64,000 bases of DNA from Jiangella alba. Lineage in GTDB: Bacteria > Actinomycetota > Actinomycetes > Jiangellales > Jiangellaceae. The stretch is taken from NCBI RefSeq assembly GCF_900106035.1, contig NZ_FNUC01000003.1, positions 992,001-1,056,000 on the forward strand, given 5' to 3'. The position numbers and the translations under genes were made by a program. Positions within the stretch are counted from its first letter, which is position 1; every line of letters starts with the position of its first letter. Shown here piece after piece: positions 1 to 64,000 of this stretch. A model generated the notes under the pieces. That model was given only the letters and a program-made list of their open reading frames with translations. It made no database searches and had not been told where the DNA came from.

Positions 1-20
1 CTGCTGCACGGATTGGTGAC
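1..20. repeat. IS3 left terminal inverted repeat
   Basis: This 20-base stretch is the inverted partner of 1249-1268, with 17 of 20 positions matching. It sits just outside the end of orfB and touches the window start, so it may extend one or two bases further left. Confidence 0.75.
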
Positions 21-28
21 GGCGGGTC

Positions 29-919
29 TCAGGCGGCGAGTGCGACCTGAGTGGTGTTGATGGTCTCGTACTCGATCGGGGTGAGGCGTCCGAGGCGGGC
101 TTGGCGGCGGCGTCGGTGGTAGGTGCGTTCGATCCAGGTGATGATCGCCAGGCGTAGTTCCTGGCGGGTGGCCCAGCGGCGGCGGTCCAGGACGTTCTTC
201 TGCAGTAGCGCGAAGAACGACTCCATGGCGGCGTTGTCGCCGGCGGAGGCGACCTGTCCCATGGATCCGGTCAGGTCGTGGCGGGCCAGCTCGCGCAGGA
301 ACCGCCGGGACCGGAACTGCGACCCGCGATCGGAGTGCACGATGCACCCGGCCACGTCACCGCCGCGGCGCGCCACAGCGCTGGCCAGGGCGTTCACGGC
401 CAGGCCCGACTTCATCCGGTTGCTGATCGAGTAGCCCACGATCCGGTTCGAGTACACGTCCTTGATCGCGCACAGGTAGAGCCTGCCCTCACCGGTGGGG
501 TGCTCGGTGATGTCGGTCAGCCACAACTGGTTCGCCCTGTCCGCGGTGAAGTCGCGGCGCACGAGGTCATCGTGCGAGGGCGGGCCGGGGCGTTTGCCGT
601 TCGTGCCGCGCTTCTTGCCGAACACGCTCCACCAGCCATTCGCGGCGCAGATCCGCCACATCGTGCGGTCACAGGCGTGATGACCACGCTGGCGTGCTTC
701 GTCGCCCAACAGCCGGTAGCCGAACTCCGGGTCGTCACGGTGGGCGTCGAACAACGCGTTGGCCAGATACGCCTGCTCGAGCTCGCCAGCGGTGACCGGG
801 TCGGCGAGCCACCGGTAGTAGGGCTGGCGGGCAAGGTTCAGAACCCGGCAGGTCACCGCGACCGGCACCCGGACAGCGGCGCCGGCGGCAGCAAGATCAC
901 GGACCAGCGGGTAGATCAT
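29..919 (-). CDS. IS3-family transposase OrfB, DDE integrase domain
   Basis: This 296-residue protein is the catalytic half of an IS3 transposase. It shows an N-terminal HTH_21-like region, then an rve integrase core. The DDE triad is visible as D in WLTDITEH, D in HSDRGSQF, and E in NAAMESFF followed by a K/R-rich helix. The ATG overlaps the orfA stop as ATGA. The same ATG is the first codon entered after a -1 slip on the heptamer at 919-925. OrfB could therefore be made both as an OrfAB fusion and by re-initiation. Length is normal for the family and no inactivating change is seen. Confidence 0.93.
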   Translation of the reverse strand: MIYPLVRDLAAAGAAVRVPVAVTCRVLNLARQPYYRWLADPVTAGELEQAYLANALFDAHRDDPEFGYRLLGDEARQRGHHACDRTMWRICAANGWWSVFGKKRGTNGKRPGPPSHDDLVRRDFTADRANQLWLTDITEHPTGEGRLYLCAIKDVYSNRIVGYSISNRMKSGLAVNALASAVARRGGDVAGCIVHSDRGSQFRSRRFLRELARHDLTGSMGQVASAGDNAAMESFFALLQKNVLDRRRWATRQELRLAIITWIERTYHRRRRQARLGRLTPIEYETINTTQVALAA

Positions 920-1203
920 TTTCCCGGCAGATGCGCCTGAGCGAAGTACGCCGCCGCGCGCCGCAGGACCTCGTTCTCCTGCTCCAACAACCGGTTACGG
1001 CGCCTCAACTCGCGCAACTCTGCCGACTCCGACGCGGTCGACCCGGGCCGGTGCCCGTCCTCGACATCGGCGGCATGCAACCAGTTACGCAGACACGACT
1101 CACTGATCCCGAAGTCCTTCGCGACCTGCGCAACCGGAGCCTCCCCACGACGGGCCACGGCCACCACGTCGTCGCGGAACTCCTTCGGATGGGGTCTGGG
1201 CAC
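916..1203 (-). CDS. IS3-family transposase OrfA, HTH and leucine zipper
   Basis: This protein of about 95 residues starts at a GTG giving the typical VPRPHPKEFRDDVV N-terminus. A GGGAGG lies nine bases upstream, which favours this start over the longer ATG (1212) and GTG (1239) options. It carries an HTH_Tnp_1 domain (QVAKDFGISESCLRNWL) followed by a heptad-rich helix (LRELRRRNRLLEQENEVL) that serves dimerisation in IS3 OrfA proteins. It ends in HLPGK at the frameshift window. Confidence 0.9.
   Translation of the reverse strand: MPRPHPKEFRDDVVAVARRGEAPVAQVAKDFGISESCLRNWLHAADVEDGHRPGSTASESAELRELRRRNRLLEQENEVLRRAAAYFAQAHLPGK
919..925 (-). other. -1 ribosomal frameshift heptamer G_GGA_AAA of IS3
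   Basis: In the orfA frame the last codons read CCG GGA AAA TGA on the minus strand. G_GGA_AAA is a classical X_XXY_YYZ slippery heptamer in exactly the zero frame, directly before the orfA stop. A -1 slip leads straight into ATG ATC TAC, the first codons of orfB. This is the usual way IS3 elements make the OrfAB fusion transposase. Confidence 0.8.
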
Positions 1204-1248
1204 GGCACACATCCTCCCAGCGGTGCCCTCCGGCACCACAGATCAGGT

Positions 1249-1268
1249 GTCACCTAACCGTGCGGCAG
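1249..1268. repeat. IS3 right terminal inverted repeat
   Basis: This is the inverted partner of 1-20 and lies about 45 bp upstream of orfA. It is the probable binding site of the OrfAB transposase. The promoter of the element should lie in or next to it, but no clear -10/-35 pair was recognised. Confidence 0.75.
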
Positions 1269-1725
1269 ACCCAACGCAGCCTGACACCACCGGCCCACAT
1301 CCAAGATCCCTTGATACGGCGCCACGCCTCTTGCAGATCGAGGTGGAGCGCCGCGAATCCGCCGGGAGCGGCCCGCTACGGCCCGCTCCCATCTGATGGC
1401 GGCGTGCGCTCCTCAAGCGCAGGAGCACGCCAGCGGTTCACGAAGGGACGCTCAGGGCGGAACGCCTTTGGTTGTGGCTCGCCGACCTCGCGGTGTGGAG
1501 GAAGTGAACGCTGCTGAGAGTTGGCGGTTGGCCGACCCGGGCCGGCCGACCCGGGCGGTGATTCGTGACCGCCCCCGATTGCCCGCATCGAGTTCGATAG
1601 GCGCCGGCTGCAGAGGAACGTCGCCGCGTGCCATCGGACCGCTGGTCAGCTTCGCTACCGACCGGATGGGAACGCCATGGCACTGTTGAGTGTCTTTCAT
1701 CGGGCTGTGACCGGATCTGCGCTGG
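1269..1725. other. Intergenic stretch with a hairpin and a short tandem repeat, no gene seen
   Basis: No open frame here looks coding. There is a GC hairpin with arms GGGAGCGG (1364-1371) and CCGCTCCC (1383-1390). A tandem copy of GGCCGACCCGGGC lies at 1530-1542 and 1544-1556. Their roles are unknown. The stretch separates the IS end from the next minus-strand gene. Confidence 0.5.
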
Positions 1726-1962
1726 TCATGGCGATTCGGCCTCGTGCGGCGGCGGCGGAACGTGGACGATCTCCAGCTCCTCGGGTCGGAATACGCCCAT
1801 TCCGAAGCGGGGAAACTCTGCGTGAATATCGCCATTGTCGTCGTAGGCGATCACGACCTCACCCACGATGTCGGCAGCATCTGCCGACAGGCGGTTGGCC
1901 TCAGCCGCCTGCTCCGGCCGCATCTTTACGAGCATCCCAGCTTCGAACTTCACCTTGGCCAT
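1726..1962 (-). CDS. Small hypothetical protein, 78 residues
   Basis: The family was not recognised. The start at 1962 (MAKVKFEAGML) is preceded by GGGGAGG at good distance, so the longer upstream frame is not needed. The protein is acidic and compact, with a likely beta-rich C-terminal half (DIVGEVVIAYDDNGDIHAEFPRFGMGVF). No membrane segment or signal peptide is present. It lies divergently from the relaxase gene and may belong to the same mobile island. Base composition and codon use look genuinely coding. Confidence 0.6.
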   Translation of the reverse strand: MAKVKFEAGMLVKMRPEQAAEANRLSADAADIVGEVVIAYDDNGDIHAEFPRFGMGVFRPEELEIVHVPPPPHEAESP

Positions 1963-2067
1963 CCGGCCACCTCCCCACAGCGCCACCTACAGCATGCCTC
2001 GACGGACTGTGCGCGCCTGCGCGCCCGGCCATGGTGAGCGGCCTTCGTCACCGCCCACCTGTTCTGT

Positions 2068-3399
2068 GTGACGGTGTCGATGCGGGTGATGTCTGCTGGG
2101 GCTGGTTACAGGTACCTGGCGCGGACGATCGCGGCCGCGGATGGGGATCGGTCGTTGTCGACGCCGTTGACGAGGTATTACGCGGAGTCGGGGACGCCGC
2201 CGGGGTGGTGGCTCGGCTCCGGGCTTGCGTCGTTGGGCGGCCCGCTGGCGGTAGGCGACCGGGTGAGCGAACCGCAGTTGCAGTTGCTGGTCGGGATGGG
2301 CCGTCACCCCTTGACGGGGGAGCCGTTGGGGCGTGGCCTGCCGGCGTTTCGTGGTGTCGCTGATCGGGTTCGTGAGCGGGTCGTGGAACTTGGCTCTGCG
2401 GTGGATGCAGCGGCGCGTGATCGTGCGGTGGCAGCGATCGCGGCGGAGGAGGCCGCGCGGGGGACCCGCCGGGTGGTGACGGGGTTCGATTTCACGTTCT
2501 CGTTGCCGAAGTCGGCGTCGGTGGTGTGGGCGGTGGCGGACGTGGGCACGCAGGCGTTGATCGCGCGGGCGCATCATGCCGCCATCGCGGATGTGGTGGC
2601 GTTCATGGAGCGCGAGGTTGCGGCGACCCGCATGGGCGCGGGCGCCGGTGATGGCGCGGTTGCGCAGGTCGACGTGACCGGGGTGATCGCGACGGCGTTC
2701 GACCACTACGACTCGCGGGCCGGCGACCCGCACCTGCACACCCATGTGGTGATTTCGAACAAGGTGCGCACGGTTCTCGATGATGGGTGGCGGGCGTTGG
2801 ATGGGCGGCCGATGCACGCGGCAACGGTTGCGCTGTCGGAGTTGCATGAGGCGCTGGTCGCCGACCATCTCACCCGTGTCCTGGGTGTGGATTGGGAGGC
2901 CCGGGAGCGGGGCCGGGACCGCAACCCGGAATGGGCGATCGCCGCGGTGCCGCCTGAGCTGGTGGCCGAGTTCTCGACCCGGAGCCGGCACATCGAGATC
3001 GAGACGGACCGGCTCGTCGACGCCTACGTCACCGAACACGGCCGGCGCCCGTCGCGGGCGACCATTTTGCGGTTGCGTGCACGGGCAACGCTGGCGACCC
3101 GCCCGAAGAAGGAGGTGCGCTCGCTCGCGGAGCTCACCGCCGGGTGGCGCACCCGCGCCGGCCGGGTACTCGGCGCCGACGCGACCAGCTGGGCCCGCAC
3201 GGTCACGACGCCGAGCGCGGCCCCGCTGGTGTTGCGTGCTGATGATGTGCCGCTCGAGGTGATCCGTGCACGCGGTGCGCGGGTGTTGGAGGTGGTGGGG
3301 AGAAGCGGTCGACGTGGCGGCGGTGGAACCTCTACGCCGAGGCCGCACGGCAGACGATGGACTGGCGCTTCGCCACCGCCGCCGATCGCGAAGCCGTGA
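2068..3399 (+). pseudogene. MobF/TrwC-type conjugative relaxase, N-terminal part (frameshifted)
   Basis: This is the relaxase domain of a TraA/TrwC-like protein, which nicks and covalently carries plasmid or ICE DNA in conjugation. The GTG start gives the family-typical N-terminus MTVSMRVMSAG. Catalytic tyrosine candidates are Y37 and Y38. The metal-binding triad is H222, H224 and H226 (PHLHTHVV). The frame is correct up to about codon 410. In a G run at 3297-3300 one base is missing relative to the expected frame, and the last 35 or so residues are out-of-frame. The family sequence resumes in another frame as EKRSTWRRWNLYAEAARQT. It may be a true mutation or a sequencing error. Confidence 0.85.
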
Positions 3400-5636
3400 T
3401 CGGGCTGGTCGTCGACGCCGCCGAGCACGGGTCGCTGCGGCTGACCCCGCCCGAGCTCGCGCCAACGCCGGCCGCGTTCCTGCGCGCGGACGGCACGAGC
3501 GTGTTCCGACCGAAGCATTCGACGGTGTTCTCCTCGCAGCAGCTGCTCGCCGCCGAAGACCGCCTGTTGCGTCGGAGCCGCGACGCCACCGGCCCGACAC
3601 TCGCGTTGCGCACCGTCGACGCGGCAATGCGGCGCCGCGGCCGCGGCCGACAGCGCCTGGACCCGCACCAGGTGGCCGCGCTCACCGCGGTCGCGGTGTC
3701 GGGGCGCGTCGTGGACGTGCTCGTCGGGCCGGCCGGTGCCGGGAAGACCACCGCCATGCGGGTATTGCGCCGTGCGTGGGAACGCGAGCATGGCCCCGGG
3801 TCGGTGGTCGGGTTGGCGCCGTCTGCGGCTGCCGCGGAGGTCTTGGCCGGCGAGCTGGGCATCGAGGCGGAGAACACGGCCAAGTGGTGGCATGACCACC
3901 AGGTCCGCGGCGTCGGATTCCGCGACGGGCAACTCGTCCTCATCGATGAGGCGTCGCTGGCCGGGACGTTGTCGCTGGATCGGATCACCGCGGCTGCCGA
4001 GCGGGCCGGTGCGAAGGTGCTCCTGGTCGGGGACTACGCCCAGCTCCAGTCCGTGGACGCGGGCGGGGCGTTCTCGCTGCTCGTCCACAACCGCGACGAC
4101 GCCCCGGAACTGCTCGACGTGCACCGGCTCACGAGCGTGTGGGAGCGCGCCGCGTCGCTGCAGCTGCGGCGTGGGCGCGCCGAGGTGGTCGACACCTACC
4201 TCGAGCACGACCGCGTCCTTGGCGGCGACACCGAGACCATGGTCGACGCCGCCTACACCGCCTGGCGCGCCGACACCCAAGCAGGCAAAGCCTCGGTCCT
4301 CATTGCCGAGGCCCGCCACAGCGTCACCGAACTCAACACGCGCGCCCGCGCCGACCTCATCCTCGACGGCTTCGTCAGGCCCGCCGCCGGAGAGGCTGAC
4401 TTGCATGACGGGACCGCCGCGGCCGCCGGGGACACGATCGTCACCCGCCGCAACGAACGCCGCCTGCGCACCCGCAGCGGCTGGGTCCGCAACGGCGACC
4501 GCTGGACCGTCCTCGCCGTGGCCCGCGATGGGGCACTGACCGTGCGCCGCGCCACCACCAACGGTCGACGTCGGCGCCGCGGCGGTGGTGCGGTGGTGTT
4601 GCCCGCCGGGTACGTCGCCGAGCACGTCGACCTCGGCTACGCCATCACCGCTCACCGCGCTCAGGGCATCACCACCGACACCGCGCACGTCCTCGTCCTG
4701 CCCACGACGACGCGGGAGAACCTGTACGTCGCGCTCACCCGCGGCCGGCACCTGAACATGGCCTACGTCGCCACCGACCAGCCCGACCCCGCCCACACCG
4801 ACCCACACCCCGGCGACAACCCCGACGCCATCGCCCGCACCGTCCTCTACGGCGTGCTCCAACACTCCGGTGCAGAACTGTCCGCGCACGAAACCCTCAC
4901 CACCGAACAGCAACAGTGGGGCACGATCGCCCAACTCGCCGCCGAATACGAGACCATCGCCGCCGCAGCCCAGCACGACCGCTGGGTCACCCTCATCCGC
5001 TCCTGCGGGCTCAGTGCCGTCGAGGCGGACGCCGTCATCACGTCCGACGCGTTCGGTGCGCTCACCGCCGAGCTACGCCGCGCCGAAGCCAACCACCACA
5101 ACGTCCACCAGCTCCTGCCGCGGCTCGCCCGGGCGCGTGGATTCCACGACGCCGACGACATCGCCGCCGTCCTGCACGCACGCCTCGCCCGCGCCACCGC
5201 ACACCCCGCCCGCACCCTCCGCCGCACGCAGCGGCGGCACATCGCCGGGCTCATCCCCGAAGCCGGCGGCAGGATCAGCCCGGACGTGTACGACGCCCTC
5301 GCACAACGCGGCGCCCTCATCGAAGCCCGCGCCGGCGCCGTCCTCGATACCGACCTCCACGACCGCCAGCCTTGGACCACCCACCTCGGCCGCCCACCGT
5401 CCGATCGTCGCTGCGCCGCGCACTGGCGACACCACGCCCGCACCGTCGCCGCCTACCGCGACCGCTACCACGTCACCACAGCGCACCCGCTCGGTGAGGA
5501 AGCGCAGCACGCCGCACAGAAGATCGACGCCGCCCGCGCCGCCGCAGCCCTCACTGCCGCACAACACCTCAGCGACCCGGGCCGACCCACGCGCGCCGGC
5601 GCCCCCGCCCAGGACGCCGGCATGGTCGCGCTGTAG
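3357..5636 (+). pseudogene. MobF/TrwC-type relaxase, C-terminal helicase part (frameshifted)
   Basis: This is the RecD/TraI-like helicase half of the same gene. True homology already begins near 3300, upstream of the ATG at 3357. Walker A is GPAGAGKTTAM at about residue 124. A motif II-like segment (VLIDEASLAG) and a motif III-like segment (LLVGDYAQLQSV) follow. The late motif GYAITAHRAQGIT and LYVALTRGR match the SF1 UvrD_C2 region. The remainder is an Ala/Arg-rich tail. Joined to the upstream part, the protein would be about 1190 residues, normal for actinobacterial MobF relaxases. If the frameshift is real, this ATG could still yield a helicase-only protein. Confidence 0.85.
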
Positions 5637-5668
5637 CGACCGGGCGCGCTTGGACGGCCGACTCGGCC

Positions 5669-6004
5669 CTACTCTCCATCACCACGATCCTCACGCATCG
5701 GACCGAACATCCCGCGTCCGCTCACGGTGACGATCCCTTCCTCACGAAGCACCGCAATCGCGCGACGCACCGTCCAATCCGCCACGCCGTACTCCCGGGC
5801 AAGCGCAACCTGGTGCGGCAACCGCCGCTGCCGGCTCAGATCACCGCGCAGGATCCGCTCCCGCAGATGATCAGCCAGCTGCACGTAGACGTAGGTCGGA
5901 TGGTCATGATCGATCGTGTTCCGCTGCCCATCGCTCGGCAGGGACGACCCGGGCGCCGTCGAACGAGCTGGCTCGCCAGCGCTGCTGTCGCCGCTGCTGG
6001 TCAT
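5669..6004 (-). CDS. Minimal GntR-type regulator, DNA-binding domain only
   Basis: This 111-residue protein has a winged HTH of the GntR family (VQLADHLRERILRGDL through EEGIVTVSGRGMF) after a 40-residue disordered N-terminus. There is no effector domain. Its ATG overlaps the stop of the upstream XRE gene as ATGA, so the two are translationally coupled. Its 3' end faces the relaxase stop 32 bp away. Mini-GntR proteins such as KorSA control transfer in actinobacterial integrative elements. A similar role here is inferred from position only. Confidence 0.8.
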   Translation of the reverse strand: MTSSGDSSAGEPARSTAPGSSLPSDGQRNTIDHDHPTYVYVQLADHLRERILRGDLSRQRRLPHQVALAREYGVADWTVRRAIAVLREEGIVTVSGRGMFGPMREDRGDGE

Positions 6005-6420
6005 GGCAGCAGCTCGCTCGGAGCAACATCCAACGCGTCCGCCAGGTCGTACAGCACACGCAGCGACGTGTTCCGCCGGCCCGCCTCGATATGACCCAGC
6101 GCAGTCCAATGCAGCCCCGCCAGAGGCGCAAGCTCGGACTGCGAGATGTCGCGCCCGACGCGGGTCGCGCGAAGCCGATAGCCGAACTCGCCCTGAACAC
6201 CCCGTTCAGGCTGCGGCCGAGAAATCGCGCGCATGTAGGCACGAAGGACCTCGATCCGAACGCGCAGGCGCCCGACCCCGCCGTCGGGCTCCACCCGGCT
6301 CAGGCGGACGAACGCGCCCGTGTCCTTGTACACCTCGTCGACCCTCCAAGGAGCGTCACGCTCACGCAGATAGATCTGCTCGCCGCGCTTCCACTCCGGA
6401 TGTTCGGCGGCACTCACCAT
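6001..6420 (-). CDS. XRE-family regulator with an N-terminal extension
   Basis: This 139-residue protein has an unassigned N-terminal half of about 70 residues (WKRGEQIYLRERDAPWRV onward) and a C-terminal HTH_3 domain (LRATRVGRDISQSELAPLAG, then SLRVLYDLADALDVAPSELLP). A GAGGAG lies nine bases before the ATG. It is the first gene of a coupled pair with the GntR regulator at 5669-6004. It is likely a repressor acting on the mobile-element genes around it, but no operator was identified. Confidence 0.8.
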   Translation of the reverse strand: MVSAAEHPEWKRGEQIYLRERDAPWRVDEVYKDTGAFVRLSRVEPDGGVGRLRVRIEVLRAYMRAISRPQPERGVQGEFGYRLRATRVGRDISQSELAPLAGLHWTALGHIEAGRRNTSLRVLYDLADALDVAPSELLP

Positions 6421-6805
6421 GGTTTGATCTCCTCATCCCCGCCAGCATTGCTGTCGGGCTTGTGTGTCGAGCCGACGACCTGCATGCCGTTGTGGTCGAC
6501 GACGAACGTGCGATGTCTGAAGGACTTGGTGTGCTCCGACTGCGACCACCGGCTACGCGCAAGGTTGCTCCCCCGTCGTATGCGCCCAGCAACGGCCGGT
6601 GAAGCAGCCCCATTGCGATCGTTCGGAGGTGGACACGGTCAACGCTGGAGCGTCGAGTTCGAGGTGGCCAGGGCCGATCTGGAGGATCCGTTCGCCGTCA
6701 CGGCGCAGTGAGCGGACCAGTCAGACATGGTCACGGGCATTCCAGGTAGGACGTATTCGGTGTCGCGTCGTAGCATGGCCGGGTTCCGATCATGGAATGT
6801 GGGGG
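6414..6805 (-). other. Non-annotated stretch with possible broken coding sequence
   Basis: No intact gene is seen. On the minus strand two frames look weakly protein-like: RDGERILQIGPGHLELD near 6640-6710, and, in another frame ending at 6414, VVDHNGMQVVGS near 6450-6500. The second ends at a TGA that overlaps the XRE start. They could be one gene broken by an indel, but no family was recognised, so this stays a weak suspicion. Confidence 0.25.
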
Positions 6806-7447
6806 TCAGGAGGTGCCCACGGACAAAGTCGCGATTGGTCCGGCAAGGGCGTCACGGATGTGGTCGGCGGCCTGTTCGGGGCTGATTTGTGTGCAGTCGA
6901 GGCGCAATACTGGGTAGCCGGCGGCGGTGAGTTCCTCGGTGGCTTTGCGGTACAGGTGGGCTTCGAGGAACGAGCTGGCTGTGATGCGCTGGAAGCGGTT
7001 GTGCTTGCCGCGGGCGGCGAGGCGGCCAGTGATGACGTGAGGGTCTGCGTCGAGGACGACGGCGACGTCAGGGCGGTCGATGTCGGCGTTGATGCCACGG
7101 ATGAACGCGGGGTCGACGCCGTCGAACTGTTGCATAACCAGTCCGGAGAGTAGGTAGCGATCGGTGATCACGATCTTGCCGGTGGCCATGGCGGGCCGGA
7201 TCTCGTTCTCGAGGTGGTGGTAGCGGTCGGCGGCGTAAAGGCACGCCAGTGCAGGCCCGGTGACCTGTTCGGTGAGTTCGCGCGCCAGGGTGCCGATCGG
7301 ACCGCCGGAGGGTTCGCAGGTGAGGTGCGAGTTGTGGCCGTCCTGGGTGAGCAGGGCGTGGAGAGTGCGAGCGGTGGTGGACTTACCGATGCCGCTTGGG
7401 CCGTCGATCGTGACGAACAGTCCTGGCAGTGGGTCAGAAGAGGGCAT
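6806..7447 (-). CDS. Thymidylate kinase-like P-loop nucleotide kinase
   Basis: This 213-residue protein is of the dTMP kinase family, which phosphorylates dTMP or a related nucleotide. The start is MPSSDPLPG. The P-loop is G16-PSGIGKST, and the base-binding motif TDRYLLSG is present. It lacks the obvious features of the housekeeping tmk and is the last gene of a three-gene operon. Its start overlaps the exonuclease stop by 14 bases. The longer upstream frame is the exonuclease region out-of-frame. The substrate could be a nucleotide other than dTMP. Confidence 0.88.
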   Translation of the reverse strand: MPSSDPLPGLFVTIDGPSGIGKSTTARTLHALLTQDGHNSHLTCEPSGGPIGTLARELTEQVTGPALACLYAADRYHHLENEIRPAMATGKIVITDRYLLSGLVMQQFDGVDPAFIRGINADIDRPDVAVVLDADPHVITGRLAARGKHNRFQRITASSFLEAHLYRKATEELTAAGYPVLRLDCTQISPEQAADHIRDALAGPIATLSVGTS

Positions 7448-8009
7448 CGTCGGCACCGTCCTCGCCGAGCGATGTCGTGATCGCGTCCGCGCCGCCGGGC
7501 AGCTCGGCGAGGTAGACGAAGAGCCGGGCGCACATGGTGGCGTCGTATCCGGCGCGGTGAGACCGCAGTCCAGGGAGCCCGCCGGCGATTCCGAGATGGG
7601 CGGCCAGCAGGGTGAGCTTGTGCGACGGCGCATCGGCGAGAAGGGAGCGCGACAGCTTGAGGGTGTCGACGACGCCGGCGGCCGGGCCCCAGCCGGGGAG
7701 TTCGCGGGTGAGTACGCCGAGGTCGACGTAGGCTGCGTGAGCGACGAACACCCGGCCGGCCATCGCAGCAGCGATGTCGTCGGCGACCGCGCTGATAGGC
7801 GGCTGCGCCGCGACGTCACTGTTGCTGATCCCGTGGATGCGCCGGGCGATCTCGGTGATCGGCGCCGGGGGGCGTATTGCCCATGACACGGCTGGGCCGG
7901 CCACGCCGTGGTCGATCGGGGCGACGGCTACCTCGACCAGCGACGGCGGTCGTTGTCCGTTGCCTTCGACGTCGACGACGGCGTAGGAGCGGCTGGTCCA
8001 GTCATTCAT
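7434..8009 (-). CDS. DEDDh 3'-5' exonuclease, DNA polymerase III epsilon type
   Basis: This 191-residue protein has the RNase T/DnaQ exonuclease fold. Metal ligands are D13 and E15 (VVDVEGNG), the Asp of FVAHAAYVDLGVL, and the HRAGYDA motif giving the DEDDh histidine and last aspartate. It stands alone without a polymerase domain. The start overlaps the end of the radical SAM gene by eight bases, and its own end overlaps the kinase. The operon order suggests a nucleotide- or DNA-processing function shared by the three products. Confidence 0.88.
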   Translation of the reverse strand: MNDWTSRSYAVVDVEGNGQRPPSLVEVAVAPIDHGVAGPAVSWAIRPPAPITEIARRIHGISNSDVAAQPPISAVADDIAAAMAGRVFVAHAAYVDLGVLTRELPGWGPAAGVVDTLKLSRSLLADAPSHKLTLLAAHLGIAGGLPGLRSHRAGYDATMCARLFVYLAELPGGADAITTSLGEDGADDALF

Positions 8010-9168
8010 CGTTCGGGTTCCCTTCGCTCCAGCCGATGTCGGCGCGGCCGTGCCGGTCTCGGTGGTGGGGGTGGGCGACGTCGTGCATCTGGAAGGCGAA
8101 CCGGTGCTGCAGGTAGTAGCGCGCCTGCTCGCCGTTAAGGCCGGCCAGCACGGCAGCGCGGTCAGTCAGGCGCGTCACCTGGGCGCCCTGCCCGCCGGGC
8201 AGGCTTCGCGCCGCATCGACGATTTCGTGCGCCATCGGCCGGCGGTGTGCGGTGCGGCAGCGGTCGACCTGGCTGAGGGGGCAGATGTCGCATAGTTCGC
8301 GGATGCCGTAGTGGCCGTTGTAATCGGGGAGGTTGTGCGCGTAGGACACCGCACAGGAGGTCTTACGGAACAGCGCTCCACCACCCTGGGCCCTGAAAGC
8401 GGCCAGGACCCGCTGCTCCAGCGTCTCGGGGACGATCTTGCGTCGTGCGGTGCTGGAGTAGGGCTCGGTGAGTCCGTGCTGCCGGTAGTAGGCGGCGATC
8501 TCGTCCCGGTAGAACAACCCGGTGAACACGGTTGCGTCTGCGGCCCGGCTCAGCTTGACGGCGTCGGCGAGATGCGCGCTGGAGTCGTTGAGCCCCGGCA
8601 CGAGCGGCCGCCAGTACAGGATGGTGCGATAGCGGCGTGCGGGTCGCGTGCTGGCGACGTGTAGCGACCGGGCCGCGATGTGCGACGGGAACGGTTCGAT
8701 CGACGTGTCGGCGATCCCGGAGTAGGTGAAGAGCAGGGTAACTCTGATCTTGCGCAGGGCGTCGAGTCGGGTGCAGTCCTCGGGCTTGACCTGATGCCGT
8801 GTGATCACGAGGACGTGGTTGGTCAGTCGGCGGGCGTCCAGGTCGGCTAGGACGGCGAACAGGCTTTCCTTGACCCGCGGGAGGAAAGGGTCGGTCGCGC
8901 GGTTGAACACCTGGATCGGCGTGACGTGCGGCTGGAAGTACCGATGACCGACCAGCTCTGCGACGGCGTCGCCGTCGGGCATGATTGCCTTCGGAACTCG
9001 CTGGTCCCACACACCGTAGGTGTGCCTGATGCAGTACGCGCAGTCCAACGGACACCCGACCACATGGTTCAAGGACAGCCCGGACTTGCGATACTCCACC
9101 ACCTCGCGCGCGCGTTCAGGCAGCCGCGATATCTCGTCTGGCCGGAGCAACGGCACAAAGGTCTGCAT
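8002..9168 (-). CDS. Radical SAM protein, spore photoproduct lyase-like
   Basis: This 388-residue protein has the radical SAM cluster C39-x3-C43-x2-C46 (GCPLDCAYC) early in the chain. Its N-terminal layout (ends in VVEYRKSGLSLNHVV before the cluster) recalls spore photoproduct lyase-like proteins. A C-terminal CDICPLSQVDRC and an earlier TSC may hold a further metal site. The start at 9168 has GAGGTG six bases before it. ATG 9183, also with AGGTG, is possible. It is the first gene of an overlapping operon with an exonuclease and a dTMP kinase homologue. The true substrate is unknown. A DNA-lesion or nucleotide role is inferred from the neighbours. Confidence 0.82.
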   Translation of the reverse strand: MQTFVPLLRPDEISRLPERAREVVEYRKSGLSLNHVVGCPLDCAYCIRHTYGVWDQRVPKAIMPDGDAVAELVGHRYFQPHVTPIQVFNRATDPFLPRVKESLFAVLADLDARRLTNHVLVITRHQVKPEDCTRLDALRKIRVTLLFTYSGIADTSIEPFPSHIAARSLHVASTRPARRYRTILYWRPLVPGLNDSSAHLADAVKLSRAADATVFTGLFYRDEIAAYYRQHGLTEPYSSTARRKIVPETLEQRVLAAFRAQGGGALFRKTSCAVSYAHNLPDYNGHYGIRELCDICPLSQVDRCRTAHRRPMAHEIVDAARSLPGGQGAQVTRLTDRAAVLAGLNGEQARYYLQHRFAFQMHDVAHPHHRDRHGRADIGWSEGNPNDE

Positions 9169-9363
9169 GTCGGCACCTCGCATGAATGCACCTGTGGGCG
9201 GCCCTAGTGGCGCGAGAGATATCACCATCTCGCGCCACCGGAACCGGCGGGCCGGGAAATTCGGCCAACGCAGGGACCATAACCATTCATTGAACGGCTC
9301 GGAAGGTAGATTGCGCGCTTTTGCTGACGCAGCGTCGGACTTCGCGCGATGCTGCAATTCGCG

Positions 9364-10209
9364 TCAAGATGTCCGCCGGGTTTCTGCTATCGAGCGGGTG
9401 ATCAGCGCGCGTGCGCTGGCCTGGTAACTGGCTAGCTCCGCGTAATCTGCGAACAGGGCCACGTAGCGGGTGACCTCGGAGGGTTCGGCGGTGGTCACCG
9501 ACGCGGTGATGGTCTCTACGATTACGGTCTCGTTGTCGTAGATCGCGAAACCGTGTAGCGGAGCCTTGACGCTGAGCTGCCGCTCGAACGGGATGATCCC
9601 GAGACGCAGGCGGGAGGATCCAGCAATCCCGAGGAGCCTGTCGAGCTGCCCCTCCATGACCTCGGCGTCGCAGAGGCGGTACCGCAAGGCGGCCTCAGTG
9701 ACTATGAAGTGAAAAGACCTATGGCGGTCGTAGAGAATGCGTTGACGTTCCATGCGAGCGGCCACGGCCTCGTCGATGTCCTCGTGCGACCCTGAGTATC
9801 TTAGACCGCTGGAGAAGCGTGAACGTGCATACTCGGCGGTCTGGAGGAGGCCGGGAATAACGACGGTCTCCACGTTGTGCATGAAGGACAGGTCAGCCTC
9901 AAAGGTCGCAAAGGTTCGTTGGCCATGTCCCATGCCCTCGCGGAATTTTCGGCGGTGCTCGACATAATGGCCGTCGAGATTTCGAAGAGCGGCCACCAGA
10001 TCACCAGCCTGGTCGGGCACCCCGCACGCATTCGCCCATTGCGTAACGTCGGTGTCCGACGGTGTCTGTTTCCCGCCTTCGATCCGTGACACCTTGCTGG
10101 GCTGCCACGACAGCGACTCCGCAAGCTGTTTGCCGTTGAGGCCGGAATGCTTGCGCAGCTCGCGGAGCCGCTGGCCGAGCGTCGCTCGCTCCCGCTGGAA
10201 GGTGGTCAC
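9364..10209 (-). CDS. XRE-family regulator with DUF5753 domain
   Basis: This 281-residue protein has an N-terminal HTH (LGQRLRELRKHSGLNGKQLAESLSWQPSKVSRIE, given here in parts as LRELRKHSGL and WQPSKVSRIEGG) and a C-terminal DUF5753 domain starting near FATFEADLSFMHNVE, with the typical VVIPGLLQTAEYAR. Such proteins are abundant in actinomycetes and often pair with a small partner (DUF397 or DUF6879). The GTG start follows the TGA of the DUF6879 gene directly, so the two are co-translated. It probably regulates its partner. Confidence 0.92.
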   Translation of the reverse strand: MTTFQRERATLGQRLRELRKHSGLNGKQLAESLSWQPSKVSRIEGGKQTPSDTDVTQWANACGVPDQAGDLVAALRNLDGHYVEHRRKFREGMGHGQRTFATFEADLSFMHNVETVVIPGLLQTAEYARSRFSSGLRYSGSHEDIDEAVAARMERQRILYDRHRSFHFIVTEAALRYRLCDAEVMEGQLDRLLGIAGSSRLRLGIIPFERQLSVKAPLHGFAIYDNETVIVETITASVTTAEPSEVTRYVALFADYAELASYQASARALITRSIAETRRTS

Positions 10210-10746
10210 TCAGGTCACGCCGTGGACGGCGGCGTACTCCTCCCTCCTGACTGCGTTCGCCCAAGCGACGTCGCGCCATCGGCAGCGCTCGGCGATGCCT
10301 GCGGGGTCGTCCACTATCAGAATGTCATCGATCTTGCCGTCGTCGCCGAAACTGAAGACCGCAGCGAGCTCGGAGTCGAATAGCCAGTAGTCCTCGTCTG
10401 GCAGCGAGAGCAATTCAGCGCGGTCGCGCGCGAGGTAGCGGATGTCCTCGCCGGCTTCGACGTTCACGCGTGATACGTGCAGCGAGTAGCGCGCATAGTC
10501 GTTGAGTGGCTCCGTCACGACGCGAACGCGCGACATCTGTTTGCCGGCAGCTAGATCGGCACGACGCTGTGTGGTCCACGTGTCGAGAAACGAGACGTCG
10601 ACCGGTTCGCCGGCCAGGAACTGAGCCAACGCCCGTGGCGTGTAGGGCTCGTTGTACGCCTCGCGGGTCTCGAGTCGGAAGGCTGTGCGCCGATAGGTGA
10701 GAAACAGTTCACGGACGGCGTCGCGCGTGACGGACTCTGGCGTCAC
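10210..10746 (-). CDS. DUF6879 family protein
   Basis: This 178-residue protein has the pattern of DUF6879 (FRLETREAYN, SRVRVVTEPLNDYARYSL, DYWLFDSELA, RCRWRDVAW). The GTG start overlaps the upstream small gene's stop as GTGA. DUF6879 genes are common next to XRE-DUF5753 genes in actinomycetes. Their biochemical role is not established. It is soluble, with no signal peptide or membrane segment. Together with its neighbours it may form a regulatory or toxin-antitoxin-like set. Confidence 0.88.
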   Translation of the reverse strand: MTPESVTRDAVRELFLTYRRTAFRLETREAYNEPYTPRALAQFLAGEPVDVSFLDTWTTQRRADLAAGKQMSRVRVVTEPLNDYARYSLHVSRVNVEAGEDIRYLARDRAELLSLPDEDYWLFDSELAAVFSFGDDGKIDDILIVDDPAGIAERCRWRDVAWANAVRREEYAAVHGVT

Positions 10747-10946
10747 GCGCGATCGGCCAGGTCGAGAACGTCTGCCGGCACCTCGACGTAGAACTCGTCG
10801 TCGGCGACGTTGCGGAGGTCGGCGATCGCTTCCGGATCGGTCACGAGCTTGCCCTGGACCACGTACGTCCCGCGGTCCGTCGCGTACAGCGCAGGACAGC
10901 CGTCGACGTCCGAGCCGCCGGTCTTGCCGAGGTATCGAAGTCTCAT
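10743..10946 (-). CDS. Small hypothetical protein, 67 residues, first of the DUF6879 operon
   Basis: This compact protein starts MRLRYLGKTGGS and is preceded by GGGAGG at a suitable distance. It contains a short beta-rich region (ALYATDRGTYVVQG) and an acidic C-terminus (EFYVEVPADVLDLAD). Similar small proteins precede DUF6879 genes in actinomycetes. The stop overlaps the start of the DUF6879 gene. The operon promoter should lie in 10947-11135, where no clear motif was identified. Confidence 0.75.
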   Translation of the reverse strand: MRLRYLGKTGGSDVDGCPALYATDRGTYVVQGKLVTDPEAIADLRNVADDEFYVEVPADVLDLADRA

Positions 10947-11135
10947 GGCGTTCCCTCCCGGGGATGAGGTGAGCTGAGGACCGCACCGTAGCCCGCCCGC
11001 ACGTCACCGTGGAAGCAAATTGCGATCGATTGCGATTGCCAGCCTGGGTTCGCAGTCCTTGCGATCGTTCTGACGGCTACGGAGAGAGCAGAAGTAGGCG
11101 TGTGGATGTTCTGAGTAGTACTGGTGGTCGCATGA

Positions 11136-11672
11136 TCACTGGCGGATGATCGAGTACAGTAGGGAGTCGCGCCAAGCGCCGTTGGTGAAGACGTGATCGC
11201 GTAGTCGCCCTTCGTACTCCATGCCGACGCGCTTCACAACGGCGATAGAGGCAGCGTTCTGCGGGCCGATGGCGGCTGTGATCCGGTGCAGATCGAGGAC
11301 GTCCCACGCGAAGCGGATCACCGTGCCGACGGCGTCGGTCGCGTAGCCGCGTCCCCAGTGATCGGCCGCGACGGCATAGCCGATCTTGGCGGCGCGAACC
11401 CCGGAGTGGGCGAGCCGGATAAAGCCCACAGGGAGCGGGCCGGCCTGCGGTTGGATCGCAAGGTAGTACTCGGCGCGAGGATCTGCCTTGGCGCTGCTGA
11501 GCATGTGGGTCAGCATCGTGCTCGCCTGGCCGCGGCTGCGGCTGTCGAAAGAGAGGAAGGTCGTTACGCGGTCGTCACCTACGACGCCGGCGATGGTGTC
11601 GAGGTCGTCGGGTGCGAACTCGCGCAGGATGACCTGTGATCCGGATAGGTTCAGCGGGTAGGTGTCGGTCAT
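11136..11672 (-). CDS. GNAT N-acetyltransferase, RimJ/RimL-like
   Basis: This 178-residue protein is of the Acetyltransf_3 type. It shows LREFAPDDLDTIAGVV at the start, the acetyl-CoA loop GYAVAADHWGRGYATDAV and the late motif NAASIAVVKRVGMEYEGRLRD. It is likely a protein or small-molecule acetyltransferase, and the substrate cannot be predicted. The start overlaps the stop of the upstream TPR regulator by four bases, so the two form an operon. Confidence 0.9.
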   Translation of the reverse strand: MTDTYPLNLSGSQVILREFAPDDLDTIAGVVGDDRVTTFLSFDSRSRGQASTMLTHMLSSAKADPRAEYYLAIQPQAGPLPVGFIRLAHSGVRAAKIGYAVAADHWGRGYATDAVGTVIRFAWDVLDLHRITAAIGPQNAASIAVVKRVGMEYEGRLRDHVFTNGAWRDSLLYSIIRQ

Positions 11673-12964
11673 CGCTCGATCGCGGTCAGTGCAGTGCGGC
11701 GGAAGACCTCGATCTCCTCTTGAAGCTCGGCCGCTTCAGACGATCGGATACCGGAGTTCATCAGTGCTCCATGCACGCGATCTACCGAGGAGGCGATGCC
11801 ATGGATTCTCTGATCGGGCGGCAGCTCGAGCACGGGCCGGACGGCCTCGATCGCGCCGCCGAGCTCCTGACGGCGAATGCGTGCGAGGGCTAGGTCGCTC
11901 ATAGCGCCAGCCTCATCGCCGAAGGCCCAGTCGTCGTCGTGTGCGGCGTAGGCGGTCACTGCGGCTTCACCGTATCGCTCAGCGTCGGCTCCGGCCGATG
12001 GGAACCAGGCGAGAGCATCGGCGGCGTAGTACAACTGGCGGCTGCGGGAGAAGGTGCAGATGCCACCGAGATCGTCGAGATCGTCTTGTTCCGCGCGGTC
12101 AAGTGCGGACTCCGCCCGTCCGATGGCAGTGCGCGTTTCGTCGATGCGCCCGAGAGCGGCCCACGCTCGGGCCTCGCTTGCCGGGAGCCAAACGGCGGCC
12201 GTCGAGCCTGCACGTTCGGCGAACTCGGCGCCCCGCTGGGCGTAGCGCACGGCGTCACGTGGGCGTCCAGACCAGTAGCTGAACTGGCTTTCCAGTCCAT
12301 TGATCCATGCGCGCAGGCCGTCGTGGCCGGCCTGCTCGGCGCAGAGGAGCGCGGTGCGCGCATGAGTCATGGCCGCTGGAGTACGTCCCAGGTCGTGTGA
12401 GGACTTGGCGACCAGGCCCGAGGTGACCGCGGTCAGGAAGTAGAGCCGACGTAGGTGCATCGGGTGCTGCTGCGGGGTCTCGATCAGGTCCATCAGGTCA
12501 CCTTGGACCTTGATCAAACTGGGGAGCAGCTGAAGGACCGGCCGCTGCGGGTAGTCGGTCGCGAGCGATCGAACCTCGTCGTAGATCTGCTCCATCGCTT
12601 CGTCGGTCAGTCGCGAGCGCGACCGCTCACCGAAGGCTCGTGCGCGTTCAGCCGCCATGTCGACCTCGTCTCCCAATCCGGAGTGTCCGCCGGTTGCATC
12701 GGTTGGATCCGAGGGAGGAGGTGACAGCAGCTCGTCAACGGACCGATTGAAGAGGAGCCGGAGCACTCGTCGCGTTGACGCACTCGGCGTGCGCCCGCGG
12801 GTCTCGGCGCGTGCCATCCGCCCAAGGTGGCGCGGGCTCACCGTCGCACTGATCCCCGCCCTCTTCGCGGTGACCTCGAACTCCTGAGCGGCGTCTTCGA
12901 AGGTCCAGTCCTTCTGGGTGATGAGCCAATGAAGGAGAGTCGCAGGCCGCAGCTGCTCCGCCAC
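11669..12964 (-). CDS. Large transcriptional regulator with N-terminal HTH and TPR-like helices
   Basis: This 431-residue protein starts at a GTG with GGGAGGTG seven bases upstream. The N-terminus (LLHWLITQKDWTFEDAAQEFEVTAK) recalls actinobacterial HTH proteins without a standard XRE sequence. From about residue 110 the chain is helical with TPR-like pairs (RTALLCAEQAGHDGLRAWI, RYAQRGAEFAERAGS, RTAIGRAESALDRAEQDD). Such Streptomyces-type regulators bind a ligand or peptide through the TPR part. It is coupled to the GNAT gene. Three direct repeats lie about 70-120 bp upstream of the start. Confidence 0.8.
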   Translation of the reverse strand: MAEQLRPATLLHWLITQKDWTFEDAAQEFEVTAKRAGISATVSPRHLGRMARAETRGRTPSASTRRVLRLLFNRSVDELLSPPPSDPTDATGGHSGLGDEVDMAAERARAFGERSRSRLTDEAMEQIYDEVRSLATDYPQRPVLQLLPSLIKVQGDLMDLIETPQQHPMHLRRLYFLTAVTSGLVAKSSHDLGRTPAAMTHARTALLCAEQAGHDGLRAWINGLESQFSYWSGRPRDAVRYAQRGAEFAERAGSTAAVWLPASEARAWAALGRIDETRTAIGRAESALDRAEQDDLDDLGGICTFSRSRQLYYAADALAWFPSAGADAERYGEAAVTAYAAHDDDWAFGDEAGAMSDLALARIRRQELGGAIEAVRPVLELPPDQRIHGIASSVDRVHGALMNSGIRSSEAAELQEEIEVFRRTALTAIER

Positions 12965-13033
12965 GTCGTCACCTCCCATCCCTCTACGAGCAAGCATCGC
13001 GCTCCAACCCTGTCGCGGAAACCGATGTCACTG

Positions 13034-13084
13034 AGATGTCCTGCCGGGTCCCCTAGATGTCCGTCGGCGGCGGTCGAGATGTCC
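13034..13084. repeat. Three AGATGTCC direct repeats, 21-22 bp spacing
   Basis: AGATGTCC occurs at 13034-13041, 13055-13062 and 13077-13084. A weaker relative, CGATGTCA, occurs just before them. The spacing is two helix turns, so all copies face the same side of DNA. They lie upstream of the minus-strand TPR regulator (start 12964) and also upstream of the plus-strand small-gene operon (start 13325). They look like an operator for a regulator binding head-to-tail. The binding protein is unknown. Confidence 0.55.
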
Positions 13085-13324
13085 GGACCACTGACAAGAC
13101 GATTTCGACATGGTCAACGTTACCCGTCACCGCATCGGCGGTCTGGTCCGTGGAGTGGGTTCGGCCCGCCAGCCGATCGACCCTGTGGTCATCTCGCACG
13201 CCCAGGCGACGGTCGGCTCAGTCCAGCGATTCCGGGCGCGAAGTGGCTCGACGTCCTCGGACTCCTGGGCTGCACGACGCCGACGGGTCCCGCGGTACAC
13301 GTCCGTCAGTGTTGGAGAGTTGCG

Positions 13325-13555
13325 ATGACTGGCTTCACTGCGCGTGTGCAGGGTTATGGCCTTGTTGACTGGTCGCCGGAGCGCATCGACGACTACGCCT
13401 CGGCGGTGCGGGCGGCCCATGTGCCGTTGGGTCGCTGGCTGCCGACTCGTCGATCCACCTGTGCGGCGTGTCGCGAGGCTTGGCCGTGCGCCATGGCTGG
13501 CTGGGCCGAGCACTGGCGACGCAGCCTCACGCGTCGAGAATCCACCCGCTCGTGA
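13325..13555 (+). CDS. Small hypothetical protein with cysteine cluster, 76 residues
   Basis: The start is MTGFTARVQGYGLVDW with GGAGAG in front. The middle holds CAACREAWPC, a possible metal-binding cluster. It is Arg- and Trp-rich. The family was not identified. Its TGA overlaps the GTG of the next gene as GTGA, so it begins a chain of small genes reading plus. Confidence 0.6.
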   Translation: MTGFTARVQGYGLVDWSPERIDDYASAVRAAHVPLGRWLPTRRSTCAACREAWPCAMAGWAEHWRRSLTRRESTRS

Positions 13556-13776
13556 CCTTGGGCGCGTACATCTTGCCGTCGTCGCTGTCCGGGTGCCTGT
13601 TGGACTATCTCTTGGTCTCCGACGCCGGCGGCCCGGTCACCGACCGGCCGCTGTCTTACGGCGCGCCGCTCCCTGACGGCGCTGACGCCGAGCTGTTCGA
13701 CCTCGGCTATGCCCGGCTCGATGCCTGGACCGCGACCGGCGGCGGCTGGCACTGCACGGTCGAGCCTCACATCTGA
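13552..13776 (+). CDS. Small hypothetical protein, 74 residues
   Basis: It starts at a GTG that overlaps the preceding stop. The chain begins VTLGAYILPSSLSGCLLDYLL and ends ATGGGWHCTVEPHI. No known domain was recognised. Coupling to the previous frame and coding-like composition support it. A longer ATG frame from 13468 is possible but lacks support. Confidence 0.5.
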   Translation: MTLGAYILPSSLSGCLLDYLLVSDAGGPVTDRPLSYGAPLPDGADAELFDLGYARLDAWTATGGGWHCTVEPHI

Positions 13777-13801
13777 CACCTTGGAAGGGACGATCCTCGA
13801 T

Positions 13802-14008
13802 ATGGGCCTCACGCCCGGACAGATTCACGCTGTCGCTGACCGGCTTCACGACATTGCTCGCAGCGCTCAGCGGAGCGGCTGGACCCCTGCCCGTGTCCAC
13901 CGTGCGGTCGACGCAGCGCTCGAGCAGCTGCAGGACGTTGAAGGGCCCGACGGTGCGGAGAGGACGTTCCCGACGATGCGGATCTGCTACGAAGCGGAGT
14001 CCGCATGA
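13802..14008 (+). CDS. Small hypothetical helical protein, 68 residues
   Basis: MGLTPGQIHAVADRLHDIA and the following RSGWTPARVHRAVDAALEQLQ suggest two amphipathic helices. It is acidic toward the end. GGAAGGGA lies upstream at a rather long distance. Its stop overlaps the next start as ATGA. Family unknown. Confidence 0.5.
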   Translation: MGLTPGQIHAVADRLHDIARSAQRSGWTPARVHRAVDAALEQLQDVEGPDGAERTFPTMRICYEAESA

Positions 14009-14283
14009 CGACCCGCAGCCTTGCCCAGCCCGACAGGTGCGCGCGCAAATGGTGCGAGGAGGCCGGCGAGCACGAGGTGCACCGCCAGTACCTGACGGCG
14101 TTCCGCACTACTGAGGGCCGCTCGATCGGGGTGAACGTCGTGCAGGTAGGTGATCAGCCGCAGGCTGTCGAGCTGACGATGCTTCCGCGCCGAGGCCGGG
14201 ACCTGAGCATCGTGTTCCAGGTCGCCAACGCCGAAGCGATCGCCAGGGGCATGCGTGCCGGTGCCCGGCGCGCGGGGCAGTAG
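14005..14283 (+). CDS. Small hypothetical protein, 92 residues
   Basis: This is the last of the four small genes and overlaps the preceding one by four bases. It contains CARKWCEEAGEH near the start and a beta-like middle (GVNVVQVGDQPQAVELTMLP). The C-terminal half ends in an Arg/Ala-rich helix (AEAIARGMRAGARRAG). Cysteines at residues 12 and 17 may bind metal. Function unknown. Confidence 0.6.
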   Translation: MTTRSLAQPDRCARKWCEEAGEHEVHRQYLTAFRTTEGRSIGVNVVQVGDQPQAVELTMLPRRGRDLSIVFQVANAEAIARGMRAGARRAGQ

Positions 14284-14306
14284 CTGAGCAGGCCACCGTC
14301 CGGCCG

Positions 14307-15143
14307 TTACAACTGTGGGAATGGCGGGTCGGCTCGATCTGGATCCTGGCTCGCCGACGGCGGTCGTTGTGTCCTGTCGGCCGGTCGCTCTGGTGTGCGT
14401 GGATGCTGGGTACGTTCCTGGTCGTCGGTGTCGGCGTTGCTGTAGGCGGCCGCCATCAGGCCTCCTGACAACGGCGCGGGCGTGACGAGCACGATGATCT
14501 CCTGCGTGGGGTCGTGACGTTCATGTGCGTGGTAGCGGCCGGGCATCAGATGTTCGTGAGCATCGCCAGCGGGCCCCTCATAGAGTGGCGTTCCGTTCGG
14601 GTCGCCAGGGTGCGGCACGGTCACGTCTCGGTCTGCCTTCGCCGCGAACTCCTGCAGGACGGACCGAAGCTGGGGTCCGTGCAGGCCGTAACCAGGCTCC
14701 ACAGCCGAGGAACGCAGCGTGTCTCGCACGTGATCGACCGCGAGCAGGAACTGGTCCGCGGGCAGCCCGTCGGTCCGGACCTCAGAGGGACTGATCCCGG
14801 TCCAGGTCACGAACGTGAGGTCGGCGAGATGTCGATGCGCCATGGCCGACAGCCAGAGCGGGAAGCGCAGTCCGCCTTCTGCGCTGGCGCGGAACTCGTT
14901 GCCGGCGTCGACGAGCATGTGCGCCACCAGGCGCAGCGCTTCCCGGGCCGTTAGCGCGCGCTCGACGAACTCGTAGACGTGATCGTCGGACAGTATGCCC
15001 GGTAGGTCCGGATCGGTTGACCGCACCTGCCACGCGAGGCGGGTCGCCTTCTGCTCAGGATCCAGCCCGGCCGAGCTGACCCGCACTGACAGATGCAGGT
15101 CACCCACGGCGCAGTGCCTCTCTCGCATGTCTTCTGTCACCAT
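14307..15143 (-). CDS. Hypothetical protein, tandem paralogue A
   Basis: This protein of about 278 residues was not recognised as a known family. It shares many segments with the next gene upstream, for example LWLSAMA.RHL, FAA.ADRDV.VP.PGDP, LYEGPA and PGRY.AH. The start at 15143 follows GGGAG by about eight bases, and the same arrangement precedes the paralogue. It has a long Pro/Arg-rich disordered tail (after PLSGGLMAAAYSN). No signal peptide or membrane segment is seen. Confidence 0.65.
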   Translation of the reverse strand: MVTEDMRERHCAVGDLHLSVRVSSAGLDPEQKATRLAWQVRSTDPDLPGILSDDHVYEFVERALTAREALRLVAHMLVDAGNEFRASAEGGLRFPLWLSAMAHRHLADLTFVTWTGISPSEVRTDGLPADQFLLAVDHVRDTLRSSAVEPGYGLHGPQLRSVLQEFAAKADRDVTVPHPGDPNGTPLYEGPAGDAHEHLMPGRYHAHERHDPTQEIIVLVTPAPLSGGLMAAAYSNADTDDQERTQHPRTPERPADRTQRPPSASQDPDRADPPFPQL

Positions 15144-15512
15144 CGCGTCTCCCATCGCAACCGTGTCGGTTGGGCTGACATGGCTCAGGTACACGGGCTC
15201 ACCCACGCCGCCCTCGCCCGCGCATGACGCCCATGTCCCGATCACGGCAGGTGCGTCAGCACCGGGCCGGCGCCGCCCCGCCGCGTGGTGCGCCGAGGGG
15301 TTCACTCACCGACGCCGGCGATATGGCCAGGATGGCGAACACCGCAGACTCATCCCGTGGGAGTGCTGGCTCCGGAGCGGATGACGAGTTAGCGGTGGAC
15401 GGGCCCGGTCGTCGGTAACTGGCCTCTCAGCCATCTCACGAGACCGAGCAACTGAGCAACTGAACCGCCTGGCCGCGGCCCGGCCGTACGGAGTTCGTGC
15501 CCGCGCGCCGTC
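15144..15512. other. Spacer between tandem paralogues, no gene seen
   Basis: About 370 bp without a convincing frame. It should contain the promoter of paralogue A. No repeat or clear -10/-35 was found. The sequence GGGAGA before both paralogue starts is shared, so the whole upstream unit may have been duplicated. Confidence 0.4.
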
Positions 15513-16388
15513 CTACAGCCCGGGCGCCAGCGGGTCGGCGCCCGAGTCTGGCGGCGCCGTCGGCGGCCGTGGCGTCCAGCCGCCGGACTGCCGCGGTGAG
15601 CGAGGCTGGTGGGGCGTGTCCGACGACGCACCCGGACCGTTCGTGGGCGGAGTGCGTGGCCGACCGGTCGGCCTGAGCCGAGTGAACGAGGCCGCCATCG
15701 GGCCGCCGGAGAGCTCTGACCTTGCGACGATCACGACGAGTCGCTGTCCAGGGTGGTGGCGCAGGTGCGCCTGATACCGGCCGGGCGACAGGCGTTGATG
15801 AGCTTCGCTGGCGGGTCCTTCATACAGCGGCGGACCGAGCGGATCACCAGGGTCCGGGACGGCGACGTCTCGGTCTGCCCTGGCCGCGAATCGCTGCAGA
15901 GCGGCAAGGGTGTTCGTGTCGAACACGCCGGGACCGCTCATCTGTGTCTCGGCGTGCAGTGCTTCCCGGGCGACCTCGACGGCCAGGAGCAGGCGGTCCG
16001 CGGGGATCCCGACCGTGACCATCTCGGCAGGGGTCACGCCGGTCAGGGCCACCATCTTCAAGTCGTTCAGGTGGCGGGCCGCCATCGCCGACAGCCAGAG
16101 CGGCAGCTCCATGGTGCCTGGATCCTGGGAGAAGAAGCCCTCGCCTGCCTCGACCAGCAGGCCGGCGAGCGCGCGCAGCCCGTCCCGAGCGGACAGTTCA
16201 CGATCGGCGACCTCGTGGAGATGATCGTCGAACAGCGTGCCGGGCAGGTGGGGATCGGCCGATGCCACCCGCCACGAGAACCGGGATATCAGCTCGCCGG
16301 GGCCGAGCGGGGCCGACGCGATGTACGACACCGACAGGTGTAGTGCACCTACGACGCTGTGCACTTCCTGGGGTTCCTCCGCAGCCAT
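15513..16388 (-). CDS. Hypothetical protein, tandem paralogue B
   Basis: This protein of about 291 residues matches the neighbour at 14307-15143 along most of its length: LHLSVSYIASAPLGP, FSWRVASADPHLPGTLFDDH, LWLSAMAARHLNDL, ADRLLLAVEVAREAL, AARADRDVAVPDPGDP. The start (MAAEEPQEVHS) has GGGAGAAG in front. The C-terminal 80 residues are Pro/Arg-rich and unordered. The role is unknown. It is divergent from the gene at 16600. Confidence 0.65.
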   Translation of the reverse strand: MAAEEPQEVHSVVGALHLSVSYIASAPLGPGELISRFSWRVASADPHLPGTLFDDHLHEVADRELSARDGLRALAGLLVEAGEGFFSQDPGTMELPLWLSAMAARHLNDLKMVALTGVTPAEMVTVGIPADRLLLAVEVAREALHAETQMSGPGVFDTNTLAALQRFAARADRDVAVPDPGDPLGPPLYEGPASEAHQRLSPGRYQAHLRHHPGQRLVVIVARSELSGGPMAASFTRLRPTGRPRTPPTNGPGASSDTPHQPRSPRQSGGWTPRPPTAPPDSGADPLAPGL

Positions 16389-16599
16389 GGCTTCTCCCAT
16401 CGCACCCGTCCGCTGCTGATGTCGATGAGGTGCACCACCGCGCCCACGAATTGCGACGCCGACAGACGCCACTAACTGCTCTGCCCGTCACCGCGGCGGC
16501 GCGCGAGTGAGTCCGCGCGCATCGGTGGGGAGCGCGCCGCCACCTATGAGCGGGGTAGCGGAAACACCGCGAACCCTCTTCTGTGGGAGGAGCCAAGGC

Positions 16600-17685
16600 A
16601 TGCTCGACAACGAGATGGCCATGAACGACCCGCTCGTCGCGACGGTCGTCGCGCTGACGGCGGTCGCTCGCGAACGACACCTGACCGATGCGGGGGAGCG
16701 TCCCTTCGACGTCGCCGACGAGCTGGCCGAGATCCTGGCCGCGGTCAATGCCCGCGTCGGCGGCACCGACGAGCTGTTCGCCGGCCAACCGGCCACGCAG
16801 CGCACCGCGCTGATCACGTCGCTGATCGCCGACGGCACCGAACGCCGCCCCGGCCCGGACCGCGGCTCCCACGAGGCGGTCGTGTCCTGGGCGATCAGCG
16901 CCGTCACCGGGCTGGCCCGCCAGGCTGTCGCCTACATCGGTGACGACGGCCGGTCCCCGTATCCGTTCGCCGACGAGTTCACCGATGCGCTGGACAGCGT
17001 CGCCACCCGCATCGGCGGTATCACAGAACTGTTCGCCGGCCAGCCGATCACGCCGAACATGACCACCATCGCCGCCCTGCTCGGCCAGCAGCTGCCCGAC
17101 ACGCTCCCCGCCTTTCGTACCGAGCCAGTGCGCATGCTCCTGGACGTCGACGACGCGTTCGACAGGTTCGGGCTGCGAGACCGCTACCACCGGGCGTTGC
17201 AGGGCCTCTCGCCGGCCATCCACGACGATAAGCTTCCCGAGCAGACCCGGCGCCGGGCCGTCGCCGCCGCCGACGCGGTGGACGCCGCCTACTCCGCGCA
17301 GAAGGCTGCCTACACCGAGAACTACCTCGCCACCGCGGCGCAGGTCGCCACGAACCTGGGCCTGCATGCGCCGCTCGAGGTGATCCTCGGACACCGCGGC
17401 GACCCGGAGGCACCCGCAGCTGACCCGCTCACCGAGGCAATGTCCTCGGAGCTGATCGCGGCCACCGTTGTTCCCGCCACCGGCCAGGCACCTCGCGATC
17501 ACCCCGGCCGCCGGCCCGGCGACCTCATCGGCGCCGAGTTCCCCACAATCAACCCCAACCGCCAAGGACACGAGCCCTCACCACTGGCGCCCACCCGGCA
17601 CGCAGCACCGGCCGAAGATGCCCGCCCACCCACACCGCGACCGCACCCGCACGACGAGTCCCGCCGCGACGGCCCCCACCTGTAG
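16600..17685 (+). CDS. Hypothetical protein with an internal duplication
   Basis: This 361-residue protein begins MLDNEMAMNDP with GGGAGGAG upstream. Two copies of one unit are visible: VNARVGGTDELFAGQP (about residue 50) and VATRIGGITELFAGQP (about residue 130), each preceded by a D(V/E)-rich helix. The central part is helical (YHRALQGLSPAIHDD). The C-terminal 80 residues are Pro/His-rich and disordered. No family was recognised and no membrane part is seen. Confidence 0.65.
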   Translation: MLDNEMAMNDPLVATVVALTAVARERHLTDAGERPFDVADELAEILAAVNARVGGTDELFAGQPATQRTALITSLIADGTERRPGPDRGSHEAVVSWAISAVTGLARQAVAYIGDDGRSPYPFADEFTDALDSVATRIGGITELFAGQPITPNMTTIAALLGQQLPDTLPAFRTEPVRMLLDVDDAFDRFGLRDRYHRALQGLSPAIHDDKLPEQTRRRAVAAADAVDAAYSAQKAAYTENYLATAAQVATNLGLHAPLEVILGHRGDPEAPAADPLTEAMSSELIAATVVPATGQAPRDHPGRRPGDLIGAEFPTINPNRQGHEPSPLAPTRHAAPAEDARPPTPRPHPHDESRRDGPHL

Positions 17686-17740
17686 CGCGTCCCGGCGCGA
17701 CAACGGCCCAGTACTGCAAGGGCACTTGGTGACGTCGTAG

Positions 17741-17773
17741 TTGACATCGACGCGAATGTCAAAGATATCTTTG
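17741..17773 (+). promoter_or_regulatory. Promoter-operator of the ArsR-type regulator
   Basis: TTGACA at 17741-17746 can serve as a -35 box. AGATAT/GATATC around 17763-17769 can serve as -10. The inverted repeat TTGACAT (17741-17747) and ATGTCAA (17756-17762) overlaps the perfect palindrome CAAAGATATCTTTG (17760-17773). The GTG start at 17779 is only a few bases downstream and lacks a Shine-Dalgarno, so the mRNA may be leaderless. The layout indicates autorepression. Confidence 0.6.
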
Positions 17774-17778
17774 GCTTT

Positions 17779-18336
17779 GTGCAGATCACCGACCCGCCCG
17801 CGTTGCGCGCCATGGCGCACCCGCTGCGGCTGGACCTGATCGAGTTGCTCGGCACGGTGGGGCCGGCGACGGCCGCGGAGTGCGCACGTCAGCTCGGCTC
17901 GACCCAGGCCAGCTGCTCCTACCACCTGCGACAGCTGGCCAAGTATGGGTTCGTCGAGCACGCCGACTCCCGGGGTGATGGTCGCGAACGCCCCTGGCAG
18001 CTGACCGACATCGAGCAGAGCTGGTCCGGCGAAGGGCCGGCCGTCGAGCATCTGGAGCGGGTGTTCGTCCAGCGCGAGACCGATCGCATCGCCGCGTGGC
18101 TGGCGCGCAGTGCGCAGCAGCCCGAGCCGTGGCGGGACGCCGGTTTCGTCGGCGGCGCCACGATCCCGTTGACGACCGCCGAGCTCGCCGCCGTGCGCGC
18201 GGGACTGGCGGCCGTGATCGAGCCGTACGTCGCGCGGCTCACCGAACGCTCCGGCTGGCCGGAGCACTACCGGTTCGTGCGCATCCTGCTGGTTGGCACA
18301 CCAGCCGCCACCGACCCCGAGGAGCCCCGCGCATGA
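17779..18336 (+). CDS. ArsR-like winged HTH regulator
   Basis: This 185-residue protein has an N-terminal ArsR/HTH_20 domain (LRAMAHPLRLDLIELLGTVGPATAAECA, with the recognition helix STQASCSYHLRQLAKYGFVE). The C-terminal 90 residues have helices and end in PATDPEEPRA. No metal-binding ELCVCDL motif is present, so a non-metal ligand is more likely. A palindromic operator overlaps the promoter. The stop overlaps the start of the hydrolase as ATGA, so the hydrolase is probably its main target. Confidence 0.9.
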   Translation: MQITDPPALRAMAHPLRLDLIELLGTVGPATAAECARQLGSTQASCSYHLRQLAKYGFVEHADSRGDGRERPWQLTDIEQSWSGEGPAVEHLERVFVQRETDRIAAWLARSAQQPEPWRDAGFVGGATIPLTTAELAAVRAGLAAVIEPYVARLTERSGWPEHYRFVRILLVGTPAATDPEEPRA

Positions 18337-19295
18337 GCACCAAAGGCGCACCGCCGGACGCCACGGCGCAGGAGACCGAGACCGTCGTGCCGACGGCCGT
18401 CGGCGATCTCGGCGCGATCATCCGCATCCCCGCCGCGACCATCCCGCTGCCGGGGGTGGTCCTGGTCGACGGGTCGGGTGACGGCGACCGGTTCGACTGG
18501 GGCGGATGGCCGGAATGGCTCGCGGACGCCGGGTCGATCGTGTTGCGCCACGACAAGCCCGGCTGTGGAGGTTGTCCTGGGCACTGGACCGAGCAGACGC
18601 TGGAGGATCGAGCTCGCGAGACCCTTGCTGCCGTGCGTGTGCTGCGAGCCCACCCGGCCACCGCGGGACAACCGGTCGGCCTCTACGGCATCAGCCAGGG
18701 CGGCTGGGTCGCGCTGCTGGCAGCCGCCCTCGAACCCGAGTCGGTCGACTTCGTCGTCTGCCACTCCGGCCCCGGCACCACACCGGCGCAGCAGGAGCGC
18801 GAGCGGCTGGAAACGTGGGTGCGCGCCGAAGGACACGACGAGGCGACCGTGACCGAGGCCATGGCCTGGGTCGACGCCCGAGCGGACCTGATCCGACGCG
18901 GCACGTCGGCCGAGGCCGTCCTTGCCGAGCAGTCGCGATACGCGGGCCGGCCCTGGTACGCCACGGTGCTGTTCCCTTATGACACTCCGGCCAACCTGCG
19001 GTTCCTGCGCGGCATGCTGGACTTCGACCCGACCACCGTGATGCCACAGGTCCGCTGTCCGGTGCTGACGCTGTTCGGCGCCGCCGACACCGTCATCCCT
19101 GTGCAGGCGAGTGTGGCGGCGTTCGCCGAATACCTCCCGCCGCACCCCGAGCACGGCTTTGCGGTCTTCCCCGGAGCCGACCATGGCCTCTATATCGCCG
19201 AGCCCGATCCGGCCGTGTCGCGCCGAGACCAGCTCGCGCCCGCCTACCTCGCCACGGTCGGAGCGTTCCTCACAGGACGCCAGGTCGTTTCTTGA
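18333..19295 (+). CDS. Alpha/beta hydrolase
   Basis: This 320-residue protein has the alpha/beta hydrolase fold. The nucleophile elbow is GISQGGWVA. Asp is in LTLFGAADTVIP and His in PGADHGLYI. The oxyanion loop is likely near VVLVDGSGDGDR. The start ATG overlaps the ArsR stop, with GGAGCC ahead. No signal peptide was found, so it acts in the cytoplasm. It resembles dienelactone-hydrolase/DLH or acyl-peptide-esterase-like enzymes. The substrate is unknown. Confidence 0.88.
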   Translation: MSTKGAPPDATAQETETVVPTAVGDLGAIIRIPAATIPLPGVVLVDGSGDGDRFDWGGWPEWLADAGSIVLRHDKPGCGGCPGHWTEQTLEDRARETLAAVRVLRAHPATAGQPVGLYGISQGGWVALLAAALEPESVDFVVCHSGPGTTPAQQERERLETWVRAEGHDEATVTEAMAWVDARADLIRRGTSAEAVLAEQSRYAGRPWYATVLFPYDTPANLRFLRGMLDFDPTTVMPQVRCPVLTLFGAADTVIPVQASVAAFAEYLPPHPEHGFAVFPGADHGLYIAEPDPAVSRRDQLAPAYLATVGAFLTGRQVVS

Positions 19296-19365
19296 GAGGC
19301 TATTCACCGACCCCAGCAATGACGCGCCATGATCCAAGATCACGCGGCCAGGTGCCGTTGCAGTA

Positions 19366-19551
19366 CTAGTCCTCGCGATCGCGCAGCGCTCGCAGCTGCG
19401 CTTTCAGCTTCTCCTCATCCCAGCGGGCGTGCCCACCGGGCGTCACGAACTCCGGCGCGACCATGCCCTTGTGCCACCACCGCGTCAGAGTCGTCGGGTC
19501 GACGCCGATCGCCTTCGCCGCGACCCCTGTCGACACGGGCTTGGCTGTCAC
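19366..19551 (-). CDS. BldC/MerR-like small DNA-binding protein
   Basis: This protein of about 61 residues starts at GTG 19551 (VTAKPVSTG) or at the longer ATG 19569. It has an HTH (AKAIGVDPTTLTRWWHKG) and the wing FVTPGGHARWDEEKL, as in BldC, MerR N-terminal and excisionase-like proteins. BldC binds direct repeats head to tail. Three direct repeats lie immediately upstream of this gene. It is either an autoregulator or an Xis-like factor of the island. Confidence 0.75.
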   Translation of the reverse strand: MTAKPVSTGVAAKAIGVDPTTLTRWWHKGMVAPEFVTPGGHARWDEEKLKAQLRALRDRED

Positions 19552-19564
19552 ACCACCACCGTCG

Positions 19565-19639
19565 TGCATCGAAAGCCGCGTTTACCAGGTCGTGCAGCGA
19601 ATACCTGGTTTGCATTGATTGCATCGAATACCGCGTTAG
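19565..19639. repeat. Three iteron-like direct repeats before the BldC-like gene
   Basis: Copies start at 19566 (GCATCGAAAGCCGCGTT), 19594 (GCAGCGAATACCTGGTT) and 19621 (GCATCGAATACCGCGTT), spaced 28 and 27 bp. They share GCAKCGAA.(A/G)CC..GTT. The array begins at the start of the BldC-like gene and lies in the divergent promoter region of the plus-strand gene at 19872. It is a likely operator. Confidence 0.6.
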
Positions 19640-19871
19640 ACTCGCGGTGTGGTCCAGCGGTGGGACGTGTGAATGTGCGGCGAGCCTGGGCATCGCCGAC
19701 GCAACCCCCGTGGGCGTCGACCGCCAGACCACGTCCGACCGCGGACCTTCACACGCTGCGCTCCGGACTGCGGTCGGAGTGGCCGCCCAGCCCACGGTGG
19801 GCGGCCACCCGGCCGGAAGCCCCGCACGATCGACACGGCGGGCGTGGCCACGCGGCCCAGGGTGGTATCCG

Positions 19872-20480
19872 ATGCCTGACCCGCCCGCGGACCCGCTGAC
19901 TGTGGCCCTCACGGTCTACCAGTGCGGGCCCGCCTGGAGTACGCCTGCGCTTCGGCGCTGGTATGCCAGCGCCGACGTCGAGGGTGACTGCGATGCACGT
20001 GTCCGTCACGTAGGCCACATCACCGCCTGGATGGCCTGGCCCGATCCAGTTCGAGTCGACCCGGTCCCGGAGGAACTGCGGTTCGTGCTGCAAACAGCCT
20101 TCGAGCCCAGGACGGGCAAGCTCCACCCCGCCGTCGACCAACTCATCAGCTCACCCAACATCGCCCGCACATCCGCGGTATTGGCCATCACCGACTGGGA
20201 GCTGGCGCCGCCCTGGCGCGGCCTGGGCCTGGCCGGCCTGCTGATGTCCGCCACGGTCGAGAGGTTCCGCTCCCAGGCCCGGCTGGCCGCCTGCCGGATC
20301 TCACCGGTCCAGTTCGACACCAGCAGCACCGACGAGGCTCAAGCAGCCGCCACCCGAGTCGGGGCGATCCTCGAGCGCTACGGCTGGCAGCGCTGGCGCG
20401 GACTGCACGTCATCGACACCCAGGCAGACGCCCTCGTCGACGCCACCCTCGACGTACTGCAGCGAGGAGAACCGCGCTGA
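19872..20480 (+). CDS. GNAT-like hypothetical protein
   Basis: This 202-residue protein begins MPDPPADPLTVALTVYQ with GGGTGG a few bases upstream. The segment PPWRGLGLAGLLMSATVERF resembles the acetyl-CoA binding motif A of GNAT enzymes. Other parts are not recognisable. Cytoplasmic. The substrate is unknown. A hairpin 119 bp downstream may terminate it. Confidence 0.65.
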   Translation: MPDPPADPLTVALTVYQCGPAWSTPALRRWYASADVEGDCDARVRHVGHITAWMAWPDPVRVDPVPEELRFVLQTAFEPRTGKLHPAVDQLISSPNIARTSAVLAITDWELAPPWRGLGLAGLLMSATVERFRSQARLAACRISPVQFDTSSTDEAQAAATRVGAILERYGWQRWRGLHVIDTQADALVDATLDVLQRGEPR

Positions 20481-20598
20481 CCGTGCGGCCGGTCAGGACA
20501 GGCGCGGGCGGTCAGGCACGGGGGAGAGGACGTCATCCAGCAGGTTCTTGCGGCTCGACGGCGGATGATCGGGCCGTCCGCTGTGGCCAGACGCAAGA

Positions 20599-20636
20599 CA
20601 CCCCACTCGTCGACGGGGGAGCGAACGAGCGGGGTG
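20599..20636 (+). terminator. Hairpin, possible terminator
   Basis: Arms CACCCCACTCGT (20599-20610) and ACGAGCGGGGTG (20625-20636) pair at 11 of 12 positions with a 14-base loop. Only a short CTTT follows, so a Rho-independent role is plausible but not certain. It would serve the gene ending at 20480. Confidence 0.4.
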
Positions 20637-20705
20637 CTTTGCGAGGGTTCGACCAGGTTAGCGAGCATTTCAGATAGTTGACCATGGTTGAAGGTCAGGC
20701 ACGGA

Positions 20706-20959
20706 TCACCGCCCAACACGCACGGCCTGCGCGGCACTGAGCGCCTGCTCCTTCTCGACTGCGCTCGTCATCGGATCACCCATCACGATGAGCGCATCAT
20801 GGAGGGCCCGCCGCACGCCCCACCACTCATCGTCCGTGTCCTCGGCGCGCGCACCCAGCGGACGGTCTCGACCGCGTCGGTCAAGGCCACGGTATGAAGG
20901 AGCGCCCACACGTCGCTGACGCGCCACGGATGTGCCAGCTCGCTCGGGTCCTGGACCAC
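20706..20959 (-). pseudogene. Small hypothetical gene with a frameshift
   Basis: On the minus strand the frame ELAHPWRVSDVWALLHTVAL through VRWVRA is protein-like. It continues in another frame as EDTDDEWWGVRRALHDALIVMGD to the stop at 20706. The switch lies in a GCGCGCGCC run, so an indel there is likely. Reconstructed length is about 75-80 residues from GTG 20959. Family unknown. Confidence 0.35.
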
Positions 20960-21005
20960 CCGGCTCTGGTTGCGTGCGGACGGCCGAGTTGTAGCGTTGA
21001 TGGAG

Positions 21006-21585
21006 TGCGTGCCGGCCAGGAGAAGGAGAGTGATCCGCGGGTCAGCGCCCCCACCGCATTCTGACGGCCGGCGACGAGTTGTTCTCCCGCCGTGGGATTC
21101 GTGCTGTCAGCGTCTATGAGGTGATCGAACGGTCTCGGGTGGCCCGGGCGACGTTCTACCGGCACTTTCCGTCGAAGGCCGACCTGGTGCTGGCCTTCCT
21201 GGCCCGACGAGAGCAGCAGTGGACACTCGGGCTGGTGAAAGCGGAGTCCGAGCGGCTGGGGGACACGGCCGAGGAGCGACTGCTGGCGATCTTCGACGTG
21301 TTCGACGACTGGTTCGGCGGCGACGCGTTCGAGGGATGCTCGTTCATCAGTGTGTTGCTGCAGATGGGTGCGGACCATCCACTGGGGTCAGCGAGCATCG
21401 GGTACCTGGAGAACATCCGGGCCATCGTGCGGGAGCATGCCGAAGAGGCCGGTCTCCGTGACCCGGACGGTTTCGCACGGTCGTGGCACATCCTGATGAA
21501 GGGCTCCATCGTCTCCGCCCATAGCGGTGCGTCGCGGCTCCGACCACGGATTCGTGGGCACCCTTCCAGACCCGGAAGACGGTGA
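21006..21585 (+). pseudogene. TetR-family regulator, frameshifted and C-terminally replaced
   Basis: The HTH is intact (ELFSRRGIRAVSVYEVIERSRVARATFYRHFPSKADLV, shown here as its flanks RRGIRAVSVYEVIE and ARATFYRHFPSK). A family-like N-terminus VRAGQEKESDPRVSAP lies in another frame from GTG 21006. A C run at 21048-21052 appears to be one base short. After KGSIVSAHSG (about 21525) the sequence no longer resembles TetR but overlaps a minus-strand recombinase fragment. The regulator is thus broken at both ends. Confidence 0.7.
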
Positions 21586-21990
21586 AGGCTGGGAGGTGGT
21601 CGGTGCTGCGCTCGCCGTCGAACAGCCGGCCGTCGGGTGTCGTGCCGAACGTGGCGCGGTGGTGGTGCAGCAGAGCGGTGAGTTCGGGCGGGGACTGAAC
21701 CTTGCGGACCTCGCCAGCCTCCCGCTGCTTGAGCGGCCGGTCGTCGCGTGCCTTGCAAGCGTTCGTCAAGTCGGTCCCGGCATGGGGCTTGGCCGCCTCT
21801 AGGTAGATGCAGCCCCAGCCCGTCCCCCGGAGGTCGAGATCGTCTCGGTTCAGGTCGGCGGCTTCTTCGGGCCGGAGTGCGGCGTAGTAGAGCAGCCGGA
21901 TGACCGTCCCTGGGCGCTCGCTGCGTTCCACGCCCAGGGAACGCAGCGAGCGCGGTGCGCAGCGCCACGTCGTCGACGCTCAGGGGAGCG
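21540..21990 (-). pseudogene. Tyrosine recombinase (phage-type integrase) fragment
   Basis: On the minus strand RLLYYAALRPEEAADLNRDDL matches the first catalytic block of tyrosine recombinases (Arg in ALRPEEA). It is followed by PLKQREAGEVRKVQSPPELTALLHHH and LPAFTVFRVWKGA. The upstream part (VDDVALRTALAAFP) is in another frame. The C-terminal HxxR and nucleophile tyrosine are missing. It is fused to the broken TetR gene. It may be the integrase remnant of the island. Confidence 0.7.
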
Positions 21991-22032
21991 TCGACGGTGC
22001 CGATCTCCGTTCCCCAGCCGGTGACCTACAGG

Positions 22033-23937
22033 TCAGCGGGCGTAGACCTCGACCTCGGCGAGAGAGAGCGCCTGGTTGTCCGACTCCAGCTGGATGCGCA
22101 CGAAGCGGCCCGTGCCGTTGAGGTCGACGACACGGAAATCGCCGGCCGCGCCGTCGATGCGGACGGCGGTCACGCTGGGCGCACTGCGCACGGTGGCCAG
22201 ATCCCCGGGCGGGAAGTCGGTATCGGAGGCCATGACCCAGAAGTCGCTCAGCCGGAGGCCGTAGTCTCCGCCAGTGCGGTTGTAGATCCAGACCTGTCCG
22301 AGATCGGCCGGGCCGCCGAGGTCGACCTGCCACCACGGCTCGCGGGTCACCTCGGTGTGCGTGGTCGTCCCAGCCGCCCAGTCGCCGTTGGTGTTGCCAT
22401 CGACCGCGCGCTCGGGCACTCCGCCGTGGCCGGTGGATTGCTGCCGGACCGGCTTGCCCGCCGCCAGGTTCGTCCCAGGCTTGACCACGTGCCACGCGAG
22501 TGTCTCGCGGGTGGCGAACTCGGGGGTCAGCTTCCGCTCCACCGGCAGCTCGAGGACGAGGTCCGGCCCGATCTTGCTCAAGCCGGCCACGTCGACCAAC
22601 AGGTCTCCGTTGGAGTCCTCCTCGAACGGCACGGCACGTCCATCCAGGGTGGAGACCGAGTCCACTCTGGCGTTCAGGGCCGGCAGGCGAAGCTTGAATG
22701 GCTTGATCGTGTCGGTGATGTGCACGTAGATGGTCTTGTCACGGTAGGTCGCGCCCCCGACGGCGCCGCTGCGGTAGGGACCTCCCCGGGTGCCCACGAT
22801 GCTGGCCTTGTGCTCGGCCATCCAGGCGCCGACCTCGCGAAGGGTGGTCGCGGCCGCGTCCTCGATGTATCCGGTCTTCATCGGTCCGACGTTGAGGAGG
22901 AGGTTGCCGTCTCCGGTCGACGTGGCGACGAGCGTCTCGACCACTGAGGTCATGTCGCGTGTCGGCAGGTCGGGCTGCCAGGCCCACACGCCGGGGGTGA
23001 TCGTGATGCACGACTCCCAAGGCCGCAGGGGGTCGAAGGCGCCGATCCGCTGCTCGGGCGTCGAGTAATCACCGGCAAGGGTGGGGGGCACCGGCTCGAA
23101 CCCCATCGTGTCGTAGCCGCGGTCGTTGACCAGGATGTTCTGCTGGAGGTCACGCGGGATCGTGTTGAGCAGCGGCGGCCGGAACGGCGCCATGTCGGCG
23201 TACGGGATGTGGTCGTACCACATGAAATCGACCTTGCCGTACTTGGTGAGCAGCTGGACCAGGTGCTCGAGCATGTAGTCGTAGTAGGCCGCGTAGTCGC
23301 CACGGACGTAGTCCGGCTGGGTCCAGTCTCGCTGCGAGTAGTAGATCCCGAACTTGAGTCCAGCGTCGCGGGTCGCCGTGGCGATTTCACGGGTGAGGTC
23401 GCGGCCCGAGCGTCCCATGGGAGTCCGCGCGAAGTCGGTGTAGAACGAACGGCGGACATTGTCCGTGCGGAAGTTGGGATAGCCGTCGTGGTGCTTGGCG
23501 GTGAAGACCAGGTACTTCATCCCGGCCGCCTTCGCGGTGGCCGCCAGCTTGGTGGCCCAGTCGCGCTCCGGCAGGAACTCGCGGTAGGCGGCGTCATAGA
23601 CCGGGTCGGCCTTGACCGAGGGATCTCGGTACTGGTTGTAGGGCGGCTCGCCCGGCCGATAGGCGTTGCGACCCCAGCCGATCTCGCGACCGCGGACCGA
23701 GGAGGGATTGAAGTGTACGAACATCCCGAACCGCAGGGAGGCGAGCACCTCGCCGGGGTCGTGGACATCCGGGCGTCCCTCGGCGGCGCTCGCGGGGGAG
23801 GCTCCGAGTCCCATGGTGACAGGTGCCCCCACGATGGCGGGGACGGCGAGCATCGACCCGAGCAGGCCGCGCCGTACGAGATCGGGCCCCGCCGATCCTG
23901 GCGTGGAGCCCGCTTGTGTTGTCGTGCGCTTCGTCAT
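22033..23937 (-). CDS. Secreted GH29 alpha-L-fucosidase with C-terminal F5/8C domain
   Basis: This 634-residue protein has a Tat-like signal (LVRRGLLGSMLAVPAIVGA, cleavage near SPASA-AE). The GH29 catalytic domain shows RFGMFVHFNPSS, FTAKHHDGYPNF and GIYYSQRDW. The candidate nucleophile is D242 in FMWYDHIPY. A C-terminal discoidin domain (about 510-634, AGKPVRQQSTGHGG to LSLAEVEVYAR) likely binds sugars. The start MTKRTTTQ has GAAGGG upstream. It removes terminal fucose outside the cell. It is next to a sugar ABC operon and is the intact parent of the pseudogene at 36222-36845. Confidence 0.92.
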   Translation of the reverse strand: MTKRTTTQAGSTPGSAGPDLVRRGLLGSMLAVPAIVGAPVTMGLGASPASAAEGRPDVHDPGEVLASLRFGMFVHFNPSSVRGREIGWGRNAYRPGEPPYNQYRDPSVKADPVYDAAYREFLPERDWATKLAATAKAAGMKYLVFTAKHHDGYPNFRTDNVRRSFYTDFARTPMGRSGRDLTREIATATRDAGLKFGIYYSQRDWTQPDYVRGDYAAYYDYMLEHLVQLLTKYGKVDFMWYDHIPYADMAPFRPPLLNTIPRDLQQNILVNDRGYDTMGFEPVPPTLAGDYSTPEQRIGAFDPLRPWESCITITPGVWAWQPDLPTRDMTSVVETLVATSTGDGNLLLNVGPMKTGYIEDAAATTLREVGAWMAEHKASIVGTRGGPYRSGAVGGATYRDKTIYVHITDTIKPFKLRLPALNARVDSVSTLDGRAVPFEEDSNGDLLVDVAGLSKIGPDLVLELPVERKLTPEFATRETLAWHVVKPGTNLAAGKPVRQQSTGHGGVPERAVDGNTNGDWAAGTTTHTEVTREPWWQVDLGGPADLGQVWIYNRTGGDYGLRLSDFWVMASDTDFPPGDLATVRSAPSVTAVRIDGAAGDFRVVDLNGTGRFVRIQLESDNQALSLAEVEVYAR

Positions 23938-24138
23938 GTCGATCGGACCCTTCTCTGTGTGTCCCGGCGCGGACGCCAGGCGCCGGCCTCGCGGGGCAGG
24001 CTGTGGGAGTGAGGGTGCTGAGTGAGGCGATGCCGCCGATTCCCGGGAGTCAGGGCCGTGTGCCGCGGCCACGCGACGGCCGCATGTGCCTCGACGACCG
24101 GGAACCGAGCAGTCGCCGAGACGAGTGGCCGCGGGTAT

Positions 24139-25668
24139 TCATGCCGCGTTCTCTTCGTCGGCGTGGATCAGCCGGATGACCTGGGTGCTGACGGCTTCGT
24201 AGCCGCGTCCGTTGACCACCTCACCGACGAGCTGGAAGTCGTTCATGACGATGATGCGATCCGCAAGTGTCACCATCTCCGGAAGGTCGCTGGTGATCAG
24301 CAGGATCGCCAGCCCTTCGCTGGCCAGCTGCCAGATCAGTTCGTGAAAGGCGCCCTTGGTCCGGATGTCGATCCCGACCGTCGGCTCATCGATGATCAGG
24401 ATCTCGGTCCGTGCCGCCAGCCACTTCGCGAGCGACACCTTCTGCTGGTTCCCTCCGGACAGCTGGCCGGTGTGCTGCTCGCCTGACGCGACCTTGATGC
24501 CGAGCCGGTCGACGAGCTCGGCCGCGAGCGCCTTCTCGTCACGCTCCGAGACCCGGCCGAGACGTCGGGCCAAGCGGTCCCAGACGGTCACCGCGATGTT
24601 GCGCGTGACGCTCTGGGTGAGGAAGACGCCCTCCTCCTTGCGGTTCTCGGTGACGTAGCCGATGCGGTGCCGGTGCAGCGCCTCACCCACTCCGTGGATC
24701 CGTACCGGCTCGCCGTGGACCAGGAGCTCGCCGCCGACGATCCGGTCCAGGCCCAGGACCGCCTTCGCGAGCTCGCTGCGGCCGGCGCCCACCAGTCCGT
24801 AGAGGCCGATGATCTCGCCAGCTCGGACCGACAGGCTGACGTCGCGATGGCCCGACGCCGTCGACACTCGGTCGAGCTCGAGGGCGGGTGCACGGTCGAG
24901 CGCCACGATCGGTGGCCGCTGACCGAGGGTGACCTGCTGGTAGGAGCGGCCGACCATCAGGTCGACGATTCCGTCCTTCCCGTAGTCGCTGAGCCGCCCG
25001 GACTCCAGAACCGCCCGGCCGTCGCGTAGCACGGTCACTTCGTCGCAGATCTCGAAGACCTCCTCGAGCTTGTGGCTGACGAAGAGCACCGCGGTTCCCT
25101 GGTCGCGGAGCTTGCGGACGACGGTGAACAACTTCTCGGACTCACTTGGTGTGCTGGAGGCGGTCGGTTCGTCCAGCAGCAGGAAGTCGCTGCGCATCGA
25201 CAGTGCCTTGGCGATCTCCACCAGTTGCATCTGCGCCACCGAGAGTTGTGACACCGGCGTGTTCGGATCCAGGTCGAGTTCCAGTTCGGCCAGCCAGCGC
25301 TCAGCCACACTCCTGATCTGGGCGCGGTCGACGAACCCGAACCGGGTCGGTGGCGCCTGCAGCGTGATGTTCTCGCCGACGCTGAAGCCCGGGATCAGAT
25401 TGCGCTCCTGATGCACGACCCCGATGCCGCGGGACGATGCGTCGTGGGGGTTGGCGAACCTGACTTCGGCGCCCCGCATGAGCATCTGCCCGGCGTCCGG
25501 CTGGTACACGCCTGTCATGATCTTGATCAGGGTGGACTTCCCGGCCCCGTTCTCGCCGAGCAGCGCGTGCACCGTGCCGGGCTGGACCCGCAGGGACGCG
25601 TGGTCGAGGGCCACGACCCCTGGGAAGCGCTTGAGGAGCCTGTCTGCCACGAAGACCGGACTGCTCAT
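24139..25668 (-). CDS. Sugar ABC transporter ATPase, two NBDs (RbsA/MglA-like)
   Basis: This 509-residue protein has two nucleotide-binding domains, as in ribose/galactose-type importers. NBD1: GENGAGKSTL, LSVAQMQLVEIAKAL, LLLDEPTAS. NBD2: degenerate Walker A GLVGAGRSEL, signature LSGGNQQKVSLAKWL, IIDEPTVGID. It energises the two permeases encoded upstream. The ATG overlaps the permease stop by four bases. It is the last gene of the operon starting at the SBP (29948). The likely substrate is fucose or a fucose-containing sugar, inferred from the context. Confidence 0.93.
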   Translation of the reverse strand: MSSPVFVADRLLKRFPGVVALDHASLRVQPGTVHALLGENGAGKSTLIKIMTGVYQPDAGQMLMRGAEVRFANPHDASSRGIGVVHQERNLIPGFSVGENITLQAPPTRFGFVDRAQIRSVAERWLAELELDLDPNTPVSQLSVAQMQLVEIAKALSMRSDFLLLDEPTASSTPSESEKLFTVVRKLRDQGTAVLFVSHKLEEVFEICDEVTVLRDGRAVLESGRLSDYGKDGIVDLMVGRSYQQVTLGQRPPIVALDRAPALELDRVSTASGHRDVSLSVRAGEIIGLYGLVGAGRSELAKAVLGLDRIVGGELLVHGEPVRIHGVGEALHRHRIGYVTENRKEEGVFLTQSVTRNIAVTVWDRLARRLGRVSERDEKALAAELVDRLGIKVASGEQHTGQLSGGNQQKVSLAKWLAARTEILIIDEPTVGIDIRTKGAFHELIWQLASEGLAILLITSDLPEMVTLADRIIVMNDFQLVGEVVNGRGYEAVSTQVIRLIHADEENAA

Positions 25669-26669
25669 GGCGCGGCCACCTTCCTGCTCGTCGGTTGCTC
25701 TGGGTGGGGTTCGAGGGCGCGGCGCCGGCGGCGTTTGCGGGCCTGCCCCAGGAGGACGGTGCCGAGCACGACGGCGCCGATGAGGAACTGCACCCAGGTG
25801 GGCTCCAGCTGGAACTCGGCGCGGAACGCGTCCACCAACCGCACCACGAACGCCGCGAGGACGGTGCCGAGCACGACGACCGAGCCGCCGGTCAGCAGCG
25901 CGCCGCCGATGATGGGGGCGGCGAAGCTGGGCAGCAGCCAGTCGGCGCCGATGCTCTTGTTGACACCGGGGGAGGAAGCGACCGTGAGCATCGCGGCCAC
26001 TCCGATGATCGCGCCGGACAGGGTGTGTGCGACGACGAGGGAGCGATCGTTGGACACACCGGACAGCTGCGCAGCCGACGCGTTGCCGCCGGTCGCCAGC
26101 ATCTCCCTGCCCATCCTGGCGCGTCTCAGGAACACCGAGACGAGGATCGCGACGACACATGCGACGACGAAGATCCAGGGGATCCGGTCCAGCAGCGTGG
26201 CCCGGCCGAAGCTCGTGACAGCATCGGAGTAGTCGGAGACGGTCTGGGTACCCACCAGCCGGTACTGGGCGCCGGTGAGGATGGTGAAGGTCGCCAGCGT
26301 GACGACGAAGCCGCTGATCCTGGTGAGCACGACGAGCAATCCGTTGGCCAGCCCGGCGAGGATCGCGACCCCGAACCCGGCGAACATCGCCACCGGTGCG
26401 GGCGCTCCGTGGTCGGCCATCAGGATGCCCGAGGACACGGCGGCGACGCCGCCCATCGCGCCGACGGCCAAGTTCAGCTCGCCGACGGCGAGGACGACCA
26501 TCTGCGCCAGGCCGATGAGCACGGGGACGGCGAGGAATTGCAGGAAGACGCGGATCGAGTTGCTCGACAGCGAGTTGCCGTCTGAGGCCACCGCGAGGCC
26601 GATCACCCCGGCGACGCAGATCACCACCAGGGTCATCTCGCTGGATCGGAGGAAGGCGACGTTCCTCAT
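25665..26669 (-). CDS. Sugar ABC transporter permease, RbsC-like (second)
   Basis: This 334-residue membrane protein of BPD_transp_2 type has about 8-10 helices. Typical are LAVPVLIGLAQMVVLAVGELNLAVGAMGG, given in parts as GLAQMVVLAVGEL and NLAVGAMGG, and ALLTGGSVVVLGTVLAAF. GGAGGTGG lies before the ATG. The start overlaps the first permease's stop, and its end overlaps the ATPase start. With the first permease it forms the heterodimeric channel. Confidence 0.92.
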   Translation of the reverse strand: MRNVAFLRSSEMTLVVICVAGVIGLAVASDGNSLSSNSIRVFLQFLAVPVLIGLAQMVVLAVGELNLAVGAMGGVAAVSSGILMADHGAPAPVAMFAGFGVAILAGLANGLLVVLTRISGFVVTLATFTILTGAQYRLVGTQTVSDYSDAVTSFGRATLLDRIPWIFVVACVVAILVSVFLRRARMGREMLATGGNASAAQLSGVSNDRSLVVAHTLSGAIIGVAAMLTVASSPGVNKSIGADWLLPSFAAPIIGGALLTGGSVVVLGTVLAAFVVRLVDAFRAEFQLEPTWVQFLIGAVVLGTVLLGQARKRRRRRALEPHPEQPTSRKVAAP

Positions 26670-27748
26670 CTGGTTCCACCTCCGGCCCGGAACAGCATTG
26701 AGCGCACCCGTTCGGTCGAGACCGCCAGGAGCAGGATCACGCCCAGGTAGATGTTCAGGCTCTCCAGTCCGATGCCCAGCAGGTCCAGGCCGCGGCGGAT
26801 GACGAGAACGAGGGTCGTGCCGAGCGCGGCGCCGATGATCGAGACCACTCCGCCCACCAGCAGCGTGCCGCCGAGGATCGCGCCGAGGAACGAGGGCAGC
26901 AGGAAGTCGGTCCCGATCGACGCCTTGAAGGAGCCGGTGTCGACGGCGAGCATGAAGCCCGCGAGCCCGGCCAGCGTTCCGGACAGGGCGTGGACGAACA
27001 CGATGCGTCGTGCCGTGGGGATGCCGGACAGCTCCGCTGCCCGGACGTTCGCCCCGGTCATCAGGATCTCGCGACCCAGCTTGGCGCGCCGGTACAGCCA
27101 TCCCACCAATGCCATCGCAACCAACGTCAACAGCAGCATCTGCGGGATCGCGGGGGAGCCGCACACGTCGCCGACGCAGACGTCGGCCATGGAGTACTGG
27201 CGCAGCTCCGCCATCCCCGGTGGTTTCGTCGTGAACGCGGCGGCCTCGGTGTAGCGGGCATAGACCAGCGGGATCAGGCCGAGCAGGGTGAAGTCCATCG
27301 CCAGCGTCACCACGAACGAGTTCACCCGCATCATGGCGATCACGAGCCCGGCCAGCGCACCGACGGCCGCGCCGGCGACGAGGCCGATCACCATGCCGAG
27401 ATAGAACGGCAGGCCCCAGAGGTCGAAAGACATGCCGGCGAACATCGCCGAGAACGCCGCCATGCGCCCGACCGCGAGGTTCATGTGTCCGATCGAGAGC
27501 ACCACCATCTGCGACATGGCGACCACCGTGTAGATCGCGACGTCGGTCAGCAGCGGAAACATGACCAGTCGTTCGTCGAAGAAGACCGGCTTCAGGGCGC
27601 CGAAGACGACGATCAGGAGGCCGATCACGACGACCAGGCCCAGCCGCTGGTTGGCCCACCGCGGCTCCCTCCGGTAGGTCTCCTGCCCCGCGGCGTCGTC
27701 CGCGGTCGCGGTGACCGGCTGGGTGTCCCCCGTGACCGGGCTGTTCAC
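26666..27748 (-). CDS. Sugar ABC transporter permease, RbsC-like (first)
   Basis: This 360-residue BPD_transp_2 protein has GTG 27748 as start, overlapping the stop of the dehydratase gene as GTGA. Visible are MVVLSIGHMNLAVGRMAAF and FLGAILGGTLLVGGVVS. An extra loop (ADVCVGDVCGSPAIPQ) contains two cysteines and may lie outside. It is paired with the next permease, as in RhaPQ-type systems. Confidence 0.92.
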   Translation of the reverse strand: MNSPVTGDTQPVTATADDAAGQETYRREPRWANQRLGLVVVIGLLIVVFGALKPVFFDERLVMFPLLTDVAIYTVVAMSQMVVLSIGHMNLAVGRMAAFSAMFAGMSFDLWGLPFYLGMVIGLVAGAAVGALAGLVIAMMRVNSFVVTLAMDFTLLGLIPLVYARYTEAAAFTTKPPGMAELRQYSMADVCVGDVCGSPAIPQMLLLTLVAMALVGWLYRRAKLGREILMTGANVRAAELSGIPTARRIVFVHALSGTLAGLAGFMLAVDTGSFKASIGTDFLLPSFLGAILGGTLLVGGVVSIIGAALGTTLVLVIRRGLDLLGIGLESLNIYLGVILLLAVSTERVRSMLFRAGGGTR

Positions 27749-28833
27749 GCGACCCGTCCGTTCTCGAGCGCGTCGCGGTCCCAATCGATCCCGAGCCCGA
27801 CTGTGTCGGGGGCGACAGCCTCGCCGTCGCAGATCTCGAGCTCGGTGCGCGTGACCGCACGCAGCTGCGGGATGTACTCGACGTAGCGCCCGTTGGGGAC
27901 GGCGGCAGCGAGGCTGACGTGCAGCTCCATCAGGAAATGCGGGCACACCGCGACGTTGAACGCCTCGGCCAGGTGGGCCACTTTGAGCCAGGGCGTGATG
28001 CCGCCGATGCGCGCCACGTCGACCTGGACGATGCCGGCGGCGCCGGCGGCGAGATACTCGCGGAACTGGCTCACTGAATACATGGACTCCCCGACCGCGA
28101 CCGGGATCGAGGTCGAGCGCGCCAGCCGGACATGGCCTCCCAGGTCGTCGGCCGGGACTGGCTCCTCGATCCACTCGAGGTCGAGTGGCTCGAGCAGCCG
28201 AGCCCGGCGGATCGCCTCGGCGCCGGTCAGCGACTGATTCGCGTCGACCATGATCGGAAAGTCCGAACCCACGGCATCACGGACGGCCTGCAACCGGGCC
28301 ACGTCCTCGCCGCCCGACGGCTTCCCGATCTTCACCTTCACACCGCGCAGGCCACGCTTCTTCGACTCGACGGCGCCCTCGACGAGGGTCGGCGCGTCGA
28401 GGTGCAGCCAGCCTCCCTCGGTGTCGTAGACGGGGACCGACCGGCGGAACCCGCCGGCGGCCTGCCACAGGGGAAGACCCGCCCCCTGGCAGCGCAGGTC
28501 CCACATCGCCGTGTCGACCGCCGCCAGCGCCAGCGACGTCACAGCGCCGACAGCGGTGGCCCGAGTGCTGGCGAAGAGCCGGTGCCACACCTGCTCGACC
28601 GAGTCGGCGTCCTCGCCTATTACCTGCCCCAGCAGGTGTTCGCGAAGCATCGACAGCACCGCCCGGCCACCGGTCCCGATCGTGTAGGAGTAACCGGTAC
28701 CCCGCCGGCCGTCGTCGGTCTCGAGCTCGACGACCAGGGTCTCCTGCTTCACGAACGACTGTATGGCGTCGGTCCGCAGTGCCTCGACCTCGATATCGAC
28801 GAGCTGTGCATCGGCCGTGATGATCCGTGCCAA
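27745..28833 (-). CDS. Enolase-superfamily sugar-acid dehydratase, MR subgroup
   Basis: This 362-residue protein starts at TTG 28833, directly after a strong GGGAGGAGAG. The longer frame from 29010 runs into the SBP and is rejected. The active site follows the mandelate racemase subgroup: K166-x-K168, metal ligands D197, E223 and E249, and the D272/H299 dyad. Sugar-acid dehydratases such as L-fuconate and L-rhamnonate dehydratase share these. Since it lies between an SBP and permeases in a fucosidase locus, a fuconate-type substrate is inferred. Downstream fuconate enzymes are not in the window. Confidence 0.88.
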   Translation of the reverse strand: MARIITADAQLVDIEVEALRTDAIQSFVKQETLVVELETDDGRRGTGYSYTIGTGGRAVLSMLREHLLGQVIGEDADSVEQVWHRLFASTRATAVGAVTSLALAAVDTAMWDLRCQGAGLPLWQAAGGFRRSVPVYDTEGGWLHLDAPTLVEGAVESKKRGLRGVKVKIGKPSGGEDVARLQAVRDAVGSDFPIMVDANQSLTGAEAIRRARLLEPLDLEWIEEPVPADDLGGHVRLARSTSIPVAVGESMYSVSQFREYLAAGAAGIVQVDVARIGGITPWLKVAHLAEAFNVAVCPHFLMELHVSLAAAVPNGRYVEYIPQLRAVTRTELEICDGEAVAPDTVGLGIDWDRDALENGRVA

Positions 28834-28862
28834 CCGTCTCTCCTCCCAGCTGCCAAAGGTGT

Positions 28863-29948
28863 TCACTCGCAGGACAGGTGCTCGTCCTCGAACTCCGTCC
28901 GGAGCTCCTCCGTCTTGGCCTGCCGCTCCTGGTCGTAGCTCTGCACGGTGTCGGCGGTGACCACGAACGAACCGGAGTCGACGATGACGCCGGGCTCCGC
29001 CATCGAGCACTGACCGGTCTGCAGCAGGGCGAGCACCCAGGCGCCCACCTCCACCTGGCCCACGGGGTTCTGAGTCACCGTGGCGGCCACGTCACCGGCC
29101 TCGATGCCGTCGAGGATCGCCTGGTCGTCATCGATGGCGACGACCTTGATCGGCAGCCCTGACTCCCGCACCCCGTTCGCGGCCGCGACCGCCGGGTTGT
29201 ACGCCGTGGTGACGATCGCATTGATCTTGTCGCCCTGCGCGGCGAGCAGGTCGGAGACCGCCTTCTGAGCGGTGCCGAGGTCGACGTCGATGTCGGTGAC
29301 TGCGGGGAGCAACTCGACCTTGCCGCCGGCCTCGGCGACCGCCGCCTCGACCCCGGCGATGCGGCGCTGGGTGTTGGAGTCGACGTTGTTGCCGGTCAGA
29401 TGGACGAGGGTGCCCTCGCCGCCCATGGCCTCGATCGCTGCCTCAGCGGCCTTCTTCGCCGCCAGCTCGACGTCGGTGGAGAGGCAGAAATCGGCCTCGT
29501 TCGTGTCGCCAGCCGGGCAGGACGCGAGTGAAGCGACCGCGAAGCCCTGGGACTTCAGGTCGGCGAACGTGGTGTTGATGTCGGTGGGGGAGACCCCGAA
29601 GATGCCGAACGCGTTGTAGCCGTCGGCCGCGAGCGAGTTGAGGGCGTCGTTCTGCTTGCCCTGGTCCCACTCGCCGGTCTCGTTGAAGGTGAAGCCACCG
29701 AGCCCGAGATCGTCGGCCGCGGCCTGGCCGGCGCTCTGCCACGGCTGGAAGTAGGGGTGAGCACCGCCGGGCACCACGGCAAGCTGAACCGACGACGCAT
29801 CGCCGAGCTCGGCGGTACCCGCCCCGGTCTGGCCGTTCCCCGCCGCTTCATCGTCGTCGGATCCGCTGCGGGTGCTGCAGCCGGCCAGGGTGGCCGTCGC
29901 GAGAGCTGCGGCGAGTACGGCAGACGTCGCTCGGATGCTGAACTTCAT
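28863..29948 (-). CDS. Sugar ABC transporter solute-binding lipoprotein
   Basis: This 361-residue lipoprotein (lipobox TLAGC24) is of the periplasmic-binding type 1 family (RbsB-like, VPGGAHPYFQPW, IFGVSPTDIN, IAAVKRV-like GVEAAVAEAG region). The ATG at 29948 has CTGGAGC in front. It is the first gene of the operon SBP - dehydratase - permease - permease - ATPase. A GATCCTATAGCAT motif 24 bases upstream probably binds the GntR regulator. Confidence 0.92.
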   Translation of the reverse strand: MKFSIRATSAVLAAALATATLAGCSTRSGSDDDEAAGNGQTGAGTAELGDASSVQLAVVPGGAHPYFQPWQSAGQAAADDLGLGGFTFNETGEWDQGKQNDALNSLAADGYNAFGIFGVSPTDINTTFADLKSQGFAVASLASCPAGDTNEADFCLSTDVELAAKKAAEAAIEAMGGEGTLVHLTGNNVDSNTQRRIAGVEAAVAEAGGKVELLPAVTDIDVDLGTAQKAVSDLLAAQGDKINAIVTTAYNPAVAAANGVRESGLPIKVVAIDDDQAILDGIEAGDVAATVTQNPVGQVEVGAWVLALLQTGQCSMAEPGVIVDSGSFVVTADTVQSYDQERQAKTEELRTEFEDEHLSCE

Positions 29949-29965
29949 GGCTGCTCCAGTTAGCA

Positions 29966-29990
29966 ATCATAGATCCTATAGCATGCTTGC
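29966..29990 (-). promoter_or_regulatory. Operator and -10 region of the fucoside ABC operon
   Basis: On the plus strand GATCCTATAGCAT begins at 29972. A related half-site TTGCTATG lies at 29987-29994, giving a partial inverted repeat with TATAGCA. On the minus strand TATGAT (complement 29966-29971) can be a -10 box directly beside it. Binding of a repressor here would block the promoter of the SBP gene. Confidence 0.55.
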
Positions 29991-30180
29991 TATGGGGTAT
30001 TGGATTCTGCCTCGCTACATTGGGATCGTCAAGAGATGACCACGATGGATTGCGCGAACGGCCGGGGTCTCTATGGACTCGTCCATACGAAGCTGTCGCC
30101 GATATTGGTGAGGAGCTCGAGGGCAGTCCTGACCCCGAGTCGGGGCATCGAGGTCAGGTCCGGTCCAAGAGGGCGGGCAT

Positions 30181-30830
30181 CTAGCCGGGCCTCAAATCCC
30201 TGAGCGAGGTCGCCGCGTTCGCGATGGAGCTCCGCAGTCGGGTCGCGAGCCTGGCGATCACGGGCGCGAACGCCGCGGTGTCGGGGACGACGAGCATCTG
30301 GGCATCGAGCGCGGCCACGATCTGTGCTGGCTGACCAAGGCCAGGCGCGGCGAGCAGATCAAGGACTCCGCCGCGGTCCATTCGGGGCCCAAACAGGCGT
30401 TCCAGCGCGTCGGATGGCCGCGCAGCAGCGCGTCGCGCAGCCGGTTGGTCAGGCGCGTGGACTGTCCGGCCAGGTCCTGTCGCGGCCGGACAGCACACTC
30501 AGTTCGGCGAGGGTCTCGTCGTCGGTGCTGAGCCGGCGCAGCGTGTGCGGCATGGTGCGGGCGGCATCGGCGATCCCCTGTGCGTCGCGGGCATCGGTCT
30601 TGGCCCAGCCGGGGTGCAGGTCGGCGACGCAGCGCATCGCCAGTCCAGGCGGGTAGGCCACGTCGATGCCCATGGTGCGGGCGCCGGCGACAGCCAGTGC
30701 GCCGATCGAGGCCGGTTGATCGACCATGACCAGCACCTCGGGCCCCGCCCGCTGGGCGCGGCCAGCACGTCGTGCAGCGACGTCTCGTCGTTGGGCAGCG
30801 GCTTGTCCTGCACTCACTTCCCCTCGGTAT
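30181..30830 (-). pseudogene. IS110-family transposase remnant
   Basis: On the minus strand VLVMVDQPASIGALAVAGART, WAKTDARDAQGIADAARTMP, TRLTNRLRDALL and DALERLFGPRMDRG are IS110 transposase segments (DEDD domain and Transposase_20 neck) scattered over three frames. At least two or three indels break it, and the extreme N-terminus and C-terminus are missing. It lies between the SBP operon and the GntR gene. Confidence 0.85.
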
Positions 30831-31148
30831 CGAGGGTGCAGGCGCGATGCCCGGACGTGCCGACGCCAAGGCCGCAGGACACCGCATACGCGGTCGAGGG
30901 CGGTTCAGGATCGGGCATTCATCGCTCCGGCCTCGTCGGAGCATCCCGACCTGGGGTGCCCGTGCCGGCAGCCACGTTACGAACAGACAGAGGTGCGGTC
31001 GGGTCTCTATCGGCGGTCGTCGGCGTCCGCCGGCCGCGGCGGCAACCGTTCCCCAGATCATCGAACGACAGGGGCAACGAGTCATACCGCGGCCGGCGGC
31101 TTGAGGCCCTCACCGGGCTTGATCGCGGCCAGGCGCTGTGATCGCCAC

Positions 31149-31269
31149 CGTCGCCGACACGACCTTCGTCGACACGCCACCCGGACGCGAGGCGCACTAC
31201 ATCGTGCGCCCGGTCAACCAGCGCGGCGCCTGCCTGCTGTCGTCGTGGCAGGTCACCTGGATGCGCTGA
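31149..31269 (+). pseudogene. Fibronectin type III-like C-terminal fragment
   Basis: The short frame TTFVDTPPGREAHYIVRPVN resembles the end of a fibronectin-III module (D-x-T-V-x-x-G-x-x-Y-x-Y-x-V-x-A-x-N). No start or upstream domain is present. It may be the tail of a lost secreted hydrolase. Only weakly supported. Confidence 0.3.
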
Positions 31270-31386
31270 CCACACCGCACCCGGAGTGCCCCGCGGAGGG
31301 AGCTCTGGCCGGCAGTCGGGGCCACTCAGGACCTCGCGGCACCGAGCGCAGCCGCCGACTCGACGAGGAGTCCCGCCGAGCCGGTC

Positions 31387-32115
31387 TCACTGCGCCCGTT
31401 CTTTGAGCCGATTGTAGGACAGGTCGATGTGCGCAGCCATCGCCCCCCGAGCGCGGTCTGGATCGCCCGCCGAGATCGCGTCGGCAACTCGGCTGTGCTC
31501 GCTGACGGCTGGCGATGCCAGGGCAGTGCCATAGAAGAGCCGAAACAGGTGCAGGTGGCAATTGGTGCGCTGGAACGCCGCCAACATCACCTGGTTGTCG
31601 GCGAGGGAGAAGATGAGCTCGTGGAACCGGGTGTCATGGGCCGTCAGCGCCTTGTACGACTCGTAGTCGGTGCCGGGCGGCACACTGTGCACGGTATGCA
31701 GCTCGGCGAGCAAGCGCCCGGCGCCCTCGTCGTCCACCAGCTCTGCGGCCCGTGCGGCTGCCCACGGCTCGAGGTGTCTCCGGAACTCGAAGAGCTCGTC
31801 GACCTGCTTGCGGTTGAGCAAGGGCGTGGTGAAGTAGCCCCGAAGTGATTCTTTGCGGACCAGGCCCGCCTCCTCGAAGCGGGCCAACGCCTCACGCACG
31901 GGCGTGGGGGAGACCTCGAGCTGTCGTGCGAGTTCGTCGATCGACACCTTGGTGTTCGGCGGGATCGCGTGGTCCATGATCAACGCAGTCAGCTGCTCGT
32001 GGACGTCGTCGGCGAGGGTCCGACGCGCCGCGGGCTTCACCGCGGCGTGACTGATACCAGCGCTGATGGGCTCGCGGGCAACCATTCCGGCTCCTTCGGC
32101 TCGCGCCACATCCAT
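31387..32115 (-). CDS. GntR-family regulator with FCD domain, probable fucoside regulator
   Basis: This 242-residue protein has a winged HTH (LARQLEVSPTPVREALARFEE) and an FCD ligand domain (ELFEFRRHLEPWAAARAAEL, DTRFHELIFSLADN, EHSRVADAISAGD). FCD proteins bind sugar acids or organic acids through metal. It starts at ATG 32115 with GGAAGG in front. A GATCCTGTAG site 70 bases upstream resembles the sites at 29972 and 33163. It likely represses both the transport operon and the GH95 gene. Confidence 0.9.
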   Translation of the reverse strand: MDVARAEGAGMVAREPISAGISHAAVKPAARRTLADDVHEQLTALIMDHAIPPNTKVSIDELARQLEVSPTPVREALARFEEAGLVRKESLRGYFTTPLLNRKQVDELFEFRRHLEPWAAARAAELVDDEGAGRLLAELHTVHSVPPGTDYESYKALTAHDTRFHELIFSLADNQVMLAAFQRTNCHLHLFRLFYGTALASPAVSEHSRVADAISAGDPDRARGAMAAHIDLSYNRLKERAQ

Positions 32116-32184
32116 CACGATTCCTTCCGGCTCTCCCTCTTTGACGATCTGACTTCGGGATCGAGACCGCAACTCTACATGCAA

Positions 32185-32194
32185 GATCCTGTAG
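32185..32194 (-). promoter_or_regulatory. GntR-type operator upstream of the regulator gene
   Basis: GATCCTGTAG (plus strand) differs by one base from the GATCCTATAG seen at 29972 and 33163. TCCTGTAGGA around it is a near palindrome. A weaker GATCCTGAC follows at 32210. This suggests autoregulation. Confidence 0.5.
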
Positions 32195-32257
32195 GAAAGA
32201 TTCAAAAGCGATCCTGACTCGGATTCTACAGAGCACCTGCACCACTCGGGCTCGTGG

Positions 32258-32575
32258 ATGGCTGTCACTACGGCACTGGCGCTTGCGCTTGCGGGCTGCA
32301 GTATCAAGGCTGACGACGCTGGGGGCGGTGGTGGCAACCGCTGGCTTGGGCAGCTCGGAAGTCCAAGACAGCATGGGGTGTCGAGCTCGCCCTGGTCTCG
32401 AGTGGTGTGCGCCCGTACTTCCGGCCCCCGCGGTCCGCGAGCCAGGCCCATTGGCCCATCGGCAACCGCCGACGATGTCACCCGCGAAGTGGTTCGCGCG
32501 ACACAGGCCAAGATCGTCATGATGAACGAGCTGACTGCCGACATCGACCATCCGCACCGACGGTGCGTTCCGTGA
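32258..32575 (+). pseudogene. Lipoprotein signal-like remnant
   Basis: MAVTTALALALAGCSIKADD looks like a lipoprotein signal with lipobox LAGC, but after a Gly-rich stretch the frame loses protein character. In the same stretch DDVTREVVRATQAKIVMMNEL is coding-like. It may be what is left of a solute-binding protein. The rest of 32576-33150 shows no gene. Confidence 0.3.
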
Positions 32576-33162
32576 GCTGATCTGACGGCTCTGGCCTACG
32601 GGATCAGGTGAGGCTCGGCTTCCGCTTGCCGGCGAGGTGGCGAGCGGCCGCGATTACGACGGCGTCAGCGCAAGTGGCTCGGCATATCCATGCGGGCGCA
32701 GACGAGGAAACAAAGTGACCCTTGGGCTCCGCCGGGTCACGTGCATCGGACTCGGCACGGCGGCGCACTTCGACGTTGCTGCGGTTCCGAACGGGTCGGG
32801 GATTCGGTTCGCGCTACGGCGAGCCCGGTGACCGTGCGTCGTGCTGTCCCGGCCTCTGCGACGCCAATGGGGCCGAGTCCTGGTGTCGACCCAAGCCCGA
32901 ACATGGCTCGACTCGGCGCCTCTCGACAGCAGCCGTCGAGCTGGCGGCCGGAAGCAGTCGAGCGCCTGTCCCTGGACGCCGGAGCCTGGGCGCCGAATTC
33001 GCGCCAGCCCCGGCAGAGGTCGAGTTCGTGTCCGCGTCGGCGTTCGGGCCCAGCGCTTCGGTCGGCCGGGTGGCTTCGGCGCTGGGGGTCCGTCCACCGC
33101 GAATCTGGCCGCCCAGTTCCCATATCAGGTGATCTGTGTCACTCTGATCAAACGGTTGGATC

Positions 33163-33172
33163 GATCCTATAG
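33163..33172 (+). promoter_or_regulatory. GntR-type operator before the first GH95 gene
   Basis: GATCCTATAG is followed by CAT, so 13 bases are identical to the site before the SBP gene. It ends 17 bases before the ATG, next to the GGAGG of the gene. Binding here would block transcription or initiation. Confidence 0.55.
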
Positions 33173-33189
33173 CATCTATTGGAGGTCAA

Positions 33190-36000
33190 ATGAACGCCAG
33201 ACTCAGTCGTCGAGGCTTCTTAGTGGCCGGGGGCGCGGCTGTCTCACTCTCAGCCGCCCGGCCATTCGCCTGGCCGGCGGCTGACACCACACCAGCAGCC
33301 GCGATCCCCGAGGCGACTGGCACGTCGCTGTGGTATGCCACTCCGGCAACGGATTGGTCGAGTCAGGCGCTGCCGATCGGCAACGGGCGACTTGGCGCGA
33401 TGATCTTCGGTGGCCTCGCTTCCGATCGGATCCAGCTCAACGAACAGAGCCTGTGGGGCGGCGTCAACGACTACGACAACGCTCTGGCCGGTCGCAACGA
33501 CTACGCGTACGACCTCTCGATGACTGGTTTCGGCTCCTACCGCAACTTCGGAGACCTCGTCGTCTCCTTCGATCGCCTGACCAAGGTCATCGGCGACAAC
33601 GGTGGTGGTGTCGACTCCACCGCCGCGCAGACCGTCGCGCAGAGTTACGACGGCAACGTCGCAACCAAGTGGTGCATCATCGCCCCGAACGGCGGTGCAC
33701 AGCCCTGGACGTGCCGGTGGTCGGTTGACCTCGCCACCGCCACACGGGTAGCGGAGTACTCCTTCACCAGCGCCGGCGACGTGCCGGAGCGTGACCCACA
33801 GGACTGGGTGTTCGAAGGGTCCGTCGATGGGCTGACCTGGACCGAGCTCGATGCCCGGCAGCACGCCGAGACGCCCTTCACCGCGCGCGGGCAGCGGCTT
33901 CAATATGCGGTCGCCACGCCCGGCACATATAGCCATTACCGCTTCACCTTCAGTCCCAAGGTTGGGGTTCCGCATTGGCAGGTCGCCGAGATCGGCCTTG
34001 CCGGCGTGGACCTGATCGGCGTGGGTGCGGTGCCCGCCGACTACGCGCGGTCACTCGACCTCGCCACCGGCGTGCACACCACTTCGTTCACCGACGCCCA
34101 AGGCGAAAGCGTGCTCCGTGAAGCGTTCGCCAGTCGCTCGGCCGACCTGCTCGTTGTGCGCTATCAAACCGCCTCACCTGCTGGGCTCTCCGGCGAGATC
34201 TCCTTGACATCCGGCCAGAACGCCGATCGCAACGAGCCCCGCACCACCACCGTTGTGTCCGCGGAAGGCAATCGCATCCGCTTCGCCAACCGGATGCGGA
34301 ACGACCTGCGCTACGCCGCCGACGGCGAGCTCCGGCAGAACGGCGGAGTACTGGCGCGAGCGGGGGAACAGGTGCGGTTCACCGGCTGTCGCGAGATCGA
34401 GATTCGGATCGATCTCCGAACCGACTACGCGCTCGACGCTGCAGCCGGTTGGCGCAGCGGCAAGGATCCGGCTGGGGTGGCTGCTACGACCCTGGCGCGG
34501 GCTTCGGCGACGTCGTACGCGCAGCTCCGCAGTGCCCACCTCGACAACCACGGCGCGATCATGGATCGAGTGCGGGTGGACTGGGGTCGCACAGAGCCCG
34601 AGGTGTTGGAGCTGCCGATGAAGGACCGGCTGGCGCGCTATGCAGACGGAACCTCCGCTGATCCCGAGCTCGAGCAATTGCACTTCCGCTACGGGCGTTA
34701 CCTGCTCGTCAGCTGCTCCCGACCCGACGGCCTACCTGCCAACCTGCAGGGGCTCTGGAACAACCAGAACCAGCCGCCCTGGGCCGCCGACTATCACACC
34801 AACATCAACATTCAGATGAACTACTGGGCAGCGGAGACTACCGACCTGCCCGACAGCCACGCTGCACTCGCGCATTTCATCGAGCAGGTGGCCGTGCCGA
34901 GCCGCGTCGCGACTCGCAACGCCTTCCAGGCTCGGGACGGATCGGAGGTGCGCGGCTGGACTGCGCGCACGTCACAGAGCATCTTCGGCGGCAACGCATG
35001 GCTCTGGAACACGGTCGCCTCGGCGTGGTACATGCGTCACATCTACGAGCACTGGTCCTTCACCCAAGACCGTGACGTCCTGCAGCGCTATTATCCGTTG
35101 GTCAAGGAGGTTTGCGAGTTCTGGCAGGATCGTCTCCTGGAGAAGGCAGACGGCCTGCTGTACTCCCCATACGGGTGGTCGCCTGAACACGGTCCCCACG
35201 AAGACGGGGTCATGTATGACCAGCAGCTCGTCTGGGACCTCTTCACGAACTACCTCGAGATGGCCAAGGCACTGGAGGTCGACGAGGCGTTTCGCGACGA
35301 GGTTGCCACGATGCGGGAGAAGCTCGCGCCCAACAAGATCGGCAGCTGGGGCCAACTGCAGGAGTGGCAAACCGACCGTGACAGCATCGACAATCGGCAT
35401 CGGCACACCTCGCATCTGTTCGCGGTGTACCCCGGACGCCAGATCACGGTGGGGGAGACGCCGGACCTCGCCGCCGCGGCACTGAAGTCTCTCAATGCGC
35501 GCTGCGGCGCCCCCAACGGGGAGCCGATCGGCCCCGATACGGTGGTCGGTGACAGCCGTACATCGTGGACCTGGCCATGGAGGGCTGCGCTGTTCGCGCG
35601 GTTGCAGGAGCCAGAGCGTGCCTACGCGATGCTCCGTGGGCTGATGCGCCACCGGACCTACCAGAACCTGTTCGCCTACCATCCGCCCTTTCAGATGGAT
35701 GGCAACTTCGGCATGAGCGCCGCGTTGGCCGAGATGCTGCTGCAGAGCCATGACGGCGCCATCCGCCTGCTGCCGGCGCTGCCGCAGGCGTGGGCTGCCG
35801 AGGGCTCCTTCACCGGACTTCGGGCGCGCGGCGGCTACCGCGTCAGCGCCACGTGGTCGATGGGCAGGGTGACCTCGTTCGAGGTCGTGGCCGATCGGGT
35901 GCCCAGCCGCCGCCCGGTCCTGGTGATCGTCAATGGGCGCGAGATGAGGGTGGTCCCGAAACGCGGCTACCGTCCCGTGAGCGCCGGCGGCACCGGTTAG
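33190..36000 (+). CDS. Secreted GH95 alpha-fucosidase/galactosidase with inserted discoidin-like domain
   Basis: This 936-residue protein has a Tat signal (LSRRGFLVAGGAAVS). The N-terminal GH95 beta-domain (LWYATPATDWSSQALPIGNG) is interrupted at about residues 120-270 by an F5/8C-like module (YDGNVATKWC to VPHWQVAEIGLAGV). The (alpha/alpha)6 domain carries the family residues: N538 and N540 (HTNINIQMNYW), E666 (SPEHGP) and D837 (MDGNFG). GGAGG lies six bases before the ATG. It cleaves alpha-1,2-fucosyl or alpha-L-galactosyl bonds. A GntR operator controls it. Confidence 0.92.
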   Translation: MNARLSRRGFLVAGGAAVSLSAARPFAWPAADTTPAAAIPEATGTSLWYATPATDWSSQALPIGNGRLGAMIFGGLASDRIQLNEQSLWGGVNDYDNALAGRNDYAYDLSMTGFGSYRNFGDLVVSFDRLTKVIGDNGGGVDSTAAQTVAQSYDGNVATKWCIIAPNGGAQPWTCRWSVDLATATRVAEYSFTSAGDVPERDPQDWVFEGSVDGLTWTELDARQHAETPFTARGQRLQYAVATPGTYSHYRFTFSPKVGVPHWQVAEIGLAGVDLIGVGAVPADYARSLDLATGVHTTSFTDAQGESVLREAFASRSADLLVVRYQTASPAGLSGEISLTSGQNADRNEPRTTTVVSAEGNRIRFANRMRNDLRYAADGELRQNGGVLARAGEQVRFTGCREIEIRIDLRTDYALDAAAGWRSGKDPAGVAATTLARASATSYAQLRSAHLDNHGAIMDRVRVDWGRTEPEVLELPMKDRLARYADGTSADPELEQLHFRYGRYLLVSCSRPDGLPANLQGLWNNQNQPPWAADYHTNINIQMNYWAAETTDLPDSHAALAHFIEQVAVPSRVATRNAFQARDGSEVRGWTARTSQSIFGGNAWLWNTVASAWYMRHIYEHWSFTQDRDVLQRYYPLVKEVCEFWQDRLLEKADGLLYSPYGWSPEHGPHEDGVMYDQQLVWDLFTNYLEMAKALEVDEAFRDEVATMREKLAPNKIGSWGQLQEWQTDRDSIDNRHRHTSHLFAVYPGRQITVGETPDLAAAALKSLNARCGAPNGEPIGPDTVVGDSRTSWTWPWRAALFARLQEPERAYAMLRGLMRHRTYQNLFAYHPPFQMDGNFGMSAALAEMLLQSHDGAIRLLPALPQAWAAEGSFTGLRARGGYRVSATWSMGRVTSFEVVADRVPSRRPVLVIVNGREMRVVPKRGYRPVSAGGTG

Positions 36001-36051
36001 TTCGCCGTTCCAGGTGTGCCGCGCGATGAGCCACGGTGTGCCATGGCCGGC

Positions 36052-36101
36052 GATGGCCTCCCGGGCGGAGGCGTCGAGGACCCTCCGTCCGGGAAGCCAT
36101 C
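36052..36101 (+). terminator. Strong hairpin after GH95 gene
   Basis: Outer arms GATGGC and GCCATC enclose CCCGGGCGGAGG and CCTCCGTCCGGG (11 of 12 pair). It starts 52 bases after the stop. No T run follows, so its termination strength is uncertain. Confidence 0.5.
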
Positions 36102-36221
36102 ACGGCTAGAGCTGACTCGTCGAGGCGGCCACTTGCTCGTCGCTCGCGGGCAGACAGGTAGCCGTCCGCCGCAGGATTGTGGCGATGGTTGAGGCCCCAC
36201 CCCCTAAACGTCGCCACGCAC

Positions 36222-36845
36222 GGACTCGCTCGGCCGAGATCGGCTGGGGTGGCAGGCCTATCGGCCGGGCGAGCCGCACTACAACCAGTACCGAGACCCT
36301 TCGGTCAAGGCCGAGGCAGCCGCCGCGAAGGTGGCCGGGATGAACTACCTGGTCTTCACCGCCAAGCACCACGACGGCTATCCCAACTTCCGCACGGACA
36401 ATGTCCGCCACTCGTTCTACACAGACTTCGCGCCATGACGATGGGTTTCGAGCCGTTGCTCCCACCCTTGCCGCTGACTACTCGACGCCGAGCAGGAGGT
36501 CGGTGCCTTCGACCCCTGCGTCCTCGGGGCCTGGCAGCCCGACCTGCCGACACACGACATGACGTCAGCGGTCGAGACGCACGTCGACCGGAGACGGCAA
36601 CCTCCTCCGCAACGTCGTACCGATGAAGACCGGATACATCGAGGACGCGGTGCCGACCACCGTTCGCGAGGTCGGCGCCCGGGTGGCCGAGCACAAGGCC
36701 AGCCATCGTGGGCACCCGGGGAGGCCCCTACCGCAGCGGCACCGTAGGGGACTCGACCTACCGTCACAAGACCATCTACGTGCACATCACCGACTCCATC
36801 AAGCCATTCAGGCTTCGCCTGCCGGCCCCGAACGTGCCGGCCCGG
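36222..36845 (+). pseudogene. Decayed GH29 fucosidase copy
   Basis: The plus strand carries GH29 segments almost identical to the gene at 22033-23937: YNQYRDPSVKAE, NYLVFTAKHHDGYPNFRTDN, then DYSTP, MKTGYIEDAVPTTVREVG and HITDSIKPFRLRLPA. They are in several frames, with large internal gaps (including the catalytic core) and no start. It is a decayed duplicate of the 22-kb gene. Confidence 0.85.
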
Positions 36846-37561
36846 GCACGTCCCGGAGGCTGACCGACCGCGCGAGTTGGAGGAGAGCGGGTTCATTTCA
36901 TTCACGTTCTCAACGTCGCCCCGGACCCCAGCGCGGCCCTTCCCCGGGGGGAAGGTCGTCATGTCGGTGCCGGATGGGCTGCTGTCGCCGACTCGGCATC
37001 GGACCGCTCCGGCTTGCAGCCGGGACGGTGATCACGCGACCACCCCAGCGTCGGCAGGGCGCGATCTTCGATGCGGACGCGGAAGGCGGCCAGGAGGCCG
37101 TCAAGATCATCGCTCACATGCTGACCCCTCGGTGCCCTCCGCCCATGTCTACCGAAGGTGACACACCGCAAGATCACTAGACCGCTGTGGCGTTGGCAGC
37201 CAAGGTGAGCCGTCCTCGCTGGACCGAGTTCAACTGGCGATAGACCCGATGTCTCTGGCGATTCCTTCGCGTGGATGCGGCGACGATTCGGAATCATCGT
37301 GGTAGTGGCCTTCCATTCGTCACCCGCGTCCTTTGATTGCCACTAAACATCGGATCAATGCTTGCGCGTCGTCGCGGTTGAGGAGTAACATCCGCGCAAC
37401 GTGTTCGTTGTATTGCCACCTCGGCGTTGTCATGCGCGTGCTGTGGCGTAGGTCACCTGAGTAGTGCGTATGCGGGCCGCCGTTTCCGGTGCGAGCCGGC
37501 CCGCTGGCAATAGGCCGATTGACCGTTCGTGAGCGCACCCCCCGTGCCGTGTGGAGGCAAC
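36846..37561. other. Mostly empty stretch between the GH95 genes
   Basis: No clear gene is seen. A plus-strand piece FIHVLNVAPDPS (about 36900) may be another decayed hydrolase fragment. A 37-residue minus-strand frame (MTTPRWQYNEHVARMLLL, 37320-37433) looks protein-like but is too short to assign. The promoter of the second GH95 gene should lie at the right end. No GATCCTATAG site is present. Confidence 0.4.
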
Positions 37562-40381
37562 GTGACTACTGCTAGTCGTCGTCTTCGGACCGTGAGCGCA
37601 CTGTCTGTGCTTGCGTCGCTGATCGCGGTGCCGGGTCTTTCGGCCAGCGGAACGTCGCTCGCGACGTCCGCCGAGGTGGCCACCTCGCGAGACCACTCCC
37701 CATTGACGCTGTGGTACGACGAGCCCGCGACGCACTGGGAGTCGCGGACGTTACCCATAGGCAGCGGTGCTCTCGGTGCGGCCGTCTTCGGCGGGGTCGC
37801 GACCGAGCGGCTGCAGTTCAACGAGAAGACACTGTGGACCGGCGGTCCGGGGTCTCCTGGCTACAACTTCGGCAACTGGACGTCGCCGCGGCCCGGGGCG
37901 CTTGAGGCGGTGCAGCAGCGCATCGACGCAGAGAAGCGGGTGTCACCGCAGTGGGTCGCCAACCTGCTCGGCCAGCCGAGGACCGGCTACGGCGCGTACC
38001 AGCCGTTCGGCGAGATCAGGCTGACGCAGCCCCAGCCGACATCGGTGAGCGACTACAGACGAAGCCTGGACATCGCCGACGCGACCGCGACGGTGTCATA
38101 CACCGCCGATGGCGTCGGCTACTCCCGCGACTACTTCGCTTCGGCTGCCGACGACGTGATCGTGGCCCGGCTGAGAGCCGACGAGCCAGGCCAGATCGGG
38201 TTCACCGCGAGCATCACCGCCCCCGGCAACCGGACGAGGACGCTGACCGCCGAGGGCGGCCGTATCACGATGGCTGGAGCGCTGCACGACAATGGCATGC
38301 GTTTCGAGTCGCAGCTGCAGGTGCTGAACACCGGCGGCACCCGGACCGACAACCCCGACGGGACGGTAACGGTATCCGGAGCCGACGAGGTCGTCCTGCT
38401 GCTCGCGGCCGGGACCGACTACTCGACGGCGTACCCCACCTACCGCACCGGGCAGAGCCCACACGCCGACGTCACGGAACGCGTCGACGCGGCCGCCGAC
38501 CGGTCCTACCAACGGCTGCGTGCCGCGCACCTTGCCGACTATCAGGAACTCTTCGAGCGGGTGCGCCTCGACGTCGGCCAGCAGATGCCGAACATGCCCA
38601 CCGATGAGCTGCTGGACGGGTACCGGAAGAACACCCTGTCGCCGCCGGCCCGCAAGGCTCTCGAAGTGCTCTTCTTCCAGTACGGGCGCTACCTGCTGAT
38701 CGCGTCATCGCGTCCGGGGTCGCTGCCGGCCAACCTGCAGGGTGTCTGGAACGACTCAACGAGCCCGCCCTGGTATTCCGACTACCACGTCAACATCAAC
38801 CTGCAGATGAACTACTGGTTGGCCGAGACCACCAACCTGTCCGAGACGACCGGTCCGCTGTTCGACTTCGTCGACTCACTGGTCCCTCCGGGGCGGGTGA
38901 CGGCTCGGGAGATGTTCGACAACCGCGGCTGGGTGGTGCACAACGCGACGACGCCGTTCGGCAACACCGGCGTTGGCGACTGGGCGACCGCCTTCTGGTT
39001 CCCCGAGGCCGGTGCCTGGCTCGCCCAGCACTACTGGGAGCACTACCAGTTCACCGGTGACAGGGAGTTTCTGCGCGAGCGCGCGTACCCGATGCTGAAG
39101 GCGCTCTCGGAGTTCTGGATCGACGAGCTCGTAGTCGACCCGCGCGACGGCAAGCTGGTCGTCAACCCGAGCTACTCGCCGGAGCAGGGTGACTTCTCCG
39201 CCGGCGGCTCGATGTCACAGCAGATCGTGTGGGACCTGTTCACCAACACCACGCGGGCCGCAGAGATCGTCGGCGACCGCACTGCGTTCACCCGCGAGCT
39301 GCGGCGGGCACGCGGCAAGCTCGACCCCGGTCTGCGGATCGGCTCCTGGGGCCAGGTCCAGGAGTGGAAGGAGGACTTGGACGACCCGAACAACACCCAC
39401 CGGCACGTGTCCCACCTGTTCGCGCTGCATCCCGGGTCGCAGATCACGCCGGAGATCGACCCCGAATACGTTGAGGCGGCCGAGGTGTCGCTTCGTGCCC
39501 GAGGTGACGGCGGCACCGGCTGGAGCAAGGCGTGGAAGATCAACTTCTGGGCGCGGCTGCTCGACGGCAACCACGCGCACAAGATGCTCGACGAGCAGCT
39601 GTCGAACAGCACCCTGCCCAACCTGTGGGACACCCATCCGCCGTTCCAGATCGACGGAAATTTCGGCGCCACCGCCGGGGCCGCCGAGATGCTGCTGCAG
39701 AGCCACGCCGGTGCTATCGAGGTGCTGCCGGCGTTGCCGGACTTCTGGGCGGATGGGTCGGTTGACGGGCTGCGGGCCCGGGGCAATGCGACGGTCGACG
39801 TCCGGTGGGCCGACGGCACACCGACCGAGATTGCGGTGTCCGCTGGTCGGAGTGGCCCGCTGACCCTGCGGAGCAGCATGTTCGAGGGTCGCTTCCGGGT
39901 GTATGACGCCGTCACCGGGCGTCGGGTCGAGGTCGTACGCGACGGCAACGAGGTCGTCCTGGACGGCCGGCGCGGTCATGAGTACGTCTTCGTCCCGCTG
40001 GCCCGTCTGTCGGTCTCGGTGCCCGAGCGGGTCGAGGACGGGACCCCGTTCGACGTGGAGGTCACTGCGCATGCCGCCGGTGCCACGTTGCCCGCCGGGC
40101 GGCTGAGTCTCGAGGTGCCCGACGGATGGACGGTCGAGCCTGGTCATGCGGTGCGGCCGATTCGGTCCGGCGACGCCCGCTCCTACGTCTTCGAGGTCAC
40201 CCCCACGGCCGACGAGGAGGGACGACAGCGCGTCCGTGCCGTGCTGTCCGGCGACGGCTGGCGATTGGGCGCGACGGCCTCGGTCGAGATCGAGCCGCCG
40301 TCCCGTTCCAGTGGCAGCCGAACGCACGCGACGCGACGGTCCAGGGCAGCGCGGCGTCCCTGGTACGGACGGGGTTCCTGA
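37562..40381 (+). CDS. Second secreted GH95 enzyme with frameshifted C-terminal tail
   Basis: This 939-residue protein starts at GTG 37562 with GTGGAGG in front (the GTG at 37529 has no support). It has a Sec-type signal. The GH95 N-terminal domain (LWYDEPATHWESRTLPIGSG) and (alpha/alpha)6 domain contain N411 and N413 (HVNINLQMNYW), E541 (SPEQGD) and D698 (IDGNFG). A NEW3-like Ig module follows (FDVEVTAHAAG). After about 40300 the sequence is out-of-frame. The family-like VPFQWQPNARDATVQGSAAS is in another frame, so the true protein was longer. Probable fucosidase of different linkage preference from the first GH95. Confidence 0.88.
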   Translation: MTTASRRLRTVSALSVLASLIAVPGLSASGTSLATSAEVATSRDHSPLTLWYDEPATHWESRTLPIGSGALGAAVFGGVATERLQFNEKTLWTGGPGSPGYNFGNWTSPRPGALEAVQQRIDAEKRVSPQWVANLLGQPRTGYGAYQPFGEIRLTQPQPTSVSDYRRSLDIADATATVSYTADGVGYSRDYFASAADDVIVARLRADEPGQIGFTASITAPGNRTRTLTAEGGRITMAGALHDNGMRFESQLQVLNTGGTRTDNPDGTVTVSGADEVVLLLAAGTDYSTAYPTYRTGQSPHADVTERVDAAADRSYQRLRAAHLADYQELFERVRLDVGQQMPNMPTDELLDGYRKNTLSPPARKALEVLFFQYGRYLLIASSRPGSLPANLQGVWNDSTSPPWYSDYHVNINLQMNYWLAETTNLSETTGPLFDFVDSLVPPGRVTAREMFDNRGWVVHNATTPFGNTGVGDWATAFWFPEAGAWLAQHYWEHYQFTGDREFLRERAYPMLKALSEFWIDELVVDPRDGKLVVNPSYSPEQGDFSAGGSMSQQIVWDLFTNTTRAAEIVGDRTAFTRELRRARGKLDPGLRIGSWGQVQEWKEDLDDPNNTHRHVSHLFALHPGSQITPEIDPEYVEAAEVSLRARGDGGTGWSKAWKINFWARLLDGNHAHKMLDEQLSNSTLPNLWDTHPPFQIDGNFGATAGAAEMLLQSHAGAIEVLPALPDFWADGSVDGLRARGNATVDVRWADGTPTEIAVSAGRSGPLTLRSSMFEGRFRVYDAVTGRRVEVVRDGNEVVLDGRRGHEYVFVPLARLSVSVPERVEDGTPFDVEVTAHAAGATLPAGRLSLEVPDGWTVEPGHAVRPIRSGDARSYVFEVTPTADEEGRQRVRAVLSGDGWRLGATASVEIEPPSRSSGSRTHATRRSRAARRPWYGRGS

Positions 40382-40600
40382 TCGACCGGACCCCGTGTCA
40401 CGCGGTGCGCGTCATCGGGTTCGGACCAGAACGCCATGACGTCGGCCACTGTTCCGGTCGGGCGATGGGCAGACCTCGTGGTGACGATCAGCGACCAGGG
40501 GCCGGTACGGGTGGCCGACACCAGTACCAACATGTGCGACACGCGAGCTGCGGTCGGAGCCGGTCAGTCGGGCCGTAGGCCGAACGATCAATCCAGCGGT
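40300..40600 (+). pseudogene. Out-of-frame C-terminal remnant of second GH95 protein
   Basis: The frames VPFQWQPNARDATVQGSAA (from about 40310) and TVPVGRWADLVVTISDQGP (from about 40445) look like the rest of a carbohydrate-binding tail. The frame switch sits near 40302. Several indels follow, so this tail is lost or was lost by sequencing error. Confidence 0.5.
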
Positions 40601-40724
40601 GCCGCCCGTCGTGCGGCGGCCAAGAGTGTTGGGAGTCACGGATGAAGATCCATCCGGGCTCTGCCGGTCGGCGGCGGGGCCCACGATTGTCGATTCGCAC
40701 GGGAATGCGGACAGGAGAATCCAG

Positions 40725-43526
40725 ATGAGGTGGAGCAGGCGGAAGCAGGCACGCACCGCAGTGGTCGGGATGGCGATCGGGATGCTCGCGGTGCAGTCGA
40801 TCGTTGTCGAGGGGGCGGCGAACGCAGCTGTCCGGGAGAAGCCGCCTTTCCAGCCCGAGATCGAGATCGCGATCCCAGACCGCATCTTCACCGAGACGCC
40901 CTTCGAACTCGCCGTCACCATCGACGCGGGCGATCGGGCCCTACCGCGAAGCTCGGTCGAGGTGGCGCTGCCGGACGGCTGGACAACGCCGGACGACACG
41001 GTGTCGCTGCGGCCGCTACCACGCGGCCGATCGACGCGTGTGACGTTCGACGTGACGCCGTCTGCCACGGTCGATTCCTCCTCGACCGTCGATGTCACGT
41101 TGGAGTCCGTGCGATGGGCCTGGCACGAGTCGGCCGACGTAGCCGTCGAGCCGTGCCTCGTGCCGGAGCCGGTCGATCCGCGGCTGAAGGTGCCCGAGTC
41201 GGCCTTTTCACGTCGCCTCGAATGGGTCGGACCGGTCGTCTACGACCCCGGATACACGCTCTGGGGCGCGAGTCCGGTGGTCGACGACGAAGGGCGCTTC
41301 CACCTCTTCATCGCACGCTGGCCCGAGCGCAACGTCGATCCGGCCTGGCGCCGGTCGAGCGAGATCGCCCACTATTTCGCCGACAGCCCGGAGGGACCCT
41401 TCGAGTTCAGCGATGTGGCGTTGCAGGGAACCGGCCAGGAGGGTGACTGGGATCGCTACGCCCCGCACAACCCGGAGATCCGACGGTTCGGCGACAAGTA
41501 CGTGCTGCTCTACATCGGCAACAGCGACTACCGGCAGCCGCCGCATCCGAACAACCAGCAGATCGGCATGGCCGTCGCCGACAGTCCCTACGGCCCCTGG
41601 GAGAAAATCAACCCAGACTCCGAGCAGCCGGGGCTGCTGATCTCGCCGCAGGCTGGTCATTTCACCGAGGGCAAGATGGTCACCAACCCCACGATGATGA
41701 AGCTCGGTGACACCTACTTCGTATACTTCAAGACGCGCGTCGGCGCGAAGCTCGTGTTCGGCGCCGCCACCAGCAAGAACCTCACCGGGCCCTACCAGCT
41801 TCTCGAGGACCCGCTCACGCCCGAAGGCGTGACGATCGAGGACGCGACCGTGTTCACCTCCGACGGCCAGGTCCAATTCCTGACGACGGACAACCACGGC
41901 GACGTCACCGGGATCGTCGGTGGCGGCGCGATGTTCTTCTCCGAGGACGGCTACACCTTTGACCTCGACCGCACCAGCCTCGGCTATCGGAGAGTCCCCT
42001 ACTACTACGAGGCGTACGGCGACTTCCCGATCCGCAAGATCTACGGGCCGGATCCGAAGTTCGAGCAGCCGAAGGTCCTCACGGTGGACGGCAAGGCGCG
42101 CTACCTCTACGCCTCGTCGGGGTGGAACGTGACCGGTCAGGACCGCACCGTCATCCACCTGCTGAGAGTGGCCGACCACCCGGTCGCCCGGGGCGACGAG
42201 CGGGGCACCGGCTGCAACCTGCTGCGCAACGGCGACCTCGAGGCTGGGACCCGCGCCGGCAACCCGCCGGCCGCCGCCGACTGGGGGGTTCCTGCCACCG
42301 AGCTCAACCTCCCTGGCTGGGAGGCGGGCAGCGAGGTAGTCGTCGCTGCGAGCTCCGCAAGCGGTAAGGCCGGCTACGGCACCGCGAGCACGACGATCGA
42401 GTCGCCGAGCAAGGACACCGTGGTGGGATTCAACTCGAACGAGTCGACGGCGCCACCGACGACGTCCTCGATCCGGCAGACGTTCGTGACGACACCGGGG
42501 CAGACGTACCGGCTCTCCTTTGACCTCGGCGCACTCTCGTCTCCAGCGAAGCCCATGGGCCTGACGGCGCAGCTGTTCGACGGAGCGATCGACAGCGGTG
42601 ACCCGGCAGCGCCCATGGCAGAGGGCCGCGTCACCGTCGAAACCAACGGGTTCGGTCAGCGGCTACGGGACGTCGTGACGTTCACCGCCACCTCCGACCG
42701 GGCCACGCTCGTGCTGTTCGAGAGCAGCGCGACCACCAATTCGGGCAACGTCGCGGTCGACAACGTCTCCGTCCGGGCGGTGCTGCAAGTTGACGACACC
42801 GGCCCGGAGCTGGCCGCACCGACCGGTGTGACGCACCATCTCGCCGACGGCAAGATCGTCCTCAGCTGGGCGTCCGTGTCCGGCGCCGACGGCTACGCCG
42901 TGTCACGGATGCGTTGCGATCGGCCCATCATGGTCGCGGTCGCCCACGGACGGACGTCAGTGGCACTCGGCGCATCCGAAGACGCGGGCGGGACGTACAC
43001 GGTCGCTGCGTTCGTCGACGGGCAGATCGGTCCGGCGTCGCAGCCGTACGAGGTGCCGACGGATCCGGCGCACGAGGTGCCGACGGATCCGACGCCGCGG
43101 CAGATCGTGGTGGACGACTCCGACCTGGGGGATGCCTGCCCAGGAGAGCCTGTTCCCTACATGGAGACCGGAAGCTGGTTCCCGAGCGGCCTGCCTGGGT
43201 GGGACGGCGGACCGTCTCGCTACAGTGGCGCCATCGGGTCGACTGCGACCTGGACACCGACCATCGCCGGCCCGAGCGACTACCTCGTCGAGGCATGGGT
43301 CCCCGCCCACGCCACAACGACCACCTCCGCGACGTACACCGTTCGACATGCTGACGGCGAGTCGACCGTTCTCGTGGACCAGCGATCCCGCGGAGGTTGG
43401 GTGCCCCTCGGCACCTGGAGGTTCGCGGCCGGCACCGACGGCTGGGTGCGCCTCGACGTGAACAACTCGTCGGTCCACCGCCTCGACGCCGTACGCTTCA
43501 CTCCGACCGAAGGAGCAGGCCGATGA
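40725..43526 (+). CDS. Secreted multidomain GH43-like glycoside hydrolase
   Basis: This 933-residue protein begins MRWSRRKQARTAVVGMAIG (signal peptide, AGGAGA before it). Domains in order: NEW3-like Ig module (about 45-140, FELAVTIDAGD), a five-bladed beta-propeller of GH43/GH117 type (about 165-500; LWGASPVVDDEGRFHLF, NPEIRRFGDKYVLLYIG, EDATVFTSDGQVQFLT), a DUF642-like galactose-binding module (LLRNGDLEAG), an Fn3-like module (APTGVTHHL), and a C-terminal golvesin/Xly-type carbohydrate-binding domain (IGSTATWTPTIAGPSDYLVEAW). The last two are linked by EVPTDPAHEVPTDP. The substrate is unknown. It is likely an arabinosidase, xylosidase or alpha-1,3-L-anhydrogalactosidase-type enzyme in fucan or plant glycan breakdown. 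Confidence 0.85.
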   Translation: MRWSRRKQARTAVVGMAIGMLAVQSIVVEGAANAAVREKPPFQPEIEIAIPDRIFTETPFELAVTIDAGDRALPRSSVEVALPDGWTTPDDTVSLRPLPRGRSTRVTFDVTPSATVDSSSTVDVTLESVRWAWHESADVAVEPCLVPEPVDPRLKVPESAFSRRLEWVGPVVYDPGYTLWGASPVVDDEGRFHLFIARWPERNVDPAWRRSSEIAHYFADSPEGPFEFSDVALQGTGQEGDWDRYAPHNPEIRRFGDKYVLLYIGNSDYRQPPHPNNQQIGMAVADSPYGPWEKINPDSEQPGLLISPQAGHFTEGKMVTNPTMMKLGDTYFVYFKTRVGAKLVFGAATSKNLTGPYQLLEDPLTPEGVTIEDATVFTSDGQVQFLTTDNHGDVTGIVGGGAMFFSEDGYTFDLDRTSLGYRRVPYYYEAYGDFPIRKIYGPDPKFEQPKVLTVDGKARYLYASSGWNVTGQDRTVIHLLRVADHPVARGDERGTGCNLLRNGDLEAGTRAGNPPAAADWGVPATELNLPGWEAGSEVVVAASSASGKAGYGTASTTIESPSKDTVVGFNSNESTAPPTTSSIRQTFVTTPGQTYRLSFDLGALSSPAKPMGLTAQLFDGAIDSGDPAAPMAEGRVTVETNGFGQRLRDVVTFTATSDRATLVLFESSATTNSGNVAVDNVSVRAVLQVDDTGPELAAPTGVTHHLADGKIVLSWASVSGADGYAVSRMRCDRPIMVAVAHGRTSVALGASEDAGGTYTVAAFVDGQIGPASQPYEVPTDPAHEVPTDPTPRQIVVDDSDLGDACPGEPVPYMETGSWFPSGLPGWDGGPSRYSGAIGSTATWTPTIAGPSDYLVEAWVPAHATTTTSATYTVRHADGESTVLVDQRSRGGWVPLGTWRFAAGTDGWVRLDVNNSSVHRLDAVRFTPTEGAGR

Positions 43527-43549
43527 CCTCGTGAAGCGGACTGTCCTGC

Positions 43550-43864
43550 CGGCTTCCGGTCCGTCACCGGCGAGAGCGCATTCGGGGGTCCCCAACACTG
43601 CCAAGGGGTCGCGATGCGGGGATGGGGTTCGCCGCTGCCAGTGTGGCGAACGCGGCCTTGGAACGCACCCGCACATGGTGTGGTCAGGCGGTCGAACGGA
43701 TCGCCTGACCACAGGGCCAATGCCGGTCTTGTCCAGCAGGGCGTGGCCTGGCTGCCTGGACGAGTTCGGTACACGGCATTGGTGGTCAGTGGTGCGCGGG
43801 CATCGAGACCCAGATCGAGCACGCGCCGTACCGCGTTCACGGTCGCGGTGCGCTCCGAGGTCAT
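43550..43864 (-). pseudogene. Second IS110-family transposase remnant
   Basis: On the minus strand ATVNAVRRVLDLGLDARAPLT matches the IS110 neck region (ATVNALT...DLGVDARKPL). LDKTGIGPVV and VRSKAAFATLAAANPIPAS match the Transposase_20 domain. They are in different frames and the ends are missing. It borders the decayed locus to its right. Confidence 0.75.
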
Positions 43865-44074
43865 GTGGTCGCGGCGGCAGTTCTGAGGAGGATGGGAGTG
43901 TGGACTGAGGCAGGAGCCGCCCTGCTACCGGGGGTGAGGCTGTCGAGGTGCCGCAGGTCGTTCGGGACCTGATCAGGTCGCCGGCGGTGTCGGTCGCTGA
44001 ACGAACTGGGTTCGAACCGCATCACCTCGGTCACGCCCCGGTAGATGATCATCTCCGTGTGAGTGTGGCGTCGG

Positions 44075-44583
44075 GGCATGCTGGACCTCGAGTCGGTGAT
44101 GTGGCTGTACTACGGCGAGAAGGGCACGAACTGGGAGTACGCCAAAACCGGCGACCAGGGCATCAATGGCGAGCAGGCAATCTTCAAGACGATCGAGTGG
44201 CCCCCGCCGACCGGACAGGCCTGGACGCAGGCGGCAGTGACTTTCTCTCGGCCGACTTCCGCGGCGGCGCGGCCATCGACCCGAACGCGCCGACCTTCGA
44301 AGCCGACCTGTACACCGCCGGTCAGGCGTACGAAGCCTTCGCGCAGCCGAAAGACATGCAGCTGCCGCCGGTCATCATCGAGGTCGCCGATGCCGCCGCC
44401 GTCGCCGACGCCGAGGTGTCGATCAACCAGCACATCACGACCAGCATCTCCGAATTCTCGCTGGGAAAGAAGGACCCGACCAACGATCGCGACTGGAACG
44501 AGTATGTCGACACCTTCGAGAGCATGAACCTGGACGGCTACCTGGAGATCTACCAGCGAGCATACGACTCGCGGCCGAACTGA
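44075..44583 (+). pseudogene. Solute-binding protein remnant, C-terminal part
   Basis: WLYYGEKGTNWEYAKTGDQG and FKTIEWPPPTGQAWTQAAVTF (frame two) pass by an indel near 44238 to FLSADFRGGAAIDPNAPTF, AFAQPKDMQLPPVIIEVADA and LEIYQRAYDSRPN (frame one). This is the C-terminal third of a lipoprotein solute-binding protein of the LipO type. The N-terminal two thirds are gone. Confidence 0.85.
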
Positions 44584-44584
44584 G

Positions 44585-45055
44585 ATGAAGATCCGCGATT
44601 CCCGGGGCGATCGCGCCTTCGCCGTCGTCAATCACTGCGTCTTGGGAGCATTTGCGCTCCTCGTGTTGTACCCGATCGTCTGACGTCGTCAGCGCCTCAC
44701 TTGGTCGAGCGGCCAGGCCATCGCCAACCACGACGTCTACCTGTGGCCCGTCGACCCGACCCTAGACGCCTACCGAACGATCTGGAATTCGCCGAACCTC
44801 ATCGTCGGACTTGCGAACTCCGTGTTCTATGCTGTGGCCGGAGCGGTCATCGGCACTGCCCTCACGATCCTTGCAGGTTATGGATCATCGCGCGACGACC
44901 TCCCGTTCCGGAAGCTGATCACCTTCTTCTTGCTGATTCCTGCGCTGGTCTCGGCCGGAATAGTGCCGACGTACATCGTCGTCAAGGAGCTCGGCCTGCT
45001 GGACACCCGCTGGGCGGTGATCCTGCCAGGCGCGATGAGCGTGTTCAACGTCCGT
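44585..45055 (+). pseudogene. MalG/LplC-type permease remnant
   Basis: MKIRDSRGDRAFAVVNHCVLG and ALLVLYPIV are followed by a stop. The family-like HDVYLWPVDPTLDAYRTIW, SVFYAVAGAVIGTALTILAG and VKELGLLDTRWAVILPGA appear in a shifted frame. It ends abruptly after MSVFNV, where it joins a fucosidase sequence. This is the N-terminal half of a carbohydrate ABC permease that was downstream of the SBP remnant. Confidence 0.85.
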
Positions 45056-45124
45056 TCTGAAGGGCGGCCAGGTAGGGGCGGGGCAACTGCGACAGTAGCT
45101 GGTGGTTCGGCATCCGGAGCCGGC

Positions 45125-46244
45125 ATGCCGGCGTACCTGCGTGGTTACGACGAGGTGTTTCGGCACTCGCCGCGCGAGGCCTCACTCCGGTGGTTTCGCG
45201 ACGCGCGGTTCGGCCTGTTCCTGCACTTCGGTCTCTACAGTCTCCTGGGCCGTGGCGAGTGGGTGATGTATCACGAGCAGATCCCGGTGCGGGAATACGA
45301 GCGGCTGAAGAATGAGTTTCGTGCCGATGCCTTCGATGCTGACGCGATCGCGGAGCTCGCCGTGCAAGCCGGCATGAGATACATCAATCTCACGACGCGG
45401 CACCATGACAGCTTCTCACTCTTTCGTACCGATGAGTCCACCTTCTCGTCGACGGAGTCGCCGGCGGCCGAGACCTGGTGGGCGAACTGGCTGCCGCCTG
45501 CGAGAAGCGCGGACTCGGTTTCTTCCTCTATTACAGCTATGGTGCCGACTGGCGGCATCCGTACTTCCTCTCAAATGACGTCGGAGTGCCCTGCTCCCGC
45601 CCGGAATACCCGGTCGACGATCCCGCGTATCGGTATGCTCGCGAAGAGGACTTTCAGCACTATCTGCGGTTCGTCGACAACCAGCTGCGGGAGCTCCTGT
45701 GCAACTACGGCAGCGTCGCCGGTGTGTGGTTCGACCTCGTTTCGCCGTGCTACTACCGCCCCGACCTTTCCCGGTCGCCGAGGTCTACCAGTCGATACGC
45801 AAGCTGCAGCCTCAGGCACTCGTTTCGTTCAAGCAGGGTGTCACGGGCAATGAGGATTTCATGTCTCAAGAAATGAGGTTCGTACCTCTCGAGCAGCGCT
45901 TGCGCACCGGCGGCGCGAACGAGGCGGCCATCAGGTTGTCCAGGGAGGTCTGGGAGACACATCGGGGTAAATGGAATGAGGTCTGCACCATCCTGCAGGA
46001 CAAGAACTGGGGCTACCGGGCCAGCGCCGCTCACATCGGTGCAGACGAGGCATGGTCGAGGCTGGGCCACGCGGCCGCTCAAAGGTGCAACCTCCTGCTC
46101 AACGCGGGCTTGATGCCCGACGGCTCGGTCCACCCGGCCGATCGGGAAACCCTCCTGAGGGTTGGGGATCGGACTCGGTCCGCCGGGTTCCCCACCGCCG
46201 GAGAGGTCGAACCGGACGCGGACACCGGCGCCGGGGCAGTGTGA
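45125..46244 (+). pseudogene. GH29 fucosidase with two frameshifts
   Basis: Three frames together give a nearly complete GH29 protein (about 370 residues, no signal): YLRGYDEVFRHSPREASLRW to RFGLFLHFGLYSLLGRGEW, then VGELAAACEKRGLGFFLYYS (after a shift near 45466), then FPVAEVYQSIRKLQPQALVS (after a shift near 45770, a T run one base short). The nucleophile motif is GVWFDLV. It belongs to a smaller cytoplasmic GH29 type, unlike the 22-kb gene. It is broken. Confidence 0.85.
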
Positions 46245-46289
46245 GCTGGGCCCGCGTGTATTGCGGGCCGATGATGCGCTCCGGACCTG

Positions 46290-46830
46290 GCAGGAGTGAC
46301 CGAGGCGGAGCACACTCGCGAGCGGTGGGCGTGGCGGCTACCACTGAGCCGAATCGTCCTGTTCCTGAGCGACAGGTCGATGCGGATGGCGGCTATGCCG
46401 TCCGGCGTCGGCCTGACGTTCACCACCGACACCATCTCCTTGGGTGCGCGCCCCTCGTCCGTCGATGCCGATGACAATCCCTCCCGGTGGACCTGGTGGT
46501 CGACGACGAGCTGATCGCCACCGCTCCGCTCAGCGCCGACGTCGGGTCGCGTCCAGGGCCTTCCGCCCCGGCGAGAGGTACGTCGAGTAGTGGTTGCCAC
46601 CGCGCGGTGACCTCCGGCTGGCCGAGTTTGCCCCTCCCGTCTCACCGCCGATCCGTCCGTCACCGACCCGGATCTGGCCGGCGATCCTCGGCCGCCAGCT
46701 CGGCTTGGACCTCACCCGTCTCGGTTCGCTTGCCAGTGTCACTTCGACCCCATGATCGGGCGGCGCATCCGCGACCTTCCCACCGCCTGGAAAGTGGTCG
46801 GTGCTGCGTTCGCCGACGCACACGCGTGAC
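46290..46830 (+). pseudogene. SGNH/GDSL hydrolase remnant
   Basis: Segments in different frames recall the N-terminal module and catalytic part of bacterial SGNH hydrolases: AAMPSGVGLTFTTDTISLGA, PVDLVVDDELIATAPL, PAILGRQLGLDLTRLG and FDPMIGRRIRDLPTAWKVV. The Ser block GDSI-type was not found. It is strongly decayed. Region 46831-47019 shows nothing clear. Confidence 0.55.
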
Positions 46831-47019
46831 GCTCACTCGGCCTGCTCTCGGGCGGTCGTGCCGTGCCCGGTCGCTTCGAATCGTCCTGGTCCACTCGCCT
46901 GGCGCCAGCGAACCTGACACCGCGGGTGGGCGAGTCGGGAGATGGCGGTCCGCAGACGATGACGCGGTCGATCTCGGCGATCGGCTCCGGATCGTCGGGC
47001 GGACATCGGCCTTTCAGCC

Positions 47020-48078
47020 TCAGAGCGCGATCCGGCCTAACTCCTCGACCTGGTCGAGAGTGATCGGGCCGCCGCTCTGAACGGAGGCCTGCGCGGCCAG
47101 CACCACCTGCAGTGAGCGCAACCCTGCCCGTCCATCGGGTCGCGCGGACCGGCCTTCTCGCACGGCAGCGAGGAACTCGGCCAGCATCGAGGCGTCCATG
47201 TCGGCGCCGAAGTCGTGTCGCACCGCGCCGGAGGGACCGAAACCGCCGACATGCTTGGCGAACGGATCGATGCGGGCGATCCCGCGGCTGCCGACGACCT
47301 CGAGGGTGAGGCCGCCCCAGTTGGGCGCCGAGTCCGGATGGCTCCACGAGCAGTCGATGACGGCGGTCGCCCCGTTCAGGTAGCGAACGGATACCAGCCC
47401 GCCTGTCTCGACGTCGATCCCGGGGCGCACCGCGTGCAGGGTGCGGTTCACGACCGCGTGCACACGGTCGGCCGGTTGAGCCTCGAAGAGCTCGTCGAGC
47501 AGATCGGCGACGTGCACCACGTGGTCCACGAGGGAGCCACCGCCCGAGAGCGAGGCATCGGTGAACCAGCTGCGCTCGCCGAGCGGGATCTTGCCGTTGT
47601 TCGTACCGTTCACCGAGAGGATCCGCCCGAGTTCCCCCGCCCGGACGACCTCGAGGAGGCGAACGAACTCGGGGGCGAACCGCACCGGGTACGCGGTCAT
47701 GAGCACGACATCCGCGCGTTCACAAGCGGCGACGATCGCGCGCGCGTCAGGCTCGGACGTGGCCAATGGCTTCTCGCAGAGCACGTGCGCACCCGCCGCG
47801 GCGACCCGTTCGACGTGCTCGCGATGGCGTACGTTCTCGCTCGTGACGATGACGGCATGCGGCTGCCAGGAGAGGAGCTGGTCGACGTCGTCGGCATACT
47901 CGACGCCGAGTTGGGCGGCCAGCTCGGCACCGCGCACTTCGCCGCTGGCATGTACGCCCGGGTCGGTGGCCCGGACGTGTACGTCGGGGCGCGCGGCGAG
48001 AACCCCGGCATACGAGATCGCGTGCGGGTGCGCGAACGACAGAATGCCGACACGGAGGACCTGCGGACGGGCGTTCAT
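47020..48078 (-). CDS. Gfo/Idh/MocA oxidoreductase (A)
   Basis: This 352-residue NAD(P)-dependent enzyme is of the GFO_IDH_MocA family. The nucleotide-binding N-terminus (RVGILSFAHPHAISYAG) lacks the usual GxGxxG and has GILSFAHPH. The EKP motif is present (VLCEKPLATSEPDA). The catalytic lysine is in CEKP, and the C-terminal domain contains SLVDHVVHVADLLDELF with the typical DxxxH pair. The start overlaps the stop of the second oxidoreductase by four bases. It likely oxidises or reduces a sugar unit imported by the ABC system. Confidence 0.92.
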   Translation of the reverse strand: MNARPQVLRVGILSFAHPHAISYAGVLAARPDVHVRATDPGVHASGEVRGAELAAQLGVEYADDVDQLLSWQPHAVIVTSENVRHREHVERVAAAGAHVLCEKPLATSEPDARAIVAACERADVVLMTAYPVRFAPEFVRLLEVVRAGELGRILSVNGTNNGKIPLGERSWFTDASLSGGGSLVDHVVHVADLLDELFEAQPADRVHAVVNRTLHAVRPGIDVETGGLVSVRYLNGATAVIDCSWSHPDSAPNWGGLTLEVVGSRGIARIDPFAKHVGGFGPSGAVRHDFGADMDASMLAEFLAAVREGRSARPDGRAGLRSLQVVLAAQASVQSGGPITLDQVEELGRIAL

Positions 48079-49073
48079 GCGGCGGCCTTTCGGGAGGGCT
48101 CGGAGACGCGGACGGGCTGTCCGGTCGCGATCGAGGCGTTGGCGGCGAGGGCGATCTCGACGGCTCTGATGCCGTCGGCCCATGTGACGCGGGGTGTGGC
48201 GCCGCCCCTTACTGCGTCGATGAACTCCCGTAGTTCGAGCAGGTACGGGCTCTCGGTGAAGCTGCTGTCGGGCCGGTCGCTCGCACCGCCGTCCCCCTTG
48301 CCGCCGTCGAGTCGGAACGAGCCCGACTCGGTGGAGTCGTACCGCAACATGCCCTGGTCGCCGGCGATCGAGAAGGCTGTGCGGAACGTGGTGCCCGCCG
48401 CGCCCCAGATGCCGTTCACGGCGGAGATGGCGTCGTTCTCGTGGGTGAGCAGCACCTGAGCCGATACCGCCGGTGCCGTGTCGTCGGCGACCCGGGTGGC
48501 GAAGACCTCGACGACCTCGCCGGCGATCCAGCGTGCGATGTCGAGATCGTGGATCATCTGGTCGGCCACGATGCCGCCCGAGTGTTGCTCGTCGGCGAAC
48601 CATTGCGACCACGAGGGGTACTCGCCGATCCGCGAGAACCGCAGCACCGCGGGGGAGCCCAGTTCGCCGCACGAGACGGCGCGCTGGGCGGCCACGTACG
48701 CGGGGAACCAGCGTACGACGTGCGCTGGGAAGAGCCCGAGCCCGCGCGCTTCGGCCGTCCGGCCCAGCTCGGCGGCTGCCTCAGGATCGAGCGAGACAGG
48801 CTTCTCGCAGATGACATGGCGGCCGGCCGCAAGAGCGGCGCCCACATACTCGAGGTGACTCGACGTCGGGGTGCAGATGTCGACGACCTCGCTGCGCTCC
48901 AGCAGCTCGTCGAACGTCGACGCCACGGTGAACCCGTAGCGCCGGGAGAGCTCTTCCGCGCCGTGCTCCGAGAAGACAGTGACCGATGCGCCGAGTTCGA
49001 GGAGGCCCGGTGCATGCGCGTGGCTGATGCCGCCCGCGCCGACGAGCCCGACGCGAGGTGGAGTGTGGAGCAT
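48075..49073 (-). CDS. Gfo/Idh/MocA oxidoreductase (B)
   Basis: This 332-residue enzyme has a clear Rossmann motif (VGLVGAGGISHAHAPGLLE), the EKP motif (VICEKPVSLDPEA) and a C-terminal domain with GGIVADQMIHDLDIARW. It starts at ATG 49073 with GAAGGG upstream. It is 49 bp downstream of the permease gene. Together with the neighbour it might interconvert keto- and hydroxy-sugars or deglycosylate through 3-keto intermediates. Confidence 0.92.
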   Translation of the reverse strand: MLHTPPRVGLVGAGGISHAHAPGLLELGASVTVFSEHGAEELSRRYGFTVASTFDELLERSEVVDICTPTSSHLEYVGAALAAGRHVICEKPVSLDPEAAAELGRTAEARGLGLFPAHVVRWFPAYVAAQRAVSCGELGSPAVLRFSRIGEYPSWSQWFADEQHSGGIVADQMIHDLDIARWIAGEVVEVFATRVADDTAPAVSAQVLLTHENDAISAVNGIWGAAGTTFRTAFSIAGDQGMLRYDSTESGSFRLDGGKGDGGASDRPDSSFTESPYLLELREFIDAVRGGATPRVTWADGIRAVEIALAANASIATGQPVRVSEPSRKAAA

Positions 49074-49122
49074 GGGGTGACTGCCCTTCGAGGTGAGTGC
49101 GGTGAGTTTCGGGCCGGTGGAC

Positions 49123-49983
49123 TCAGCCCTTGGTCCCGGTGAACGCGAGCCCGGCAACGACGCGGCGCTGCAGGATGACGAACAGGATGAGTACCGGAGC
49201 CATCGCGAGCACGCTCGTGGCCATCATCAGCGTGTAGTCCGTCTGATACGTGCCCTGCATCGTCGCGAGCCCCACGGCCAGTGGCATGCGCTCGGCGAAC
49301 GTAGTGACCACGAGCGGCCAGAGCAGGTCGTTCCACGACGCGAGCGTGGTGAGGATGACGAGCGCGCTGATCGCCGGACCGGCGAGCGGGAGCATGATCC
49401 GCCAGAAGACCTGGAACGGGTTCGCGCCGTCGAGGCGTGCGGCCTCCTCGAGTTCCACGGGCAGGTTCATGAAGAACTGCCGCATCAGGAAGACACCGAA
49501 CGCACTGAAGACGCCTGGCAGTGCGATGCCCCAGACCGTGTTCAGCAGACCCAGTCCCTGGACCAACTGAAACTGTGGAATGAGGTAGACCTGGCTCGGA
49601 ACCATCAGGATCGACAGGATGAGGCCGAGGAGGATCCCCTTCGCCGCGAAGCGCATGCGCGCGAATGCGTAGCCGGCGAGCGAGCACAGCACCACCTGGC
49701 CTGTGACCCTCAGCGCTGTGTAGGCGATTGAGACGCCGAGCTGGTTGAGGAACGGGATGGTGTCGAACACCTCGGTGTAGTTGTCGAACTGCAACCGAGC
49801 GGGCCAGAACGTGGGCGGCACGCTCGTGACCTCCTGTTCGGTCGACAGCGACATGATGAGCTGCCACACGAACGGAAAGGCCATGACGAAGGCCGCGATC
49901 GAAAGGACGATGTAGGCGCCCGTGTTGGATTGGCGCTTGGACGACCGCCTTCGCGACACCACCGTCGAGCTGACGCTAGACAT
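49123..49983 (-). CDS. Carbohydrate ABC permease, MalG type
   Basis: This 286-residue protein has six predicted membrane helices and the EAA loop EEAARLDGANPFQVFWRIMLP. The start overlaps the MalF-type gene by eight bases. It forms the channel with the product of 49976-50866. The ATPase is not encoded here, so a shared MsiK-type ATPase is likely, as usual in actinomycetes. Confidence 0.95.
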   Translation of the reverse strand: MSSVSSTVVSRRRSSKRQSNTGAYIVLSIAAFVMAFPFVWQLIMSLSTEQEVTSVPPTFWPARLQFDNYTEVFDTIPFLNQLGVSIAYTALRVTGQVVLCSLAGYAFARMRFAAKGILLGLILSILMVPSQVYLIPQFQLVQGLGLLNTVWGIALPGVFSAFGVFLMRQFFMNLPVELEEAARLDGANPFQVFWRIMLPLAGPAISALVILTTLASWNDLLWPLVVTTFAERMPLAVGLATMQGTYQTDYTLMMATSVLAMAPVLILFVILQRRVVAGLAFTGTKG

Positions 49984-50866
49984 AGTTGACCCACCTTCGC
50001 TGCAACCGGAACTGGAACCAGGTCACGACGCCGATGACGACGAGAATCAGCATGGCGATCGCGGCCGCATACCCCTGGTTCTGCTGGATGAACGCCTGGT
50101 TGTAGAAGATGTAGACGAGCGACTGCGACCTCGCGGTCGCCGGATTCGCGTTGCCCATGATCGCGTAGAGCAGGTCGAACAGCTGGAATCCGTTGATCAC
50201 GGAGATGACGGTGACGAAGAAGATGCTCGGAGTCAGCAGGGGCACCGTGATCTTGCGGAACTGTATCCATCGGGTAGCGCCGTCGAGCTGAGCGGCTTCG
50301 TAGTACTCGGTGGAGATTCCCTGCAGTCCCGCGCTGAAGATGATGAGACCGAATCCGAGCGACGACCACAGGCCGACGACGCCGACCGCGACGATGGCGA
50401 AGCCGGGGGTCGAGGTCCAATACGGTCCGTCGATCCCGAAGAGGCCGAGGAACCAGTTGAGGATGCCGAAGTCGCCGTTGTAGATGATCCGCCACACGAG
50501 GGCGATGGCGGTCGGCATGGCGATGTACGGCATGAAGAACAACACCCGGAACAGGCGTGCGCAGCGCAGACCGGGCCGGTTCACCAGACTCGCGAGTCCC
50601 AGGGCGATCGGGATGCCGAGCAGCACGATCGCGGTGTAGACGACGGTGTTCCCGACCGCGAGCCACACGTGCTCGTCGCTGACGAGTTCGGCATAGTTCT
50701 CGGTGCCCGCCCACGTCGCACCGCCGAACGGACCGGTTTCGGTGAAACTCAGGTAGCCGGTCTTCACGATCGGCCAGATGTAGAACGTCAGGACGCCGAT
50801 CACCGTCGGTAGCACGAACAGCCACGGCCACCAGCCGTCCGCCCGCGTCGAGCCACCAGGCGGCAC
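49976..50866 (-). CDS. Carbohydrate ABC permease, MalF type
   Basis: This 296-residue protein has six helices (WLFVLPTVIGVLTFYIWPIV first) and the EAA loop YYEAAQLDGATRWIQFRKITVPLL. GTG 50866 was chosen because GGAGC lies just before it. Other starts are possible because the frame is open a little further. It follows a strong hairpin after the SBP gene. Confidence 0.92.
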   Translation of the reverse strand: MPPGGSTRADGWWPWLFVLPTVIGVLTFYIWPIVKTGYLSFTETGPFGGATWAGTENYAELVSDEHVWLAVGNTVVYTAIVLLGIPIALGLASLVNRPGLRCARLFRVLFFMPYIAMPTAIALVWRIIYNGDFGILNWFLGLFGIDGPYWTSTPGFAIVAVGVVGLWSSLGFGLIIFSAGLQGISTEYYEAAQLDGATRWIQFRKITVPLLTPSIFFVTVISVINGFQLFDLLYAIMGNANPATARSQSLVYIFYNQAFIQQNQGYAAAIAMLILVVIGVVTWFQFRLQRRWVNYV

Positions 50867-50878
50867 GCTCCGTCGCCC

Positions 50879-50915
50879 CCGCGGCCGATGAGGGCAGCGC
50901 CCTCATCGGCCGCGG
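50879..50915 (-). terminator. 17-bp perfect hairpin between SBP and permease genes
   Basis: Arms 50879-50895 and 50899-50915 (CCGCGGCCGATGAGGGC and its complement) pair without mismatch around a three-base loop. It lies 15 bases after the SBP stop and 12 bases before the permease start. As in malE-malF intervals, such a structure lowers downstream expression or protects the SBP transcript, giving SBP excess. It has no T run. Confidence 0.75.
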
Positions 50916-50930
50916 ATCGGATCGCGATGG

Positions 50931-52223
50931 TCATTCGTCCGCGAGCTCTTCGTTCATCTTCTCGGCGAGCTCCTGCGCGACCTCGGCGACGGGTCGCTCA
51001 CCCGAGAAGGCCTGCGGGAGCAGTTCCGCTTCGAGCTGCGTCCACGCGGACGTGTTCTGCGAGACGGGGTACGGGAACGAGTAGTCGGCCGCCGCGTCCA
51101 GGAAGACCTGCAGGTTGAACCCGGGGACCGAGTTGACGAACGCTGCCTGTGTGTCATTGAACGCCGGGTTCGCCGCACCCATCTCGGCTTGCGTCTGCTG
51201 GGCCTGCTGCGAGCCGAGGAAGGCCTGGAATGCCTGTGCGGCAGCCTTGTTCGCACTGTCCGCCGACACCACGTTCGCGAGACCGTGGATCACGGTCGCG
51301 CGGCGCTGGTCCTGCGGGAGCGGAGCGACGACGATCTTGTCGGCGACGGCGCTTTCGGCGAGCGGGGCGACGTCCCAGGTGCCCGACCAGTACAGGCCTG
51401 CCTTGCCGTTCGAGAAGTACGCGAGTGCGTCGGTGTCGGACAACTGCTGCAGGGTCGGGCTCGAGCCGTCGGCGATGAGGTCGGCCCAGAGTTGCAGGCC
51501 GGCGATCGCCTCGGGCGAGTCGAACCCGCTCGATGCGCCGTCGGACGAGATGATTTCGCCGCCGGCCTGCAGGATCGTGTTGTAGTACGCGGACTGCCCG
51601 TTCGTGAGCCACGGGGCGACGCCGTAGATGCCCTCGCCGCCGAGGGTGGTACTGATCTGCTTGGCAGCTGCGCGGAAATCGTCCCAGGTCCAGTCCGCGG
51701 TCGGAGCTTCGACGCCGGCGCGCTCCAGGATCTCGGTGTTGTACCAGAGGGCGATGGTGTCGAAATCCTTCGGCACGCCGTACTGCGCGCCGTCGAACGA
51801 GTACAGCTCGTTGAGCGCCTCGGGATAGTTCGCGGGATCGAGGTCGCTCGCCTCGATGATTGAGTCGACCGGCTCGAGCTGATCGTTCGACGCGTACAGC
51901 TGGAAGTTCGGGCCGTTCATCCAGAACAGGTCGGGCAGGGTGCTGCTCGACGCCTGGGTCTGGAGCTTGGTCCAGTACTGTTCCCACGGCGTCACGTCGA
52001 TCTTGACGGTGATGTTCGGGTACTCCTCGTTGAAGTCCGCGATGTTCTGCTCGATCGCCTCGACCTGGTTCTTGTCCCAGATCGCGTAGGTGATCTCGGC
52101 TTCGGTATCCGACGAGGCAGCGCTGCCGGCGCTGTCGGCGGTGTCGGTACCGGAGCACCCGGCGAGGGCGAACAGCGTGGCGGCGGCCGCTGCCAACGCG
52201 AGCCTGGTGGGGATTCGCTTCAT
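50931..52223 (-). CDS. Carbohydrate ABC solute-binding lipoprotein
   Basis: This 430-residue lipoprotein has lipobox LALAGC23 and the SBP_bac_1 fold (AEITYAIWDKNQ, FNEEYPNITVKIDV, LYWSGTWDVAPL). It captures an oligosaccharide for the MalFG-type channel. The start is three bases after the end of the ROK gene, so they share a transcript. AAGTGAG lies upstream. A strong hairpin follows. Confidence 0.95.
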   Translation of the reverse strand: MKRIPTRLALAAAAATLFALAGCSGTDTADSAGSAASSDTEAEITYAIWDKNQVEAIEQNIADFNEEYPNITVKIDVTPWEQYWTKLQTQASSSTLPDLFWMNGPNFQLYASNDQLEPVDSIIEASDLDPANYPEALNELYSFDGAQYGVPKDFDTIALWYNTEILERAGVEAPTADWTWDDFRAAAKQISTTLGGEGIYGVAPWLTNGQSAYYNTILQAGGEIISSDGASSGFDSPEAIAGLQLWADLIADGSSPTLQQLSDTDALAYFSNGKAGLYWSGTWDVAPLAESAVADKIVVAPLPQDQRRATVIHGLANVVSADSANKAAAQAFQAFLGSQQAQQTQAEMGAANPAFNDTQAAFVNSVPGFNLQVFLDAAADYSFPYPVSQNTSAWTQLEAELLPQAFSGERPVAEVAQELAEKMNEELADE

Positions 52224-52226
52224 GGT

Positions 52227-53474
52227 TCAGCTCACTTTCGAGGATCGACCGGCTCCGATGCCGGGACGTGTGGTGGCCGAATGGACAGTGATGTCGTCGA
52301 TGGCTTCGCGTACGGGCAGCGTGGGCCGATCCGGCACGCTGATCTGCGGCGCATCGACGTCCACGCCGTACAGCGGGTGGGCGACGAGGTCGAGCGCTCG
52401 GACGAGTGCCCCTATCGAAACCGCTCGTCCTCCGAGCGCGGAGAGAGCCATGGTCGGGAGTTCCGCGCGGCCGGCGAGCTCGGCGAGTTGCGCCCTGACA
52501 CGCCGTAGCAAGGGATCGCCGATCTCGGAGACATGGCCGCCTATGACGACGAGGTCCGGATCGACCGTGAGCGCCACCAGGCCGACGGATCGGGCGAGGC
52601 GGCGGGTGTAGTCGGTGAGCTGTTGCTCGGCAACCTGATCGTTCGCATCCGCTCGTGCGACCAGTTCTATGCGCTCGTCGAGAAGATCGCGGTCCGAGGG
52701 GAGCTCGATCTCGCGGCCGGCAGACTCCAGCCGACCGATCTCACCGGCTGCCGACCGGCGCCCGGAGTGCAGGCGACCGCCGATCACGATGGCTGCGCTC
52801 ACGAAACGGTCGACCTTGACGAAGACCACGTCATCGACCAGTCGCGCGGTGCCGGCGTGGTGCTCGGCGACCGCGGCGACCTTCACATCGTTCTCGACGC
52901 CGACAGCACAAGAGAGTTGTTGGGACAGTCTGGCCGCGAGATCGACCCCGTTCCATTCGGGTACGAGGTCCGACAGGGTCATCCGGCCCTGCCGGTCGAC
53001 GATGCCGGTCACCGCGACCACGACGCTCCGGACGGCTGTCACGTTGATCTCGGCGACACCGCAGAGCTGTTCGACCAGGGCTGAGACGAGATCGAGTCTG
53101 CCGAACCCGTCGGTACCGGGATCGATGCTGCGTTCCACGCTCGCGAGGATCGATCCGGTGAGGTCGCTCAGAAGGGCACGAGCCGCGTCCAGCCCGAGAT
53201 CGATCCCGACGACGTAGGCCGCCCCCGCTTCGAACACGAATCGCCTGGCCGGTCGACCCGCCTTCGTCGGCGACGCCGACTCGTCGAGCGAGACGACACC
53301 GAGGCCGCTGAGGTTCAGGAGGATGCTCTCGACGGTCGGCCGAGACAGGCGGGTGGCGGTGACGAGTTCACCGGGCGTGGCGACGCCGCGTGCGCGGAGG
53401 GCCTTGACGCAGGCGCCTGTGTTCCGGTCGCGGACCGCTGCCATCTCGCGGTCATGGTCGTTCGCGGACGTCAT
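52227..53474 (-). CDS. ROK-family transcriptional regulator
   Basis: This 415-residue protein has a winged HTH (TPGELVTATRLSRPTVESILLN) and a ROK domain (YVVGIDLGLDAARALLSDL, VVAVTGIVDRQGR, VENDVKVAAVAEHHAG). The usual ROK zinc motif CxCGxxGC is not found, which fits a subset of ROK repressors. The ATG has GAGGAG in front. It heads the operon and probably controls both this and the divergent hydrolase. Confidence 0.93.
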   Translation of the reverse strand: MTSANDHDREMAAVRDRNTGACVKALRARGVATPGELVTATRLSRPTVESILLNLSGLGVVSLDESASPTKAGRPARRFVFEAGAAYVVGIDLGLDAARALLSDLTGSILASVERSIDPGTDGFGRLDLVSALVEQLCGVAEINVTAVRSVVVAVTGIVDRQGRMTLSDLVPEWNGVDLAARLSQQLSCAVGVENDVKVAAVAEHHAGTARLVDDVVFVKVDRFVSAAIVIGGRLHSGRRSAAGEIGRLESAGREIELPSDRDLLDERIELVARADANDQVAEQQLTDYTRRLARSVGLVALTVDPDLVVIGGHVSEIGDPLLRRVRAQLAELAGRAELPTMALSALGGRAVSIGALVRALDLVAHPLYGVDVDAPQISVPDRPTLPVREAIDDITVHSATTRPGIGAGRSSKVS

Positions 53475-53491
53475 CGAGTCTCCTCATCAAA

Positions 53492-53564
53492 CTGCAACAC
53501 CGTTGCGAAATCGCAGTGCATCGCACCATAAGCTGCGCAATCGGGTTACGCAATACCGTTGCAT
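53492..53564. promoter_or_regulatory. Two ROK operator-like motifs in divergent promoter region
   Basis: GCAACACCGTTGC (53494-53506) and GCAATACCGTTGC (53550-53562) differ in one base and are internally near-palindromic (GCAA...TTGC). They are 56 bp apart between the ROK start (53474) and the hydrolase start (53686). They are candidate ROK sites for control of both directions. Confidence 0.6.
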
Positions 53565-53685
53565 TATTTAGGCCTCAGGGGTTGACGCGGCTCCCCGGCG
53601 CGTGCCACGGTGCCGACCCCGACCGCAGATCTGAAATCGGCTTCAGCACGTACGGAGTTCCCAGGTTCCCTCGAGGAGGAGAGCG

Positions 53686-56600
53686 ATGTCGGCACGAAGA
53701 ACTGGCGCGCGAAGACGCGCCGCGGCCATCACCGGAATCGCAGTGCTGACGTTGACGGCTGGCGCTGTCGCGGCTCCCGCCGCGTCCGCTACCGAGATGC
53801 CATCGCTGCTGGTGGACGGTGGATTCGAGGCGGGCGGCGAAGCATGGACGTTCGCAGGATCGGCAGGCGTTGCGTCCAACAACCCGCACTCGGGCTCGAA
53901 GCTCGCGTACCTCGACCAGCATGCCGAGGACCAGGCGTATCAGACCGTTGAGATCGCCGAGTCCGGCACCTACACGGCGGCGGCCTGGATCGCCACCAGC
54001 GCGACCGGCGGCGAGTTCGGCGTCAGGCACCCCGGCGGCGAGATGCTCGGCAAGGTCGACCTTCCGGGCCAGCCGTCCTACTCCCGATACGAGACCAGCG
54101 TGAACCTCGAAGCCGGCGACGTCGTCGAGGTCGCGTTCACCGGCGGGAACGGCTGGACCAACCTCGACGATGTGTCGCTCATCCGCGACACACGCTCGAT
54201 CCTCGGATTCGAGGTCCCGGGCCAGCAGGGCGAGACGGCGATCGACCACGAGGCGCACACCGTCGAGTTCCAGATGCCCTATGAGTCGAACGTCCTGAAC
54301 CTCACGCCGGACGTGACCCTGCCGGCCGGTTCGACGATCTCGCCTGATCCGAGCAACGGCGTCAACTTCAGGAAGCCGCACAGGTTCAAGGTCACCGACG
54401 CGTTCGGAAACGTCACCTGGTGGACCGCTGCCGTGCGGTTCGAGAAGAAGACGATCACGATCGACAGCTCCTCGAGTGAGCTGGTCGATGCCTTCAACTG
54501 GTCGAAGTGGCGCGCCAACCTGCATGTGCAGACCGGCAGGTCAGGGCCGGTGAACGTCGTCGGGGCCACACCGCCCAACGCCGAAATGGTCGACTACATC
54601 CCGTCGTACTGGGCCGGTTACGCCAACCGCACGGCGTTCTACTCCCGCGACTTCGTCCACCAGGCCGAAGGCGCCCACCTCCTCGGCCTCGACGAGGAGA
54701 ACAAGTCGATGCTGAAGGCATTCGCCTCCACCGCGAACGAATCGCGCAAGTGGTACCCGCTCTGGGCCCTCAACTTCGACGGCAGTCCGTACACGGTCGA
54801 CTACAAGAGCGACGACTTCTTCGTGCGCGAGGTGCCAGCAGTCTTCGAGCTCGTCCACGAGGCAGGCCAGCAGTACGCCTGGACAGGCGACGAGGACTAC
54901 CTCAACGATCCGGTCCTCTGGCAGTACTACGAGAAGGCCGTCACCGACTTCATCGAGCTCCACGACGACCACATCCCGAACGGCGTCGCTGAAGGTACCG
55001 GTCACGGCATCTTCGACGGTGCCGCGAGCTACGACGAGCGCGCGGGCTTCCCGGCCCGCATCGAGGCCGCCGACGGCATCGCGTCGCAGTATCGCGCCTT
55101 CACCACGGTCGCCGAGTTCGCCGCGTTGAAGGGCGACACCGCCCTCGCCGACGAGTTCACAGCGAAGGCCGACGACCTCCAGGATTACATCGCGACCGAC
55201 TGGGGCGTCGTGCGTGGCGCGTGGCCGTACGTGACCGCTCGCGGGCCTGGCAACGTGCCGGAGATCGGCTTCAGCCGAGAGCCGAACGCGATCCTCGCAA
55301 TCAAGGAGGTCTTGCCGCCCGACGACAAGCGCACCTGGGACTACCTCGACTTTCTGCAGGACGGATACCAGAACGACGTGCCGCAGAACATCGAGGGCGC
55401 GACGTACATCCCCGATGCGCTGTACCGCTACAGCCAGGACGAAGAGGCGTGGGGGTGGATGAAGTACATCATCGGTGAGCGTGACAAGCCGCACGTCTAC
55501 CGCGCCCAGGGCAGCAACGGCGACTACCCCGAGTACAGCTACATGATGATCTCGAACACGGTCGAAGGCATCGCGGGCGTCACACCGGACGCGCCGAACG
55601 ACGCAGTCGCCGTCCGCTCGCACCTCCCGGGGGAGATCGACTGGCTGAAGCTCGATCACGTGACGGTCGGCGATCACGACCTCGCGGTTCGGCACGAGGG
55701 TCGCACGAGGACCAGCGTCACGCACAACGCAGGCGCCTCGCCGCTGCAGACGACCATCGAGTTCCCGGGCGCATGGCGCCAGATCAAGGTCGACGGCCGC
55801 ACGTACCCGGCCGATCACAGCCACGACAACGGGCACGCAGTGTCGTCGGTGACTGTGGACATCCCGGTCAGGAAGACGGTGAATGCCCAGGCAGTCGCGC
55901 CGCTCGACCCGTCGGTGTTCGGCGACACCATCCTCACGCACCCGGGCGACTTCGAGCTCGAACAGCCGAGCGACGGGGCGACGGGTGTCGCGGTCGACAC
56001 CGAGTTCACCTGGTCGGCGTCTGCGAATGCCGACGAGTACCGCATCGTCATCGCGCGCGACGACGCCATGACCGACATCGTCGCCGAGACGACCGTGCCC
56101 GGTCCGCGCGCCGTAGTCGGCGGCGTTCCGGCTGGGATCAACCTCTACTGGGAGGTCACCGCGATCAACACGCAGACCGGACAGCGGCTCGTTGTGCCTG
56201 CGGGGGAGCGGACGTTCCGCACGGCACCGTCCGGTGTACCAGATGCGCCCACCGATCTCGCCGCCTACCGAACGGGTGATGCCGTCGGTGTCACCTGGGA
56301 GCCGTCGGCGCAGGCCCTGACGTCGAACGTCTCGCGGGCGCCGGTCGGCAGCACCGACTTCACGGTGGTTGCTCAAGGTCTCACCGGCTCGACGTGGGTC
56401 GATTCGGAGGCTGCCGGCGGCCCCTTCAGCTACCGCGTCACGTCGACGAACGAGGCGGGGGAAGGCGCGGCGTCGACCGTCGACGAGCAGCCACTACCTG
56501 ACGGTGCCGGGGTGGTCTGGTTGAGTGACCGGCGGCCGGCCTCCGCGACGATCGGCTGGGGATCGATCGGATACGACCGTTCGGTCTCGGGCGGTGCCAT

Positions 56601-56952
56601 CGCGATCAACGGGACGGCCTACGAGAAGGGCATCGGCACGCACGCTGCCTCCGAGATCGTGTACGACCTCGACCCCGCCGACGCGAGGTTCCAAGCCGTC
56701 GTCGGTCTCGACGACGTACCTGGGGCCGCCGGTCGAGGATCGGTGCAGTTCCAGGTCGTCGCCGACGGCGAGGTCGTGCTCGACAGCGGAGTCATGAGGG
56801 GTTCGCCGTACACCGAGCCCAAGACGATCGACCTCAGCCTCCTCGGCGTCGAACGTCTCGTGCTCCGCGTCCTCGACGGCGGCGACGGGAACTCCAGCGA
56901 CCACGCCAACTGGGCGGACGCGAGAGTGCTGCGCCTCGTCCCGAACGACTAA
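53686..56952 (+). CDS. Large secreted (alpha/alpha)6-barrel glycoside hydrolase with NPCBM
   Basis: This 1088-residue protein has a signal peptide (after RTGARRRAAAITGIAV, cleavage near ASA-TEM). A carbohydrate-binding jelly-roll module (about 40-165) is followed by a DUF5018-like Ig module (ILGFEVPGQQGETAIDHEAH, about 167-260). The helical catalytic domain (about 280-680) resembles trehalase/GH63/GH78-like barrels (YIPSYWAGYANRTAFYSRDF, EGTGHGIFDGAAS, IPDALYRYSQDEEAW). Two Fn3-like modules and a C-terminal NPCBM (IGWGSIGYDRSVSGG to DHANWADARVL) follow. GAGGAG lies before the ATG. The enzyme class is inferred, and the exact GH family is not recognised. Confidence 0.8.
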   Translation: MSARRTGARRRAAAITGIAVLTLTAGAVAAPAASATEMPSLLVDGGFEAGGEAWTFAGSAGVASNNPHSGSKLAYLDQHAEDQAYQTVEIAESGTYTAAAWIATSATGGEFGVRHPGGEMLGKVDLPGQPSYSRYETSVNLEAGDVVEVAFTGGNGWTNLDDVSLIRDTRSILGFEVPGQQGETAIDHEAHTVEFQMPYESNVLNLTPDVTLPAGSTISPDPSNGVNFRKPHRFKVTDAFGNVTWWTAAVRFEKKTITIDSSSSELVDAFNWSKWRANLHVQTGRSGPVNVVGATPPNAEMVDYIPSYWAGYANRTAFYSRDFVHQAEGAHLLGLDEENKSMLKAFASTANESRKWYPLWALNFDGSPYTVDYKSDDFFVREVPAVFELVHEAGQQYAWTGDEDYLNDPVLWQYYEKAVTDFIELHDDHIPNGVAEGTGHGIFDGAASYDERAGFPARIEAADGIASQYRAFTTVAEFAALKGDTALADEFTAKADDLQDYIATDWGVVRGAWPYVTARGPGNVPEIGFSREPNAILAIKEVLPPDDKRTWDYLDFLQDGYQNDVPQNIEGATYIPDALYRYSQDEEAWGWMKYIIGERDKPHVYRAQGSNGDYPEYSYMMISNTVEGIAGVTPDAPNDAVAVRSHLPGEIDWLKLDHVTVGDHDLAVRHEGRTRTSVTHNAGASPLQTTIEFPGAWRQIKVDGRTYPADHSHDNGHAVSSVTVDIPVRKTVNAQAVAPLDPSVFGDTILTHPGDFELEQPSDGATGVAVDTEFTWSASANADEYRIVIARDDAMTDIVAETTVPGPRAVVGGVPAGINLYWEVTAINTQTGQRLVVPAGERTFRTAPSGVPDAPTDLAAYRTGDAVGVTWEPSAQALTSNVSRAPVGSTDFTVVAQGLTGSTWVDSEAAGGPFSYRVTSTNEAGEGAASTVDEQPLPDGAGVVWLSDRRPASATIGWGSIGYDRSVSGGAIAINGTAYEKGIGTHAASEIVYDLDPADARFQAVVGLDDVPGAAGRGSVQFQVVADGEVVLDSGVMRGSPYTEPKTIDLSLLGVERLVLRVLDGGDGNSSDHANWADARVLRLVPND

Positions 56953-56963
56953 AGCGCGCGTCT

Positions 56964-57015
56964 CCCGAGTCCCGGCCGAGCGCGTGTGCGTCGCGCAGCA
57001 GGCCAGGGACTCGGG
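56964..57015 (+). terminator. Inverted repeat after the large hydrolase
   Basis: CCCGAGTCCC (56964-56973) and GGGACTCGGG (57006-57015) pair perfectly over a 32-base loop that can itself fold. It starts 11 bases after the stop. A terminator role is likely but the T run is absent. Confidence 0.5.
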
Positions 57016-57058
57016 GGCACGCCTCATGGCTCTGATACGTCCTCATCTCGCTCAGCCG

Positions 57059-57208
57059 TCAGGCTGGATCCGCGCCGCCGGCCACGAGCTTGCTAGCCGC
57101 CTTGCGCGCCAGGTACACCGAGTCCAGTGGGTCGTCCGGGACCTCCAGCGGCACGAACGTGACGTTGGTGAGAACTGCGCAAAGCTGTGCGAGGTGCGGC
57201 GCCAGCCC
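57059..57208 (-). pseudogene. Short C-terminal gene fragment
   Basis: On the minus strand the 49-codon frame HLAQLCAVLTNVTFVPLEVP and DSVYLARKAASKLVAG to the stop is strongly protein-like. A TGA precedes it and there is no start. It was not recognised. It may be the end of a gene deleted when the phosphonate cluster or the hydrolase locus moved. Confidence 0.35.
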
Positions 57209-57268
57209 TCAGCCTCAGTGGTAGGTGTCCGTTGCCTGGAGCGCATCGGGGCTGGCAGGGTGGGGTGT

Positions 57269-57988
57269 GTGGCGGCCAGTCGGTATCGCGAGATCGCTGC
57301 GGCCCTGTCCGCCGAGATCGCGGCACTGCCGCCTGGGACGAAGATCGATGGTGAGTTGGCGGTGGCCGCGAGGTTCGGGGTGAGCCGGGCGGCGGCGCGG
57401 GCTGCGGTGCAGGAGCTGGAGCGGCAGTTCCTGGTCCGGCGGGTGCGGGGCCGCGGGACGTTCACGTCGCGGCGGATCGACTATCCGATCACGAGCACGC
57501 GGCCGCCGTCGTGGAGTCAGACGCTGCGGGATGCGGGGGCACTGCCGCGGACGGTGGTGCGTTCCTGCGTGGAGGTGCCGATGCCACAGGCCGTGGCGCA
57601 CAAGCTGCATGCGGCCGAGGGGAGCGCGGTGTGGCGGCTGCAGCGTCGCTCGTTCACCGACGACCTGCCGGCGTCGTGGGGCACCGAGTGGGTGCCCGCG
57701 GAGACCGTGCCGGAGCTGCCGGCGGCGCTGCGGTCGGTCGAATCGCTGGACCGGATCGTCCGCGACGTCGGTGGCGTGGTGCCGGCGCGTCGCTGGGTGC
57801 GGGCGAGCATGGAGGCCGCTGACGGGGAGGTTGCCGACGAGCTCGCGATCGGTCCGGGCGCTCCGGTGTGGTTCGTCGAGTCAGTCAACCAGGACGCGGC
57901 CACCGCGACGCCGGTGTACCTGACCGAGCGGTGGATCCGGGCCGACGCCATCCGGGTCGTCTTCGAGGCCGGGGCCGGGCCGAGCTAG
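57269..57988 (+). CDS. GntR/UTRA regulator, PhnF-like
   Basis: This 239-residue protein starts at GTG 57269 (VAASRYREIAAAL). It has a GntR winged HTH (VAARFGVSRAAARAAVQELER, VRGRGTFTS) and a UTRA ligand domain (ITSTRPPSWSQTLRDAG, WRLQRRSFTDDLPASW, TPVYLTERWIRADAI). PhnF-type regulators of this class control phosphonate genes. It converges on the FAD oxidoreductase: its TAG and the opposite stop share CTAG at 57985-57988. Confidence 0.88.
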   Translation: MAASRYREIAAALSAEIAALPPGTKIDGELAVAARFGVSRAAARAAVQELERQFLVRRVRGRGTFTSRRIDYPITSTRPPSWSQTLRDAGALPRTVVRSCVEVPMPQAVAHKLHAAEGSAVWRLQRRSFTDDLPASWGTEWVPAETVPELPAALRSVESLDRIVRDVGGVVPARRWVRASMEAADGEVADELAIGPGAPVWFVESVNQDAATATPVYLTERWIRADAIRVVFEAGAGPS

Positions 57989-59118
57989 GGGGTCGGCGGG
58001 CGGCCGGCGAGCAGGTCGTCGATGACGTGGGCGGCCAGGCCGAGGCCGGTGGTCATGCCGATGCCGGCGGTGACGCTGACGACGGTGGTGCCGGGTGCGG
58101 GCTGGCTGACCAGGAAGTCGCCGGGCGCTGAGGCGTACACGCCACGCCAGCGTTCACGGACCCGCAGCGCGGCGACGCCCAGGAGCTGGGCGGTCTCGTC
58201 GAGGATCAGCTGGTCGACGGGTTCGGCGGCGAACGGGTCGACGCTCGGCCCGTAGGCGTGGGTGTCGCCGATGAGGAGGTCGCCGCCGGGGTGCCGGGTG
58301 AACATCAGGTTCATGCCCAGCTCCAGGAGTTCCGGGCGGGTCTCGGTCAGCCGCTGCCGGATCCTGGCGGTGGCCGGCTGGCGGGCCAGTGCCGGGTACC
58401 TGAGCATGGAGAGCCCGGTCAGCACGGCCGGCGCGGACGACGCCTCGGGCAGCCGCGTTCCGGGCGCGGCCACGCGGAGCATGTGCAGGCTGCAGCGGCG
58501 GACGCCGGAGGCGGCGGCGAGATCGGGGAACAGGTGGTCGACGTCGTGGCCGACGCACACCACGACCTGGGCGGCCTCGATGTCGCCGCGGCTGGTGCGG
58601 ACCCCGCCCGTGTCGACGCCGAGCACGGTGGTGGACCACCGGAAGGTGACGCCCGGCTGCTCGGCGAGCCGGCGTGCGATGGCCGGTACCGCCGCGCGTG
58701 GGTCGACCCGGATGTCCTGGGCCAGGAAGGCGCCGCCGCGGGCACCGGCGGTGCCGGCCCGGAAGTCGGTCTCGCTGGCGGTCAGCAGGCTGACGCCCTC
58801 GCCGGCGCGCTCGGCGGCCAGCGACTCCAGCACGTCGAGTTCGTCGTCGTGACGGGCGACGACGACCGTGCCGGTGTCACCGGCCCAGAACCCGGCCTCG
58901 CGGGCGAGCCGTAGCCATCGCTCCCGGCTGGTCAGCGCGTGCGGGTAGGCGAGATCACCCTGGGCGGTCACGCATCCGTGGCCGAAGTTCCGCACCGACG
59001 CGCCGAGCGGCCGGTCCTCCCGTTCGACGACGGCGACGGTGAGGCCCCGCGACGCGGCCTCCAACGCGTGGCCGAGCCCGACGATGCCGCTACCCACGAC
59101 GACGAGGTCGACGTTCAC
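57985..59118 (-). CDS. FAD-dependent oxidoreductase of the phosphonate-associated (HpnW/TIGR03364) type
   Basis: This 377-residue DAO-family protein has a Rossmann motif VVVGSGIVGLGHALEAASRG, given in part as VVGSGIVGLGHA. NFGHGCVTAQGD and FTRHPGGDLLIGDTHAYGP are typical of the clade, and TAGIGMTTGLGLAA is at the end. Such oxidases occur with phosphonate transport and a phosphonatase-like HAD. Members of this group are reported to oxidise (N-methyl) aminoethylphosphonate to phosphonoacetaldehyde, and this is inferred here. The GTG start overlaps the dehydrogenase stop as GTGA. Confidence 0.88.
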   Translation of the reverse strand: MNVDLVVVGSGIVGLGHALEAASRGLTVAVVEREDRPLGASVRNFGHGCVTAQGDLAYPHALTSRERWLRLAREAGFWAGDTGTVVVARHDDELDVLESLAAERAGEGVSLLTASETDFRAGTAGARGGAFLAQDIRVDPRAAVPAIARRLAEQPGVTFRWSTTVLGVDTGGVRTSRGDIEAAQVVVCVGHDVDHLFPDLAAASGVRRCSLHMLRVAAPGTRLPEASSAPAVLTGLSMLRYPALARQPATARIRQRLTETRPELLELGMNLMFTRHPGGDLLIGDTHAYGPSVDPFAAEPVDQLILDETAQLLGVAALRVRERWRGVYASAPGDFLVSQPAPGTTVVSVTAGIGMTTGLGLAAHVIDDLLAGRPPTP

Positions 59119-60161
59119 GGCGCGATCGCCGCCCGGGGCTCATGCTGCGGCGGCCGGGTGAGCAGTGCGCCGACGCGGTCGAGCGGGACCGCCGGTGCGA
59201 CCAGCCGTTCCCACGGCCAGGCCTCGCGGCTGGCCGTGAGGTAGTCGACGGCCTGGCGCAGGTGCCGCGGTTCGTAGTTGTGGACGCCGGTGACGGTCAG
59301 CCAGCCACGGACGATCGCCTCCGGGTCGACTGGCAAGGTGTCGACCGGTGTCACGGCACCCGCAAGAACGAGCCGGCCCCCGATGTCGAGGGCGCCGAGC
59401 GCGGTGGTGGCGGCGCTGGTGGCGCCGGAGAACTCCAGCGCCACGTCGACCGCCGGCGGCGTCTGGTCCGAGCGCAGCGTGCGGGTCGCGCCGAAGTCTC
59501 CGGCCAGGTCCAGCCGGGCCGGGGCGACGTCTGTCACCAGGACGGCGGCGGCGCCGCGGTCGGCGGCCGCGGCCGTGGCGGTGAGACCGAGCATGCCGGC
59601 GCCGCAGACCAGCACGCGAGCGCCGGCCAGCGGCCCGGCCGCCTCGAGCGCGGCCATCACGGTCGCGGTCGCGCACGCGGCGGGGGCGGCGAGTACGTCG
59701 GGAAGGGCGGCGGGCACCGGCACGACGGTGGCGCCGGCGGGCAGCAGGACGTGGGCGGCGTAGCTGCCGGACAGCTGCCAGGCTCCGTCGAAGGGCTCGT
59801 GACCCACCTTGCGCAGCCGCCGGCACTTGGCGGTGCGTCCGCCGGTGCACCGGTCGCATCGGCCGCACCCGACCGTCACGCCCCACACCACCCGGTCTCC
59901 GACGGCGGCACTGGCGCCCACTCCGGCGGCGACGACGTGGCCGACGGCCTCGTGTCCCAGCACGCTGGGACAGGGTGCGGCGCGGCGTCCGGCGACGGTG
60001 TGCCGGTCGCTGCCGCAGACGGTCGCGAGGTCGACGGCGACGAGCAGCTCGCCGGGCCCGGGCGACGGCAGCGGCACCGGTTCGAGCGCCACGGTCGTGC
60101 CGCCGCGCCAGACCGCCGCGATCGTCGTCGGGGCGGTGCTCAGACTTGCGCGCGGATCCAC
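59115..60161 (-). CDS. Zinc alcohol dehydrogenase, phosphonate-associated (TIGR03366-like)
   Basis: This 348-residue MDR enzyme has catalytic Zn ligands in VCGSDRHTVAG and LGHEAVGHV. The structural Zn motif is CGRCDRCTGGRTAKC. The NAD-binding site is VLVCGAGMLGLTATA. The family is repeatedly found in phosphonate clusters and probably interconverts a phosphono-aldehyde and alcohol. The start GTG 60161 overlaps the PhnE gene by 22 bases. AGAAAGG precedes it. Confidence 0.88.
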   Translation of the reverse strand: MDPRASLSTAPTTIAAVWRGGTTVALEPVPLPSPGPGELLVAVDLATVCGSDRHTVAGRRAAPCPSVLGHEAVGHVVAAGVGASAAVGDRVVWGVTVGCGRCDRCTGGRTAKCRRLRKVGHEPFDGAWQLSGSYAAHVLLPAGATVVPVPAALPDVLAAPAACATATVMAALEAAGPLAGARVLVCGAGMLGLTATAAAADRGAAAVLVTDVAPARLDLAGDFGATRTLRSDQTPPAVDVALEFSGATSAATTALGALDIGGRLVLAGAVTPVDTLPVDPEAIVRGWLTVTGVHNYEPRHLRQAVDYLTASREAWPWERLVAPAVPLDRVGALLTRPPQHEPRAAIAP

Positions 60162-61741
60162 CCGGAGAGCCTTTCTATGGCGTAGACGACGGCGAAGACG
60201 ATGAGGATGATCGCGCCGGCGAACTCGAAGTTCAGGGTGCGGACCGACTCGTAGAGCAGGAAGCCCACGCCGCCGGCGCCGACGATGCCGAGCACGGTCG
60301 AGTGCCGGATGTTGACGTCGAGCAGGTACAGCGAGGAGCCGATCAGGTTCGGCATCAGCTGCGGGATGACGGCGGAGAACAGCACCTGCCACCAGCCGCC
60401 GCCGACGGCGCGCACGGCCTCGACGGGGCCGAGGTCGATCTCCTCGGCGGCGTCGGCGACGAGTTTGCCGAGGAAGCCGATCGAGCCGATGCCCAGGGCG
60501 CAGACGCCGGCGACGGGCCCGAGCCCGACGGCCGCGACGAACACGACCGCCAGGATGAGCTCGGGCACGCTGCGGACGGCCAGCATCGCGCCCCGGGCGG
60601 TCCAGGCGACGAGCGGGTGCGGTGTCACGGTCCGGGCGGCCAGCAGGCCGAGCGGGATGGACAGCACGATGCCGCCCGCCGTCGCGAGCGCGCCGATGGC
60701 CAACGTCTGCAGGACGGCGTCCCAGAGTTGGTCGCCGGCGAGGCCGAAGTCCGGCGGCAGCAGGCGCCCGGCCGCGGCGGCGATGTCGGGGACGGAGGTG
60801 ATCATCGTCAGCGGGTTGATCCGCAGCCACCAGAACGCACCGGCCGTCGCGGCCAGCAGGCCGAGTCCGAAGGCCCACCGGGCGACGCGCTCGCGCCGCG
60901 GGTGCCTGGGCGCGGGCTGGAGCAGCAGCCGGCGCACGCCGACGGCGGCGACCTCCATGGCGGCCAGGACGGCGAGGATCGCCAGCACCATGCCGAGCGC
61001 GGAGTCGTAGGACAGGCTGCGCAGCGAGCTCTGCAGCGCGAACCCGATGCCACCGGCGCCGACGAAGCCGAGGACGACCGACGTGCGCAGGTTGATGTCG
61101 ACCCGGTAGACGAAGGTGCCGATCCACGCCGGTACCACCTGCGGGACGACCCCGCTGACCAGGACCGACAGCCGGCCCGTACCGGTGCTGCGGACGGCCT
61201 CGCGCGGTCCCTCGTCGATCTCCTCGATCGCGTCGGCGAACAGTTTGCCGAGCATGCCGATCGAGTGCAGCGCCAGGGCGAGCACACCGGCCAGCACGCC
61301 GATGCCCATCGCACGCACCAGCACGACGGCGAACACGAGGTCGGGGACGGCGCGGCAGAACGTGATGACGCCCCGCGCCACGGCCATGACCACCGGGTGC
61401 GGGGTGGTGTTGCGTGCGGCGAGGAACGCCAGCGGCACGGACAGCACGGTCGCTATGACGGTGCCCAGCAGCGCCATGAGCAGGGTCTCGAGCACCAGGT
61501 CGGCGGTGCGGCCGGGGTCGTCGACAACGGGCGGCAGCATCCGCTCCAGCAGCCGGCCGACCGCGCCGGCGCCGTCGATGAGCTGCGTGGGGGAGAACTC
61601 CAGGTACCACCACGACACCGCGGCGGCGACGATGCCGGCGATCGCGAGGGCGCCCGGCGCGTGCCGTCGCCGCCGCGGCGGCCGTCGGGGTGTCCCGGTG
61701 CCGGCCGGGCCGGTGAGCCGCGGCGGGGCGAGCGCGCCCAT
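60140..61741 (-). CDS. phnE: Fused PhnE-PhnE phosphonate ABC permease
   Basis: This 533-residue membrane protein contains two PhnE-type domains in one chain. The first (about 75-265) has SIGMLGKLFADAIEEIDEGP and VGAGGIGFALQSSLRSL. The second (about 300-530) has SIGFLGKLVADAAEEIDLGP and VGAGGVGFLLYESVRTL. In most bacteria the two PhnE subunits are separate genes or a homodimer. The ATG shares its A with the PhnC stop (TGATG), so they are coupled. It works with PhnC and PhnD. Confidence 0.92.
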   Translation of the reverse strand: MGALAPPRLTGPAGTGTPRRPPRRRRHAPGALAIAGIVAAAVSWWYLEFSPTQLIDGAGAVGRLLERMLPPVVDDPGRTADLVLETLLMALLGTVIATVLSVPLAFLAARNTTPHPVVMAVARGVITFCRAVPDLVFAVVLVRAMGIGVLAGVLALALHSIGMLGKLFADAIEEIDEGPREAVRSTGTGRLSVLVSGVVPQVVPAWIGTFVYRVDINLRTSVVLGFVGAGGIGFALQSSLRSLSYDSALGMVLAILAVLAAMEVAAVGVRRLLLQPAPRHPRRERVARWAFGLGLLAATAGAFWWLRINPLTMITSVPDIAAAAGRLLPPDFGLAGDQLWDAVLQTLAIGALATAGGIVLSIPLGLLAARTVTPHPLVAWTARGAMLAVRSVPELILAVVFVAAVGLGPVAGVCALGIGSIGFLGKLVADAAEEIDLGPVEAVRAVGGGWWQVLFSAVIPQLMPNLIGSSLYLLDVNIRHSTVLGIVGAGGVGFLLYESVRTLNFEFAGAIILIVFAVVYAIERLSGWIRAQV

Positions 61742-62511
61742 CAGGCCGCCAGCTCGTCGCTGCCCGGCTCCAGCCGCCGGTAGACGTCCATGACCTCGGC
61801 CCGGGTGACGCCGTGGGCGGCGCGGTCCAGCACCTTGCGGCCGGCCCGCAGCCCGACCAGCCGGTGCGCCCAGCCCAGCGCGAGGTCGACCTGGTGCAGC
61901 GTGCACACGACGGTCAGGCGCTCCTCGCGGCAGACCCGCAGCAGCAGGTCCATGACGGTGCCGGCGTTCTCCGGGTCCAGCGACGCGACCGGTTCGTCGG
62001 CCAGCAGCAGCCGCGGCCCTTGCATCAGGGTCCGGGCCAGCGCCACCCGCTGCTGCTGCCCGCCGGAGAGGGTGTCGGCGCGTTGGTAGGCCTGGTCGGC
62101 CAGGCCGATGCGCTCCAGGTGTCCCATCGCCTCCCGCTTGTGCGCGGCGGACCAGCTGAGCAGCCCGTACCGCGGGCCGCGGACCCGGCCGAGCGCGCCG
62201 ATGAGCACGTTCTCCAGGCAGCTGAGCCGCCCGATCAGGTTGAACTGCTGGAACACGAAGCCGACGTCGGTGCGCAGCCGCCGCAGCTGCGCGGCCCGCG
62301 CCCGGTGCACGGCGATGTCGTCGACGACGACCTCGCCGGAGGTCACCGGGTGCAGGCCGTTGAGGCAGCGCAGCAGCGTGGACTTGCCTGACCCGGACAG
62401 GCCGAGCAGGACGACCAGCTCGCCCTCTCGGACGTCGAGGTCGACCCCGTCGACGGCGGTGACGGCGTCGAACCGCTTGACCAGGCCGCGGGTGCTGATG
62501 ACGGTGCTCAT
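61741..62511 (-). CDS. phnC: Phosphonate ABC transporter ATPase PhnC
   Basis: This 256-residue ATPase has Walker A GLSGSGKSTLLRCLNG, Q-loop FVFQQFNLIGRLS, signature LSGGQQQRVALARTLMQG and Walker B LLLADEPVASLDP. The RLSCLENVLIGALGR segment is typical of PhnC. It starts five bases after the PhnD stop. Confidence 0.93.
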   Translation of the reverse strand: MSTVISTRGLVKRFDAVTAVDGVDLDVREGELVVLLGLSGSGKSTLLRCLNGLHPVTSGEVVVDDIAVHRARAAQLRRLRTDVGFVFQQFNLIGRLSCLENVLIGALGRVRGPRYGLLSWSAAHKREAMGHLERIGLADQAYQRADTLSGGQQQRVALARTLMQGPRLLLADEPVASLDPENAGTVMDLLLRVCREERLTVVCTLHQVDLALGWAHRLVGLRAGRKVLDRAAHGVTRAEVMDVYRRLEPGSDELAA

Positions 62512-62516
62512 GCCGC

Positions 62517-63482
62517 TCAGCCCTCGCAGGCCTCGGACTCGGTGAGCCGGCAGACCTCGCGCACGCCGTCGTAGTCGGCGTCGGTCGCGGGCTTGACGCC
62601 CCATGCGTCCTCGTCGGTCAGCAGGCAGTCACCCTCGCAGAAGCCCTCGGCGAGCAGGTGGTCCGCGTTGGCCTTCTCGGTCAGCAGTGTGGTCAGTTCG
62701 GCGACCACGTCCTCGCCCAGGCCGTCGCGGGCGACGAACAGCGAGCCGGAGATCTGCGGCGACTCCCAGACCGTCTTCAACTCGCCCTCGGCGAGCTCGC
62801 CACTCTCGATCAGGGTGCGCTCGACCATGCTCTTCATGGCGAACCCGGCATCGCAGTCGCCGTTCTTGACCGCGAGGGCGGAGGCGTCGTGGCCGCCGGC
62901 GAAGATCGGGTTGAGCGCTTCGGACATGGCGCTCTCGGTTGCGGACGTGACGACGCCGGCCTCGATCAGCCCCGCGCTCGGGTACAGGAACCCGGACGTC
63001 GAGCCGGGGTCGACGAAGCAGACGTCCTTGCCGGCGAAGTCCGCGAGGTCGTCGATCTCGGTGTTCCCGGCCTGGGTGATGCCGTAGGAGAAGTAACCGG
63101 GCTCCTCGTCCTTCGCGGCGGTGACCGCGCCGAGCGGCGTGATGGCGGCGTCGTTCTCGGTCGCGATGACGTAGGCGAACGAGCCGAGGAAGGCGATGTC
63201 GACGTTGCCGGCGATGAGGCCCTCGATGACGCCGGCGTAGTCGGAGGCCTGGCTGACCTCCACCTCGGCGCCGGTCTCGGCCTCCAGCATGGCCACGATG
63301 GGGTCGTATCCGGCGGCGAGGTCGGTGGAGTTCTCCGCCGGGATCGCGCCCAGCACGAGGGTCGACGGGAAGCCACCGTCGCCGGAGGCCTCGGCCGCGT
63401 CGTCGCCGGAGCAGCCGGCGAGGGCGAGCAGCCCGACGATGCCGGCGCCGGCCAGCAGCCGTCGGGGAGTGGTGGTGGTCAT
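62517..63482 (-). CDS. phnD: Phosphonate-binding lipoprotein PhnD
   Basis: This 321-residue lipoprotein (lipobox LALAGC24) is a type 2 SBP. It shows LVLGAIPAENSTDLAAGYDP, FLGSFAYVIATENDAAI, DVCFVDPGSTSGFLYPSAG and GGHDASALAVKNGDCD, all typical of PhnD. GAGG lies before the ATG. It binds a phosphonate outside the membrane. Confidence 0.93.
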   Translation of the reverse strand: MTTTTPRRLLAGAGIVGLLALAGCSGDDAAEASGDGGFPSTLVLGAIPAENSTDLAAGYDPIVAMLEAETGAEVEVSQASDYAGVIEGLIAGNVDIAFLGSFAYVIATENDAAITPLGAVTAAKDEEPGYFSYGITQAGNTEIDDLADFAGKDVCFVDPGSTSGFLYPSAGLIEAGVVTSATESAMSEALNPIFAGGHDASALAVKNGDCDAGFAMKSMVERTLIESGELAEGELKTVWESPQISGSLFVARDGLGEDVVAELTTLLTEKANADHLLAEGFCEGDCLLTDEDAWGVKPATDADYDGVREVCRLTESEACEG

Positions 63483-63514
63483 GGTGTCCTCGAATCCGAT
63501 GGTCGGTACGGCAG

Positions 63515-64000
63515 TCAGGTGGCGAGCAGCGCCGGGAGCTCGGCGACGGAGCCGAGCACGTGGGTGTGCGGGACGGTGGCGAAGTCGGCCTCGCGGTGCG
63601 CGCCACTGAGGACGCCCGCGACGATCCCTGCGCCGGCCCGGTGTCCGCTGAGCAGGTCGGACGTGGTGTCACCGGCGACGGCGACCTGCCGGACGTCGTC
63701 GACGGCGCAGCGGATCAGCGCGGTGAGCACCAGGTCCGGGTAGGGACGGCCGCGGCCGGCGTCCGACGGCGACAGCGCAAGGTCGGCGAGCTCCCGCCAG
63801 CCGAGGGCCTCGAGCAGCGCGTCACGGGTCCCGGCCGAGAAGCCCGTGGTCAGCGTCACCTTGGCCCCGGCGTCCTGGAGCGCACGGATCGTCTCCTCGG
63901 CACCGTCGACGGACACGGCGCCGCCATGGCCGAGCGAGTCGAGATAGGCGGCCTCGAACGCGGAGTTCGCACGCTGGGCCGCCGGCTCGTCGCCCGTCAG
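63515..64000 (-). CDS. HAD phosphonatase-like hydrolase (partial, 5' end outside window)
   Basis: This is the C-terminal 161 residues of a HAD protein; the frame is open to the window edge. Motif II is LTTGFS, motif III GRPYPDLVL, motif IV AVAGDTTSDLLSGHRAGAG. This is close to the phosphonatase-like family TIGR03351 seen with HpnW-type oxidases. It would split the C-P bond of phosphonoacetaldehyde or a related compound. The Asp nucleophile and the Lys typical of PhnX cannot be checked here. PhnD follows after 32 bp. Confidence 0.85.
   Translation of the reverse strand: MTGDEPAAQRANSAFEAAYLDSLGHGGAVSVDGAEETIRALQDAGAKVTLTTGFSAGTRDALLEALGWRELADLALSPSDAGRGRPYPDLVLTALIRCAVDDVRQVAVAGDTTSDLLSGHRAGAGIVAGVLSGAHREADFATVPHTHVLGSVAELPALLAT

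Follow-up and report, generated by a model that had tools for sequence, protein, structure and literature searches.

What would a radical SAM protein, a DEDDh 3'-5' exonuclease and a dTMP-kinase-family nucleotide kinase do together, when their genes overlap in a single operon of Jiangella alba? The stretch of DNA analysed (hereafter the window) spans 64,000 nucleotides, and the features around the operon are as follows:

9168-8002, minus strand: radical SAM gene (388 aa), with CX3CX2C (CPLDCAYC) at C39/C43/C46 and C-terminal C272/C293/C296/C304
8009-7434, minus strand: DEDDh 3'-5' exonuclease gene (191 aa); RNase_T, PF00929, E 5e-15
7447-6806, minus strand: dTMP-kinase-family nucleotide kinase gene (213 aa); Thymidylate_kin, PF02223, E 2e-30
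9364..10209, minus strand: XRE-type regulator with DUF5753, upstream of and co-oriented with the operon; family present in 36 loci
10210..10746, minus strand: DUF6879 protein, upstream neighbour conserved in the window's clade (24 loci); gene start set by visual comparison with the homologous region
10743..10946, minus strand: conserved small protein of 67 aa, found upstream in 24 loci of the window's clade; likeness to members of family 4 read off the sequences

Translations and domain searches confirmed the original prediction of three overlapping minus-strand genes: the radical SAM and exonuclease genes share 8 bases (8002-8009), and the exonuclease and kinase genes 14 bases (7434-7447). 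The XRE/DUF5753 gene is a conserved neighbour in the window's clade, and its product is the probable regulator of the operon. Further upstream lies the gene of an NsdA-family TPR regulator (11669-12997), which is followed by a GNAT acetyltransferase gene (11136-11672). The predicted location in a mobile island is plausible from an integrase core (29-919) and TraI-like helicase domains within the open reading frame 3357-5636. Elsewhere in the window, a tRNA-Arg (gcg) called by ARAGORN at 40972-41066 overlaps a long open frame (40599-43526) and may be a false call.

The radical SAM protein and the exonuclease

The window's exonuclease belongs to the RNase_T fold family and has the DEDDh residues: D13, E15, H151 and D156 (L003 numbering) are near-invariant among relatives, and the middle D of the motif was read in the window's own sequence.

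The radical SAM protein had no match in Pfam, NCBIfam, PHROGs, PADLOC or the PDB sequences, and its assignment to a known family was therefore dropped. None of the viperin or radical SAM profile models in PADLOC, Pfam, NCBIfam and PHROGs matched it, nor did the spore photoproduct lyase (SPL) family models of Pfam and NCBIfam, and a radical SAM profile searched against the PDB sequences found no viperin. The AlphaFold2 model of the protein (pLDDT 92.1, pTM 0.91) was matched best in Foldseek, though weakly, by spore photoproduct lyase 4fhc (E 7e-5, TM 0.47, 12% identity, rmsd 7.1), followed by SkfB and PFL-activating enzyme, with viperin at TM 0.41. By these searches, the protein belongs to neither the viperin nor the photoproduct lyase family. 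Of its earlier description as a photoproduct-lyase-type enzyme with added C-terminal cysteines, the distant fold likeness and the cysteines stood, and closer kinship was not supported. The N-terminal CX3CX2C was kept in 62 of the 63 rows of the alignment, and C272, C293, C296 and C304 were invariant in 63/63 relatives. C39, C43 and C46 are the predicted ligands of the radical SAM cluster, and the four C-terminal cysteines most likely bind a second (auxiliary) Fe-S cluster.

Distant radical SAM relatives on Streptomyces plasmids retain a C...CP..Q...C pattern. On one of these plasmids, pFRL6, such a relative lies among genes for dCTP deaminases, a cytidine deaminase, a nucleotidyltransferase, a glycosyltransferase and a HAD hydrolase, with MazG nearby (L121:1788-9325), possibly a nucleoside-antibiotic-like cluster. 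NikJ/PolH-type octosyl-acid kinship via another distant relative (L120) was considered as well; it is not claimed, because the enolpyruvyl transferase encoded there is by sequence a plain MurA (best matches MurA, NikO far lower).

Conservation of the set and of its kinase position

When 84,980 species genomes were scanned for the radical SAM protein, 117 relatives were returned, of which 80 were kept, all from genomes of other species. In 79 of these 80 loci the radical SAM gene was immediately followed by the exonuclease gene, and in 68 the third gene, close downstream, encoded a nucleo(t/s)ide kinase (dTMPK-type in 32, AAA_28-type in 36), with an aldo/keto reductase gene intervening in four loci of the dTMP-kinase group; a kinase was not detected in 12/80 and the exonuclease was absent from 1/80, gene calls in unannotated loci and contigs being heuristic. 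Typical gene overlaps were 4, 7, 8 or ~20 bases. Hosts comprised Actinomycetota, Myxococcota, Acidobacteriota, Nitrospirota, Melainabacteria and Pseudomonadota, and a Nostoc plasmid carried the radical SAM and kinase genes with no exonuclease listed. Because the arrangement is conserved across phyla, it is not a product of chance. Distances among the radical SAM proteins and among the exonucleases were also correlated (r = 0.91; 0/2000 permutations), a Mantel correlation that cannot tell co-function from shared descent. Thus the three families are not scattered independently among relatives, and the view of the three enzymes as one unit was borne out. Within groups, however, the module was rare, as for a mobile accessory module: it was found in 0/295 other sampled Actinomycetota genomes and 0/397 other sampled Pseudomonadota genomes. 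On a Streptomyces tendae plasmid the copy is truncated: the C-terminal portion of its radical SAM match falls in an open frame annotated as exonuclease (L100:8013-9089), and the module there is possibly decayed or fused.

The third gene of the window is assigned by profile models to the dTMP kinase family (PF02223, 106.6 bits against a cut-off of 27; TIGR00041, 110.6 bits against 83.25). It is not the essential tmk of the genome, since a separate Thymidylate_kin gene (E 2.5e-48) is located at C4:1533570 of the same assembly (G000), and a housekeeping role was ruled out on this ground. The TMK fold family also includes CMPK2, which acts on dUMP, dCMP, CMP and UMP. In the radical SAM tree, the dTMP kinase was confined to one actinomycete clade (24 rows, support 100/99) that includes the window, whereas the proteobacterial, myxobacterial and most other outer branches carried an AAA_28 kinase, whose model (pLDDT 91.5) had thymidylate kinases, deoxynucleoside kinases and NadR as nearest folds. 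The third position of the operon has thus passed from one type of nucleo(t/s)ide kinase to another, with the AAA_28 kinase as the probable ancestral third gene. This swap suggests that a nucleo(t/s)ide kinase activity, not one particular gene, is what the module seems to need. Weak PADLOC matches of the kinase to PDC-M51B and VakA were set aside.

Substrate clues and genomic neighbourhoods

A clue to the substrate came from genes that accompany the module in some hosts. A thymidylate-synthase-like gene and an NDP kinase gene lay upstream in 18/80 loci and in all six Streptomyces plasmid copies read, and several of these loci also had an aldo/keto reductase downstream. In the Streptomyces copies, the thymidylate-synthase-like protein is a full-length homologue (E 1e-74; 39-48% identity) of MilA/BcmA, the CMP 5-hydroxymethylase of mildiomycin and bacimethrin; the window's locus has no such gene. 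The preference of MilA for ribose and cytosine is set by K133, A176 and D186 (PMC5175136), of which K133 and D186 were kept in 24/24 MilA-like copies and A176 in 21/24 (G in three). Because these residues are kept, the likely substrate moved from thymidine to cytidine or another pyrimidine ribonucleotide, and the sequences point to a modified pyrimidine, probably a cytidine ribonucleotide. On the other hand, Tyr218, which binds ribose in MilA, was kept in none of the 24 copies, where N, G or C takes its place (e.g., L088:7892-8905), so that the inference of CMP is not secure and the sugar of the substrate may itself be altered. The thymidine pathway originally proposed was set aside, as CMP is what the only substrate clue indicates and the AAA_28 kinase, rather than a dTMP kinase, was probably the ancestral third gene.

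In several alphaproteobacterial copies the fourth gene encodes an HD hydrolase, which could possibly dispose of a toxic triphosphate in the manner of ThmC, the self-resistance triphosphatase of the 4'-thiothymidine cluster. HD-domain proteins with a weak dGTPase match were located at L090:12304-13740, L084:12319-13749, L097:12302-13738 and L098:12302-13732. Two further gene types were observed in actinomycetes: LanB-type lanthipeptide dehydratase genes near the module in four loci (L028, L037, L047 and L066), and PCMT-type methyltransferases near the module in many loci of the window's clade.

The suggestion that a nucleotide-modifying set acts against foreign DNA fits the neighbourhoods of the relatives. 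On eight non-actinobacterial plasmids, neighbours of the module strongly matched IetA, Gabija, dGTPase, CBASS cyclase and E1-E2, Shedu and Lamassu: the module adjoined IetA, Gabija and dGTPase in A. vitis, CBASS in S. meliloti, and Shedu in two rhizobia, one of which also had Lamassu. Seven of these plasmids were also sampled at half a replicon's distance from the module; in this small comparison, only AbiEi-, Fic- and helicase-type matches were among the matches listed. A TcmP and DUF5131 pair was found directly behind the module at L090:13805-15949, near CBASS on pSymA, and a DUF5131 protein also near one actinomycete copy.

The module was moreover present in seven viral contigs, although the radical SAM protein had no match in 50,697 records of named phages. 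In a Mu-like prophage (L111:5012-10236), cargo on the opposite strand consisted of SIR2, HerA and then, 22 bases on, the radical SAM, exonuclease and kinase genes, which looks like a defence cargo site; in another viral contig, genes for a DNA methylase and a DpdJ-like helicase preceded the module. In 20 loci of the window's clade, by contrast, PADLOC matches near the module were sparse (one Shedu, one PD-Lambda-5 and scattered others), so that the linkage to defence islands is mainly a feature of alphaproteobacterial plasmids and prophages (few loci). Thus an antiphage role is probable in proteobacteria, and by relatedness only may be extended to the actinomycete clade of the window. Genes around the Streptomyces copies carry the annotation 'natural product biosynthesis'.

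Proposed mechanism, alternatives and known systems

A scheme can be proposed that starts from a pyrimidine nucleotide, in which the radical SAM enzyme, equipped with a second iron-sulphur site, would rearrange or replace one position of the base or sugar. The kinase encoded by the third gene would phosphorylate the product from NMP to NDP, an NDP kinase would complete the triphosphate, and an invading phage would have its polymerases poisoned by this triphosphate. As self-protection, the DEDDh exonuclease would clear the analogue from 3' ends in the producer itself, or else it would recycle the analogue, and in the Streptomyces copies the MilA-like enzyme, first or later, would hydroxymethylate cytosine. 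Substrate, chemistry, exonuclease role and antiphage action are what we infer from the gene set. We judge the chances about even that, taken jointly, the three genes form the core of a module spread by horizontal transfer and the product of this module is a modified pyrimidine nucleotide that serves as an antimetabolite against phage.

In actinomycetes, a nucleoside antimetabolite aimed elsewhere is a strong rival. The same chemistry could yield a nucleoside antibiotic or signalling nucleoside that is exported or released against competitors, with kinase, exonuclease and accessory hydrolases serving biosynthesis and self-resistance. Several observations are in keeping with such a pathway: i) the Photorhabdus cluster thmABC, which makes 4'-thiothymidine, consists of just a radical SAM enzyme, a nucleoside kinase and a triphosphatase conferring self-resistance (PMC12691670); ii) MilA itself comes from the mildiomycin pathway; iii) the Streptomyces copies lie among regulators and DUFs of 'natural product biosynthesis'; iv) the distant relatives on pFRL6 are accompanied by deaminase and glycosyltransferase genes. 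Yet no exporter was conserved with the module, the proteobacterial copies are embedded in defence islands and in the cargo site of a prophage, and the core is widespread across taxa but rare within them, as expected for mobile defence; we therefore hold the pathway for possible rather than probable. As to where the product would act, the chance seems about even for action inside the cell against phages, and action outside against competitors is a tentative second.

The fold likeness to spore photoproduct lyase, the best match of the radical SAM protein, could also indicate DNA or nucleotide repair, in which the radical SAM enzyme would reverse a damaged pyrimidine as a photoproduct lyase does, the exonuclease trim and the kinase salvage the nucleotide, a task that an exonuclease and a dTMP kinase would suit. 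We consider this improbable: the likeness is weak and has no counterpart at family level, the set is mobile and absent from the other sampled genomes of Actinomycetota and Pseudomonadota, and repair offers no role for a CMP hydroxymethylase of the MilA type. Phages with hypermodified thymidine carry genes for a thymidylate-synthase-family enzyme, a dNMP kinase and a radical SAM protein, and a modified dNTP might likewise be incorporated into the DNA of the plasmid or phage that bears the module, as protection against restriction, in keeping with the location on mobile elements. That the radical SAM protein went unmatched in the phage records, that no DNA-modifying transferase was conserved with it and that most MilA-like residues indicate ribonucleotides make such hypermodification very unlikely. 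An antiphage antimetabolite thus remains the preferred reading.

In the literature and family libraries searched, no description of the module was found, in agreement with the expectation that the set was new; two older base-modification surveys of the Aravind group may mention it. Spore photoproduct lyase (SplB) shares the radical SAM fold as the best PDB match, but differs in its C-terminal part, and the module's protein has 12% identity to it and matches no SPL model. Antiphage systems found by DefensePredictor include thymidylate synthase, dNMP kinase, 5hmdU kinase and NMAD and are a validated precedent for nucleotide-modifying enzymes in defence (PMC13092281); the main text of that paper mentions no radical SAM enzyme, whereas the module has one. 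Similar in gene content is thmABC, likewise a minimal set of radical SAM enzyme, nucleoside kinase and nucleotide-acting hydrolase, although its third gene encodes a triphosphatase where the module has an exonuclease (PMC12691670).

The overall logic would resemble that of viperin with CMPK2, in which a radical SAM enzyme and a TMK-family kinase lead to a chain-terminating NTP. Prokaryotic viperins and the module share a radical SAM protein beside a thymidylate-kinase-fold kinase in an antiviral context, a radical SAM fold with N-terminal CX3CX2C and, probably, a pyrimidine nucleotide as substrate. To our knowledge, viperin is the only well-known radical SAM route to an antiviral nucleotide. 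If the proposal is true, the module is a second, independent route and the logic arose more than once; new chain-terminating nucleotides would be possible as drugs or tools, a function would be assigned to an unannotated radical SAM family of many phyla, and the survival of a producer in the presence of its own terminator could be tested directly. The module's radical SAM protein is unrelated to viperin at family level, viperin being a distant fold match, and the module differs further by the extra C-terminal cysteine set and a near-obligate DEDDh exonuclease. We suggest, with somewhat less than even confidence, a new radical SAM family that leads to an antiviral nucleotide independently of viperin, together with an analogue-clearing exonuclease and an interchangeable nucleotide kinase.
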